35,025 bases of DNA, from NCBI GenBank assembly GCA_945905925.1, contig CAMDQN010000069.1:1-35025 (forward strand), given 5' to 3'. This DNA is from Singulisphaera sp. GP187. Its GTDB lineage: Bacteria; Planctomycetota; Planctomycetia; Gemmatales; Gemmataceae. The notes beneath the pieces are model-generated. The model searched no databases, was not told the origin of the DNA, and was given only the letters and a program-made list of their open reading frames with translations. Shown one piece after another: positions 1 through 35,025 of this stretch; within the stretch, counting starts at the first letter, position 1; the number at the start of each line of letters is the position of its first letter. Position numbers and translations under genes: made by a program.

Positions 1-2
1 AA

Positions 3-65
3 CGCGAAGCGATAGGCTACACCATCAACGTCGCGAAGACGTGGCACCTGTACCCAACCTACTGA
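3..65 (+). CDS. C-terminal end of an unidentified protein (partial)
   Basis: The frame beginning at base 3 is open from the window edge to a TGA at 63-65 and ends ...WHLYPTY. Only about 20 residues are visible, so no family can be named. The stop lies 10 bases before the integrase ATG, with a purine-rich GAGGG between them, which suggests co-transcription. Small excisionase or helix-turn-helix genes often precede integrases, but nothing visible here proves that. The frame could also be open by chance. Confidence 0.35.
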   Translation, partial: REAIGYTINVAKTWHLYPTY

Positions 66-75
66 GGGCTGACGC

Positions 76-1506
76 ATGGCTTCCATCGTTGACGACCCGA
101 ACGGACGCCGCCGCATCATGTTCATCGCTGGTGACGGCAAGCGGCGAACTCTCCGACTTGGCAAGACCGACCGCAAGAGCGCGGAAAGCGTCTGCAGACA
201 CGTTGAGGCGCTGCTGTCCTCGAAGACCAGTGGGCAACCGATTCCGCGCGACACGTCGAACTGGCTACCTTCAATCGGTGACGTGCTGCGCGAGAAACTC
301 GCCGCCGTCGGGCTGATCGAACCGCGTGAATCTCACTCGCTGCGAGCGTTCCTGGACAGCTATATCGCGGGCCGTGCGTCCGATGGTGGCACGAAGGGCG
401 CGACATTGGTGCCGTATCGCCGCGTCGTGGATGACCTGGTTGCAGTCCTCGGTGCGGGGACCGCACTACGATCAATCACGGTTCGAGATGCGGAGAGGTT
501 CAAGCAGCACTACCTGGACAAAAGGAACGCAGGCGCCACCGTTCACCGGCGATTGAGGACTGCCCGCATGCTGTTCAAGTACGCGGCGAAGGTGAAGCTC
601 ATCGACGAGAACCCTTTCGCTGACGTGACCGTGAAGAACTCGAACCCCGTCGAACGGCGGCACTACATCACGGAATCCGACACGCTGAAACTCATCGGAC
701 TGGCGAACCCGACATGGCGAACGATCATCGCGCTGGCGCGGTTCGCGGGGTTGCGTTGCCCTTCCGAGGTGCTGTCCTTGAAGTGGGAGAACATCGACTT
801 CGTTACCGGGCGAATGACTATATCTTCCCCGAAGACTGAACACCTCGAAGGGCGAGCGTATCGGGTCGCGCCAATCTTCAGCCGACTACGTCAGCACCTC
901 GAAGACGCACACGAACTCGCCGCGACTGGCGAGGTGTACGTCGTCGGCGGGCCGCAAGGAAGCGCGTACCGGGCAACGTCGCACGGCCCGAACGGATGGG
1001 TGAACACGAACATCCGAACCACGTTCGAGAAGCTCATCCGCCGCGCTGGGCTTCAGACGTGGCCGCGCCTGTTCCACAATCTTCGGGCGAGTTGCGAAAC
1101 GGACTTGATGCAGGATCACCCGATCCACGTCGTGACCGCGTGGGTCGGCAACACGCCGAAGATCGCGCTGGGGCACTACCTTCAGACGCTCGAACGGGAC
1201 TTCGAGAAGGCGTTAAAAGGCGGCGCAAAATGCGGCGCACTTGGGGCGCAAAATGCGGCTCAGACGGGAGCGGACGCGAAAAGACAGGAGCGGACAAACC
1301 CGGACGAAGTGCTTGTAATTCAAGCATCCCGTCCGATTCTGTCCGATCCCGTCCTTAACTGTCCTTCTGTACAGGTAATCCTGGGTGGAATCGAACCACC
1401 GATCTCCTCCGTGTCAGGGAGGCGCCTTGAACCGCTAGGCCACAAGACCGTTCAGTACCCCGGCCAGGATTTGAACCCGGAACGCCGCGTTCGAAGCGCG
1501 GAATGA
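76..1506 (+). CDS. Tyrosine recombinase / phage-type integrase
   Basis: Site-specific recombinase of the tyrosine integrase family, expected to catalyse integration and excision of a mobile element through a 3'-phosphotyrosine intermediate. An N-terminal SAM-like DNA-binding region (about residues 85-180) precedes the catalytic domain. Visible catalytic positions are R in GLRCPSEVLSLKW (near residue 227), the box HNLRASCE (H and R near 334-337) and the nucleophile in ALGHYLQTLERDF (Y near 368). The usual WxGH box reads WVGN, so its second H/W position is Asn; I recall this as common in planctomycete integrases. The start is ATG at 76 after a GAGGG-type ribosome site. The last ~45 codons (from about 1376) are antisense to the tRNA-Val and tRNA-Arg genes, and their product (VILGGIEPPISS...) is what antisense tRNA sequence encodes. 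The functional protein probably needs nothing beyond about residue 400. Confidence 0.9.
   Translation: MASIVDDPNGRRRIMFIAGDGKRRTLRLGKTDRKSAESVCRHVEALLSSKTSGQPIPRDTSNWLPSIGDVLREKLAAVGLIEPRESHSLRAFLDSYIAGRASDGGTKGATLVPYRRVVDDLVAVLGAGTALRSITVRDAERFKQHYLDKRNAGATVHRRLRTARMLFKYAAKVKLIDENPFADVTVKNSNPVERRHYITESDTLKLIGLANPTWRTIIALARFAGLRCPSEVLSLKWENIDFVTGRMTISSPKTEHLEGRAYRVAPIFSRLRQHLEDAHELAATGEVYVVGGPQGSAYRATSHGPNGWVNTNIRTTFEKLIRRAGLQTWPRLFHNLRASCETDLMQDHPIHVVTAWVGNTPKIALGHYLQTLERDFEKALKGGAKCGALGAQNAAQTGADAKRQERTNPDEVLVIQASRPILSDPVLNCPSVQVILGGIEPPISSVSGRRLEPLGHKTVQYPGQDLNPERRVRSAE
1376..1449 (-). tRNA. tRNA-Val(GAC)
   Basis: Last gene of the minus-strand array. A 7-bp acceptor with several G-U pairs, an anticodon arm CCTCC/GGAGG around loop CTGACAC (anticodon GAC), and a T-arm with TTCGATT are all present. 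CCA is not encoded: the discriminator A is followed by CC then T. It overlaps the integrase reading frame in antisense. Confidence 0.85.
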
Positions 1507-1528
1507 TAATCCGTTTCACCACCAGGGC
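1456..1528 (-). tRNA. tRNA-Arg(TCG)
   Basis: 73-nt cloverleaf. Acceptor GCCCTGG pairs with CCGGGGT through some G-U pairs. The anticodon stem CCGCG/CGCGG closes loop CTTCGAA (anticodon TCG), and the T-loop is TTCAAAT. The discriminator A is followed by CTG, not CCA. It lies 6 bases from the Val gene and also overlaps the end of the integrase frame in antisense. Confidence 0.87.
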
Positions 1529-1537
1529 AATCGTCAG

Positions 1538-1623
1538 CGGAGGGGGTGGGATTCGAACCCACATGCCCGTGAGGGCGAACGCGTTAGCAGTGCGTCCCGG
1601 CCAACCGTATCCGGTTCCCGTCC
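1538..1623 (-). tRNA. tRNA-Ser(GCT)
   Basis: 86-nt class II tRNA with a long variable arm, as expected for Ser. The anticodon loop CTGCTAA gives GCT. Acceptor GGACGGG pairs with CCCCTCC with one C-C mismatch. The T-arm GTGGG/CCCAC holds TTCGAAT. The discriminator G is followed by CTG rather than CCA. Confidence 0.85.
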
Positions 1624-1628
1624 GTAAG

Positions 1629-1727
1629 TGATCGGTGTGTGTTCAACAGCCGCGGACCGCAGGACGAACCCAGTCGGCCGAACGTTGGTTAGACCGCGCC
1701 CCGCGACCGCCGAACGCACACCGATCA
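1629..1727. repeat. 99-nt imperfect palindrome inside the tRNA array
   Basis: Arms at 1629-1644 and 1712-1727 are inverted repeats of 16 nt with one mismatch; they begin and end TGATCGGTGTG / CACACCGATCA. The interior is rich in short complementary G+C blocks and contains GTTGGTTAGACCGC. No tRNA can be folded here, so this spacer between tRNA-Ser and the Ala-like tRNA is either a MITE-like insertion or a structured RNA co-transcribed with the array. Confidence 0.7.
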
Positions 1728-1729
1728 AG

Positions 1730-1797
1730 TGGAACCGCGGGGAGTTGAACCCCGTCGTCGTGCTTGCAAGGCACAACTCTCGCCCGCGAGCGATCCC
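1730..1797 (-). tRNA. tRNA-Ala(TGC)-like, short D-arm
   Basis: The anticodon stem closes loop CTTGCAA (anticodon TGC, Ala). The T-arm CGGGG/CCCCG with loop TTCAACT is perfect. Acceptor GGGATCG pairs with CGGTTCC using two G-U pairs. The D region is only about 15 nt, with a tight CTCG/CGAG hairpin and no clear GG-bearing D-loop, so the molecule is about 68 nt. It may be a decaying or non-standard tRNA. The discriminator A is followed by CT. Confidence 0.6.
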
Positions 1798-1851
1798 GTT
1801 TCGCGAATGCTCCGGTCGCTAACGCTCCCGGCTCGACTCAACACCGAACAG

Positions 1852-1925
1852 TGACCGAGGTGGGAGTCGAACCCACACTTGACAGGCTCTCGACCTGTCG
1901 GCTCTACCAGTTGGCCTACTCGGTC
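1852..1925 (-). tRNA. tRNA with anticodon GAG (Leu codons) on a class I body
   Basis: Very regular cloverleaf: acceptor GACCGAG pairs perfectly with CTCGGTC, the D-arm holds CAACTGGTAGA, the anticodon stem is ACAGG/CCTGT and the T-arm is GTGGG/CCCAC. The anticodon loop is TCGAGAG, giving GAG (Leu) with C instead of the near-universal U at position 33. The variable region is only 5 nt, whereas bacterial Leu tRNAs have a long variable arm. Amino-acid identity is therefore uncertain. Confidence 0.7.
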
Positions 1926-1936
1926 ATTTGGAACAG

Positions 1937-2006
1937 TCGCGTAGCCTGGGACTCGAACCCAGAGGGCCAGGCTTATGAGACCCGGCTGAGCACCCGCCCG
2001 CCCGCG
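1937..2006 (-). tRNA. tRNA-Met/Ile2 (CAT), short D-arm
   Basis: The anticodon arm CGGGT/GCCTG closes loop CTCATAA (anticodon CAT) and the T-arm is CTGGG/CCCAG with TTCGAGT. The acceptor pairing is poor towards its inner end and the D-arm is a short GGGC/GCTC hairpin. The anticodon arm is identical to that of the next tRNA, suggesting duplication. Met, initiator and lysidine-Ile cannot be told apart here. The 5' boundary is approximate. Confidence 0.55.
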
Positions 2007-2017
2007 AAATCAACCAG

Positions 2018-2085
2018 TTGCGGACCTCAGAGTCGAACTGAGCATCCAGGCTTATGAGACCCGGCCGGGTTCCTGCCCGTCCGCA
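2018..2085 (-). tRNA. tRNA-Met/Ile2 (CAT), short D-arm
   Basis: Second CAT-anticodon gene, with the same anticodon arm as its neighbour. The acceptor TGCGGAC/GTCCGCA is perfect and the T-arm CTCAG/CTGAG holds TTCGACT. The D-region is short (GGG/CCC hairpin), giving about 68 nt overall. The discriminator A is followed by CTGG. It looks better preserved than the copy at 1937-2006. Confidence 0.65.
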
Positions 2086-2099
2086 AACACGTAACCGAG

Positions 2100-2173
2100 T
2101 AGTGATGGTGGGATTCGAACCCACACTGTCCACGTTCTGAGCGTGGCGACTCCTTCCATTGGTCTACATCACC
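2100..2173 (-). tRNA. tRNA with anticodon CAG (Leu codon) on a class I body
   Basis: Acceptor GGTGATG/CATCACT, D-arm with CCAATGGAAGGA, anticodon stem CCACG/CGTGG around loop CTCAGAA (anticodon CAG), a 5-nt variable loop and T-arm GTGGG/CCCAC. The fold is clean, yet bacterial Leu tRNAs are class II. The body, including the D-arm, resembles that of the CAA gene at 2478-2552, so the two may form an isoacceptor family of unknown charging identity. Confidence 0.72.
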
Positions 2174-2198
2174 GTGTTGGCTAATCGGATTAGCCAAG

Positions 2199-2271
2199 TG
2201 ACCCGTGGGGGAATCGAACCCCCGTTATCAGGTTGAGAACCTGGTGTCCTATGCCGCTGGACGAACGGGCC
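2199..2271 (-). tRNA. tRNA-Glu(CTC)
   Basis: 73-nt tRNA with the typical Glu start GGCCCGTTCGTC and acceptor partner ACGGGTC. The anticodon loop is TTCTCAA (anticodon CTC). The T-arm GGGGG/CCCCC holds TTCGATT. The discriminator A is followed by CTTGG, so CCA is not encoded. Confidence 0.88.
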
Positions 2272-2300
2272 GTATCTCTCACATAACGAACATCAACAGG

Positions 2301-2373
2301 CGGCTCGTACGGGAGTTGAACCCGTGTTTTCAGGTTGACAACCTGGCGTCTTAAACCGTTGGACCAACGAGCC
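2301..2373 (-). tRNA. tRNA-Asp(GTC)
   Basis: Acceptor GGCTCGT/ACGAGCC and discriminator G, as expected for Asp. The anticodon loop is TTGTCAA (GTC) and the T-loop is TTCAACT. The anticodon stem is nearly the same as in the adjacent Glu(CTC) gene, including a C-A first pair. There are two Asp(GTC) genes in the array; this one is the more canonical. Confidence 0.86.
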
Positions 2374-2383
2374 ATTCTTCGAG

Positions 2384-2468
2384 TGCCTCGGGTGGGAATC
2401 GAACCCACATTGCCCGCGAAGGCGACTGCTTTACAGGCAGTCCGGTGGCCCACCACACGCCCGAAGGC
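2384..2468 (-). tRNA. tRNA-Tyr(GTA)
   Basis: 85-nt class II tRNA with a long variable arm, normal for bacterial Tyr. The anticodon stem GACTGC/GCAGTC closes loop CTGTAAA (GTA). The T-arm GTGGG/CCCAC has TTCGATT. Acceptor GCCTTCG pairs with CCGAGGC with one mismatch. Confidence 0.86.
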
Positions 2469-2477
2469 AAAGTCCAG

Positions 2478-2552
2478 TAGCACGGGAGGGATTCGAACCC
2501 ACACACACCAAGGTTTGAGCTTGGCCGCTTCTTCCAGTTGGCGTACCGTGCC
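2478..2552 (-). tRNA. tRNA with anticodon CAA (Leu codon) on a class I body
   Basis: Acceptor GGCACGG/CCGTGCT, D-arm with CCAACTGGAAGAAG, anticodon stem CCAAG/CTTGG around loop CTCAAAC (anticodon CAA), a 5-nt variable loop, and a T-arm with one mismatch. It is the third class I body with a Leu anticodon in the array. The discriminator A is followed by CTGG. Confidence 0.72.
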
Positions 2553-2571
2553 GTTTCTATCACATATCCAA

Positions 2572-2642
2572 AGCCCTCGGCGGGGATCGAACCCACACAT
2601 CCGTCATACCAAGACGGCAAGCTGCCACTACATAACAAGGGC
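2572..2642 (-). tRNA. tRNA-Thr(GGT)
   Basis: Acceptor GCCCTTG/CGAGGGC. The anticodon stem CCGTC/GACGG closes loop TTGGTAT (GGT). The T-arm GTGGG/CCCGC contains TTCGATC. The discriminator T is followed by TTGG, making this one of three array members without the CT trailer. Confidence 0.8.
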
Positions 2643-2659
2643 GATATACATTTCCCGAG

Positions 2660-2730
2660 AGCGCCCAGTGGGAGTCGAACCCACACGTCCGCCATGGCAA
2701 GGCAGTAGGCTACCGCTACATCATGGGCGC
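2660..2730 (-). tRNA. tRNA-Gly(GCC)
   Basis: 71-nt tRNA with acceptor GCGCCCA/TGGGCGC and discriminator T. The anticodon stem CTGCC/GGCGG closes loop TTGCCAT (GCC). The D-arm contains GTAGCGGTAGCC, typical of Gly. Confidence 0.86.
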
Positions 2731-2756
2731 GTTCGATATCAACCAACCGTCAACAG

Positions 2757-2827
2757 TACATCCGGCGGGACTTGCACCCGCGAAACCACTTTGGAAGAGT
2801 GGCGTGTTGCTGCTACACCACGGACGC
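2757..2827 (-). tRNA. tRNA-Gly(TCC)
   Basis: 71-nt tRNA. Acceptor GCGTCCG pairs with CGGATGT, the anticodon stem CCACT/AGTGG closes loop CTTCCAA (TCC), and the T-arm is GCGGG/CCCGC with the unusual T-loop TGCAAGT. The discriminator A is followed by CTG. Confidence 0.83.
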
Positions 2828-2838
2828 ACACGAACCAG

Positions 2839-2912
2839 TGGAAGCGGTGGGAATCGAACCCACGTAAACCTGCTTAAGAGGCAGGCCCCTAGCCAACGTC
2901 GGACACACTTCC
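2839..2912 (-). tRNA. tRNA-Lys(CTT)
   Basis: 74-nt tRNA. Acceptor GGAAGTG/CGCTTCC, anticodon stem CCTGC/GCAGG around loop CTCTTAA (CTT), T-arm GTGGG/CCCAC with TTCGATT. The discriminator A is followed by CTGG. Confidence 0.85.
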
Positions 2913-2922
2913 GGTCAACCAG

Positions 2923-2995
2923 CGGCCCACACGGGAGTCGAACCCGCAACCTTCCGCTCGACAGGCGGTCGCTCTACCGGCTGAGCTTCTGGACC
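2923..2995 (-). tRNA. tRNA with anticodon GTC (Asp), second copy
   Basis: The D-arm AGCTCAGCCGGTAGAGC is textbook. The anticodon loop CTGTCGA gives GTC. Acceptor GGTCCAG pairs with GTGGGCC apart from the innermost pair, and the discriminator is G. The body differs strongly from the other Asp(GTC) gene, so the two are not recent duplicates. Confidence 0.8.
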
Positions 2996-3007
2996 GTTCA
3001 CAATCAG

Positions 3008-3088
3008 CAGGTGGCGGAGGAATCGAACCCCGCAGGACGAACCGTCGGTTTTGGAGACCGAGTGCGTTCCCAGACGCGATCACCACCT
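3008..3088 (-). tRNA. tRNA with anticodon CCA (Trp codon) on a class II-like body
   Basis: Anticodon stem TCGGT/ACCGA around loop CTCCAAA (CCA). Acceptor AGGTGGT/GCCACCT, T-loop TTCGATT. The variable region between the anticodon stem and T-stem is 12 nt, long for Trp, which is class I in bacteria. The T-stem has one mismatch. It could be a genuine odd Trp tRNA or a Ser/Leu-like body with an altered anticodon. Confidence 0.7.
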
Positions 3089-3098
3089 GTAAATTCAG

Positions 3099-3171
3099 TA
3101 CCCCGTGCGGGAGTCGAACCCGACCTAAGCGGCTTGAAAGACCACCGACCTCACCGGAAGTCGAACGGGGC
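3099..3171 (-). tRNA. tRNA-Glu(TTC)
   Basis: First gene of the array in transcription order. Acceptor GCCCCGT/ACGGGGT, D-arm TCGACTTCCGGTGAGGTC, anticodon stem GTGGT/GCCGC around loop CTTTCAA (TTC), T-loop TTCGACT. It starts only about 30 nt downstream of the terminator at 3201-3241. Confidence 0.84.
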
Positions 3172-3200
3172 GTATCTGTCCGTCATCACCAACGCGCACC

Positions 3201-3241
3201 AAAAAAAGAACCGGCCGGGGGTCGCTTGTACCCCCGGCCGG
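3201..3241 (-). terminator. Rho-independent terminator between the small ORF and the tRNA array
   Basis: A perfect 12-bp G+C stem (3211-3222 with 3230-3241, CCGGCCGGGGGT/ACCCCCGGCCGG) with a 7-nt loop is followed on the minus strand by TTC and a run of seven T. It lies 30 nt after the stop of the 58-residue ORF and 30 nt before the first tRNA. It either ends the ORF transcript, leaving very little room for an array promoter, or attenuates read-through into the array. Confidence 0.85.
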
Positions 3242-3271
3242 CGCGGTTGCCATTACATGGCTCGCCAGGGG

Positions 3272-3448
3272 TTACCCACTCGTATCGCTCATACCGCTCA
3301 GATGCACTTCGCGTTCAACTCGCGCCAGGGTATCAAGACCCAAACCTAACGCATGACCCATCTCAAGCCGAGCGGCGAGATACAGCGCCTTCGCAACGGC
3401 GGCAGTGGCCGTCGTGTGAAGTTCAGTACTCGTGTGCCAGAGGTTCAT
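3272..3448 (-). CDS. Small hypothetical protein upstream of the tRNA array (58 aa)
   Basis: ATG at 3448 to TAA at 3272-3274. The product begins MNLWHTSTELHTT and has a predicted amphipathic helix in the middle (TAAVAKALYLAARLEMGHAL, then LDTLARVEREVHL). No family is recognised. Support comes from codon use in keeping with a G+C-rich host and from the strong terminator 31 nt after its stop on the same strand. Against it, there is no clear Shine-Dalgarno sequence. Being on the same strand as the tRNA array and next to it, it may belong to the same mobile unit. Confidence 0.5.
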   Translation of the reverse strand: MNLWHTSTELHTTATAAVAKALYLAARLEMGHALGLGLDTLARVEREVHLSGMSDTSG

Positions 3449-3595
3449 GGTTGTATCGGGTGTACGTTGTGTACCGTGTTAGTGATGGCTCGCGGTTGTT
3501 GATTCCAACTCGCGGTGTACGCTAGATAGACGCGGGACTCACAATAAGGTTCGCTCGGAATCCGAAAAAGTTTCACCGTCGTTGAGATTCCATCT

Positions 3596-4690
3596 GTGAA
3601 CGATCTGGAACGCTGGATGAGGCACGCACTTGCGCTCGCCGCGAAAGGGCACGCATTCGTGGAACCGAACCCGATGGTCGGGGCCGTGGTACTCGATTCC
3701 GCCGGGCAACTCGCGGGCGAGGGCTGGCACCAGAAATTCGGCGGCCCACACGCCGAAGTGTTCGCGCTTCAAGCGGCCGGAGAACGCGCCCGCGGCGGGA
3801 CGCTGGTCGTCACGCTCGAACCGTGCTGCCACCACGGGAAGACACCGCCCTGCACCGATGCGGTGCTGAAGGCCAACATCGCGCGCCTCGTGGTGGCGAT
3901 GGCCGACCCGTTCCCGAAGGTCGCCGGTGGGGGGATCGCGATTCTTCGCGCCGCGGGCGTGGAGGTTCACGTTGGTTTGTGCGAAGCGGACGCGCTGGAA
4001 CTGAACGCGCCGTATCTAAAGTTGCTCCGCACTGGGCGGCCGTGGGTCCACGCGAAATGGGCCATGACGCTCGACGGTAAAATCGCAACGCGCGTCGGCG
4101 ATTCCAAATGGATTAGCTGTGAAGAATCGCGCCGCCGCGTTCACGAACTTCGCGGCCAGATGGACGCGATCATTGTGGGCCGCGGAACCGTGGCCGCGGA
4201 CGATCCGTTACTCACGGCGCGCCCGCCCGGCGCACGGGTGCCGGTTCGCGTGGTGTTCTCGGCTTCCGGTGATCTCCCGCAGCGGTGCCAACTGCGCGCG
4301 ACCGCGTGCGAAGTACCGGTAATCGTGTACACCGCGAACGCACACAAACTCGAAGGCTGGGTTGCCGACGGCGCGGAAGTCGTTGCAATCAGTGACAACG
4401 CGATGTCACTCGACGCGGTCCTCGCGGACTTCGGCCGTCGGCGGTTCACCAACGTCCTCGTGGAAGGCGGAGCCGGACTGCTCGGTTCGCTGTACGACGA
4501 GAAAGCACTGGACGAGTTCCACATCTTCATCGCACCGAAGTTGATCGGTGGCCGGGACTCGCATTCGCCCGTCGCCGGGAAGGGCATCTCGCAAATGGCC
4601 GACTCGCTCGCGCTCGAGCGAGTCACCTTCGAGCCGTCCGGCGCGGACGTGTACGTTCACGGGTTCGCGCCGCGGGCACAACCGGCATAA
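3596..4690 (+). CDS. ribD: Bifunctional riboflavin biosynthesis deaminase/reductase RibD
   Basis: Catalyses two cytosolic steps of riboflavin synthesis: deamination of diaminohydroxyphosphoribosylaminopyrimidine, then NADPH-dependent reduction of its ribose side chain. The N-terminal zinc deaminase domain shows HAE (residues 52-54) and PCCHHGKTPPC (76-86), giving the His and two Cys zinc ligands and the catalytic Glu. The reductase domain starts near residue 145 with the typical AKWAMTLDGKIATRVGDSKW, followed by IIVGRGTVAADDPLLTAR and the C-terminal VEGGAGLLGSL. Its 364 residues match the family length. The start is GTG at 3596 because this gives the conserved N-terminus (WMRHALALA). It stands alone here, with no other rib gene nearby. 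A hairpin at 4786-4820 follows it. Confidence 0.96.
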   Translation: MNDLERWMRHALALAAKGHAFVEPNPMVGAVVLDSAGQLAGEGWHQKFGGPHAEVFALQAAGERARGGTLVVTLEPCCHHGKTPPCTDAVLKANIARLVVAMADPFPKVAGGGIAILRAAGVEVHVGLCEADALELNAPYLKLLRTGRPWVHAKWAMTLDGKIATRVGDSKWISCEESRRRVHELRGQMDAIIVGRGTVAADDPLLTARPPGARVPVRVVFSASGDLPQRCQLRATACEVPVIVYTANAHKLEGWVADGAEVVAISDNAMSLDAVLADFGRRRFTNVLVEGGAGLLGSLYDEKALDEFHIFIAPKLIGGRDSHSPVAGKGISQMADSLALERVTFEPSGADVYVHGFAPRAQPA

Positions 4691-4785
4691 ACCGCTTCCT
4701 GACAGCGCGGCTACGAAAGAACTACGCCTTCATGCCGTAGGACTTGCACGAGGTTTTCGCGCCGGTTTATACTGTCACTGCCTGC

Positions 4786-4820
4786 AAAGTAGTCGGCACA
4801 CTCCGTGTGCCGACTACTTT
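4786..4820. repeat. REP-like hairpin, AAAGTAGTCGGCACA arms
   Basis: Perfect 15-bp inverted repeat (4786-4800 with 4806-4820) and a 5-nt loop, between ribD and the tssK start. The arm contains GTAG next to a hairpin, as REP sequences do. No T-run follows, so it is not a clear terminator. Confidence 0.75.
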
Positions 4821-4844
4821 CAGACCACACACGCAGGATCACGC

Positions 4845-6122
4845 ATGACGGCCCGGGCGGTCCACTGGCATGAGGGCATGTTCCTCCAGCCGCACCAGTT
4901 CCAGGCCGAACACCGGTATCTGACCGCGCGCGCGCACCGCGCCGCGAGTTGGCCGACACATCATGTATGGGGTCTTCGGACGGTCGAAGTCGATACCGAC
5001 GCGCTCGCCAACAACCGGCTCGTGGTGCGGGCGTTGCAGGCCGTGTTTCGCGACGGCACACCGATCGAGGTTCCCGCCGACGGGCTACTCCCCACGCTCG
5101 AACTGAAGGGACTGTTCGAGCCAGGACAGCCGCTGATGGTTCACCTCGCCATCCCCGCGCTCAACCTGGGTAAGGCGAACGTGGCCGAAGACCAGTCCGA
5201 TCCGAACGCGCGATACCGGCTCGACACGCAGGAACTCGAAGACGAGAACACCGGCGTGAACCCGCAGCCGATCCAGGTCCGGCGCCACAACCTCCGCTTT
5301 CTCGTCGGCGATCAGGATCAGACCGGGTTCATAACACTCCCGCTCGTACGGCTCGTGAAATCGGCGATTGCGAACGCGCCGCCGGAAGTCGACGTGTCGT
5401 ACATTCCGCCGGTACTCGCGTGCGACACGTGGCCGGCGCTGCACGCCGATATCCTTCAATCACTGTTCGACCGCATCGGGCGGAAGCGCGAGCGGCTCGC
5501 CAGCGCGCTCGCGGCCCGCGGCGGCGCGCTCGTGGGCACCGACCCGCAGGACGCCGTGAGCGCCGCGCACCTTCGCGAACTGAACGAATCCTACGCGGTG
5601 TTGAGCGTGATCGCGTTCACGCCCGGGATTCCGCCGCTCTTGGCGTACACCGAACTGTGCAGGCTCGTGGGGCAACTCGCGATCTTCGACCGCTCCGGGC
5701 GCTGGCCGGCGATTCCGCCCTACGACCACGACGACCTCGGCGGATGTTTCTATCGCGTGAAGGTGTATCTCGACACGCTGCTCGACATCCTGCCGGAACC
5801 GGAGTACAAGGAGCGGCCCTTCATCGGGATGGGTCTTCGGATGCAGGCCGCGATCGAACCGACATGGCTCGATCCCGCGTGGGAACTGTACCTCGGCGTT
5901 CGAACCGCCCGCGAGCGTGCCGCCGCGATACGGCAAGGCGCGGCTCGCGCGCATGGCGATGTTCGCGGGGCTGACCGTGCTGGTGTGCGTCCCGTTCGGC
6001 GTGCTGCTCGCGGCGCGGCAGTTGGTGAAGTGACGCGGGCGCGCCGGTTGACGCCTCGGGCTTACGCCCACAGGCTAAGAACAGCCGCCCCATCCGGGGC
6101 TGAAGACAGAACACCAATCTGA
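4845..6122 (+). CDS. tssK: Type VI secretion baseplate protein TssK, 3'-altered
   Basis: TssK links the T6SS baseplate wedge to the inner-membrane complex. The start at 4845 gives the family hallmark VHWHEGMFLQPHQFQ within the first 20 residues; the longer open frame upstream (from 4548) is the shadow of ribD and a hairpin. Family-like sequence continues through IPPLLAYTELCRLVGQLAIF, LGGCFYRVKVYLDTLL and PTWLDPAWELYLGVR, to about base 5898 (~351 residues; TssK is usually ~440). After that the frame encodes only Arg/Ala-rich sequence up to 6122, while another frame encodes a membrane segment (next entry). I infer a deletion or frameshift that removed the C-terminal domain, which contacts the membrane complex. 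The protein is probably non-functional unless the cluster is divergent. Confidence 0.8.
   Translation: MTARAVHWHEGMFLQPHQFQAEHRYLTARAHRAASWPTHHVWGLRTVEVDTDALANNRLVVRALQAVFRDGTPIEVPADGLLPTLELKGLFEPGQPLMVHLAIPALNLGKANVAEDQSDPNARYRLDTQELEDENTGVNPQPIQVRRHNLRFLVGDQDQTGFITLPLVRLVKSAIANAPPEVDVSYIPPVLACDTWPALHADILQSLFDRIGRKRERLASALAARGGALVGTDPQDAVSAAHLRELNESYAVLSVIAFTPGIPPLLAYTELCRLVGQLAIFDRSGRWPAIPPYDHDDLGGCFYRVKVYLDTLLDILPEPEYKERPFIGMGLRMQAAIEPTWLDPAWELYLGVRTARERAAAIRQGAARAHGDVRGADRAGVRPVRRAARGAAVGEVTRARRLTPRAYAHRLRTAAPSGAEDRTPI
5899..6033 (+). pseudogene. Out-of-frame membrane tail, possibly the end of TssL/DotU
   Basis: In a different frame from tssK, the sequence from about 5899 to the TGA at 6031-6033 reads ...YGKARLARM, then the hydrophobic AMFAGLTVLVCVPFGVLLAA and RQLVK. 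A basic stretch followed by a single C-terminal membrane helix is how DotU/TssL proteins end, and tssL normally follows tssK. I infer a deletion that joined tssK to the 3' end of tssL. An internal ATG at 5953 would give only a 26-residue peptide. Identification is tentative because only the tail remains. Confidence 0.4.
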
Positions 6123-6164
6123 AGCCCGGAAGGGCGATTGTTCTTAGCCTGTGGGCGTAAGCCC
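6058..6164. repeat. Inverted repeat pair with GGGCTTACGCCC core
   Basis: Arms at about 6058-6083 and 6139-6164 are complementary over ~26 nt (GGGCTTACGCCCACAGGCTA and onwards). Each arm contains its own mini-hairpin GGGC-TTAC-GCCC. The spacer is also partly palindromic (CTGAAGACAG ... CTGAAG). It lies between the tssK/tssL remnant and the tssM-like gene. Confidence 0.85.
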
Positions 6165-6185
6165 CAGGCTCTTTCAGGGCGCCGC

Positions 6186-7683
6186 ATGTTCACACGCTTC
6201 TTCCGCTGGCTCACATCTCGCAAGGTGCTGCGAGTCATCGTGTGGGCGCTCCACATTCTCGTCGTGATCCTCGTCACGCTCGGGCTGTACGCGATCAACC
6301 AGCGCTACCACCTCGAAACCGAACTGCTCTCCCCCCTTCCCGAGCCTGTACGCGTACTGGCTGCCACTGCTGTTCCTACTCATGTACGTCGGGGCGTGGT
6401 TCGGCTACTGGTTCTTCCGACTGTTAACCGATCCGCGAGACGGCTCGCACCCCGACATCGACGACGCCTGGGAAGCCGCTCTGAAGGCGCTCGACGCGGC
6501 CGGGATCGAGCCGACCGAAGTGCCGCTGTTCGTCGTGATCGGCAAACCGCGAACGGACCTCGCGGACTTCTTCGCTGCCACGCGTCTACCGTTCGCGGTG
6601 CGCGCGGAACCACGAACACCGGGCGCGCCGGTGCAGGTGTACGCGACCCGCGACGCGGTGTTCGTGGTGTGCCCCGGTGCGTCGGTGCTGTGCCGGCTCG
6701 CGGACATCTTCGTGAGTGAAGCGAAGGCTGCGGAGCCCGCTCCGCCGCCTGCCGGGTTCGATCTGCTCGACAGCCCGGAGCGCCCGGTGGAAGTGCTACC
6801 CGGCGACACGCAAGTTGTCGTGCCCGAAGCCGGCGCCGCGTCGGTCGAGGTACTGGGGGAATGGTTACCGCGACCGGGCGTGTCCGACGTGCCGGCTATT
6901 CCCACCGATGAAGCGGAACGACTCGCGGGGCGCTTGAAATATCTGTGCCGGCTCGTCGCGGAGCGCCGACGACCGTTCTGTGCCGCGAACGGGATCGTGT
7001 GGCTCATTCCGGTTACCAGCACCGCGTCCGAAGCGATTGCGGAACGCACCGCTGCGGCGTGTCGCGCCGATCTGCTCGCGGCCGAAGCCGGGTTGCAGGT
7101 GCATTGCCCGGCCGTGGCGGTGGTGTGCGACGCGCAAGACCTACCAGGCTTTCGCGACATGCTCCGCGGACTGCCCAACCAACTCGCGCGCGAAAGGTTG
7201 CTGGGACGATCGTTCCCGCTCGTGCCCGTCGAGAAGCGACCGGAAGTGCTGTTCAACGGTGTGGACTGGGTCGCGCGGAGTCTGTTGCCGGGGGTCGCGT
7301 ATCAGCGGTTCGGCAGCGAGGCGGAAGGGAACGGCGAGCGCTGGTCGGTCGCGAACGCGCGACTGTGGGCGCTGTTGTGCGAACTGCACGCGCGGCGCGC
7401 GGCGCTGGTGCGCCTCTTGGGGCAGGGCATCACGGACGGGAGCCACCGCCCGCCGATGCTCGCGGGCGCGTACCTCGCGGGCACCGGGCCGGCGGAACAG
7501 GATCAGGCGTTCGCCGCAGGCGTCGTGCAGCAACTGATCGGCTTACAGAACAACGTCGGCTGGACCCCCGCGGCGCTCGCGGAAGAGAAGGACTACCGGC
7601 GCATGATTGCGATCGGCTACGCCGCGGCACTCACGTTGGTGATGGCTGTCGGGGTGTTCGCGTACCTGACGTGGCCGGAGTGA
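6186..7683 (+). CDS. tssM: TssM/IcmF-like type VI secretion membrane protein, frameshifted and short
   Basis: The ATG at 6186 opens a frame with one N-terminal membrane helix (VIVWALHILVVILVTLGLYA). Family-like sequence continues only after a shift to the +1 frame at the six-C run 6331-6336, giving ...YWLPLLFLLMYVGAWFGYWF and the rest to 7683. With five C the product would be one protein of ~498 residues. TssM is an inner-membrane ATPase-like core subunit of T6SS, normally ~1100-1200 residues. Here the Walker A region is degenerate (VVIGKPRTDLADFF) and the protein stops just after a third membrane helix (IAIGYAAALTLVMAVGVFAY), so the periplasmic domain is missing. It is either a planctomycete short form or a remnant. 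The part from 6382 alone is a 433-residue ORF. The repeat 6058-6164 precedes it. Confidence 0.65.
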
Positions 7684-7814
7684 AGCCTGGGACCGCGGGC
7701 GGTTGATCGTTACCAACGTCGGTGGGCCAGCGCCGAGCTATAGTCGGAAGGTTATCGTTCTGGTATCGCGGTGGGTCTGCGCAAAGCCTTGACCCAACCA
7801 ACAAGACCACAAGA

Positions 7815-10304
7815 CTATTTGGCGAACCCACCGGGCCGGTCCTTGAACGGCTTGAACAGCGCACCCTCGAAAGTGAACACCGGCTCCGCCTGCGGGAGCC
7901 ACGACGACCACCCGTAATAGGTCGCGCCCGCGTCGGGCGTCGCGCCCAAGTTGAACGCCACCGCTCCGCCCGGCCAGTGCATCGTCACCTGGAGCACCTG
8001 CTTGTCGCCGAACCCGTGCGAGCCTTGCGGCGGCCCCTTCTCAAACGTCTTCACCTGCAAGCGGCCCACCAGGTCGGTGAACGCGTTCACCTTCAACGGA
8101 TCGACGACGAACGCGGCGAGCGTCGATCTCGTCACACTCCACACGCCTTCCTTGTTCTTTTCGATTACCAGCTCCTGCGGCGTGCCGCTGATGTCGCCCC
8201 AACCCTTCAGTTCGATCTTGTTCACTGAGGGGCCGTTCACGGCGCGGAAGATGGCGCGGTCGCGCAGGTCCGGGTTGTGGCACACGTCGAACGCTCGCCG
8301 CTGCATGATGAACACCGCGGGCCGCCCGGGGATGCGCGTGTAGACCTTGTCTGGGTCGGCCGGGTAGTCCTTGCCGAACTCGAACGTGACCTGCTTCGGC
8401 TCGGTGTTCGGCGGCATGTCCACCACCACTTTCAGGCGCGGCGGCGAGAAGCCGTACTCCGCGAGCTTCTCCGGCTTCGGGTCTTCTTCAATGAACCGGC
8501 CGAAAGACGAGTTCGCATTCGCCAGCCGGTAGATCATCTCGTTGCGCACGGTGGTGCCCTCGACGATCTGACCCTTGCGCGGGTCCGTCGGGTCGAACCG
8601 CCACAGCAGCTCCCGCGAGAGCGGGTCCGGCTTCTCGTCGCGGGTGAGCATGTAGTTGTTGATGCCGCTCACGGCGATGCGCGCCGCGTCGGAGAACAAC
8701 GGTAACGACCGGTCGAGCAGATCCAGCCGCGAAAGGGCGACCGTCGTCACCACGTCGGCGGTTTCGGCCGCGACCCCGACCTTCATCTGCGCGGGGATCG
8801 TGAACTCGTTCGGCTGGAGGCCCGGCAACGTGCGGCGCACGTAAATTACTTCGCCGTCCCTGCGGCCGAACTCGATCTTGATCGGCTCGGCCTTCTTTAC
8901 CGGTTCCGCCTTCTCGTTTGCGGGCGGGTTGAACCCATCGGTCGAGACGAACAGCGTGGCCGAAACCGCGGCGAAGTTGGCCGGGTTCGCCGCGGGGAAG
9001 TCCTTGATCGTCCGACGCGCGAACACCACGTCGAGAATCTTCTCGACAGGCACGCGGTTCGCGACCTGCGGGTCGCCCGGCCCGCCGTACAGGTGCCACT
9101 GCCGCAGTTGGCCGGTGAAGCGGAGTTTGGTCGGTGCTGGTTGCCCCGCGAGCAGGATGTCGATGCCGTCGGCCTTCTCGCGGTCCGCGTTGAGGAGCGT
9201 GCGGTCGCGGAGCGGGCTGGGGTCGAGAATCACGCCGTTCAGCCCGGACAGGTCGGCGGTCGTCGCGTGGATCACGCCCGGTTGTCCCTCGACGCGCACG
9301 TACACTTTCCCGCCGGGCGCGTGGTGCGGCATCCCCTTCATCATCGGCGGAGGCGCGGTCGCGCGCTTGCCCAAGTACACGGTCGCCTGGCCATCGCGGG
9401 CCGTCATCACGACTTTCACGAGGTCCGGATCGTCCTTGTCCAGGCCGTACTCTTTCAGGTCTTTCGGGTTGTCGATGAAGTCGGCCGGGGACGAGGCGGC
9501 CACGCTCGTGAGAGCGCCGAGCAGTCGGCGGACGCCGGTGAACGTCTCGATCGACCCGACCCCGTCGCCTTCGACATCGGCGTTGCCCCAACTCGCGAGA
9601 TCGCCGTCGAACTTCCACGCGCCGCCGAGCGGCCGGGAGAGGACCAGTGTCTTCTTCTTGTTCGGCATTTCGAGCCGGACCGCGGTGACGTCCTCGCCGA
9701 CCGCGCGCGAGTCGGACGGGAAGATGGTCAGCGTGCGGTAGTCCGCGGTCCACTTGACGAGGTCACCCGCTTTCCCGCCGCCCGTGACGACCTCGGAGCG
9801 GAACAGCGCGTCGAGTTCGCGCCGGGGCACCGCGACCGGCCGTTTCGGTTTGGCCGTCGTCGTCACGAACGCCACACCGTCGCGACCACCGAGGACGTTG
9901 CCGATGTTCAGCGTGCCGGACTTCTGATCGCCCTGGCGCAGCGTGACCTTCAGGCTCGGCGGCTGGAGGCCGGCCGCCGCGGGGTTCGTTGGAAGCTCCG
10001 CGAACACGGACGGTTTGGCCGCGAGAATCGCCTCGACCACGGCTTTAACAGCCGGGCCGTTCACCTTCGCGCGGATCGGTTCGGTGATCTCCCACTCGGT
10101 CTCGGAGACCTTGTTGAACTTGAGCGTGGTTGACGAGTCGGTCCGCTCGATGATGACCTGGTCGATGTGTTTGGATTCCACCCCGCTGAGGCCGACGAGG
10201 AGTGTGTCGGGCACTGCCGGATCCACGAAAAACGTCCGAATGAGGAGCACGGCGCCAATCAGGAGGACGCCGCCGATCAGAACCGTCGTCAGTCGGAAAT
10301 TCAT
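7815..10304 (-). CDS. DUF4340 domain protein of a Gld-like ABC export operon
   Basis: Large protein (829 aa) with one N-terminal membrane anchor (TTVLIGGVLLIGAVLLI) and a long extracytoplasmic part containing repeated DUF4340-type modules, recognisable by VESKHIDQVIIERTD ... WEITEPIRAKV near the N-terminus and SVTRSTLAAFVVDPLKVNAFTD near the C-terminus. The ATG at 10304 is preferred to the TTG at 10310 because GGGGAG lies 7 nt before it. DUF4340 proteins accompany GldG-type ABC transporters in many phyla; their role is not settled. It is the last gene of the minus-strand operon, separated from the GldG gene by the repeat 10351-10489. Its 3' end converges with the tssM-like gene across 131 bases. 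Confidence 0.85.
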   Translation of the reverse strand: MNFRLTTVLIGGVLLIGAVLLIRTFFVDPAVPDTLLVGLSGVESKHIDQVIIERTDSSTTLKFNKVSETEWEITEPIRAKVNGPAVKAVVEAILAAKPSVFAELPTNPAAAGLQPPSLKVTLRQGDQKSGTLNIGNVLGGRDGVAFVTTTAKPKRPVAVPRRELDALFRSEVVTGGGKAGDLVKWTADYRTLTIFPSDSRAVGEDVTAVRLEMPNKKKTLVLSRPLGGAWKFDGDLASWGNADVEGDGVGSIETFTGVRRLLGALTSVAASSPADFIDNPKDLKEYGLDKDDPDLVKVVMTARDGQATVYLGKRATAPPPMMKGMPHHAPGGKVYVRVEGQPGVIHATTADLSGLNGVILDPSPLRDRTLLNADREKADGIDILLAGQPAPTKLRFTGQLRQWHLYGGPGDPQVANRVPVEKILDVVFARRTIKDFPAANPANFAAVSATLFVSTDGFNPPANEKAEPVKKAEPIKIEFGRRDGEVIYVRRTLPGLQPNEFTIPAQMKVGVAAETADVVTTVALSRLDLLDRSLPLFSDAARIAVSGINNYMLTRDEKPDPLSRELLWRFDPTDPRKGQIVEGTTVRNEMIYRLANANSSFGRFIEEDPKPEKLAEYGFSPPRLKVVVDMPPNTEPKQVTFEFGKDYPADPDKVYTRIPGRPAVFIMQRRAFDVCHNPDLRDRAIFRAVNGPSVNKIELKGWGDISGTPQELVIEKNKEGVWSVTRSTLAAFVVDPLKVNAFTDLVGRLQVKTFEKGPPQGSHGFGDKQVLQVTMHWPGGAVAFNLGATPDAGATYYGWSSWLPQAEPVFTFEGALFKPFKDRPGGFAK

Positions 10305-10350
10305 ACCCAAACTCCCCGTCGTTCGTCGTCGATGCGGTTCGTTGAAGAGA

Positions 10351-10489
10351 CCTCTCCCCCCAACCCCCTCCCCTAAGAAGGGAGGGGGAGCAAGCGGTGC
10401 GGCTGGCGCCGCACCTTCTTCGGCCGCGAGCGCGAGCGAGCCGGCTCTGACTCCCCCTCCCTTCTTAGGGGAGGGGGTTGGGGGAGAGG
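10351..10489. repeat. Inverted repeat pair, CCCTCCCCTAAGAAGGGAGGG family (copy 1)
   Basis: Arms 10351-10390 and 10451-10489 are complementary with a single indel in a C/G run. Each arm holds a small hairpin CCCTCCC-CTAAGAA-GGGAGGG. The ~60-nt spacer is G+C-rich (GCGGCTGGCGCCGC). It lies between the GldG-like and DUF4340 genes. A second copy is at 34780-34871. Confidence 0.92.
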
Positions 10490-10503
10490 TTCTTCTCCGG
10501 TCC

Positions 10504-12609
10504 TTACGCTTGCTGTCGTCGGATGACCCACATGCCCAGCCCGAGCGAGACGATCACAATCAGCCCGAGGGCAACGGGCAGGTACTTGAGCCGAGTGGTG
10601 TCGATCGTCTTGGCCCCGGGCAGGGCGTACACCGCGTAGGCCTTCGACTCGATGTCCCGCGGTACCGGTGGGCGGTCGCGGAGCCAGTCTACGGTGGCCC
10701 CAACTAGGTCGAACGCGGGCGGGGTTTCCCCCCCGAACTGACCGGCGAGCGCGTCGCACACCATCAGCCCGTTGCCGTACACTGCGGCGCGGGCCGTGGC
10801 GCCCTCGCTGACCACAACCCCGACGGGCCGCGACGGCGATCGCGTGGCCGGAACCCGGATTTGCGCCGGGTACTCGTCGGTCAGCCACGTCCCTTCCTCG
10901 GTGTCGGTCGCCAGGAGCGGCGTTGCGGTCATCCCTGGCGTGGTGGTCAGAGGGGTCACCTCGCGGGGCAGCGGCATCTGGATGCTGATCCGGCGGAACA
11001 GCCGGGCGATCGGGTTCTGCGCCTTCACAGCCGCGGTGGTGAACCCGACCGGGGGCATGTTGGGCGGGATCCGGCGGTCGTTGGACAACCCGAAGAGATA
11101 CTTGTCGCCTAACGAAACGTTGAACTGCACGAGCAGCGGTTCAAGACCGGTCGGGAGTACCTTTCGCTGGGTCAGTTCAGGAGGAGTCGCACCGGAGAGA
11201 ACGACCAGTTTCCCCTTGCGCTCCACCATGTACTTGCGGATCGCCTCAACGTACTTCACATCCAGGGGCTTTTGTGGGTCGGCGACCACCAGTACGGCGC
11301 AGTCGTCGGGAACCTTCGGGTTCTCCTTCTCGAAGTTCAACGGCTGCACGTCCAGGTAGTTCTTTTCCAGGAACGCGCGGAGCCGCGTCGCGCCGCGTTC
11401 CGGGTCCGCACGACCGGAGATTTCCATTTCCTCGGACGACTGCGTGAAGTACACCTTCGGCTTCTGCTTGTTGTCCGCGAGGAACAGAAGTTCCTTCACC
11501 AGTCGGCCTTCTCCGGTGAAGATCGTCTTGCCGGGTTCGCCACGCGGTCCGGGTTCGGTGGTGAAGAACTCCTCGATCGGGATGAACGAGAACCGCTTCT
11601 TGTCACTGGGGAACGTGATCAGGATGCCCATTTCGCCGTCCTGCACCACCTGGTAGTTGGTCTTCAACTCGGCGAGGTCGGCGGTACTCGAAACGGGGCT
11701 GACGAACGTGATCTTCAGCTTGTTTCGGCTCGTCTCCTGGAACCGGAGGAGCACGTCGCGGAGGTCGCTCACCATGCGGTTCCCCGACTCCGGCATGATC
11801 GCGTACACCTGCATCGGCTCCGGCAGCGCGCGCAAGAACTCTTCCGTCTGCGGACTCATCGAGTAGAACCCGCTCCCGGTCATGTCGATCTTGTTCGAGA
11901 CGCGGTACGCGAACACCACGTTGGTGATGACGAGGACGACTAACAGAACCAGTGCGGTCAACCCGAGGTTGGTGCCGTACACGAGCTTGCGGATGGACGG
12001 GTTGTTCCGCTCCTCGGCGCGTGCCGGGGTGACAGCGGCGAGACCCATCGCGGCCCCGAGGGCGACCATCAGGATCGGGATCAGCACGAACCGCTGCTCC
12101 TCCTCCTTGCCCTTTTCGAGCCAGTTGACGATACTCTCGCTCCACCGGTAGAAGAACACTCCACCGGCCGCGATGAGCAGCAGGGCTAACAGACCGCCAA
12201 CGACCAGAATGACCGTCCGGGCCTCGGTACGCTGGAGCACTTCCGTCTTTTGGGGAGGTGCAACGAGCAACAGCACCGCACCGGCGCCGACGATCAGAAA
12301 CCCGCCGAGCGCGGCGAACGCGCCCCACCGGAAATCGCTCTGCTTCGTACTCGTGACCGACTTCGCCGCATCCGGTTTGTCGGGGTCGAGCGGGTTCGAC
12401 ACCGGCGCCTTGTCCGGTGTCGCCTCCGTCTCGGTCGGTTTCTGGAACCCCTTGACCGCCAGATACCCACCGCCCAGTAGGAACGCGATCGCCAGGCTGG
12501 CCAGCGCGATCCCCGCGTTCTGGCGCTGGGTCCGAACGAACTCGACGACCGGGTTCCCGGCGCTCGGGGCCGCGGGGGTCGGGGTCGGGGTGGGTGGCGT
12601 CGGTTGCAT
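10504..12609 (-). CDS. gldG: GldG-type ABC transporter auxiliary membrane protein
   Basis: About 701 residues from ATG 12609; the open frame extends further upstream but would overlap the permease end, so the ATG giving MQPTPPTPTPTP is chosen. A Pro/Thr-rich start is followed by five membrane helices in the first ~300 residues (IALASLAIAFLLGGGYLAV ... LTALVLLVVLVITNVVFAY), then the GldG soluble domain (SMSPQTEEFLRALPEPMQVY, LLRFQETSRNKLKITFVSP, FFTTEPGPRGEPGKTIFTGEG), and a C-terminal helix with basic tail. GldG and GldF form the membrane part of an ABC-2 type exporter first described in Bacteroidetes gliding. No gliding function should be assumed in a planctomycete. It lies downstream of the permease (spacing 52 nt) and upstream of DUF4340. 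Confidence 0.85.
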   Translation of the reverse strand: MQPTPPTPTPTPAAPSAGNPVVEFVRTQRQNAGIALASLAIAFLLGGGYLAVKGFQKPTETEATPDKAPVSNPLDPDKPDAAKSVTSTKQSDFRWGAFAALGGFLIVGAGAVLLLVAPPQKTEVLQRTEARTVILVVGGLLALLLIAAGGVFFYRWSESIVNWLEKGKEEEQRFVLIPILMVALGAAMGLAAVTPARAEERNNPSIRKLVYGTNLGLTALVLLVVLVITNVVFAYRVSNKIDMTGSGFYSMSPQTEEFLRALPEPMQVYAIMPESGNRMVSDLRDVLLRFQETSRNKLKITFVSPVSSTADLAELKTNYQVVQDGEMGILITFPSDKKRFSFIPIEEFFTTEPGPRGEPGKTIFTGEGRLVKELLFLADNKQKPKVYFTQSSEEMEISGRADPERGATRLRAFLEKNYLDVQPLNFEKENPKVPDDCAVLVVADPQKPLDVKYVEAIRKYMVERKGKLVVLSGATPPELTQRKVLPTGLEPLLVQFNVSLGDKYLFGLSNDRRIPPNMPPVGFTTAAVKAQNPIARLFRRISIQMPLPREVTPLTTTPGMTATPLLATDTEEGTWLTDEYPAQIRVPATRSPSRPVGVVVSEGATARAAVYGNGLMVCDALAGQFGGETPPAFDLVGATVDWLRDRPPVPRDIESKAYAVYALPGAKTIDTTRLKYLPVALGLIVIVSLGLGMWVIRRQQA

Positions 12610-12661
12610 GGTTGGTTCGCGCGGGGCTACAGAGTGTCGGGATCGTGAGGTCGCGGGGCCG

Positions 12662-14458
12662 TCAGTTCCACTTGCGGGTTTCGAGAATCTTCGTCGCAAG
12701 GAACAGCCAGAACACCGTCAGCGACAGGGACAGGAGGAGGTCGCGAACCGGGAGCTGCCCGGACAGCGACTCCCGCCACATGTGATAGAAGGACAGCCGG
12801 CCCGCGACCGCGAGCAGCGCTTCCGGCAGGTCGAGCATCAGCACGTTCTGCCGTACGAACGCGAAGGCCAGCAGCATCAGGAGCACGGCAAACGTGAGCA
12901 CCGCGGCGACGATCTGATCCTTGGTGAGCGCGGAGAAGAACAGGCCCATTGCGAGGAACATCGCGCCTTGCGCAGCCAGCGTCAGGTAGAACCCGAGCAT
13001 CGGCCGGTAGTCAAACGGCGCGTCGCCGACGATTCGGAGTGCGATCAGGAACAGGCCGGCCGGAATCCAGCAGACCATGAAGAAGACCCAGGTGCCCACG
13101 AACTTGCTGGCGATCACCGGAATTTCGTTGATCGGTGCCGTCAGCAGCACCTCCAGAGTGCCAGTCCGCTTCTCTTCCGCGAGCAGGCGCATCGTCAGGG
13201 CCGGGATTTGAAGCATGAACCCGATCACGCTCAGGATGTGGACGCCGTAGTCCTGGATGATCGGCTCGCGCTGCGGGCGCCCGTCCTGCAACCCACTGGT
13301 GAACTCCACGTACGACAAACCCTGAACCAGGAGCATCCCGGCGAGGACGATGAACCCGATCGGGGAGGTGAAATACGCGCCCAGTTCGCGCCGGACGAGG
13401 GTCACGAACTGGTTGTCCGAACAGATGCCGAGGGAGATGGCGAGGTAGATCAGTCCGATGCCACCGAGGAGCGCGCCGCCCGGGATCAGGTACGGTCGGG
13501 GCGCGGTCGGCAGGTGCGAACCGGTGCTCGCCAGGGCGAACACACCAGCGACCACCAGCCCAACGCCCGCGAGGGTCGCCCGCAGCCACATCGGGAACTT
13601 ACCCATCGCACCCAGCACCACCAAACCGAGGCTGGCGAGGATGACCAGGCCGCGCCCGGTTGCCTTCCAGTCGTCGAGCGCCTGCGACGGCTTCCGCAGC
13701 GCTGCGGGACCGTCGAACAGAACGGTCGGGAACACCGTGCGACCGAACGAGTAGAGAACCGCCACGGCGCCGAGTGCGCCGAGTGCGAATGCGACCGAGT
13801 ATCCGATTCCGTCGTCGGTATCGGCCTGACCGAGGTAGGCGCACAGGAACCCCAGACCCAGAACCGCCAGCGCGAGACCGGGTCCGGCGAGCCAGTCCGG
13901 TCTTGCAATGCCCACAGCGAGGACGCTGGTACACAACAGCCCGCCGACCGCGAGCAGCGCGTTGGTTCCGATCGTGCGGAGGTATTCGTCAGTCTCGTGA
14001 CGCACGAACGGCACCGCGAACAACAGCGCGAGGAACCCGGCCCCCAGACCCCACGGCAGGAAGAAGTAGCCCATCGACTTGTTGTCGGTCTTGAACGGTC
14101 CCGGCACCAGCGCGGCGGCCAGCGCGAGGACGAGGAACGTCGCAGCCAGCATGCCGTACATGCGGCGGACTTCCTGCTCGCTGTCGGTGATCGCGTGGTA
14201 GAGCATCATCGCGAGGCCGACCCCGCCGAGCATGAACCCCCAACCCTCCGGCACGATCCGCGCGGTCCCGGTGGCGCGGGTGGCAATCACCACGACCGCA
14301 CCAAGAACCAGACAGAACAGGCCGATGAAGCCGACAAAGCGCGCGAACGTCGGTCCCTCGGCGCGGGTCGCCGAGGGCGCGGTTTCGGCCGGCGCGCGGA
14401 ACTGTCCCCCGGTGGTTGCGGGGATCGGATCGGTCGTCGCGGGCGGGATGCTGCTCAT
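12662..14458 (-). CDS. gldF: ABC-2 type permease, GldF-like, with extra N-terminal membrane domain
   Basis: 598 residues from ATG 14458. The C-terminal ~240 residues are the GldF/ABC-2 permease: NQFVTLVRRELGAYFTSPIG, then MLLVQGLSYVEF, MRLLAEEKRTGTLEVLLTAP (the coupling region) and six membrane helices. The N-terminal ~340 residues add about nine further membrane helices (GFIGLFCLVLGAVVVIATRA and others) not present in standalone GldF (~240 aa). This is a fusion or lineage-specific extension. Start and end are well bounded by the ATPase upstream and the GldG gene downstream. It is expected to form the translocation pore with the GldG-like protein. Confidence 0.87.
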   Translation of the reverse strand: MSSIPPATTDPIPATTGGQFRAPAETAPSATRAEGPTFARFVGFIGLFCLVLGAVVVIATRATGTARIVPEGWGFMLGGVGLAMMLYHAITDSEQEVRRMYGMLAATFLVLALAAALVPGPFKTDNKSMGYFFLPWGLGAGFLALLFAVPFVRHETDEYLRTIGTNALLAVGGLLCTSVLAVGIARPDWLAGPGLALAVLGLGFLCAYLGQADTDDGIGYSVAFALGALGAVAVLYSFGRTVFPTVLFDGPAALRKPSQALDDWKATGRGLVILASLGLVVLGAMGKFPMWLRATLAGVGLVVAGVFALASTGSHLPTAPRPYLIPGGALLGGIGLIYLAISLGICSDNQFVTLVRRELGAYFTSPIGFIVLAGMLLVQGLSYVEFTSGLQDGRPQREPIIQDYGVHILSVIGFMLQIPALTMRLLAEEKRTGTLEVLLTAPINEIPVIASKFVGTWVFFMVCWIPAGLFLIALRIVGDAPFDYRPMLGFYLTLAAQGAMFLAMGLFFSALTKDQIVAAVLTFAVLLMLLAFAFVRQNVLMLDLPEALLAVAGRLSFYHMWRESLSGQLPVRDLLLSLSLTVFWLFLATKILETRKWN

Positions 14459-14481
14459 AGGTAGTTCGCGCTCTATTTCCA

Positions 14482-14597
14482 GGCGAGCGGGGGGCGTAAG
14501 CCCCCTGATGCATCGCGAGTAAATTCGCTCAGGGCGTTTGAGAGTTGCTTCCCTATTTGGTTGCTTCTCATCAGGGGGCTTACGCCCCCCGCTCGCC
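14482..14597. repeat. Inverted repeat pair with GGGGGCGTAAGCCCCC core
   Basis: Perfect 27-bp inverted repeat: 14482-14508 and 14571-14597, 62-nt spacer. Each arm contains its own mini-hairpin GGGGGC-GTAA-GCCCCC, the same GGGCGTAAGCCC core as at 6058-6164. It lies between the ATPase stop and the permease start of the same operon, so it is transcribed with it. Confidence 0.93.
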
Positions 14598-14605
14598 CAA
14601 GATCG

Positions 14606-15601
14606 TTACGCCGCCGGGGTCTTGTCCGGTTCGGTCGGTGCGGGCGATCCCGCTACTTCCACCTGGTAACGCTGCTGGACCACGTTGTTGAAGATCGCTT
14701 CGAGGCTCGGCCGTTTGACCTCCACGCGGCGCAGCCCCCAACCCTTCGTGGCGATGCGCCCGGCGAGCGCCTCGCGGTAATCCTTGCGGTCGCGCGACCT
14801 GACTTCAAAAGCGGTCAGGTCGGATTCGATCGGAGCCGCCTCGACGGAGGCCACTTCCGGTTGCTCGCGCAAGAACGCCGTCACCGCGTCTGCCGGTCCG
14901 CGAATGTCCAGCAGGTACGACGCTTCCTGCGCGTCGATTGCCTTCTTCGTCTCGTCGTACTTGATCCGGCCCTTGTCGATGATGATGACGCGGTCGTACA
15001 CCTTCTCGACTTCGGGGAGTACGTGCGTCGAGAACAGGATCGTGTGCTGGCCGCCGAGTTCTTTGATGGTCGCGAGCGTCTCGCCGATCTGCACCGGGTC
15101 GAGACCGCTGGTCGGTTCGTCGAAGATGAGGATGGGCGGGTCCGCAAGGAGCGCGTCGGCGAGGCCCACACGCTGTCGGTAACCCTTCGAGAGCGTGCTG
15201 AGGAGGCGGTTCTGAACCTCCTTCACGCGGCACTTGGCCATGCAATTGTCGATGCGAGCGGTGCGCCCGCGGCGCTCGACGCCCTTGAGTTTGGCGCGGT
15301 AGGCGAGGTACTCGCGGACCCGCATCTCGCCGTACACCGGCACGCTCTCGGGCAGGTAGCCGATGCACTTGCGGACTTCCATCGACTGGTACATGACGTC
15401 GTAGCCGTTGAGCCACGCGTACCCGCTGGACGCGGGGAGCCAAGTCGTGAGAATCCGCATGCAGGTGGACTTGCCGGCCCCGTTGGGCCCGAGGAACCCG
15501 ACGAGTTCGCCGTGCGCCACCTGGAAAGTGACATCGTCCACGGCCTGTACGGTGCCGTAGTTCTTGGACAGGTTCTGAACGTTGATCGCGGGCGTCTGCA
15601 T
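14606..15601 (-). CDS. gldA: ABC transporter ATP-binding protein, GldA-like
   Basis: 331 residues from ATG 15601, chosen over an upstream start because it gives the usual INVQNLSKNYG beginning. Walker A is GPNGAGKST (residues 38-46), the signature is LSKGYRQR (137-144), Walker B is ILIFDEP (157-163) and the H-loop is in ILFSTHVLPEVEK. A C-terminal ~90-residue regulatory extension (DUF4162-like, ESDLTAFEVRSRDRKDYREA) follows, typical of GldA/CcmA/NatA-type ATPases. It hydrolyses ATP to drive the ABC-2 exporter formed by the two downstream membrane proteins. It is the first gene of the operon ATPase-permease-GldG-DUF4340. The inverted repeat 14482-14597 separates it from the permease and could set relative transcript levels. 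Confidence 0.92.
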   Translation of the reverse strand: MQTPAINVQNLSKNYGTVQAVDDVTFQVAHGELVGFLGPNGAGKSTCMRILTTWLPASSGYAWLNGYDVMYQSMEVRKCIGYLPESVPVYGEMRVREYLAYRAKLKGVERRGRTARIDNCMAKCRVKEVQNRLLSTLSKGYRQRVGLADALLADPPILIFDEPTSGLDPVQIGETLATIKELGGQHTILFSTHVLPEVEKVYDRVIIIDKGRIKYDETKKAIDAQEASYLLDIRGPADAVTAFLREQPEVASVEAAPIESDLTAFEVRSRDRKDYREALAGRIATKGWGLRRVEVKRPSLEAIFNNVVQQRYQVEVAGSPAPTEPDKTPAA

Positions 15602-15774
15602 GTTCGACCGACCCTTGGGGCGCGACTTAGGTGCAGAACAAGAGGACAAGTGTGCGGTTCACCGAGTTGGACGAATCACAATGATATGACGCGGGACGGC
15701 CCCGACAAGTTGGCGCGATCGCGTAAACAATGCCGGCGGTCGTCGCGGACCGCGAGCGGTCATAGAGAAACCCC

Positions 15775-16377
15775 ATGAGCGCACACACTTGGACGCCGCC
15801 AGCGGGCACGGTCGGCTTGATTTTCGATTGCGACGGAACGCTCGCGGACACGATGCCGGCGCACTACAAGGCGTGGCTCGCACTACTTGACCGGTTCAAC
15901 ATCCCGTTCCCGGAGCCGCGGTTCTACGCAATGGGCGGGATGCCGACCGCCAGCATCATCCGCGTACTCGCGGGCGAAGTGGGTGTGGCCGTGCCCGACG
16001 TGGACGCGATGGTGCTGGAGAAGGAGCGGACGTTCCTCACGTACCTCGACGCGGTCGCACCGATTGAGTCCGTGTTGATGATCGCGGCGGAGCACCGCGG
16101 GAAACTGCCCATCGCGGTCGCGAGCGGCGGCTATCGCGACACGATCACGCGCACGCTGGACCGACTGAGCATCCGCGACTGGTTCGACGCAATCGTAACG
16201 GCCGAGGACACGCCGCGCCACAAACCGGAGCCGGACGTGTTTCTGGAAGCCGCGAAGCGTTTAGGGGTGGAAGCGGTGAAGTGTGTGGTGTTCGAGGACA
16301 CCGACATCGGTCTGGAAGCGGCCCGTCGCGCGGGGATGGTGGGCGTAGACGTGCGCCCGTGGGTGACAAGGGGTTAA
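15775..16377 (+). CDS. HAD-superfamily phosphatase, beta-phosphoglucomutase-like
   Basis: 200-residue cytosolic hydrolase. HAD motif I is FDCDGTLADT (nucleophile Asp 18, acid/base Asp 20), motif II is VASGG, motif III is the Lys in RHKPEPDVFLEAAKRLG, and motif IV is VFEDTDIGLEAARRAGM. The alpha-helical cap between motifs I and II and the KPEPDVFL/FEDTDIG pair place it with beta-phosphoglucomutase / sugar-phosphate phosphatases (YqaB, GPH-like). The substrate cannot be told. The ATG at 15775 is used. It is divergent from the ABC ATPase gene across ~170 bases and is not obviously in an operon. Confidence 0.9.
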   Translation: MSAHTWTPPAGTVGLIFDCDGTLADTMPAHYKAWLALLDRFNIPFPEPRFYAMGGMPTASIIRVLAGEVGVAVPDVDAMVLEKERTFLTYLDAVAPIESVLMIAAEHRGKLPIAVASGGYRDTITRTLDRLSIRDWFDAIVTAEDTPRHKPEPDVFLEAAKRLGVEAVKCVVFEDTDIGLEAARRAGMVGVDVRPWVTRG

Positions 16378-16526
16378 GCCTTCTTTGGTACTTCGGGAAC
16401 CGGTCCCAGAGGGGCCGAACGCGAACCCGCGTGGCAATCGAGACGGCCCTCCGGGACCGACGCTACACCGGTTCCGCGCCTGCTCGCCGAGGGCTGAAAA
16501 ACACAACTCGCGCCCGTGAAACCACG

Positions 16527-17972
16527 TCACGAGGCCGCACCGGGGTCGGTCGTCGCGCTGAGGCGGACCTCCAACGCCACGCGATCGGTGATGTCGCGCG
16601 CCACCGCGAAGATGACGTTCTCCTCGGGGATCGACTGCGCCGTCCACTCGAACCACCGGTACGCGCCGCGCACGTCGCAATACCGGTTGCGGAAGTGAAC
16701 GACTGGTAGCCCACGGGACAGTTTCTCCGCCTCGGCCGAGGTGTTCGTGCGGTCGTCCGGGTGGACGAACTCCACGAACGGACGCGACACCAGTTCTTCC
16801 GACGTGTAGCCCAGAACGCGGGTGAAGTTCGCGTTCACGCGGCGGAAATGGCCGTCTAGCCCGGCGATGCAGAGCAGGTCCGGGGTCAGGTCGAAGTACC
16901 GGACCAGGTCGCGCTCGGCCCGGCGCAGGTCCGATTCGATGTACGCGGTCAGCGCGGTCGCCACGTCGCGTGCGGAACGCGGGCGATCCTCGGGATGTGG
17001 GGCCAGGCACTGTTTCGCCAGCGCCACCAGTTCGCGAGCGGCCGGGGACGCGTTCAACCGTGCGAACGTGTCCGCGAGGTCGGCCCGTGCGGCCTGAGCG
17101 AAGACCCGGCGCGTGGTCTTGCCGGTGTACAGCGGTTGCCCGGTGAGGATCGTGCAGAGGATGCCGCCCAGACCGAACACGTCAGTGCGTTCGTCGAGCC
17201 GGCCCGCCGTGGCCTGTTCCGGGGACAGGTACGACGGCGTCCCGCCCGTCGCGATCGCTTGCCCGCCCGCCGGTTGTTTTTCGGCGGTCGGCGGTGCCGC
17301 GTGACCTGCTTTCAAGTCCCACGCCAGCCCCCAGTCCATGACCTGAACCACCCCGAACGGCGCGACCATCACGTTCGCGGGCTTCAGGTCGCAGTGAATC
17401 ACGCTGTGGCTGTGCGCGTAGGCCAGCGCCTGACAGACGCGATCGAACACCTGGAGGAACCGCGGCAACTCGTCGGTCGGGTTCTTGCGCGCGAGCAGTT
17501 GGGCGCCGAGCGTCTGCCCATCCACCAGGCGCATCGAGAAGAAGGGACGCGTATCGGCCAACTCGCCGCGTTCGTACACGGAGATGACCCCCGGGTGCTG
17601 GAGCGCCGCGGTGATGCGTGCCTCCTCGACGAACCGCTCGCGGTAACCGGGTTTGCCCAGATGCGATTCGAGTAGCACCTTGATGGCCACATCGCGGCCC
17701 AACTCCGCGTCATGAGCGGCCAGGATGACGCCCATCCCGCCGCGCGCGAGTTCACACGACACGCGATATCGGCCCACGGTTGGCGGGAAGGAACTGGGCG
17801 GGGGCGTTTTGGTGGTTCCGTCGTGCGCGCCCGCGGACGTGAACAACAGATCCGTCCGCTCCAGATCGGAACAATTGTCACTGGGTGGGGGGAGTGTGCA
17901 CGTGGTAGGTTCCGACACGGCTGGCTCCCAAGACCACCGCGCCCCGGCCACCGGCGTTCCAGCCGGCACCAC
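16527..17972 (-). CDS. Serine/threonine protein kinase with C-terminal PAS domain
   Basis: 481 residues from the GTG at 17972 (the start is uncertain; the first ~65 residues are low-complexity). The Hanks-type kinase domain spans about 68-345: glycine loop ARGGMG, VAIK with Lys 98, catalytic loop HCDLKPAN (193-200) and DWGL instead of DFGL (213-216). HCD and DWG are recurrent in planctomycete kinases and retain the catalytic Asp residues. A PAS/PAC module follows (DLTPDLLCIAGLDGHFRRVN, TRVLGYTSEELVSRPFVEF, HPDDR, ending FAVARDITDR), which would sense a ligand or redox state. There is no membrane helix, so it is probably cytoplasmic. It stands alone; the target is unknown. Confidence 0.9.
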   Translation of the reverse strand: MVPAGTPVAGARWSWEPAVSEPTTCTLPPPSDNCSDLERTDLLFTSAGAHDGTTKTPPPSSFPPTVGRYRVSCELARGGMGVILAAHDAELGRDVAIKVLLESHLGKPGYRERFVEEARITAALQHPGVISVYERGELADTRPFFSMRLVDGQTLGAQLLARKNPTDELPRFLQVFDRVCQALAYAHSHSVIHCDLKPANVMVAPFGVVQVMDWGLAWDLKAGHAAPPTAEKQPAGGQAIATGGTPSYLSPEQATAGRLDERTDVFGLGGILCTILTGQPLYTGKTTRRVFAQAARADLADTFARLNASPAARELVALAKQCLAPHPEDRPRSARDVATALTAYIESDLRRAERDLVRYFDLTPDLLCIAGLDGHFRRVNANFTRVLGYTSEELVSRPFVEFVHPDDRTNTSAEAEKLSRGLPVVHFRNRYCDVRGAYRWFEWTAQSIPEENVIFAVARDITDRVALEVRLSATTDPGAAS

Positions 17973-18086
17973 GGGAGCGCGTTAGGCGTTGGCCGGGCAA
18001 GACCGTCAGGGTGAAGCACCGCCACCCTCCATCCTGGATGCGCCCGCGAGAAGTGTCAACCGGGGGTGCCGGGTCTTTCGCGGATT

Positions 18087-18108
18087 GAGGCCACGCCGCA
18101 GTTTGCGC
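18087..18108 (+). repeat. 22-nt repeat beside an IS remnant (copy 1)
   Basis: GAGGCCACGCCGC(A/G)GTTTGCGC occurs here and at 24899-24920 with one difference, each time on the left side of an IS1-like transposase remnant. It is probably a boundary of the old insertion or a target-site repeat. Confidence 0.6.
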
Positions 18109-18129
18109 ACGATGACGGTTGACATTCAA

Positions 18130-18470
18130 TCAGATTGGAGTAATTGGTGGTGACCTACTTGCGCTGCACGAACCTGGCGGGGTAGGACCACTCCGACACG
18201 AACCACACGTGATCCGTTAACCCAGCGGCCATCGCCGGGGTCCGCTTCTGCCACCGACCGTTCTTGCCCTTCACACGCAGGGTTCGCGGGGCCAGCAGAA
18301 GTTGTAACTGAAGTAGCTGAACGCACTCGCGGCGCGATGCACGGCCCAGTCCTTCGAGAACCCGTAACTCTAGCGCACCTTGCGGCTACCGGTTCCGGTC
18401 CGTCCCGTTGTGACGCTCCACGAAACTCGTGTTCACTACCTGACCGACCGCGGTCACGGCCAGGGCTACC
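18130..18470 (-). pseudogene. Decayed IS1-like transposase
   Basis: No intact frame exists. Successive minus-strand fragments read NTSFVERHNGTDRNR, SYGFSKDWAVHRAASAF, SYFSYNFCWPR and then, after a frameshift, TPAMAAGLTDHVWFVSEW. The NGTDRNR and YNFC(R/W)P...TPAMAAGL(T/A)DHVW order is that of the IS1-family DDE transposase C-terminus. There are at least two frameshifts and in-frame stops (for example a TAG after TDRNR). A shorter homologous piece lies at 24921-25022 (+). Confidence 0.7.
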
Positions 18471-18545
18471 GCCACCGTCCCGAACACCACACGCGAGCGA
18501 CTGCGGCATGGGCGGCCTCCCGAAGCTCTCGGCGTTCCCAGGTTT

Positions 18546-18565
18546 CCCAGGGCTTTCGCCCTGGG
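18546..18565. terminator. Hairpin downstream of pyrC (possible terminator or REP unit)
   Basis: CCCAGGGC-TTTC-GCCCTGGG gives an 8-bp stem with a 4-nt loop, about 14 bases after the pyrC stop. On the plus strand TGTTTTG follows. On the pyrC strand no T-run follows, so it may equally be a solitary palindromic repeat of the GGGCxxxxGCCC type. Confidence 0.45.
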
Positions 18566-18578
18566 TGTTTTGGGGGGT

Positions 18579-19898
18579 TCACCCCAGGCGGGTCATCTTC
18601 ACCGCGCCGCCGACGATCGTTGCGACCGCGCGTCCAACGACCGGCGTTCCGTGGAACGGCGTGTTGCGGCTCTTCGACTTCGCCGCGGTTTTGTCGATCA
18701 CCCACTTCGCTTTCGGGTCGATCACGGTCACGTCCGCGGGGCGTCCCGGTTGCAGCGTGCCGCGATCGATGCCCAGCACGCCCGCGGGGTTGCACGTCAT
18801 CTTCGCCAACAGGCGCGGCCAGGTGAGGTGCCCCGGTTCGATCAGGTGCGTTACGCACAGCGGAAGAAACGTTTCCAACCCCAAAATACCGTTCGGGGCC
18901 TGATCGAGTTCGCGTTCCTTCTTCTCCGGGGCGTGCGGGGCGTGATCCGTCGCCAGTACCGTGAGCGTGTCGTCTTTCAAGCCTTCGAGGATCGCGACGC
19001 GGTCGGCTTCCGTGCGCAGCGGCGGCGACATCTTGTAGTTACTGTCGAACGTCTTCAGCGTTTCGTCCGTCAGGATGAAGTGGTGCGGACATGCCTCGCC
19101 GCTGATCCAAAACGATGGCTTTCCAGCCGCTTTCAACGCGTCGGCCTTCTTGCGGCCTTGACGGATGAGATCAACGCCGCCGGCCGTCGAGACGTGCAGA
19201 ATGTGAACCTTCCCGCCGGTCAGTTCGGCCAGGACGATGTCGCGGTAGATCATGATGTCTTCGGCCACGCCCGGCATTCCGCGCAAACCGAGTTGCATAC
19301 TCACGAAGCCCTCGTTCATCACGCCGCCCTGCGTGAGTTCGAGGATCTCCGCGTGAACCAGCACCGCCTTGTCGAACATCTTGCAGTATTCGAGTGCGCG
19401 CCGCATGATCTCCGCCGAATACACCGGAGCGCCGTCGTCGGTGAACGCGACCGCGCCGCCTTCGGCCAGCCCACCGAGTTCCGCGAGTTCCTTCCCGTCG
19501 CGATTCTTGGTGACAGCGCCGATGGGGAAGACGTTGCAGAAACCGGCGCGCTCCGCCTGGTGCACCACGAACTCAACCGCCATTCGCGTATCGAGCGCCG
19601 GCTCCGTGTTTGGCATACACGCCACGGAAGTAACGCCGCCCGCGACCGCCGCTTCCGTCCCCGTGGCGATGGTCTCGTCTTCCTCGCGCCCTGGCTCGCG
19701 CAGGTGAACGTGCATATCAATGATGCCCGGCGACACGATCAGTCCGGTGCAATCGAGTGTCGTCACGTCACCGGAGACGTTACTTGGCCGCGCGCCGGTG
19801 CCCGCGATCTTGCCGTCGCTCAACCACAAGTCGGTGACCTGGTCGAAGTCGCGAGACGGGTCGATGACACGGCCGTTGCGGAGCAGGAGAGTGTTCAT
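18579..19898 (-). CDS. pyrC: Dihydroorotase (class I, PyrC)
   Basis: Zinc amidohydrolase that converts N-carbamoyl-aspartate to dihydroorotate, the third step of pyrimidine synthesis. 439 residues, normal for the long bacterial type. The metal site is visible as DMHVHLREPG (His 63, His 65). Downstream metal and substrate positions appear in VHAEI (usually HCED), HILHVSTAGG, CPHHF and the catalytic DHAPH near residue 315. MPNTEP, FTDDG and KMSPPLR are also typical. The ATG at 19898 gives the expected LLLRNGRVIDP start. pyrB, the preceding step, is ~0.9 kb upstream on the same strand with a small secreted-protein gene between, so an operon is possible but not tight. Confidence 0.95.
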   Translation of the reverse strand: MNTLLLRNGRVIDPSRDFDQVTDLWLSDGKIAGTGARPSNVSGDVTTLDCTGLIVSPGIIDMHVHLREPGREEDETIATGTEAAVAGGVTSVACMPNTEPALDTRMAVEFVVHQAERAGFCNVFPIGAVTKNRDGKELAELGGLAEGGAVAFTDDGAPVYSAEIMRRALEYCKMFDKAVLVHAEILELTQGGVMNEGFVSMQLGLRGMPGVAEDIMIYRDIVLAELTGGKVHILHVSTAGGVDLIRQGRKKADALKAAGKPSFWISGEACPHHFILTDETLKTFDSNYKMSPPLRTEADRVAILEGLKDDTLTVLATDHAPHAPEKKERELDQAPNGILGLETFLPLCVTHLIEPGHLTWPRLLAKMTCNPAGVLGIDRGTLQPGRPADVTVIDPKAKWVIDKTAAKSKSRNTPFHGTPVVGRAVATIVGGAVKMTRLG

Positions 19899-19992
19899 GG
19901 CAGGTGCTACCGAATGAGGTGGTGCGCGAAGAAACGCCGGGGATCACGCAACCGTGCTTCCCCCGGCGTCGCTTGTTACCGGCACAGACCGG

Positions 19993-20391
19993 TTAGCGGG
20001 TGCGGCGACCTAACAGCCCGCGGCGCGGTGCGGCCGGTTCGCTGTAGCTCGCCGTCGTGACCACGCCGCTGCCCTTCGTACCGCTCGCAACGATGACGCC
20101 GTTCGGCGTTGTCGTCGCGCCGGTCGTCGGCTTGGTGCTGGGCATCGGCTTCGGCGCTGGCACGACCGGCATCGGAACCGGGCTTGGGGTGATGACCGGC
20201 CCAGTCGCGTGAGTGCTGCGGTGGCGGAGCCGCGAGAACAGCCCGCGGCGCGCCGGTGTGGACTCAACAACCGGCGCACCCGCGATGGCCGGGGTCGAAG
20301 TGGCCGGCGGGGTGGTGGCCGGCTTTTCCTCAGCGGAACCAACGGACGCGACGAGGGCGACCGCGGCAACCGCGAACAAGAACCGCTTCAT
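19993..20391 (-). CDS. Small secreted Pro/Thr-rich protein
   Basis: 132 residues from ATG 20391, which follows a strong AGGAGG ribosome site by 7 nt; the longer open frame upstream is rejected. A classical signal peptide is visible: MKRF, hydrophobic LFAVAAVALVASV, then GSAEE with likely cleavage after SA. The mature part is rich in Pro, Thr, Ala and Val, with repeated PVPMPVVPAPKPMPSTKP, and has two basic RRGL-type patches (ARRGLFSRLRHR and the C-terminal PRRGLLGRRTR). No enzymatic domain is seen. Such short, repeat-containing exported proteins are frequent in Gemmata relatives. Function unknown. Confidence 0.82.
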   Translation of the reverse strand: MKRFLFAVAAVALVASVGSAEEKPATTPPATSTPAIAGAPVVESTPARRGLFSRLRHRSTHATGPVITPSPVPMPVVPAPKPMPSTKPTTGATTTPNGVIVASGTKGSGVVTTASYSEPAAPRRGLLGRRTR

Positions 20392-20565
20392 GATGATTCC
20401 TCCTGAAACACTCTGATTCCCGCACCGCCTGTCGGCCGGGTCATCAGGTGGAAACAGTGTAGCGACCGTGCGGGCGTACGGAAACCACCCAATTGTGCCG
20501 GTTGCGCGGATTGGCGAGGCCGCTCTAATCGAGATTCTTCGCACAAGGCGAAGGAGAGAATCGCC

Positions 20566-20883
20566 CTGACCGCGAGCGAACTCCGCCAGCAGTCCGAAGT
20601 TTACGAGTGGTATCCGTATTTCCCGCTTGCCGTCATTCTGGCGAGCGGGAATCGCGTCTCCACCGACGTGCTCGAGCAGGTGACGCAGGCCGACGACGAA
20701 CGGATAATTATTCTCGACGGCGATCGCGGGGTTCACCAGCCTCGACGACAGAATACTTCGACGCGACCTCGGTCGTTCGCGTTGTTCCGCATGTCATTCC
20801 GCCCGGCGCGAAATATCGCTCACGCGGCCTTGCTCAGTTCGCTCAGCACGGCCATTCGCACCGCCAGGCCGTTCGTCACTTGA
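20566..20883 (+). CDS. Possible small hypothetical protein with non-ATG start
   Basis: A frame open from about 20566 follows a good ribosome site (AAGGAGAG, CTG start 9-10 nt on). Its first ~65 residues look protein-like ([20 protein letters not shown], then [13 protein letters not shown]). The last third overlaps the 3' end of pyrB on the opposite strand and looks like antisense noise. It may be the start of a gene truncated by a rearrangement. No family is recognised. Confidence 0.3.
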
Positions 20884-21734
20884 TCGAGGATCGCGGAGTT
20901 CGGGCCGTCCGCCACGTCCGGCGAAATCTCCACGCCGCGGTTGATCGGCCCCGGTGCCAGCAACAGCACGTCTACCTTTGCCTTCTTCATGCGCTCGCTG
21001 TCCACACCGAACAGCAACCGGTATTCGCGGATCGACGGGAACAGCCCACTCCGCTGCCGCTCGAACTGCACGCGCAGAAGGTTCAGCACATCGCAGCGCG
21101 GCAACACGTCGTCGAGTTTGTCCGCGATCTCCACCCCGAATTGCGCGACCTCCGGCGGAACGAGCGTGGTCGGTCCGCACACGATCACCTTTGCGCCGAG
21201 CGTCGTGAGCGCGTGAATGTTGCTCCGCGCGACGCGGCTGTGCGCGATGTCGCCGACTAAACCCACCGTTAGCCCAGCCACGCGACCGAGCTTCTTGCGG
21301 ATGGTGAAGATGTCGAGCAGCGCTTGCGTGGGGTGTTCGTGCGATCCGTCGCCAGCGTTTACGACTCGGACGTGCGGCATCAAGTGTTTCGCGAGGACAT
21401 GAGGCGCACCCGGCGACGAGTGCCGCACGACGACCATATCAATGCCCATCGCCTCGATGTTTTTCGCGGTGTCGATGAACGTTTCGCCCTTTGATGTGCT
21501 CGACCCGCCTGGAGAGAAGTCGAGTACGTCCGCACCCAAGCGACGCGCGGCTAAACCGAAGCTCATCCGCGTACGCGTGGACGGTTCGTAGAACAGGTTG
21601 ACGACGACCTTGCCCTTGAGTTCGTCGCGTTTCGGCACGTCGCCCACACCGACACCGACGAACGTCTCGGCCGCATCGAAGATGCGGTTCAGTCCCGCCA
21701 CCGACATCCCTTCCAGCCCCAAAAGATGCTTCAT
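20820..21734 (-). CDS. pyrB: Aspartate carbamoyltransferase catalytic subunit
   Basis: Condenses carbamoyl phosphate with aspartate, the committed step of pyrimidine synthesis, in the cytosol. 304 residues. The carbamoyl-phosphate site [13 protein letters not shown] is at residues 48-60, the loop Ser/Lys in [10 protein letters not shown] near 77-85 and [11 protein letters not shown] at 134-144. The C-terminal aspartate-binding [13 protein letters not shown] is also present. The ATG at 21734 gives the usual short [10 protein letters not shown] start. No pyrI or PyrR leader is visible, though the upstream gap holds a long inverted repeat (21746-21863) that will be at or before the mRNA start. 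pyrC lies downstream on the same strand. Confidence 0.96.
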
Positions 21735-21745
21735 GTGGTCGCCCG

Positions 21746-21863
21746 TTTTGGTGGGTGCCGCTTGCCGAGCGGCACGCCTTTACGTGTCCTGTGACCGAGC
21801 GATTACTCGCGTCGCGCCGTGAGTGGGGTAGCCGTGTCGCTCGGCAAGCGGCACCTACCAAAA
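21746..21863. repeat. Inverted repeat pair with GTGCCGCTTGCCGAGCGGCAC unit
   Basis: Arms 21746-21776 and 21833-21863 are complementary over ~31 nt with few mismatches, separated by 56 nt. Each arm contains its own hairpin GTGCCGCT-TGCCG-AGCGGCAC preceded by GGTGG, the form expected of a REPIN (two inverted REP units). It fills nearly all the space between the deacylase stop and the pyrB start. Confidence 0.9.
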
Positions 21864-23417
21864 TCACTGCTTTTTCAAACCTCGTCCCGGCCTTGCGCTC
21901 GTGCGCTCGCCGTTCAGCAACACGGGCGTGCCGTTCACGAACACGTGTTCCACACCCACTGCCAGCGCCTTGCCGTCTTCATAGGTGGAACGATCAGCGA
22001 TCGTGTTCGCGTCGAACACCACCACATCGGCCGCAAGCCCCTCGCGGATCAGTCCGCGATCCTTCAGCCCGAAGCGCCGGGCCGTGTGGTACGAACACTT
22101 CATCACGGCTTCTTCGAGCGACCAGTCGCCGTTACGAACATGATGCCCCAGATAGCGCGCGAAACACCCGGTGCCACGCGGGTGCGGTTTCCCGCCCACG
22201 TAGATGCCGTCGCTGCCGCCCATCATTAGTGGGTGCTTCATCAACTTCGGAATGTCGGATTCCTGGCGCTCGACGAAGTGCCGAACCACGCACCCGGCCG
22301 CAAGATCGGTCGCAATGAGCAAGTCGCACGTAAAGTCGAGGATGGATTGACCGCACTGCGCCGCGGCGTCGGGAAGCGTTTGCCCTTCGAGATGCCGGTA
22401 CGTGTCGTGCGGTACGCTCGCGAGCCGCAGCGTGTGAATGGGGAACCGCGGGTTCGCGAACGCGGCCTCCAGTTTCTTGCGCGTCGCGGGGAGTTTCAGG
22501 CGATCGACGGTCGCCTCGATGCCGCCTTCGAGCGTCTCCGGCGGGAGCGTGATCATCGCGACAATCGTGCTGCCGTAGAGATAGCAGTACAGGTCGAAGG
22601 TCACATCCACACCGTCAGCGCGGGCCGCGTCGAGCAGCGGAATGGTTTGGTCCGCGAGGCAGTTGAAGTGCGACACATGAACGCCGCAGCCGGCGCGCTT
22701 GCCGATGTTGAACACCTCTTGCAGCGCCGCCGGTGCCTTCTGGCCGTTATAGCCGCGCATGTGCGTCACGTAGATTCCGCCGTAAGGCGCAATCTCTTCG
22801 CAGAGCGCGGTCAGTTCGTCCTCGTCCGCGTAGATGCTCGGGACGTAATCCAATCCACTCGACACGCCGACCGCGCCTTGCTCCATGCCTTCTCGCACGA
22901 GAGCCCGCATCTTTGCGATTTCGCCGGGGTGCGGCTTCCGCGAAGTGATGCCCATCACCTCCATCCGCACGTTGCCGTTGGGAATGAGCGTGCAGGCGTT
23001 GATGGAACACTGCCCGTCGAACTGCGAGAGGAACTTGGTGACGGTGTGCCAACTGCGGCCGGGCGTCGGGAAGTTGCCGTTGAAACCCGCCGTGTAGCGG
23101 CGCATGTACGCCATCGTGTCCGGCGACGCGGGCGCGAACGCCACGCCGTCTTGCCCGATCACGTGTGTGGTCACACCCTGCCGCACGCCCTGTTCGTGCA
23201 GGGGGTCAGCGAGTAAGGGCAAGTCGCCATGAACGTGCGCGTCCACGAAACCAGGGCACACGACCTTACCGGCCGCGTCGAGCGTGTGCTTCGCGGTCGC
23301 TTTGCTCAATCGCCCGACCGCAGTGATGCGGTCGCCGGTGACGCCGACATCGGCCGCGAACCACGGCAGCCCGGAGCCGTCCACGACGCGACCGTTGCGG
23401 ATGAGGTAGTCGAACAT
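21864..23417 (-). CDS. N-acyl-D-amino-acid deacylase (amidohydrolase family)
   Basis: 517 residues from ATG 23417 (MFDYLIRNGRVVDG); an upstream in-frame start adds 14 unlikely residues. It belongs to the urease-like amidohydrolases acting on N-acyl-D-amino acids: metal-binding VDAHVHGDLPLL (D-aminoacylases usually have HxH or HTH here), EQGVRQGVTTHVIGQDG, GVSSGLDYVPS, THMRGYNG, HVSHFNCLA, the acidic MMGGSDGIYVGGKPHPRG and a C-terminal beta-sandwich end (LKDRGLIREGLAADVVVFD). The reaction removes the acyl group of D-amino-acid derivatives, for example from peptidoglycan or D-peptide turnover. The exact substrate is unknown. It is monocistronic in appearance; its stop abuts the repeat upstream of pyrB. 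Confidence 0.88.
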   Translation of the reverse strand: MFDYLIRNGRVVDGSGLPWFAADVGVTGDRITAVGRLSKATAKHTLDAAGKVVCPGFVDAHVHGDLPLLADPLHEQGVRQGVTTHVIGQDGVAFAPASPDTMAYMRRYTAGFNGNFPTPGRSWHTVTKFLSQFDGQCSINACTLIPNGNVRMEVMGITSRKPHPGEIAKMRALVREGMEQGAVGVSSGLDYVPSIYADEDELTALCEEIAPYGGIYVTHMRGYNGQKAPAALQEVFNIGKRAGCGVHVSHFNCLADQTIPLLDAARADGVDVTFDLYCYLYGSTIVAMITLPPETLEGGIEATVDRLKLPATRKKLEAAFANPRFPIHTLRLASVPHDTYRHLEGQTLPDAAAQCGQSILDFTCDLLIATDLAAGCVVRHFVERQESDIPKLMKHPLMMGGSDGIYVGGKPHPRGTGCFARYLGHHVRNGDWSLEEAVMKCSYHTARRFGLKDRGLIREGLAADVVVFDANTIADRSTYEDGKALAVGVEHVFVNGTPVLLNGERTSARPGRGLKKQ

Positions 23418-23559
23418 GAGCGCGCCGCCGTGTGAGGGAGTTGTGAAGCACATTACCAACGGGCTGGCGCGCGGACCAGTGGTTTAGTCGCGACCCCTCC
23501 GGCTCGGCACGCTAAACTGTCGCCATTGATTTCCCACCACCGTCGCGCCGAGAAGCCAC

Positions 23560-24873
23560 ATGTCCGCCGTTCACACGGTTCCGCACACGCGCATCCTCGC
23601 CGGCCTCGTGCTGGGGGCCGTTCTCGGCTGCACCGTCAACGCCCTCAAGACCGAAGGCGTAATCGAGGGCACGATCGTCGCCGCGATCATCAAGTACGGC
23701 ACCAAACCCGTCGGCGACATCTTCCTGAACCTGCTGTTCATGGCGATCATCCCGCTCGTGTTCGCGTCGCTCGCGGTCGGCGTCACGCGGCTCGGCGGTG
23801 GACAGAACGTCGGTCGCGTCGGACTCAAGACGATCACCTACTTCCTGGTAACGACCGCGTGCGCCGCGGCCATCGGGCTGACGCTGGTGAACGCCATTCG
23901 CCCCGGCGATCAGATACCGGATGAGAAGAAGAAGGAGTTGCTCGCGGAATACGCGAAGGAGGCCGACAAGAAACTGGAGAAGAAGGAGGGGGACGAAGGG
24001 TTCGGCATCAACACGTTCGTGAACATCGTGCCGCGCAAGCCGCTGGAAGCGTTCGTCAAGCAGGACATGCTCGCGATCATCTTCACCGCGCTCATCGTGG
24101 GCATCGCGATTACCCGGATGCAATCGGACCGTGCGAAGTTGATGATCGAGTTCCTCGAAGGCATCAACTTCGTCGCCGACTTCATCCTGAGGCTCGCGAT
24201 GGTGATCGCGCCTTACGCGGTGTTCTGTCTAATCTTCTCGACCACCGCGGCGCTCGGCTACAAGGTGTTGATCGCGCTCGCGGCGTTCATCTTTACGGTC
24301 CTCGGCGGGCTGGCGATTCACCTGCTCGTCGTGCTGCCACTGCTGGTGAAGTTCCTCGGCGGGATGTCGCCTCTGGAGTTTTTCCGCAAGAGCCGCGGCA
24401 CGATGGTGACCGCGTTCAGCACGAGTTCGTCCAGCGCCACCCTGCCCACCGCGATGAAGTGCGCGGAGGAAGAGTTGGGCGTGCCGGCGGCCGTGTCGCG
24501 GTTCGTGCTGCCCCTCTCGGCGAGCATGAACCACAACGGCACCGCGCTGTTCGAGTCGGTCACGGTGCTGTTCCTCGCGCAAGCGTTCGGCATCGACCTG
24601 ACCTTCGGGCAGCAGCTCATCGTGCTGGTGCTGTGCATTCTGACCGCGACCGGGATGGCCGGCGTGCCTGGCGGTTCGCTGCCGCTGATCGGGCTGATTC
24701 TGGTTCAGGTGGGCGTGCCGGCTGGCGCAATCGCACTCGTGTTGGGCGTGGACCGCATCCTCGACATGTGCCGCACGACGGTGAACGTGACCGCGGACCT
24801 GACCACGGCGGTGTTCGTCGCGCGGAGCGAACCGGCGGTCGCGGAACCTGTGCCCGACACGAAATCGGTCTGA
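23560..24873 (+). CDS. Dicarboxylate/amino acid:cation symporter (DAACS family)
   Basis: 437-residue inner-membrane transporter of the glutamate/dicarboxylate:sodium or proton symporter fold. Hallmarks are the serine-rich re-entrant loop TSSSSATLPTAMKCAEEELG, the MNHNGTALFE region (NMDGT-like cation site), MAGVPGGSLPLIGLIL and the C-terminal RILDMCRTTVNVTADLTTAV (substrate-binding Asp/Arg/Thr/Asn). About eight membrane segments are visible. A charged insert DEKKKELLAEYAKEADKKLE near residues 125-145, predicted as a cytoplasmic or external coiled helix, is not found in the compact GltP/DctA proteins I know. The likely substrate is aspartate, glutamate or C4-dicarboxylate. The start at 23560 is ATG. 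Confidence 0.92.
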   Translation: MSAVHTVPHTRILAGLVLGAVLGCTVNALKTEGVIEGTIVAAIIKYGTKPVGDIFLNLLFMAIIPLVFASLAVGVTRLGGGQNVGRVGLKTITYFLVTTACAAAIGLTLVNAIRPGDQIPDEKKKELLAEYAKEADKKLEKKEGDEGFGINTFVNIVPRKPLEAFVKQDMLAIIFTALIVGIAITRMQSDRAKLMIEFLEGINFVADFILRLAMVIAPYAVFCLIFSTTAALGYKVLIALAAFIFTVLGGLAIHLLVVLPLLVKFLGGMSPLEFFRKSRGTMVTAFSTSSSSATLPTAMKCAEEELGVPAAVSRFVLPLSASMNHNGTALFESVTVLFLAQAFGIDLTFGQQLIVLVLCILTATGMAGVPGGSLPLIGLILVQVGVPAGAIALVLGVDRILDMCRTTVNVTADLTTAVFVARSEPAVAEPVPDTKSV

Positions 24874-24898
24874 GTAGCGTCGTCGGAAGAATTCGCGA

Positions 24899-24920
24899 GA
24901 GGCCACGCCGCGGTTTGCGC
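24899..24920 (+). repeat. 22-nt repeat beside an IS remnant (copy 2)
   Basis: Same 22-nt sequence as at 18087-18108 with one substitution, directly left of the second IS1-like fragment. Confidence 0.6.
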
Positions 24921-25022
24921 GAGCCGTCCCCGGCGATGGCCGCTGGGTTAACGGATCACGTGTGGTCCGTGTCGGAGTGGTCCTACCCCGCCAGGTTCGT
25001 ACAGTGCAAGCGGGTCGTCACC
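24921..25022 (+). pseudogene. IS1-like transposase C-terminal fragment
   Basis: Encodes SPAMAAGLTDHVWSVSEWSY followed by PARFVQCKRVV, near-identical at DNA level to the 3' part of the remnant at 18130-18470 but in the opposite orientation. No other transposase domain is present, so it is a relic. Confidence 0.65.
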
Positions 25023-25107
25023 GGTTCACGAGACGCTCCCAGAACACGCGCGGTTCGCGTGGCGAGGCGGGTACGGCGCGTTCGCGGTGAGCAAGTCGAA
25101 ACGGTGA

Positions 25108-25221
25108 AGGTGTACAGCGCGCCAGGAAGAACACCACGGCGAGCAGGACTACCAAGACGAGTTCCGCGAGTTCCTCACCCGGCGCGAGGTCGAATGGGAC
25201 GAACGGTACGTGTGGGACTGA
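25108..25221 (+). pseudogene. C-terminal remnant of a REP-associated (Y1) tyrosine transposase
   Basis: From 25123 the frame reads QEEHHGEQDYQDEFREFL, then TRREVEWDERYVWD and a TGA at 25219-25221. This closely matches the usual C-terminus of RAYT/TnpA-REP proteins (NQxEHH...FQxEF...FDERYVWD). A TGA at 25105-25107 lies upstream in this frame, while the preceding KVYSA is in another frame, so the gene is truncated and frameshifted. RAYTs mobilise REP/REPIN sequences, which are abundant in this window. Confidence 0.7.
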
Positions 25222-25254
25222 TGCGCGATCAAGATGGCCTGACGGGGGTTAACC

Positions 25255-26022
25255 GTGACCAAATCGCAGTGGCTCGTGTGTGACGACCCCGCACCGATGC
25301 TCGAAGCGCTGGGCCAGCGCATGAGTCAGCGGAAGTTGCGCCTGTTCGCCTGCGCGTGCTGCCGGCGCGTCGCGGACCTGTTCCCAGACGATCAGTGGCT
25401 CGCGGCGGTCGAAGTCGCCGAGCGCTTCGCCGACGGCTTGGCGCCCGAGAGCGAACTGGACGCAGTGGATACAAAATCGCGCGCGTCGGTGGGCGCCGCG
25501 CGCAACCTCGCGGTGGCCGCGGACAAAGCGCACAGTCGGAAGCGCACGCCCGCGACCGCCAACCGACGAGCGATCACGGGCGCGGCGTACTCTGCGGTGC
25601 TGGGGGCGTGGGCCTTGCCGCAACCGGTGTTCAGCGCCTTGGAAGTTGCCGCGAATACGTCGGCGGCCCTTGGCGGTCGGGCCGCAGCCGACGCGCTGAG
25701 AACCGGAGTGACCGATCGGGCGGCGCACGCAGTCGAAGAAGTTGCCGTGGAGGACGAGAGCGCGGCGCAAGCGGATCTGTTGCGCGACCTCTTCACCGAT
25801 CAGTTCCGGTTCGTGGTGCCGGATCACGCGTGGTTCACCTCCGACGTGATGGCACTGGCCGGCGCGATCTACGACCGGCACGCGTTCGACCAGTTGCCGA
25901 TTCTCGCGGACGCGCTCCAAGATGCTGGTTGCGACAACGACGACGTGCTGAACCACTGCCGCGCGAACGCGGCGCATGTTCGCGGCTGCTGGATTGTCGA
26001 TATGGTGCTGGGGAAGGTGTGA
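25255..26022 (+). CDS. Planctomycete-type W-L-x-C-x-D-P family protein
   Basis: 255 residues from GTG 25255. The N-terminus TKSQWLVCDDPAPMLEAL, followed by MSQRKLRLFACACCRRVADL, is a recurring module in Gemmata-like genomes (commonly W-L-x-C-D-P-x-P-M-L, then RKLRLFACACCRR). The function is not known to me. The CACC cluster could bind a metal or form a disulfide, but no catalytic motif is visible. The middle is helical and Ala-rich (NRRAITGAAYSAVLGAWA). The C-terminal part carries DVMALAGAIYDRHAFDQLPI, LADALQDAGCDNDDVLNHC and GCWIVDMVLGK, also typical of the family. No signal peptide. A truncated relative is at 32657-32719. Confidence 0.8.
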   Translation: MTKSQWLVCDDPAPMLEALGQRMSQRKLRLFACACCRRVADLFPDDQWLAAVEVAERFADGLAPESELDAVDTKSRASVGAARNLAVAADKAHSRKRTPATANRRAITGAAYSAVLGAWALPQPVFSALEVAANTSAALGGRAAADALRTGVTDRAAHAVEEVAVEDESAAQADLLRDLFTDQFRFVVPDHAWFTSDVMALAGAIYDRHAFDQLPILADALQDAGCDNDDVLNHCRANAAHVRGCWIVDMVLGKV

Positions 26023-26023
26023 C

Positions 26024-26050
26024 TCGCGAAGCCGCGAGCGGCTTCACGCG
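26024..26050. repeat. Palindromic repeat at the ftr stop codon (copy 1)
   Basis: 27-nt sequence TCGCGAAGCCGCGAGCGGCT plus 7 nt, matching 32851-32877 with one difference. The core AAGCCGC-GA-GCGGCTT is a hairpin. It overlaps the last codons and TGA of ftr. Confidence 0.8.
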
Positions 26051-26991
26051 GGTTGCTTCTCGGGGTACAGGTAAACCAAACTCTTTCCGAGCCGGCCACC
26101 GTAGTTGCCTGCGGAAATGGTCAACAGGTCCGGCGTGTCCTTCGACGCCGCGATCGCGGCTTGCGTCGCCTTCACGATGGTCGGCAGGTTGGCACCGTTG
26201 ATGATGATTTCCTGCACACTCGCGACGCCATCCGGCAACCGCGACGCGATCCCTTCCTTCGCGCGAAGCGTCGGGCAGTATTCCGCGAACGTGCTCGCGA
26301 TCATGAACTTGTACTTGCTTCCCGCCTTGCTCCCGCTCGATGCGACGCCTCCGGGGAAGGGTAAAATCACGCCCGGAACTTCGCTCGCGACGGCAGCGGC
26401 GCGCGTGGCCGCGTCGAGCGCCGCGTCCGGTGTTGCGCCGAAGAACCACAGGTTCCCGCCCATCAACCCGTCCGCAAACCCACAGCGCCGTTCGACCACG
26501 AACTCACCGCTAAGGATCGGCACCACCCAGCACCTGCGCCCAGAACGCTCCGTCGCGAACTGGTGACCGTCGCCGAAGTACGCGACCTTTCTCCCGAGTG
26601 GGAACCACTTCCCGCCAAGCGTTGGCGGTTCCGTGCTTGCGAACCAGCTCCCGCTCGAATCCAGCACGTTAAACGCGGCCGTCGTCGGACACGGCATCAC
26701 GTTCTGCGACACGCGAACGAGTACGCTACGTTCCAGGCGTGCTTCGCGGTCCTTGTGGAACCGCGGAACGTGGAACTGGATGATCGCACCGGGCCGGTTG
26801 TCGGGTGTTTCGCTCGCGTCGACGTAGCGGTCGAGTCCGGCCTCGCAGTCGCACAGAATGGCGCTGCTCGCGTTCCCGGTGCTCGCGTTCACGGCCTTAT
26901 CCAGCCAATATCGATCGCGTGCAGTGACGAGAACGCTGGCGTAAATGCTGCGGAACGCTTCCGCGTAGGTGTCATCGATCGTGGCCGGCAT
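26044..26991 (-). CDS. ftr: Formylmethanofuran--tetrahydromethanopterin formyltransferase
   Basis: Transfers a formyl group between (formyl)methanofuran and tetrahydromethanopterin in the H4MPT-linked C1 pathway of methanogens, methylotrophs and some planctomycetes; cytosolic, known as Ftr or FhcD. 315 residues from ATG 26991, with GAGG 9 nt upstream; family length is ~300. Diagnostic segments in order are IDDTYAEAFRSIYASVLVTA, AILCDCEAGLDRYV with ETPDNRPGAIIQF, VMPCPTTAAFNVLDS, VAYFGDGHQFATERSGRR, VPILSGEFVVE, GVILPFPGGVASSGSKAGSK, YCPTLR and ISAGNYGGRLG. No other fhc, mch or mtd gene lies nearby, so the pathway must be encoded elsewhere. In planctomycetes it is thought to serve formaldehyde oxidation or detoxification. 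Confidence 0.95.
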   Translation of the reverse strand: MPATIDDTYAEAFRSIYASVLVTARDRYWLDKAVNASTGNASSAILCDCEAGLDRYVDASETPDNRPGAIIQFHVPRFHKDREARLERSVLVRVSQNVMPCPTTAAFNVLDSSGSWFASTEPPTLGGKWFPLGRKVAYFGDGHQFATERSGRRCWVVPILSGEFVVERRCGFADGLMGGNLWFFGATPDAALDAATRAAAVASEVPGVILPFPGGVASSGSKAGSKYKFMIASTFAEYCPTLRAKEGIASRLPDGVASVQEIIINGANLPTIVKATQAAIAASKDTPDLLTISAGNYGGRLGKSLVYLYPEKQPA

Positions 26992-27282
26992 CGGCGGGAA
27001 CCTCGCGCGCAAGGATAGTTGGCATATTGTGGGCGAGGGAGGGGAGAAGGGTCAACCGCGATGTGTTGGCGTTGCGAATGCCGAAATTGTGCGCATAGAG
27101 TGCATTCGTGTGCTTATTTCTTGTGCATTGGGGAGAACCGGCTTCTTGAGTCGAAAAAAATCTCCGCTTCAAACTACCATACAGAGTCAGTCTTTGCGAC
27201 TTCTGAACGCGCTCGTACCCGAGTTTGGCACGGTCCTCGCTATTACTTACTTCGGCGAGAGCCAAATTAACCGCGCGGCTGG
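26992..27282. other. Intergenic region upstream of ftr
   Basis: About 290 bases with no supported gene. It is less G+C-rich than its surroundings (for example AAAAAAATCTCC near 27155-27168) and probably holds the ftr promoter. I see no clear -35/-10 pair and no riboswitch fold I can name. Confidence 0.5.
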
Positions 27283-27305
27283 CTGACAGAGGGAGAGGCT
27301 GTCAG
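27283..27305 (-). terminator. Hairpin after the HMA-MauE gene
   Basis: CTGACAG (27283-27289) pairs with CTGTCAG (27299-27305) around a 9-nt loop, 20 nt after the stop at 27326-27328. Only a weak T-rich stretch follows on the minus strand, so it is a possible rather than strong terminator. Confidence 0.4.
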
Positions 27306-27325
27306 TCAGTCGTGCGGTTTGACTT

Positions 27326-28051
27326 TTACAGGAGCCAAATCAGCATCGCGGCGGCCATCGCCACCATCAACACGTCTTCGACCAACGTCACCACCGACAT
27401 CGGCAAGTTGAACACGGTTCCCAAACACGCACAGCGGATCTTTCGCTTCGCGGCAAGTGCCTTCACCACACCCACAGTGCTGACGCCCATCACCACGAGG
27501 GTGACGACGTTCGTCGCCACGGGAACGAAGTGCGTTAAGTACGCGACGCCAAGACCGAGTTCGATGAACGGGTAGACGAAGCCGTACACGGGCCACTTGG
27601 CGGCGACGACATCGTAGGTCGAGTAGGAGTCCGCGAACGCCCGCAGGTCGAGTAGTTTGAAGAACGAGAACACGAGGAAGAAACCGGCCATGAACCGGCC
27701 CATCGCACGCATCGCGTCGAACGTACCGCTCGTCACTTCCGCCACTGCGACCGCCCCGAGCAGGTAGAAGAGAATCAGTAGCAGCGGGAAGTACGACGTG
27801 GGTTTTTCGGTTGGTGCCAGCGCCGCGGGCCGCGATGCGACCTCTTCGCCGAGCACGTGGTAGCCCGCCGGTTGAATTAGCGCGCCAACGCGCTCGGCCG
27901 TGATGCCGTCGCCTTCGACGGTCAGTACGGCTGGTGAACCGCTGGTGTCGGCGCCCCAGCGGACCACGTCCGGCGCGGCGTCGAGTAGCGGTCGCACCTT
28001 GGCGACGCACGCCCCGCAGTGCAGATCAGTCTTGTATCGGTGAACCAACAT
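27326..28051 (-). CDS. Heavy-metal-associated domain fused to a MauE/DoxX-type membrane protein
   Basis: 241 residues from ATG 28051, chosen because GAGG lies 8 nt before it (a GTG at 28057 is the alternative). The N-terminal ~70 residues form an HMA-like fold with the metal-binding CGAC (in TDLHCGACVAKVRPLLDA) and GYHVLGEE at its end. Four membrane helices follow (YFPLLLILFYLLGAVAVAEV, FMAGFFLVFSFFKLLDL, VYGFVYPFIELGLGVAYL, NVVTLVVMGVSTVGVVKALA) with the CACLG motif typical of MauE-like redox-associated proteins. MauE/DoxX proteins support disulfide or redox reactions in the envelope. Coupling to an HMA domain suggests copper or another soft metal as ligand or substrate, which is inference. 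It is divergent from the SirB1-like gene. Confidence 0.82.
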   Translation of the reverse strand: MLVHRYKTDLHCGACVAKVRPLLDAAPDVVRWGADTSGSPAVLTVEGDGITAERVGALIQPAGYHVLGEEVASRPAALAPTEKPTSYFPLLLILFYLLGAVAVAEVTSGTFDAMRAMGRFMAGFFLVFSFFKLLDLRAFADSYSTYDVVAAKWPVYGFVYPFIELGLGVAYLTHFVPVATNVVTLVVMGVSTVGVVKALAAKRKIRCACLGTVFNLPMSVVTLVEDVLMVAMAAAMLIWLL

Positions 28052-28136
28052 TGGCACAACCTCGGAGATGAACTCATCCTATTTGAGTCTACTTCTCGAC
28101 GTTGCGATTCTTGCAGGGGGTGCGCGACGCATACGC

Positions 28137-28163
28137 TCGCCTTCGGCTCGTGGCTAACCAAAC
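28137..28163. repeat. 27-nt repeat upstream of the SirB1-like gene (copy 1)
   Basis: TCGCCTTCGGCT(C/T)GTGGCTA plus AACCAAAC, repeated at 30266-30292 with one difference. Both copies lie just upstream of a plus-strand start codon (33 and 12 nt). Confidence 0.8.
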
Positions 28164-28196
28164 ACCAATCTCATTCCCAGTGGTTAGAATAGGGAC

Positions 28197-29018
28197 ATGA
28201 AACTCAGTTCCGCTCTCGCGGCACTCGCCGCCGACCCATTCGCGCCGGTTGATCTCGCCCGCGTCGCGCTCCTGATTGCACGCGATGCTTACGACCACAT
28301 GAGTCCGCGCCGCTACCTTCGCAGCATCGAGAGGCTCGCGGACCAACTCCGCCCGCGGCTTCGCGGGTCGCTCGCGGCCCGCACCGCCGAACTCACCACC
28401 TTCCTGTTTGAAGAGTGCGGCTTCGCGGGGAATACCGAAAACTACTACGACTCGCGAAACAGCTATCTGAACAAAGTTCTCGACCGCCAGGTGGGGTTGC
28501 CGATCGCGCTTTCGGTGTTGGCGGTCGCGGTCGGCACGCGCGCCGGTTTGACTGTGGTTGGCGTGGGTCTACCCGGGCACTTCATCGCGAAGTCCGTTGA
28601 TGGCAACGAAGAGGTGCTGTTCGACCCGTTCAACGGCGGGCAGTTTCTCGATGTGGAAACGTGTGAGGCGCTGGTGGGCAGCGTGACCGGGCGTTCCTTT
28701 GAAGCCACTCCAGAAGCGCTCGCAGGCACGCCGCCAGGCGCGATCGTCACACGGATGCTTCAGAACTTGAAGACCGCGTACCTCGCAGACCGGTCGTACA
28801 CGCGTGCGGCGCGCGTGACGCGACGGTTGACGCAAATCATCCCCGGCGACGCGACGCAGCACCGCGACCTCGGCGTATTGTTGGTGCAGGCGGAACAACC
28901 CGGCCGCGCGATCGACCCGCTTCGCGCCTACCTTCGCGCCGAACCGAACGCCGAAGACTCGCGCGACGTGGAGAAGTTCCTGACGCAAGCGCTCACCGAA
29001 GTGGCCCGCTGGAACTGA
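28197..29018 (+). CDS. SirB1/transglutaminase-like family protein with TPR end
   Basis: 273 residues. The SirB1-type transglutaminase-like domain shows FEECGFAGNTENYYDSRNSY, LNKVLDRQVGLPIALSVLAV and GVGLPGHFIAKS, with DPFNGG further on; the Gly-Leu-Pro-Gly-His (His in the catalytic-like position) is well kept. The usual papain-like Cys lies in the EECGF segment. The C-terminal ~80 residues form TPR-like helices (YLADRSYTRAARVTRRLTQI, RDLGVLLVQAEQPGRAIDPL). Family members occur in nearly all bacteria with no proven reaction. The ATG at 28197 follows AGAATAGGGAC. First of five plus-strand genes leading to a kinase. Confidence 0.88.
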   Translation: MKLSSALAALAADPFAPVDLARVALLIARDAYDHMSPRRYLRSIERLADQLRPRLRGSLAARTAELTTFLFEECGFAGNTENYYDSRNSYLNKVLDRQVGLPIALSVLAVAVGTRAGLTVVGVGLPGHFIAKSVDGNEEVLFDPFNGGQFLDVETCEALVGSVTGRSFEATPEALAGTPPGAIVTRMLQNLKTAYLADRSYTRAARVTRRLTQIIPGDATQHRDLGVLLVQAEQPGRAIDPLRAYLRAEPNAEDSRDVEKFLTQALTEVARWN

Positions 29019-29093
29019 GCGCACAACCGCGGTTAGCGTGCGACCCGGAGGGGCGCCGTCGCTCCGACGGCGGATCGTCCGTAGAATGTCGCC

Positions 29094-29735
29094 ATGTGGC
29101 CCAACCGCGAAGAGACCGACCGGCTCCTCGACGACGCCCGCAACGGCGAACCAGGAGCCGTTGACAAACTCCTCGGCGAGTTCCGCGACCCGCTCCGCAA
29201 GGTGATCGGGATGCGCCTCGACCCGGCCGTCGCGCGTCGTGTTGATGCGTCCGACATCGTTCAGGATGTACTCATCGAAGCCAACCAGCGGCTCACGGAG
29301 TACCTGAAAAAGCCGGACATGCCGTTCCACTTGTGGCTGCGGCACCTGGCGCAAGACCGCATCATCGACACGCACCGCCGGCACCGGCTCGCACAGCGCC
29401 GCAGCGTGGATCGCGAACAAGCCACCGCGCGGCCCGCGTGGACCGACGAGTCGAGCGTATCGCTCGTCGCGCAACTCATCGACACCGAGCGCACACCGAC
29501 TTCCGAAGCGATTCGGATGGAGCTTCAGCGCCGGCTCACGGACGCGATCGACAAGCTTTCCGACGACGACCGCGAAATCATCCTGATGCGGCACCACGAA
29601 TCGCTCTCGAATCAGGAAGTGGCGCACGCGATGCAACTGACCGAAGCCGCCGCGTCAATGCGATACTTGCGGGCGCTGCGGCGTCTGCGCACCGTGCTGG
29701 TGCCCGACGGTCAGGAGCCGCCCGATGGCGTCTGA
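29094..29735 (+). CDS. ECF-type RNA polymerase sigma factor
   Basis: 213 residues. Region 2 is seen in LLGEFRDPLRKVIGMRLDPA, VDASDIVQDVLIEANQRL and the -10 recognition helix MPFHLWLRHLAQDRIIDTHR. Region 4 is LTDAIDKLSDDDREIILMRH with the helix-turn-helix LSNQEVAHAMQLTEAAASMR. The style matches the planctomycete-specific ECF groups often encoded next to protein kinases, as here (kinase at 30858). No anti-sigma factor is adjacent, so regulation by phosphorylation through the linked kinase is plausible inference. The stop overlaps the next start by 11 nt, indicating translational coupling. Confidence 0.93.
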   Translation: MWPNREETDRLLDDARNGEPGAVDKLLGEFRDPLRKVIGMRLDPAVARRVDASDIVQDVLIEANQRLTEYLKKPDMPFHLWLRHLAQDRIIDTHRRHRLAQRRSVDREQATARPAWTDESSVSLVAQLIDTERTPTSEAIRMELQRRLTDAIDKLSDDDREIILMRHHESLSNQEVAHAMQLTEAAASMRYLRALRRLRTVLVPDGQEPPDGV

Positions 29736-30264
29736 CATCGAAGGCGCGCGTGCGTTCCCGTACCGCACCGGGTGGCACGCGGTCGGCTGTGCGGTGCTGT
29801 TCTTCGGTCTGCTCGGGATGATCGCCGTGACGCTCATTCCCGCGGGTTACGAGAAGGCACAGAAGGGCCAGTTGCCGACCGGCATCGCGCTGATGGTGAT
29901 GGGCGTGTTCGGCATCCCCACGCTGTACATGTCGTTTCGGTCGCTGTACGCGGGGCTACGCGACACCTTCCGTCCGCCGCTGTTGCGGGTCACCGCGACC
30001 GCGCTTCTACTCCCAAAGGAAGCGCGCGGCGAACCGCCACAGGACGAACACGGCGAACAACTTTCGCCAGAGCCGCCGCACCCGGAGACGATTCCGTTCA
30101 CCGCGATCCGCAGCATGAAGCGCGACGGTCCGGCGTTTAATCAGCTTCTGGAAATCGTTCACGACCTGAGCGTCGTGCCGCTCCGCCTTCACCAACACAT
30201 GATGCGAACGGCCGACTTCGACGAACTTGATGCGATGCTTCGCGCGGCGATCTCGCCAAGTTGA
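29725..30264 (+). CDS. Small two-helix membrane protein coupled to the sigma factor
   Basis: 179 residues; the ATG at 29725 lies inside the sigma-factor gene and follows CAGGAGCC. Two membrane helices near the N-terminus (AVGCAVLFFGLLGMIAVTLI and IALMVMGVFGIPTLYMSF) are followed by a ~100-residue soluble domain with a Pro/Glu-rich linker (SPEPPHPETIPF) and a segment AIRSMKRDGPAFNQLLEIVH. No family is recognised. Its overlap with an ECF gene makes an anti-sigma or sensor role possible, but it lacks the zinc HxxxCxxC motif of ZAS anti-sigma factors. Confidence 0.75.
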   Translation: MASDIEGARAFPYRTGWHAVGCAVLFFGLLGMIAVTLIPAGYEKAQKGQLPTGIALMVMGVFGIPTLYMSFRSLYAGLRDTFRPPLLRVTATALLLPKEARGEPPQDEHGEQLSPEPPHPETIPFTAIRSMKRDGPAFNQLLEIVHDLSVVPLRLHQHMMRTADFDELDAMLRAAISPS

Positions 30265-30265
30265 C

Positions 30266-30292
30266 GATCGCCTTCGGCTTGTGGCTAACCAA
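30266..30292. repeat. 27-nt repeat upstream of the GspE-N-like gene (copy 2)
   Basis: Second copy of the sequence at 28137-28163, one substitution. It begins one base after the previous gene's TGA and ends 12 nt before the next ATG. Confidence 0.8.
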
Positions 30293-30304
30293 ACTAAGGC
30301 TTCC

Positions 30305-30796
30305 ATGCTCGCTTACGAATCCGCCGACCAACTGCTCGCCGAGCCGGACGCGCGCCGGTTCCTGCACGTCGTTCTCCTGAACGCGATCCGCGACAAGGCC
30401 ACACAACTCGAAGTGCGGTTCGGCGAGGAGGGCGGGTTGCTCTACTATCGCGTGGACGGCAAGGACTGGGAACTCTCCGCGCCGCCCGACGAGATCTACC
30501 CACTGTTGAAGGACACCGTGCGCGAGGCGGGGCGATTAGTATCGCCGGAGCGCCCGGACCTGACCGTGATCGCGGGCATTCCCGGCGCGCGGTACGAACC
30601 ACTCGAAGCCGGTTGGCTCACATATCAGCTCGGCGGGCGCTGGCTCGACCTCGCTGTGCGCATCGACCCGCGCGAACCCTACGGCTTCATCAGGTTCGAC
30701 ATCGACGACGCGAGCGACTTCGCCGACGCCGCAGGCGAAGCCCTCGCCGACTACGCCACGCGATTGACCGCGGAGGAAGGCGAACCCGGAGCGTAA
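30305..30796 (+). CDS. Stand-alone GspE/PilB N-domain-like protein
   Basis: 163 residues from ATG 30305; the upstream extension of the open frame is read from the preceding gene and the 27-nt repeat. LHVVLLNAIRDKATQLEVRF followed by LLYYRVDGKDWEL resembles the region of type II/IV secretion ATPases just before the motor domain (IL..AI..KASDIH.EP......RYRVDG). The ATPase itself (Walker boxes, Asp and His boxes) is absent, so no motor function is possible. The rest (WLTYQLGGRWLDLAVRIDPR) is unassigned. The 3' end, including the TAA, lies within the left arm of the inverted repeat 30779-30850. Confidence 0.7.
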   Translation: MLAYESADQLLAEPDARRFLHVVLLNAIRDKATQLEVRFGEEGGLLYYRVDGKDWELSAPPDEIYPLLKDTVREAGRLVSPERPDLTVIAGIPGARYEPLEAGWLTYQLGGRWLDLAVRIDPREPYGFIRFDIDDASDFADAAGEALADYATRLTAEEGEPGA

Positions 30797-30850
30797 GCGA
30801 CGGGGGGTGTTTCTCGGCTTCCACCCCGTCGCTTACGCTCCGGGTTCGCC
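30779..30850. repeat. Inverted repeat, GGCGAACCCGGAGCGTAAGC arms
   Basis: Perfect 27-bp inverted repeat (30779-30805 with 30824-30850) and an 18-nt loop. It covers the last codons and stop of the upstream gene and ends 7 nt before the kinase ATG. No T-run follows, so it is not a standard terminator but could dampen translation of the kinase. Confidence 0.93.
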
Positions 30851-30857
30851 AACACCC

Positions 30858-32603
30858 ATGACACCCGAACACGACGAACAGTTGGCGTCACTCATCGACC
30901 GGCTCGCGGGCGAGCAGCGGGCCGGGCACCCGCCCGACATCGACGCCGCCGCGCGCGACCACCCAAATCTCGCGGCAGAGTTGCGCGAACTGTGGGCCGT
31001 TGCGCAGTTCGCGTACTTGGCGAGCCCGCCGGAACCGGCTCTGCCTCTCACCGTTACCTCCGCGCGCACCGGGCCGCTCACGCCATCGTTCGCGGGCGAT
31101 CACACCACGCACACCGCCTCCACGCTCCCGCGTGACTTCGGCGATTTCGAGTTGCTCGAAGAAGTCGGGCGTGGTGGGATGGGTGTCGTGTATCGGGCGC
31201 GGCAGAAGAGCCTCAACCGCATCGTCGCGCTGAAAATGGTGCGCGAAGCGCATCTCGCGACCGACGCCGACCGCGCGCGGTTCCGCACCGAGGCTGAGTC
31301 CGCCGCGAAGCTCAAGCACCCGAACATTGTGACTGTGTACGAGGTCGGCACGGCCGGTGGGCAAGCGTATCTGTGCATGGAGTTCGTCGGCGGGCAGACG
31401 CTCGCGGAGAAGGTTCGCACGGACGGCCCGCTCCCACCGCGCGAAGCCGCGCGCCTGGTCGCGGTGATCGCGCGCGCGGTCGAACACGCCCACGCCTTCG
31501 GGATCATTCACCGCGACCTGAAGCCAAGCAACATCCTGTTGCAAGCGGGCAGTGAGCAGTGGGCAGTGGGCAGTCAGAATCAAGGCTCGGTGTCTTCACC
31601 GTCCACTGCTCACTGCCCACTGCCCACTTCGACACCGAAGGTGTCCGACTTTGGGCTGGCGAAGAAGATCGACAACGCGGAGAGCATCACGAAAACCGGT
31701 GCGGTGGTCGGCACGCCGAGCTACATGGCACCCGAACAGGCTGCGGGGCGCAAGGAACTCACGCCGGCCGCAGACGTGTACGCGCTCGGCGCGGTGCTGT
31801 ACGAACTGCTCACGGGACGGCCCCCGTTCCAGGCCGCGCACCCGATCGACACACTGTTGCTGGTACTCGAACAGGAACCGGTCCCGCCACGCCACCTGAA
31901 CGCGACCGTGGATCGCGAACTTGAACTCATCTGCCTGAAATGCCTCCAGAAGCCCGCGACCGTGCGCTATCCGACGGCCGGCGAACTCGCGGCCGACCTC
32001 GAAGCGTACTCCGCCGGTCAGCCGGTCGCCGCCGCGCCGAGCGGATTGCGGTTCTTCGTGGCGCGATTGTTCCGCGAAACGCACCACGCCGACATCCTCG
32101 AAAACTGGGGCAAGTTGTGGATCTTCCACAGCGTGATGATCTTCCTGTTGTGCCTGCTGACGCAAGTCATGAAGTGGTCGGGGCTGAACGATCACGTGTG
32201 GTACATGAGCGTGTGGTCGGTGGGTCTGGTGACGTGGGGCACCGTGTTGTGGCAACTCCGCAAGGCGGCGGGGCCGGTGCTGTTCGTGGAACGCCAAATC
32301 GCACACGCGTGGGCAGCCGGCGTGTGCGCGAGTATTGCGATGTTCTGGATCGAGTGGCTGATTCCGCTGGACGCGTTGACGCTCTCGCCTGCGGTCGCGG
32401 TCGCGGCGGGAATGGTGATGGTGTTCAAGGCCGGCATCCTGTCGGGCCGGTTCTACGGTTGGGCGGCGCTGAACTTCGTGGCGGCAATCGTCATGCCACT
32501 GGTGCCGCAGGTGAGCATCTTGCTGTTCGGTGCCGTGTCGGCGCTGTCGTTCTTCGTGCCGGGGCTGAAGTACTACCGCCAGCGCAAGGCCCGCGTCGCG
32601 TAG
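30858..32603 (+). CDS. Membrane-anchored serine/threonine protein kinase with repeat insertion
   Basis: 581 residues from ATG 30858. An N-terminal helical segment (EQLASLIDRLAGEQRAGHPP) common in planctomycete kinases precedes the Hanks-type kinase domain (about 97-390): GRGGMGVVY (104-112), VALK with Lys 126, HRDLKPSN (218-225), DFGL (264-267), GTPSYMAPEQAAG, DVYALGAVLYELLTGRPPF. Between ILLQ and PKVSDFGL about 29 extra residues (GSEQWAVGSQNQGSVSSP and onwards) come from a palindromic DNA repeat inserted in frame (31547-31626); this loop tolerates length changes, so activity may remain. The C-terminal ~190 residues hold five or six membrane helices (LWIFHSVMIFLLCLLTQV, FYGWAALNFVAAIVMPLVPQ) instead of the usual sensory repeats. 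Last of five plus-strand genes that include an ECF sigma factor. Confidence 0.93.
   Translation: MTPEHDEQLASLIDRLAGEQRAGHPPDIDAAARDHPNLAAELRELWAVAQFAYLASPPEPALPLTVTSARTGPLTPSFAGDHTTHTASTLPRDFGDFELLEEVGRGGMGVVYRARQKSLNRIVALKMVREAHLATDADRARFRTEAESAAKLKHPNIVTVYEVGTAGGQAYLCMEFVGGQTLAEKVRTDGPLPPREAARLVAVIARAVEHAHAFGIIHRDLKPSNILLQAGSEQWAVGSQNQGSVSSPSTAHCPLPTSTPKVSDFGLAKKIDNAESITKTGAVVGTPSYMAPEQAAGRKELTPAADVYALGAVLYELLTGRPPFQAAHPIDTLLLVLEQEPVPPRHLNATVDRELELICLKCLQKPATVRYPTAGELAADLEAYSAGQPVAAAPSGLRFFVARLFRETHHADILENWGKLWIFHSVMIFLLCLLTQVMKWSGLNDHVWYMSVWSVGLVTWGTVLWQLRKAAGPVLFVERQIAHAWAAGVCASIAMFWIEWLIPLDALTLSPAVAVAAGMVMVFKAGILSGRFYGWAALNFVAAIVMPLVPQVSILLFGAVSALSFFVPGLKYYRQRKARVA
31547..31626. repeat. 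Palindromic GGGCAGTGAGCAGTGGGCAG repeat inside the kinase gene
   Basis: Left arm built of near-tandem GGGCAGT units (31547-31574), right arm ACTGCTCACTGCCCACTGCC (31605-31626 region). At least 16 bp pair. The element keeps the kinase reading frame open on this strand. Confidence 0.88.
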
Positions 32604-32656
32604 ACAAGGCCGGTCGGAAAGTCGAAAACCCTCGTGTGCCGATTCAGGGTGAAGTG

Positions 32657-32719
32657 ATGAACGAGGAAGAATGGCTCGCGTGCGCAGACCCGGAAACGAT
32701 GTTGCACTACCTCCCTGCC
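32657..32719 (+). pseudogene. Truncated W-L-x-C-x-D-P family gene
   Basis: ATG 32657 opens MNEEEWLACADPETMLHYLP, clearly the N-terminus of the family seen complete at 25255-26022. After ~20 residues the sequence runs directly into a hairpin (32720-32787) and family resemblance stops; the RKLRLFACACC block is absent. I infer truncation by the repeat or by a deletion with an endpoint there. Confidence 0.7.
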
Positions 32720-32787
32720 GTGAGGGGAGCAAGACACTGGGAGTCCGAAAACGTCTGCGGTGCGCGAATCATTCTTGCTCCCCTCAC
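32720..32787. repeat. Inverted repeat GTGAGGGGAGCAAGA at a gene breakpoint
   Basis: Perfect 15-bp inverted repeat (32720-32734 with 32773-32787), 38-nt spacer. It sits exactly where the truncated family gene loses its homology. Confidence 0.85.
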
Positions 32788-32814
32788 TTCGTGCTATCCA
32801 AAGGTCCGCGCAAA

Positions 32815-32844
32815 GAAAAACGCCGGAGGCTTTCGCCCCCGGCG
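32815..32844 (-). terminator. Rho-independent terminator of the minus-strand ECF gene
   Basis: Stem CGCCGGGGGC-GAAA-GCCTCCGGCG (one mismatch; 32821-32844) followed on the minus strand by TTTTTCTTT (32812-32820). It lies 27 nt after the sigma factor stop. Confidence 0.85.
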
Positions 32845-32850
32845 CTGTGC

Positions 32851-32877
32851 TCGCGAAGCCGCGAGCGGCTTTACGCG
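32851..32877. repeat. Palindromic repeat at the ECF stop codon (copy 2)
   Basis: Same 27-nt palindromic repeat as at 26024-26050 with one base change. It overlaps the last codons and the TAA of the sigma factor gene, as copy 1 overlaps the ftr stop. Confidence 0.8.
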
Positions 32878-33467
32878 GTTGCCAACTCCGCACCCTCCCC
32901 GGCGAACCGCTCCGCCAGGGTCGGGTCGATGCCCTCCAAGACTTCCTTCAGCCGCAACCGGGCGACGTGCAAACGCCGCTTCACGGTGCCCGTCGGGACC
33001 GCGAACTCCCGCGCGATCTGCTTCAGGCTCCGGCCCCGAATGTAGAACGCCTCCAACGTCTGCCGATCCAGCGGCTTCAACTCGGCCAGCGCCTCCTTGA
33101 GTTGCTCGATAGCTTCGCCCACCGCGAAGTTCTCCTCCGCGGTCCGGGTCCGAGATTCAACCGCGTCCAGCATCTCGGGATCGGCCCCGAAGAGCGGGCC
33201 GCGCCGGGTCAACCGGTTGATCGCCATTCGCGCGGTGATCCGACGCAACCAGCCGGCGAAGCACCGGGGGTCACGCAGTTGCGGCAACTTCCGCATCGCG
33301 TGGACAAACACGTCCTGCGCCAGTTCCTGCGCTTCGAGCGGGTCGCGCACGCGGCTCAGCGCCATCGCGTAGACGCTGCTCTGGAACCGGGTGACCAACT
33401 CGCCGTAAGCTTCGCGGTCGCCCGTCTTCGCCTTCTCAACCAACACCGTGATTTCGGTCCAGCTCAT
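32871..33467 (-). CDS. ECF-type RNA polymerase sigma factor
   Basis: 198 residues from ATG 33467 (MSWTEITVLVEKAKTGDREA); the longer open frame upstream is Arg/Pro-rich and rejected. Region 2 is YGELVTRFQSSVYAMALSRV, EAQELAQDVFVHAMRKLPQL and RCFAGWLRRITARMAINRL. Region 4 is EALAELKPLDRQTLEAFYIR with helix-turn-helix RSLKQIAREFAVPTGTVKRR. It directs RNA polymerase to an unknown regulon. No anti-sigma factor gene follows; a terminator at 32815-32844 closes the transcript, so it is monocistronic. Its stop codon overlaps the palindromic repeat 32851-32877. Confidence 0.93.
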   Translation of the reverse strand: MSWTEITVLVEKAKTGDREAYGELVTRFQSSVYAMALSRVRDPLEAQELAQDVFVHAMRKLPQLRDPRCFAGWLRRITARMAINRLTRRGPLFGADPEMLDAVESRTRTAEENFAVGEAIEQLKEALAELKPLDRQTLEAFYIRGRSLKQIAREFAVPTGTVKRRLHVARLRLKEVLEGIDPTLAERFAGEGAELATA

Positions 33468-33989
33468 GATTGGGTTCCTGTCCCGATCCTGTCCCGTGTT
33501 TGCACCGCTGGCGCTGCGCGGCCGGTTGGGGAACGCGGCCCTCCTCGGATCAGAGAAGGGGGCCAACATGTTCCCTCGTCCCGGGCGGCTCTTCGGTTGC
33601 AGTCTCCCGACTCGCGCCTCAAGCGTCCTCTCATAACAAGAGGACATCGGCGCGAACAATCGTCGGGAACCGAAACCGGGAAAGCCGCGGCGGCTTTTGA
33701 CCCGTGGGTTGGCTTGAGATGATTCGTTCGCGGGAAGTCACATGCGACGGCGATGTTCGCGAGGCGACTGAAAGCGCGCGGCCTTCGTCTGCTTCGTGAC
33801 ACCAGCGCACCGTGCGACCCAACGAGGTCTCACTCGCACCAATCCGGGACCAGCGTAAAAGAGTTCAGACTTCTGGTTGTGTTGTGGCCAATAGCCAAAC
33901 GCGCAACTGACTACGGTTGTTCATCTGAGTCCGCGGACGGACCCGTGTGGTCAAGCCGAATCGGGTTTGCGTTTAAGCCAGGGGCCACC
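33468..33989. other. Region without a supported gene
   Basis: About 520 bases upstream of the ECF gene. Several frames are open but are Arg/Pro/Ser-rich with no start or ribosome site I trust. A weak palindrome AAAGCCGCGGCGGCTTT is at 33681-33697. The ECF promoter should be here. Confidence 0.5.
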
Positions 33990-34448
33990 TCACTTCCCGG
34001 CCGTCGTCGCCGGAGCCGCGCATCGCAGTAAGCTTTGTTTGTCGCAGATCCGGGCCGGCGATTGGCAGTCGCGGCGGTTCCGGCTTCTGACGACGCTCAC
34101 TGGGGACAAGCAGTTCCGGCTGTTGTCTGTGGCTGTCGCGGACCAGTTCGCACTGGCTGTAAACGACCACGAGACGACGGAGCGGGGACCAGGGGGTAGA
34201 CATCCGACCGGACCGGCCGGGGGCACAGCATCTGGAACGCCTGCCCGCATCTGCTTTCGCATTGGCGGTGCGGACTGTTCCTGCCGTGACCGGACCTGTT
34301 CGGTTACCGGATTGGGGGACAGGGTGTCCGCGTGATAGGCTCCAGCCTCGAACCCCAGACCAAGGCGATCGGCCGGCGACGCGATCAGCTTCACGCTGGT
34401 CACGGTCGTGGTCTTCGTCGTCAGGGTCTTCAGGTTATTCAGGGCCAT
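33990..34448 (-). CDS. Hypothetical protein, possibly with a degenerate 3' end
   Basis: ATG 34448 follows a good ribosome site (GGAGGTG, spacing 5). The first ~45 codons (ALNNLKTLTTKTTTVTSVKL and onwards to YHADTLSP) have host-like G/C third positions and look coding: short, Thr-rich, without a signal peptide. The rest to 33990 is Ser/Arg/Pro-rich and looks non-coding. It may be a small gene whose 3' part has been replaced. No family recognised. Confidence 0.35.
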   Translation of the reverse strand: MALNNLKTLTTKTTTVTSVKLIASPADRLGLGFEAGAYHADTLSPNPVTEQVRSRQEQSAPPMRKQMRAGVPDAVPPAGPVGCLPPGPRSVVSWSFTASANWSATATDNSRNCLSPVSVVRSRNRRDCQSPARICDKQSLLRCAAPATTAGK

Positions 34449-34779
34449 TGCACACCTCCGCGGACGTTGCGACACGGTTGAGCGCCGTGCCAGTTGATGA
34501 ATTAAGACATCTCGAACGGGTGACAGTAAGGGTGAAAGAAGCAGGGGACACTTAAAAACACCACGAGCCAGGTTCACCCGGCTCGAATCGGTAACATTAA
34601 CCGGTTCCGTTCGAGTTGGCAACCGGCTCTAGCCGATTTCCCACTTTTTCAGTCGGTCAATGCGATACACCGGAGCGAACCCCCGGTGCATCTACCTCTC
34701 GGACACACATCCCTACGCAATGGTTCGCGCGCTTTGCGAAATTCTTTGGGAGATTTTTCGCGATCTTGGTGACGCGAAA

Positions 34780-34871
34780 AACCCCTCCCCAACCCCTCCC
34801 CTAAGAAGGGAGGGGCTTCAGGCTCCAGTTCTTAGCCCCTCCCTTCTTAGGGGAGGGGTTGGGGAGGGGTT
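34780..34871. repeat. Inverted repeat pair, CCCTCCCCTAAGAAGGGAGGG family (copy 2)
   Basis: Perfect 38-bp inverted repeat (34780-34817 with 34834-34871) and a 16-nt spacer, same family as 10351-10489 but with a much shorter spacer. It lies 17 bases after the stop of the minus-strand partial gene at the window edge. Confidence 0.94.
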
Positions 34872-34887
34872 CTTGCAACCAGCCCTT

Positions 34888-35025
34888 TCAACATGACTCT
34901 TTCGCCTCTTTTATGAGGCGAGCGGTTGAGTAGTGCTTGTGTTTCTTGCTGTAGACTGGCTTTTGGTCAGGCTTCTTTTTCGGGCCACGTTTGTGACTGG
35001 TCAAGCTTTCACAAGAGACCTTCGC
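34888..35025 (-). CDS. C-terminal end of a lysine-rich protein (partial)
   Basis: The minus-strand frame entering from the right edge is open for 45 codons to a TGA at 34888-34890. It reads SHKRGPKKKPDQKPVYSKKH, then KHYSTARLIKEAKESC. Strongly basic, with Lys/His clusters, so a nucleic-acid-binding tail is plausible. The family cannot be named from this piece. A small hairpin (CGCCTC...GAGGCG near 34909-34926) lies within it. Confidence 0.5.
   Translation of the reverse strand, partial: AKVSCESLTSHKRGPKKKPDQKPVYSKKHKHYSTARLIKEAKESC

Follow-up and report, generated by a model that had tools for sequence, protein, structure and literature searches.

How a protein kinase can carry a DNA palindrome through the middle of its catalytic core and still be read as one open frame is the question raised by this locus. 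The window analyzed here is one entire contig of 35,025 bases, and the genome of origin (G000) comprises 6.47 Mb in 251 contigs. On the forward strand, at 30807-32603, a single open frame of 598 codons reads through the palindrome and encodes a Hanks-type Ser/Thr kinase, as determined with the ORF tool, Pfam (Pkinase, E 9.3e-53), and an alignment to PknB. The kinase domain has both of its characteristic motifs: the catalytic loop HRDLKPSN (31509-31532, forward strand) is intact, with residues that are invariant in a 36-sequence alignment, and so is the DFG motif (31647-31655, forward strand), which is seen in the same alignment. The ORF tool starts the frame at the GTG at 30807. Judged from the sequence, the in-frame ATG at 30858, directly after another palindrome, is the likelier true start. 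By eye, that second palindrome (window 30780-30849, CGAACCCGGAGCGTAAGCGACGGGG / CCCCGTCGCTTACGCTCCGGGTTCG) overlaps the upstream ORF at its end and the kinase ORF at its GTG start.

The palindrome between HRDLKPSN and DFG is a GGGCAGT-armed hairpin of 87 nt (31543-31629) that codes for about 26-29 residues. An inverted-repeat search located a left arm of iterated GRGCAGT (31543-31574) and a right arm of iterated ACTGCYC (31598-31629), so that the stem is built from iterated 7-nt units. The arms are 32 nt each and 84% complementary, rising to 92% in their inner part (31551-31574 / 31605-31628), and they are separated by a 23-nt loop (31575-31597) with the apex motif GTCTTC on its 3' side, read in the frame TCT TCA. 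RNA folding of 31530-31645 gave -66.4 kcal/mol (z = -7.48), and an equally stable fold was reached by none of 200 dinucleotide shuffles and none of 500 codon permutations of the insert. Allowing three mismatches, GTGGGCAGTGGGCAGT has six matches in the window, all inside the palindrome stretch, against 0.38 expected, and six were reached in 0 of 100 shuffles. A chance origin of the palindrome is ruled out by the fold z, the shuffles, the codon permutations, and this match count. An origin from a plasmid was also considered and rejected, as a BLAST search with the low-complexity filter on found no match among 72,556 records. The first-pass annotation had described a palindromic repeat inserted in frame between the catalytic loop and DFG, and the open frame, arms, fold, and PknB alignment all agree with it. 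Its further claim that the reading frame and both catalytic motifs are preserved holds as well. It placed the repeat at 31547-31626; the location is right, and the palindrome extends slightly beyond those ends.

Because 7 and 3 share no common factor, an array made purely of this 7-nt unit encodes one heptapeptide cycle in all frames. For the heptamer found here, it follows from the sequence that this cycle is GSGQWAV in one direction and TAHCPLP in the other, and that the array is stop-free. PknB (1mru) aligns only to residues 7-140 and 167-302 of translated window:31128-32045, and residues 141-166 (31548-31625, forward strand) are therefore a coding insert of 26 residues without PknB counterpart. 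The alignment puts this insert in a turn that, using the strand names of the kinase fold, we take to be the beta7-beta8 turn. An AlphaFold2 model from the 36-sequence alignment (mean pLDDT 85.8) retained both strands (residues 136-139 and 169-172), with low confidence for the insert blocks (pLDDT 54, 54, and 66).

The same site was compared across the genus. Apart from the window, the best match in 17 of the 19 genus genomes was an ortholog with 76-89% identity; G006 (65% complete) yielded only paralogs and was left out, which gives 18 orthologs with the window counted. All 18 have 28-38 residues at the kinase site. In a codon-permutation fold test, 13 of the 18 inserts were clearly palindromic (at most 1 of 500 permutations equally stable), that of G003 was borderline (8 of 500), and no palindrome was found in those of G002, G013, G014, and G016. 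Assigned by eye, and with several assemblies in draft state, the 13 clear palindromes fall into eight classes: GGGCAGT (G000, G018, G007, and G015), GGCCGGTGTGAGCCGGCC (G004 and G001), GGGGGCGTCAGCCCCC (G017), AAGGCGG (G005), GCGCGGA (G012), AGATTGC (G009), GTCGAAAGTCGTAA (G010 and G008), and AAGGATG (G011). Palindromes at the same site, some of further classes, also occur in paralogs and in other planctomycetes (L260, L269, L274, and L301). The statement in the first-pass annotation that planctomycete kinases elsewhere have similar repeat-derived peptides in the same place is borne out by these orthologs, paralogs, and more distant kinases, and its own ground for refutation, the absence of any other such insertion, does not apply. 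Beyond what it had noticed, different palindromes occupy one site across species, and the same is true in other genes. The GGGCAGT DNA pattern itself was found at the kinase site in 3 of 95 family genomes, one of them (G091) from another genus; this is a lower bound because the pattern is codon-specific.

Many kinases have a 10-residue spacing at this site instead of a long insert. The genome of origin has 66 PF00069 matches, among which the HRD-DFG segment was measurable in 47 and not in 19 (an earlier, narrower motif had measured 35 of 66). The segment is at most 14 residues long in 39 of the 47, and among the eight longer ones a strong palindrome is present only in the window kinase; L211 has z = -3.5 and the others range from -1.3 to 1.1. 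The insert is thus not a feature of all kinases of this genome. The G011 sample likewise has two kinases in which this segment is long and not palindromic. In G007, GGGCAGT arrays (C120:6612-6689) lie inside a second kinase match (C120:6217-6999), so the paralog there probably has an insert too. These distributions bear on the reading that the insert serves the kinase as a functional regulatory loop, for which the DNA palindrome was only the origin. The long segment in every genus ortholog, none of them empty in the window's clade, is what such a loop would leave. We nevertheless consider it very unlikely, as the insert sequence is not conserved between orthologs, model confidence for the segment is low, and most measured kinases of the same genome do without it.

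For a quick tree, 68 kinase rows were used, with the insert excluded and with insert-free rows limited to 14; L230/L285, L056/L231, L063/L232, and L064/L233 are duplicate records. Among the 54 long-segment rows, 25 were labelled non-palindromic. The clade of the window (23 rows with duplicates counted, SH-aLRT 99) contains no insert-free row. No empty allele was found among these 23, the entry of a palindrome was not observed there, and insert-free sites occur only in more distant relatives. Neighbouring rows bear different palindrome classes. With all labels, the tree requires 26 changes, where the minimum possible is 14 and the shuffled mean is 39.6, and none of 200 shuffles was as low, which indicates some clustering. 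The nine GGGCAGT rows require nine changes, at least five of them forced by starred branches. Replacement of one class by another at the same site, as known from the Nostoc P6b stem-loops, is found here too. No target duplication was identified.

The comparison of G002 with G001 supports such a replacement. Their 330-nt flanks are identical at 319 and 317 positions (97% and 96%), whereas their inserts agree at 47 of 78 positions (0.60), a level that shuffled sequence also reaches (0.64); the G002 insert is itself no longer a palindrome. Other pairs of different class have insert identities of 0.59-0.75 against 0.59-0.61 for shuffled sequence, with the highest values in G000/G017 (0.75 against 0.61), G000/G004 (0.69 against 0.59), and G000/G005 (0.67 against 0.60). 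The excess over shuffled identity in some of these pairs means that the ends of the insert may be old and of shared ancestry. A single inherited insertion followed only by drift fits poorly with G002/G001, although the partly alike pairs speak the other way. Between G002 and G001 (L054 and L056), differences are concentrated beside the insert: either side has six within 60 nt of it, and the five blocks beyond have 0-3 each. This density is what would be expected if kinase-site swaps came about by exchange of alleles between species through homologous recombination and not by new copying. That explanation seems to us rather unlikely, as the G002 patch is close to no other sampled ortholog, and inserts match repeats of their own genome.

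The latter point rests on searches for dispersed copies. GRGCAGT arrays with at most one mismatch lie at 12 other places in the genome of origin, with 32 matches against 7 for a reversed control pattern, and the window insert accordingly belongs to a dispersed repeat family with several copies in its own genome. By eye, many of these arrays are hairpins beside or between ORFs. Inserts were also searched against samples from six genomes (2.18 Mb in total, with 400 kb from G000). Matches in the genome's own sample were found for four of the six (G000, 3; G004, 4; G011, 2; G018, 1), and the G005 and G008 inserts had none in their own samples. The G008 insert matches the samples of G018 (3) and G004 (1), and GGGCAGT inserts also match those of G005 and G018, with no match in the G004, G008, and G011 samples. 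Across the genus, the number of GGGCAGT arrays ranges from 0 to 136 per genome, in counts that include the kinase copies themselves. The four genomes with a GGGCAGT ortholog rank above the other 14 (one-sided Mann-Whitney p = 0.023), and p = 0.0016 is obtained when three genomes with GGGCAGT paralogs are added, in statistics that ignore phylogeny. A strict double-array pattern was abandoned as a genus census, as it was too strict and matched only 5 of 19 genomes. The six samples together contain 308 hairpins of many families, some with arms of period 7 or 8 and others of G+C-rich REP types; among the 32 with periodic 5' arms, the period is 7 in 26.

The kinase is not the only host of such elements. 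One GGGCAGT match in G015 falls in MnmG, and mnmG was matched in 18 of the 19 genomes and measured in 17 (the G006 gene is truncated). The corresponding site has 36 nt, and is empty, in G009, G014, and G016, and has 42-51 nt in six others. It holds a 60-nt palindrome in G007 and in-frame palindromes of 99-126 nt, with differing sequences, in G015, G000, G011, G018, and G012. G010 (L375) has a frame-shifting insert of 172 nt with long C runs, which may reflect either misassembly or a genuine break, and the 253 nt of G013 (L374) contain an assembly gap. Setting aside 17 of the 308 sampled hairpins that lie at edges, a codon-usage test placed 13 of the remaining 291 in frame inside coding sequence; 18 have two coding flanks with another frame or strand or an intervening stop, 93 have one coding flank, and 167 have neither. 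Pfam families are matched by 12 of the 13 ORFs with an in-frame hairpin, and the remaining ORF shows a likeness to a phage terminase that falls below the cut-off. The profile match is interrupted at or beside the element in RNase R, HemW, and PSD1, and in a penicillin amidase it continues through it. PSD1 (DUF1553) is a third gene, after the kinase and MnmG, with such variation at one site: five copies caught by motif have 31 residues in G000 and 49 in G018, with different palindromes, and 3, 4, and 8 in the others. The genome of G000 has 96 PSD1 (PF07587) matches, several of them split near profile positions 62-65, the site of the palindromic insert of L115.

These further genes also help to judge whether the hairpin, as mRNA or DNA, is itself selected at the site, for example for translational pausing, while only its sequence drifts. 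The palindrome would then be kept by compensatory changes, slippage of the 7-nt unit, and quasipalindrome correction. A strong fold retained in 13 of 18 orthologs despite different sequences, the lack of empty alleles in the window's clade, and the higher G002/G001 divergence within 60 nt of the insert are all compatible with this. It is nonetheless an improbable account, given that four of the 18 orthologs retain the length without a hairpin, that inserts match dispersed genome repeats, and that MnmG, with its empty sites, and a dozen other genes behave alike.

A candidate for the mobilizing agent is the RAYT protein (PF01797, Y1 transposase), which would move the palindromes, so that genomes lacking RAYT genes would lose them by decay. 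PF01797 is present in 16 of 19 genomes and absent from G002, G014, and G016, which are three of the four with an ortholog that has no palindrome. The pattern was noticed post hoc, though, and concerns three genomes, two of them tree neighbours, with phylogeny uncorrected; moreover, G013 has PF01797 matches yet no kinase palindrome. At 12 genus RAYT loci (the three PF01797 matches of the genome of origin are not among them), nine have long flanking inverted repeats and none has heptamer arms, so the same repeat does not flank the transposase gene, as it would in a RAYT-mobilized element. We regard a role for RAYT as doubtful.

A shared feature of the inserts is the apex motif, for which we compiled 49 inserts, consisting of 44 distinct kinase inserts and five chosen long MnmG inserts. 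TCTTC is present in the 3' half of 15 and GAAGAC in the 5' half of eight, and the reverse placing was found for TCTTC in none and for GAAGA in two. The apex is read as TCT TCx in 15/15 and as GAA GAC in 8/8, compared with the same frame in 44 of 699 TCTTC and 207 of 458 GAAGAC in ordinary long coding frames; the insert counts are non-independent trials because many inserts are related. Site-specific entry need not be invoked for the frame, which stop avoidance together with a preference for hydrophilic residues could account for. As a mark of every heptamer hairpin, the motif is weak, with 12 of 42 dispersed hairpins having it in the expected halves and two in the opposite ones. A bolder proposal is that a shared GAAGAC...GTCTTC apex unites the heptamer-armed palindromes into one mobile-element superfamily with hypervariable arms. 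Its members would enter, in one orientation and frame, a small number of preferred codon positions, would be spread across phyla (Gemmata proteins, and perhaps the Nostoc trnL intron), and would continually generate new protein loops. We think this unlikely and put it forward as speculation.

The explanation that we favour, and hold to be probable, is that the insert is a copy of a dispersed, REP-like, heptamer-armed palindrome of the GGGCAGT family, lodged in a permissive surface loop of a Gemmata kinase, and that such elements enter tolerant loops in frame by copying and are replaced there by others. These genomes would harbour numerous families of palindromes, each spreading by copying. Intragenic copies would survive only in loops able to bear 25-40 extra residues, and only with a stop-free frame and hydrophilic residues. 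Hairpin-primed recombination or template switching might later overwrite an occupied site with another palindrome, as might an insertion into the resident element or an exchange with some allele outside the sample. In the kinase, the encoded peptide would form a flexible loop that is probably neutral.

Several known systems share parts of this behaviour. Rickettsia palindromic elements (RPE) of about 150 bp form named families and are described as lying in frame in unrelated protein-coding genes (PMC10969869). As with RPE, the palindrome here is in frame within a conserved protein-coding gene and encodes a peptide of the host protein; compared by description, the elements found here differ in their size of about 75-105 nt (87 nt in the window), their iterated 7-nt or REP arms, and the presence of unrelated elements at one ortholog site. 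According to PMC3733652, GTAG/CGTC REPs inside ORFs code for about 20-30 residues, many intragenic REPs are found in Opitutus terrae, and recB of two Xanthomonas species has different REPs at about the same site. The elements described here differ in that eight classes occupy one site within a genus, further genes are affected, and the arms are mostly heptamer arms and not GTAG/CGTC-tagged; the arms of the window palindrome (31543-31574 / 31598-31629) contain no GTAG or CGTC tag.

The P6b element of the Nostoc trnL intron consists of stem-loops with 7-nt repeats, and PMC4476775 reports two classes, one of which repeatedly replaces the other at the same site, and one stem-loop type with the loop AATCTTC. 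The 7-nt-repeat stems, the class replacement at one site, and a loop resembling the TCTTC apex are points of likeness, while the Nostoc element lies in a self-splicing intron and not in a protein and has only two classes, and the likeness of the loops may be due to chance. Dispersed G-rich heptamer tandem repeats, some as inverted pairs, are also reported from Xanthomonas and Nostoc (PMC4692102), and those found here are likewise dispersed 7-nt tandem units with some inverted pairs. We found no report of palindromic inserts in planctomycete kinases in the open-licence PMC literature; one paper that counts Gemmataceae kinases (PMC11032199) contains neither 'insert' nor 'palindrom' in its main text. 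Coding palindromes (RPE and intragenic REPs) and mutually replacing 7-nt-armed stem-loops (Nostoc) are thus already known, and what is new is that both habits are joined at fixed protein sites.

For annotators, the finding is a warning not to take such peptides in planctomycete proteins for conserved domains. For the biology of the group, one genus in which a single kinase loop holds eight palindrome classes with a surviving frame points to a live route from repeat DNA to protein. The empty, filled, and swapped alleles of MnmG, together with the swapped alleles of the kinase, make the entry of coding palindromes, their cost, and their usefulness testable, and the hosts for such tests are free-living and partly culturable bacteria.
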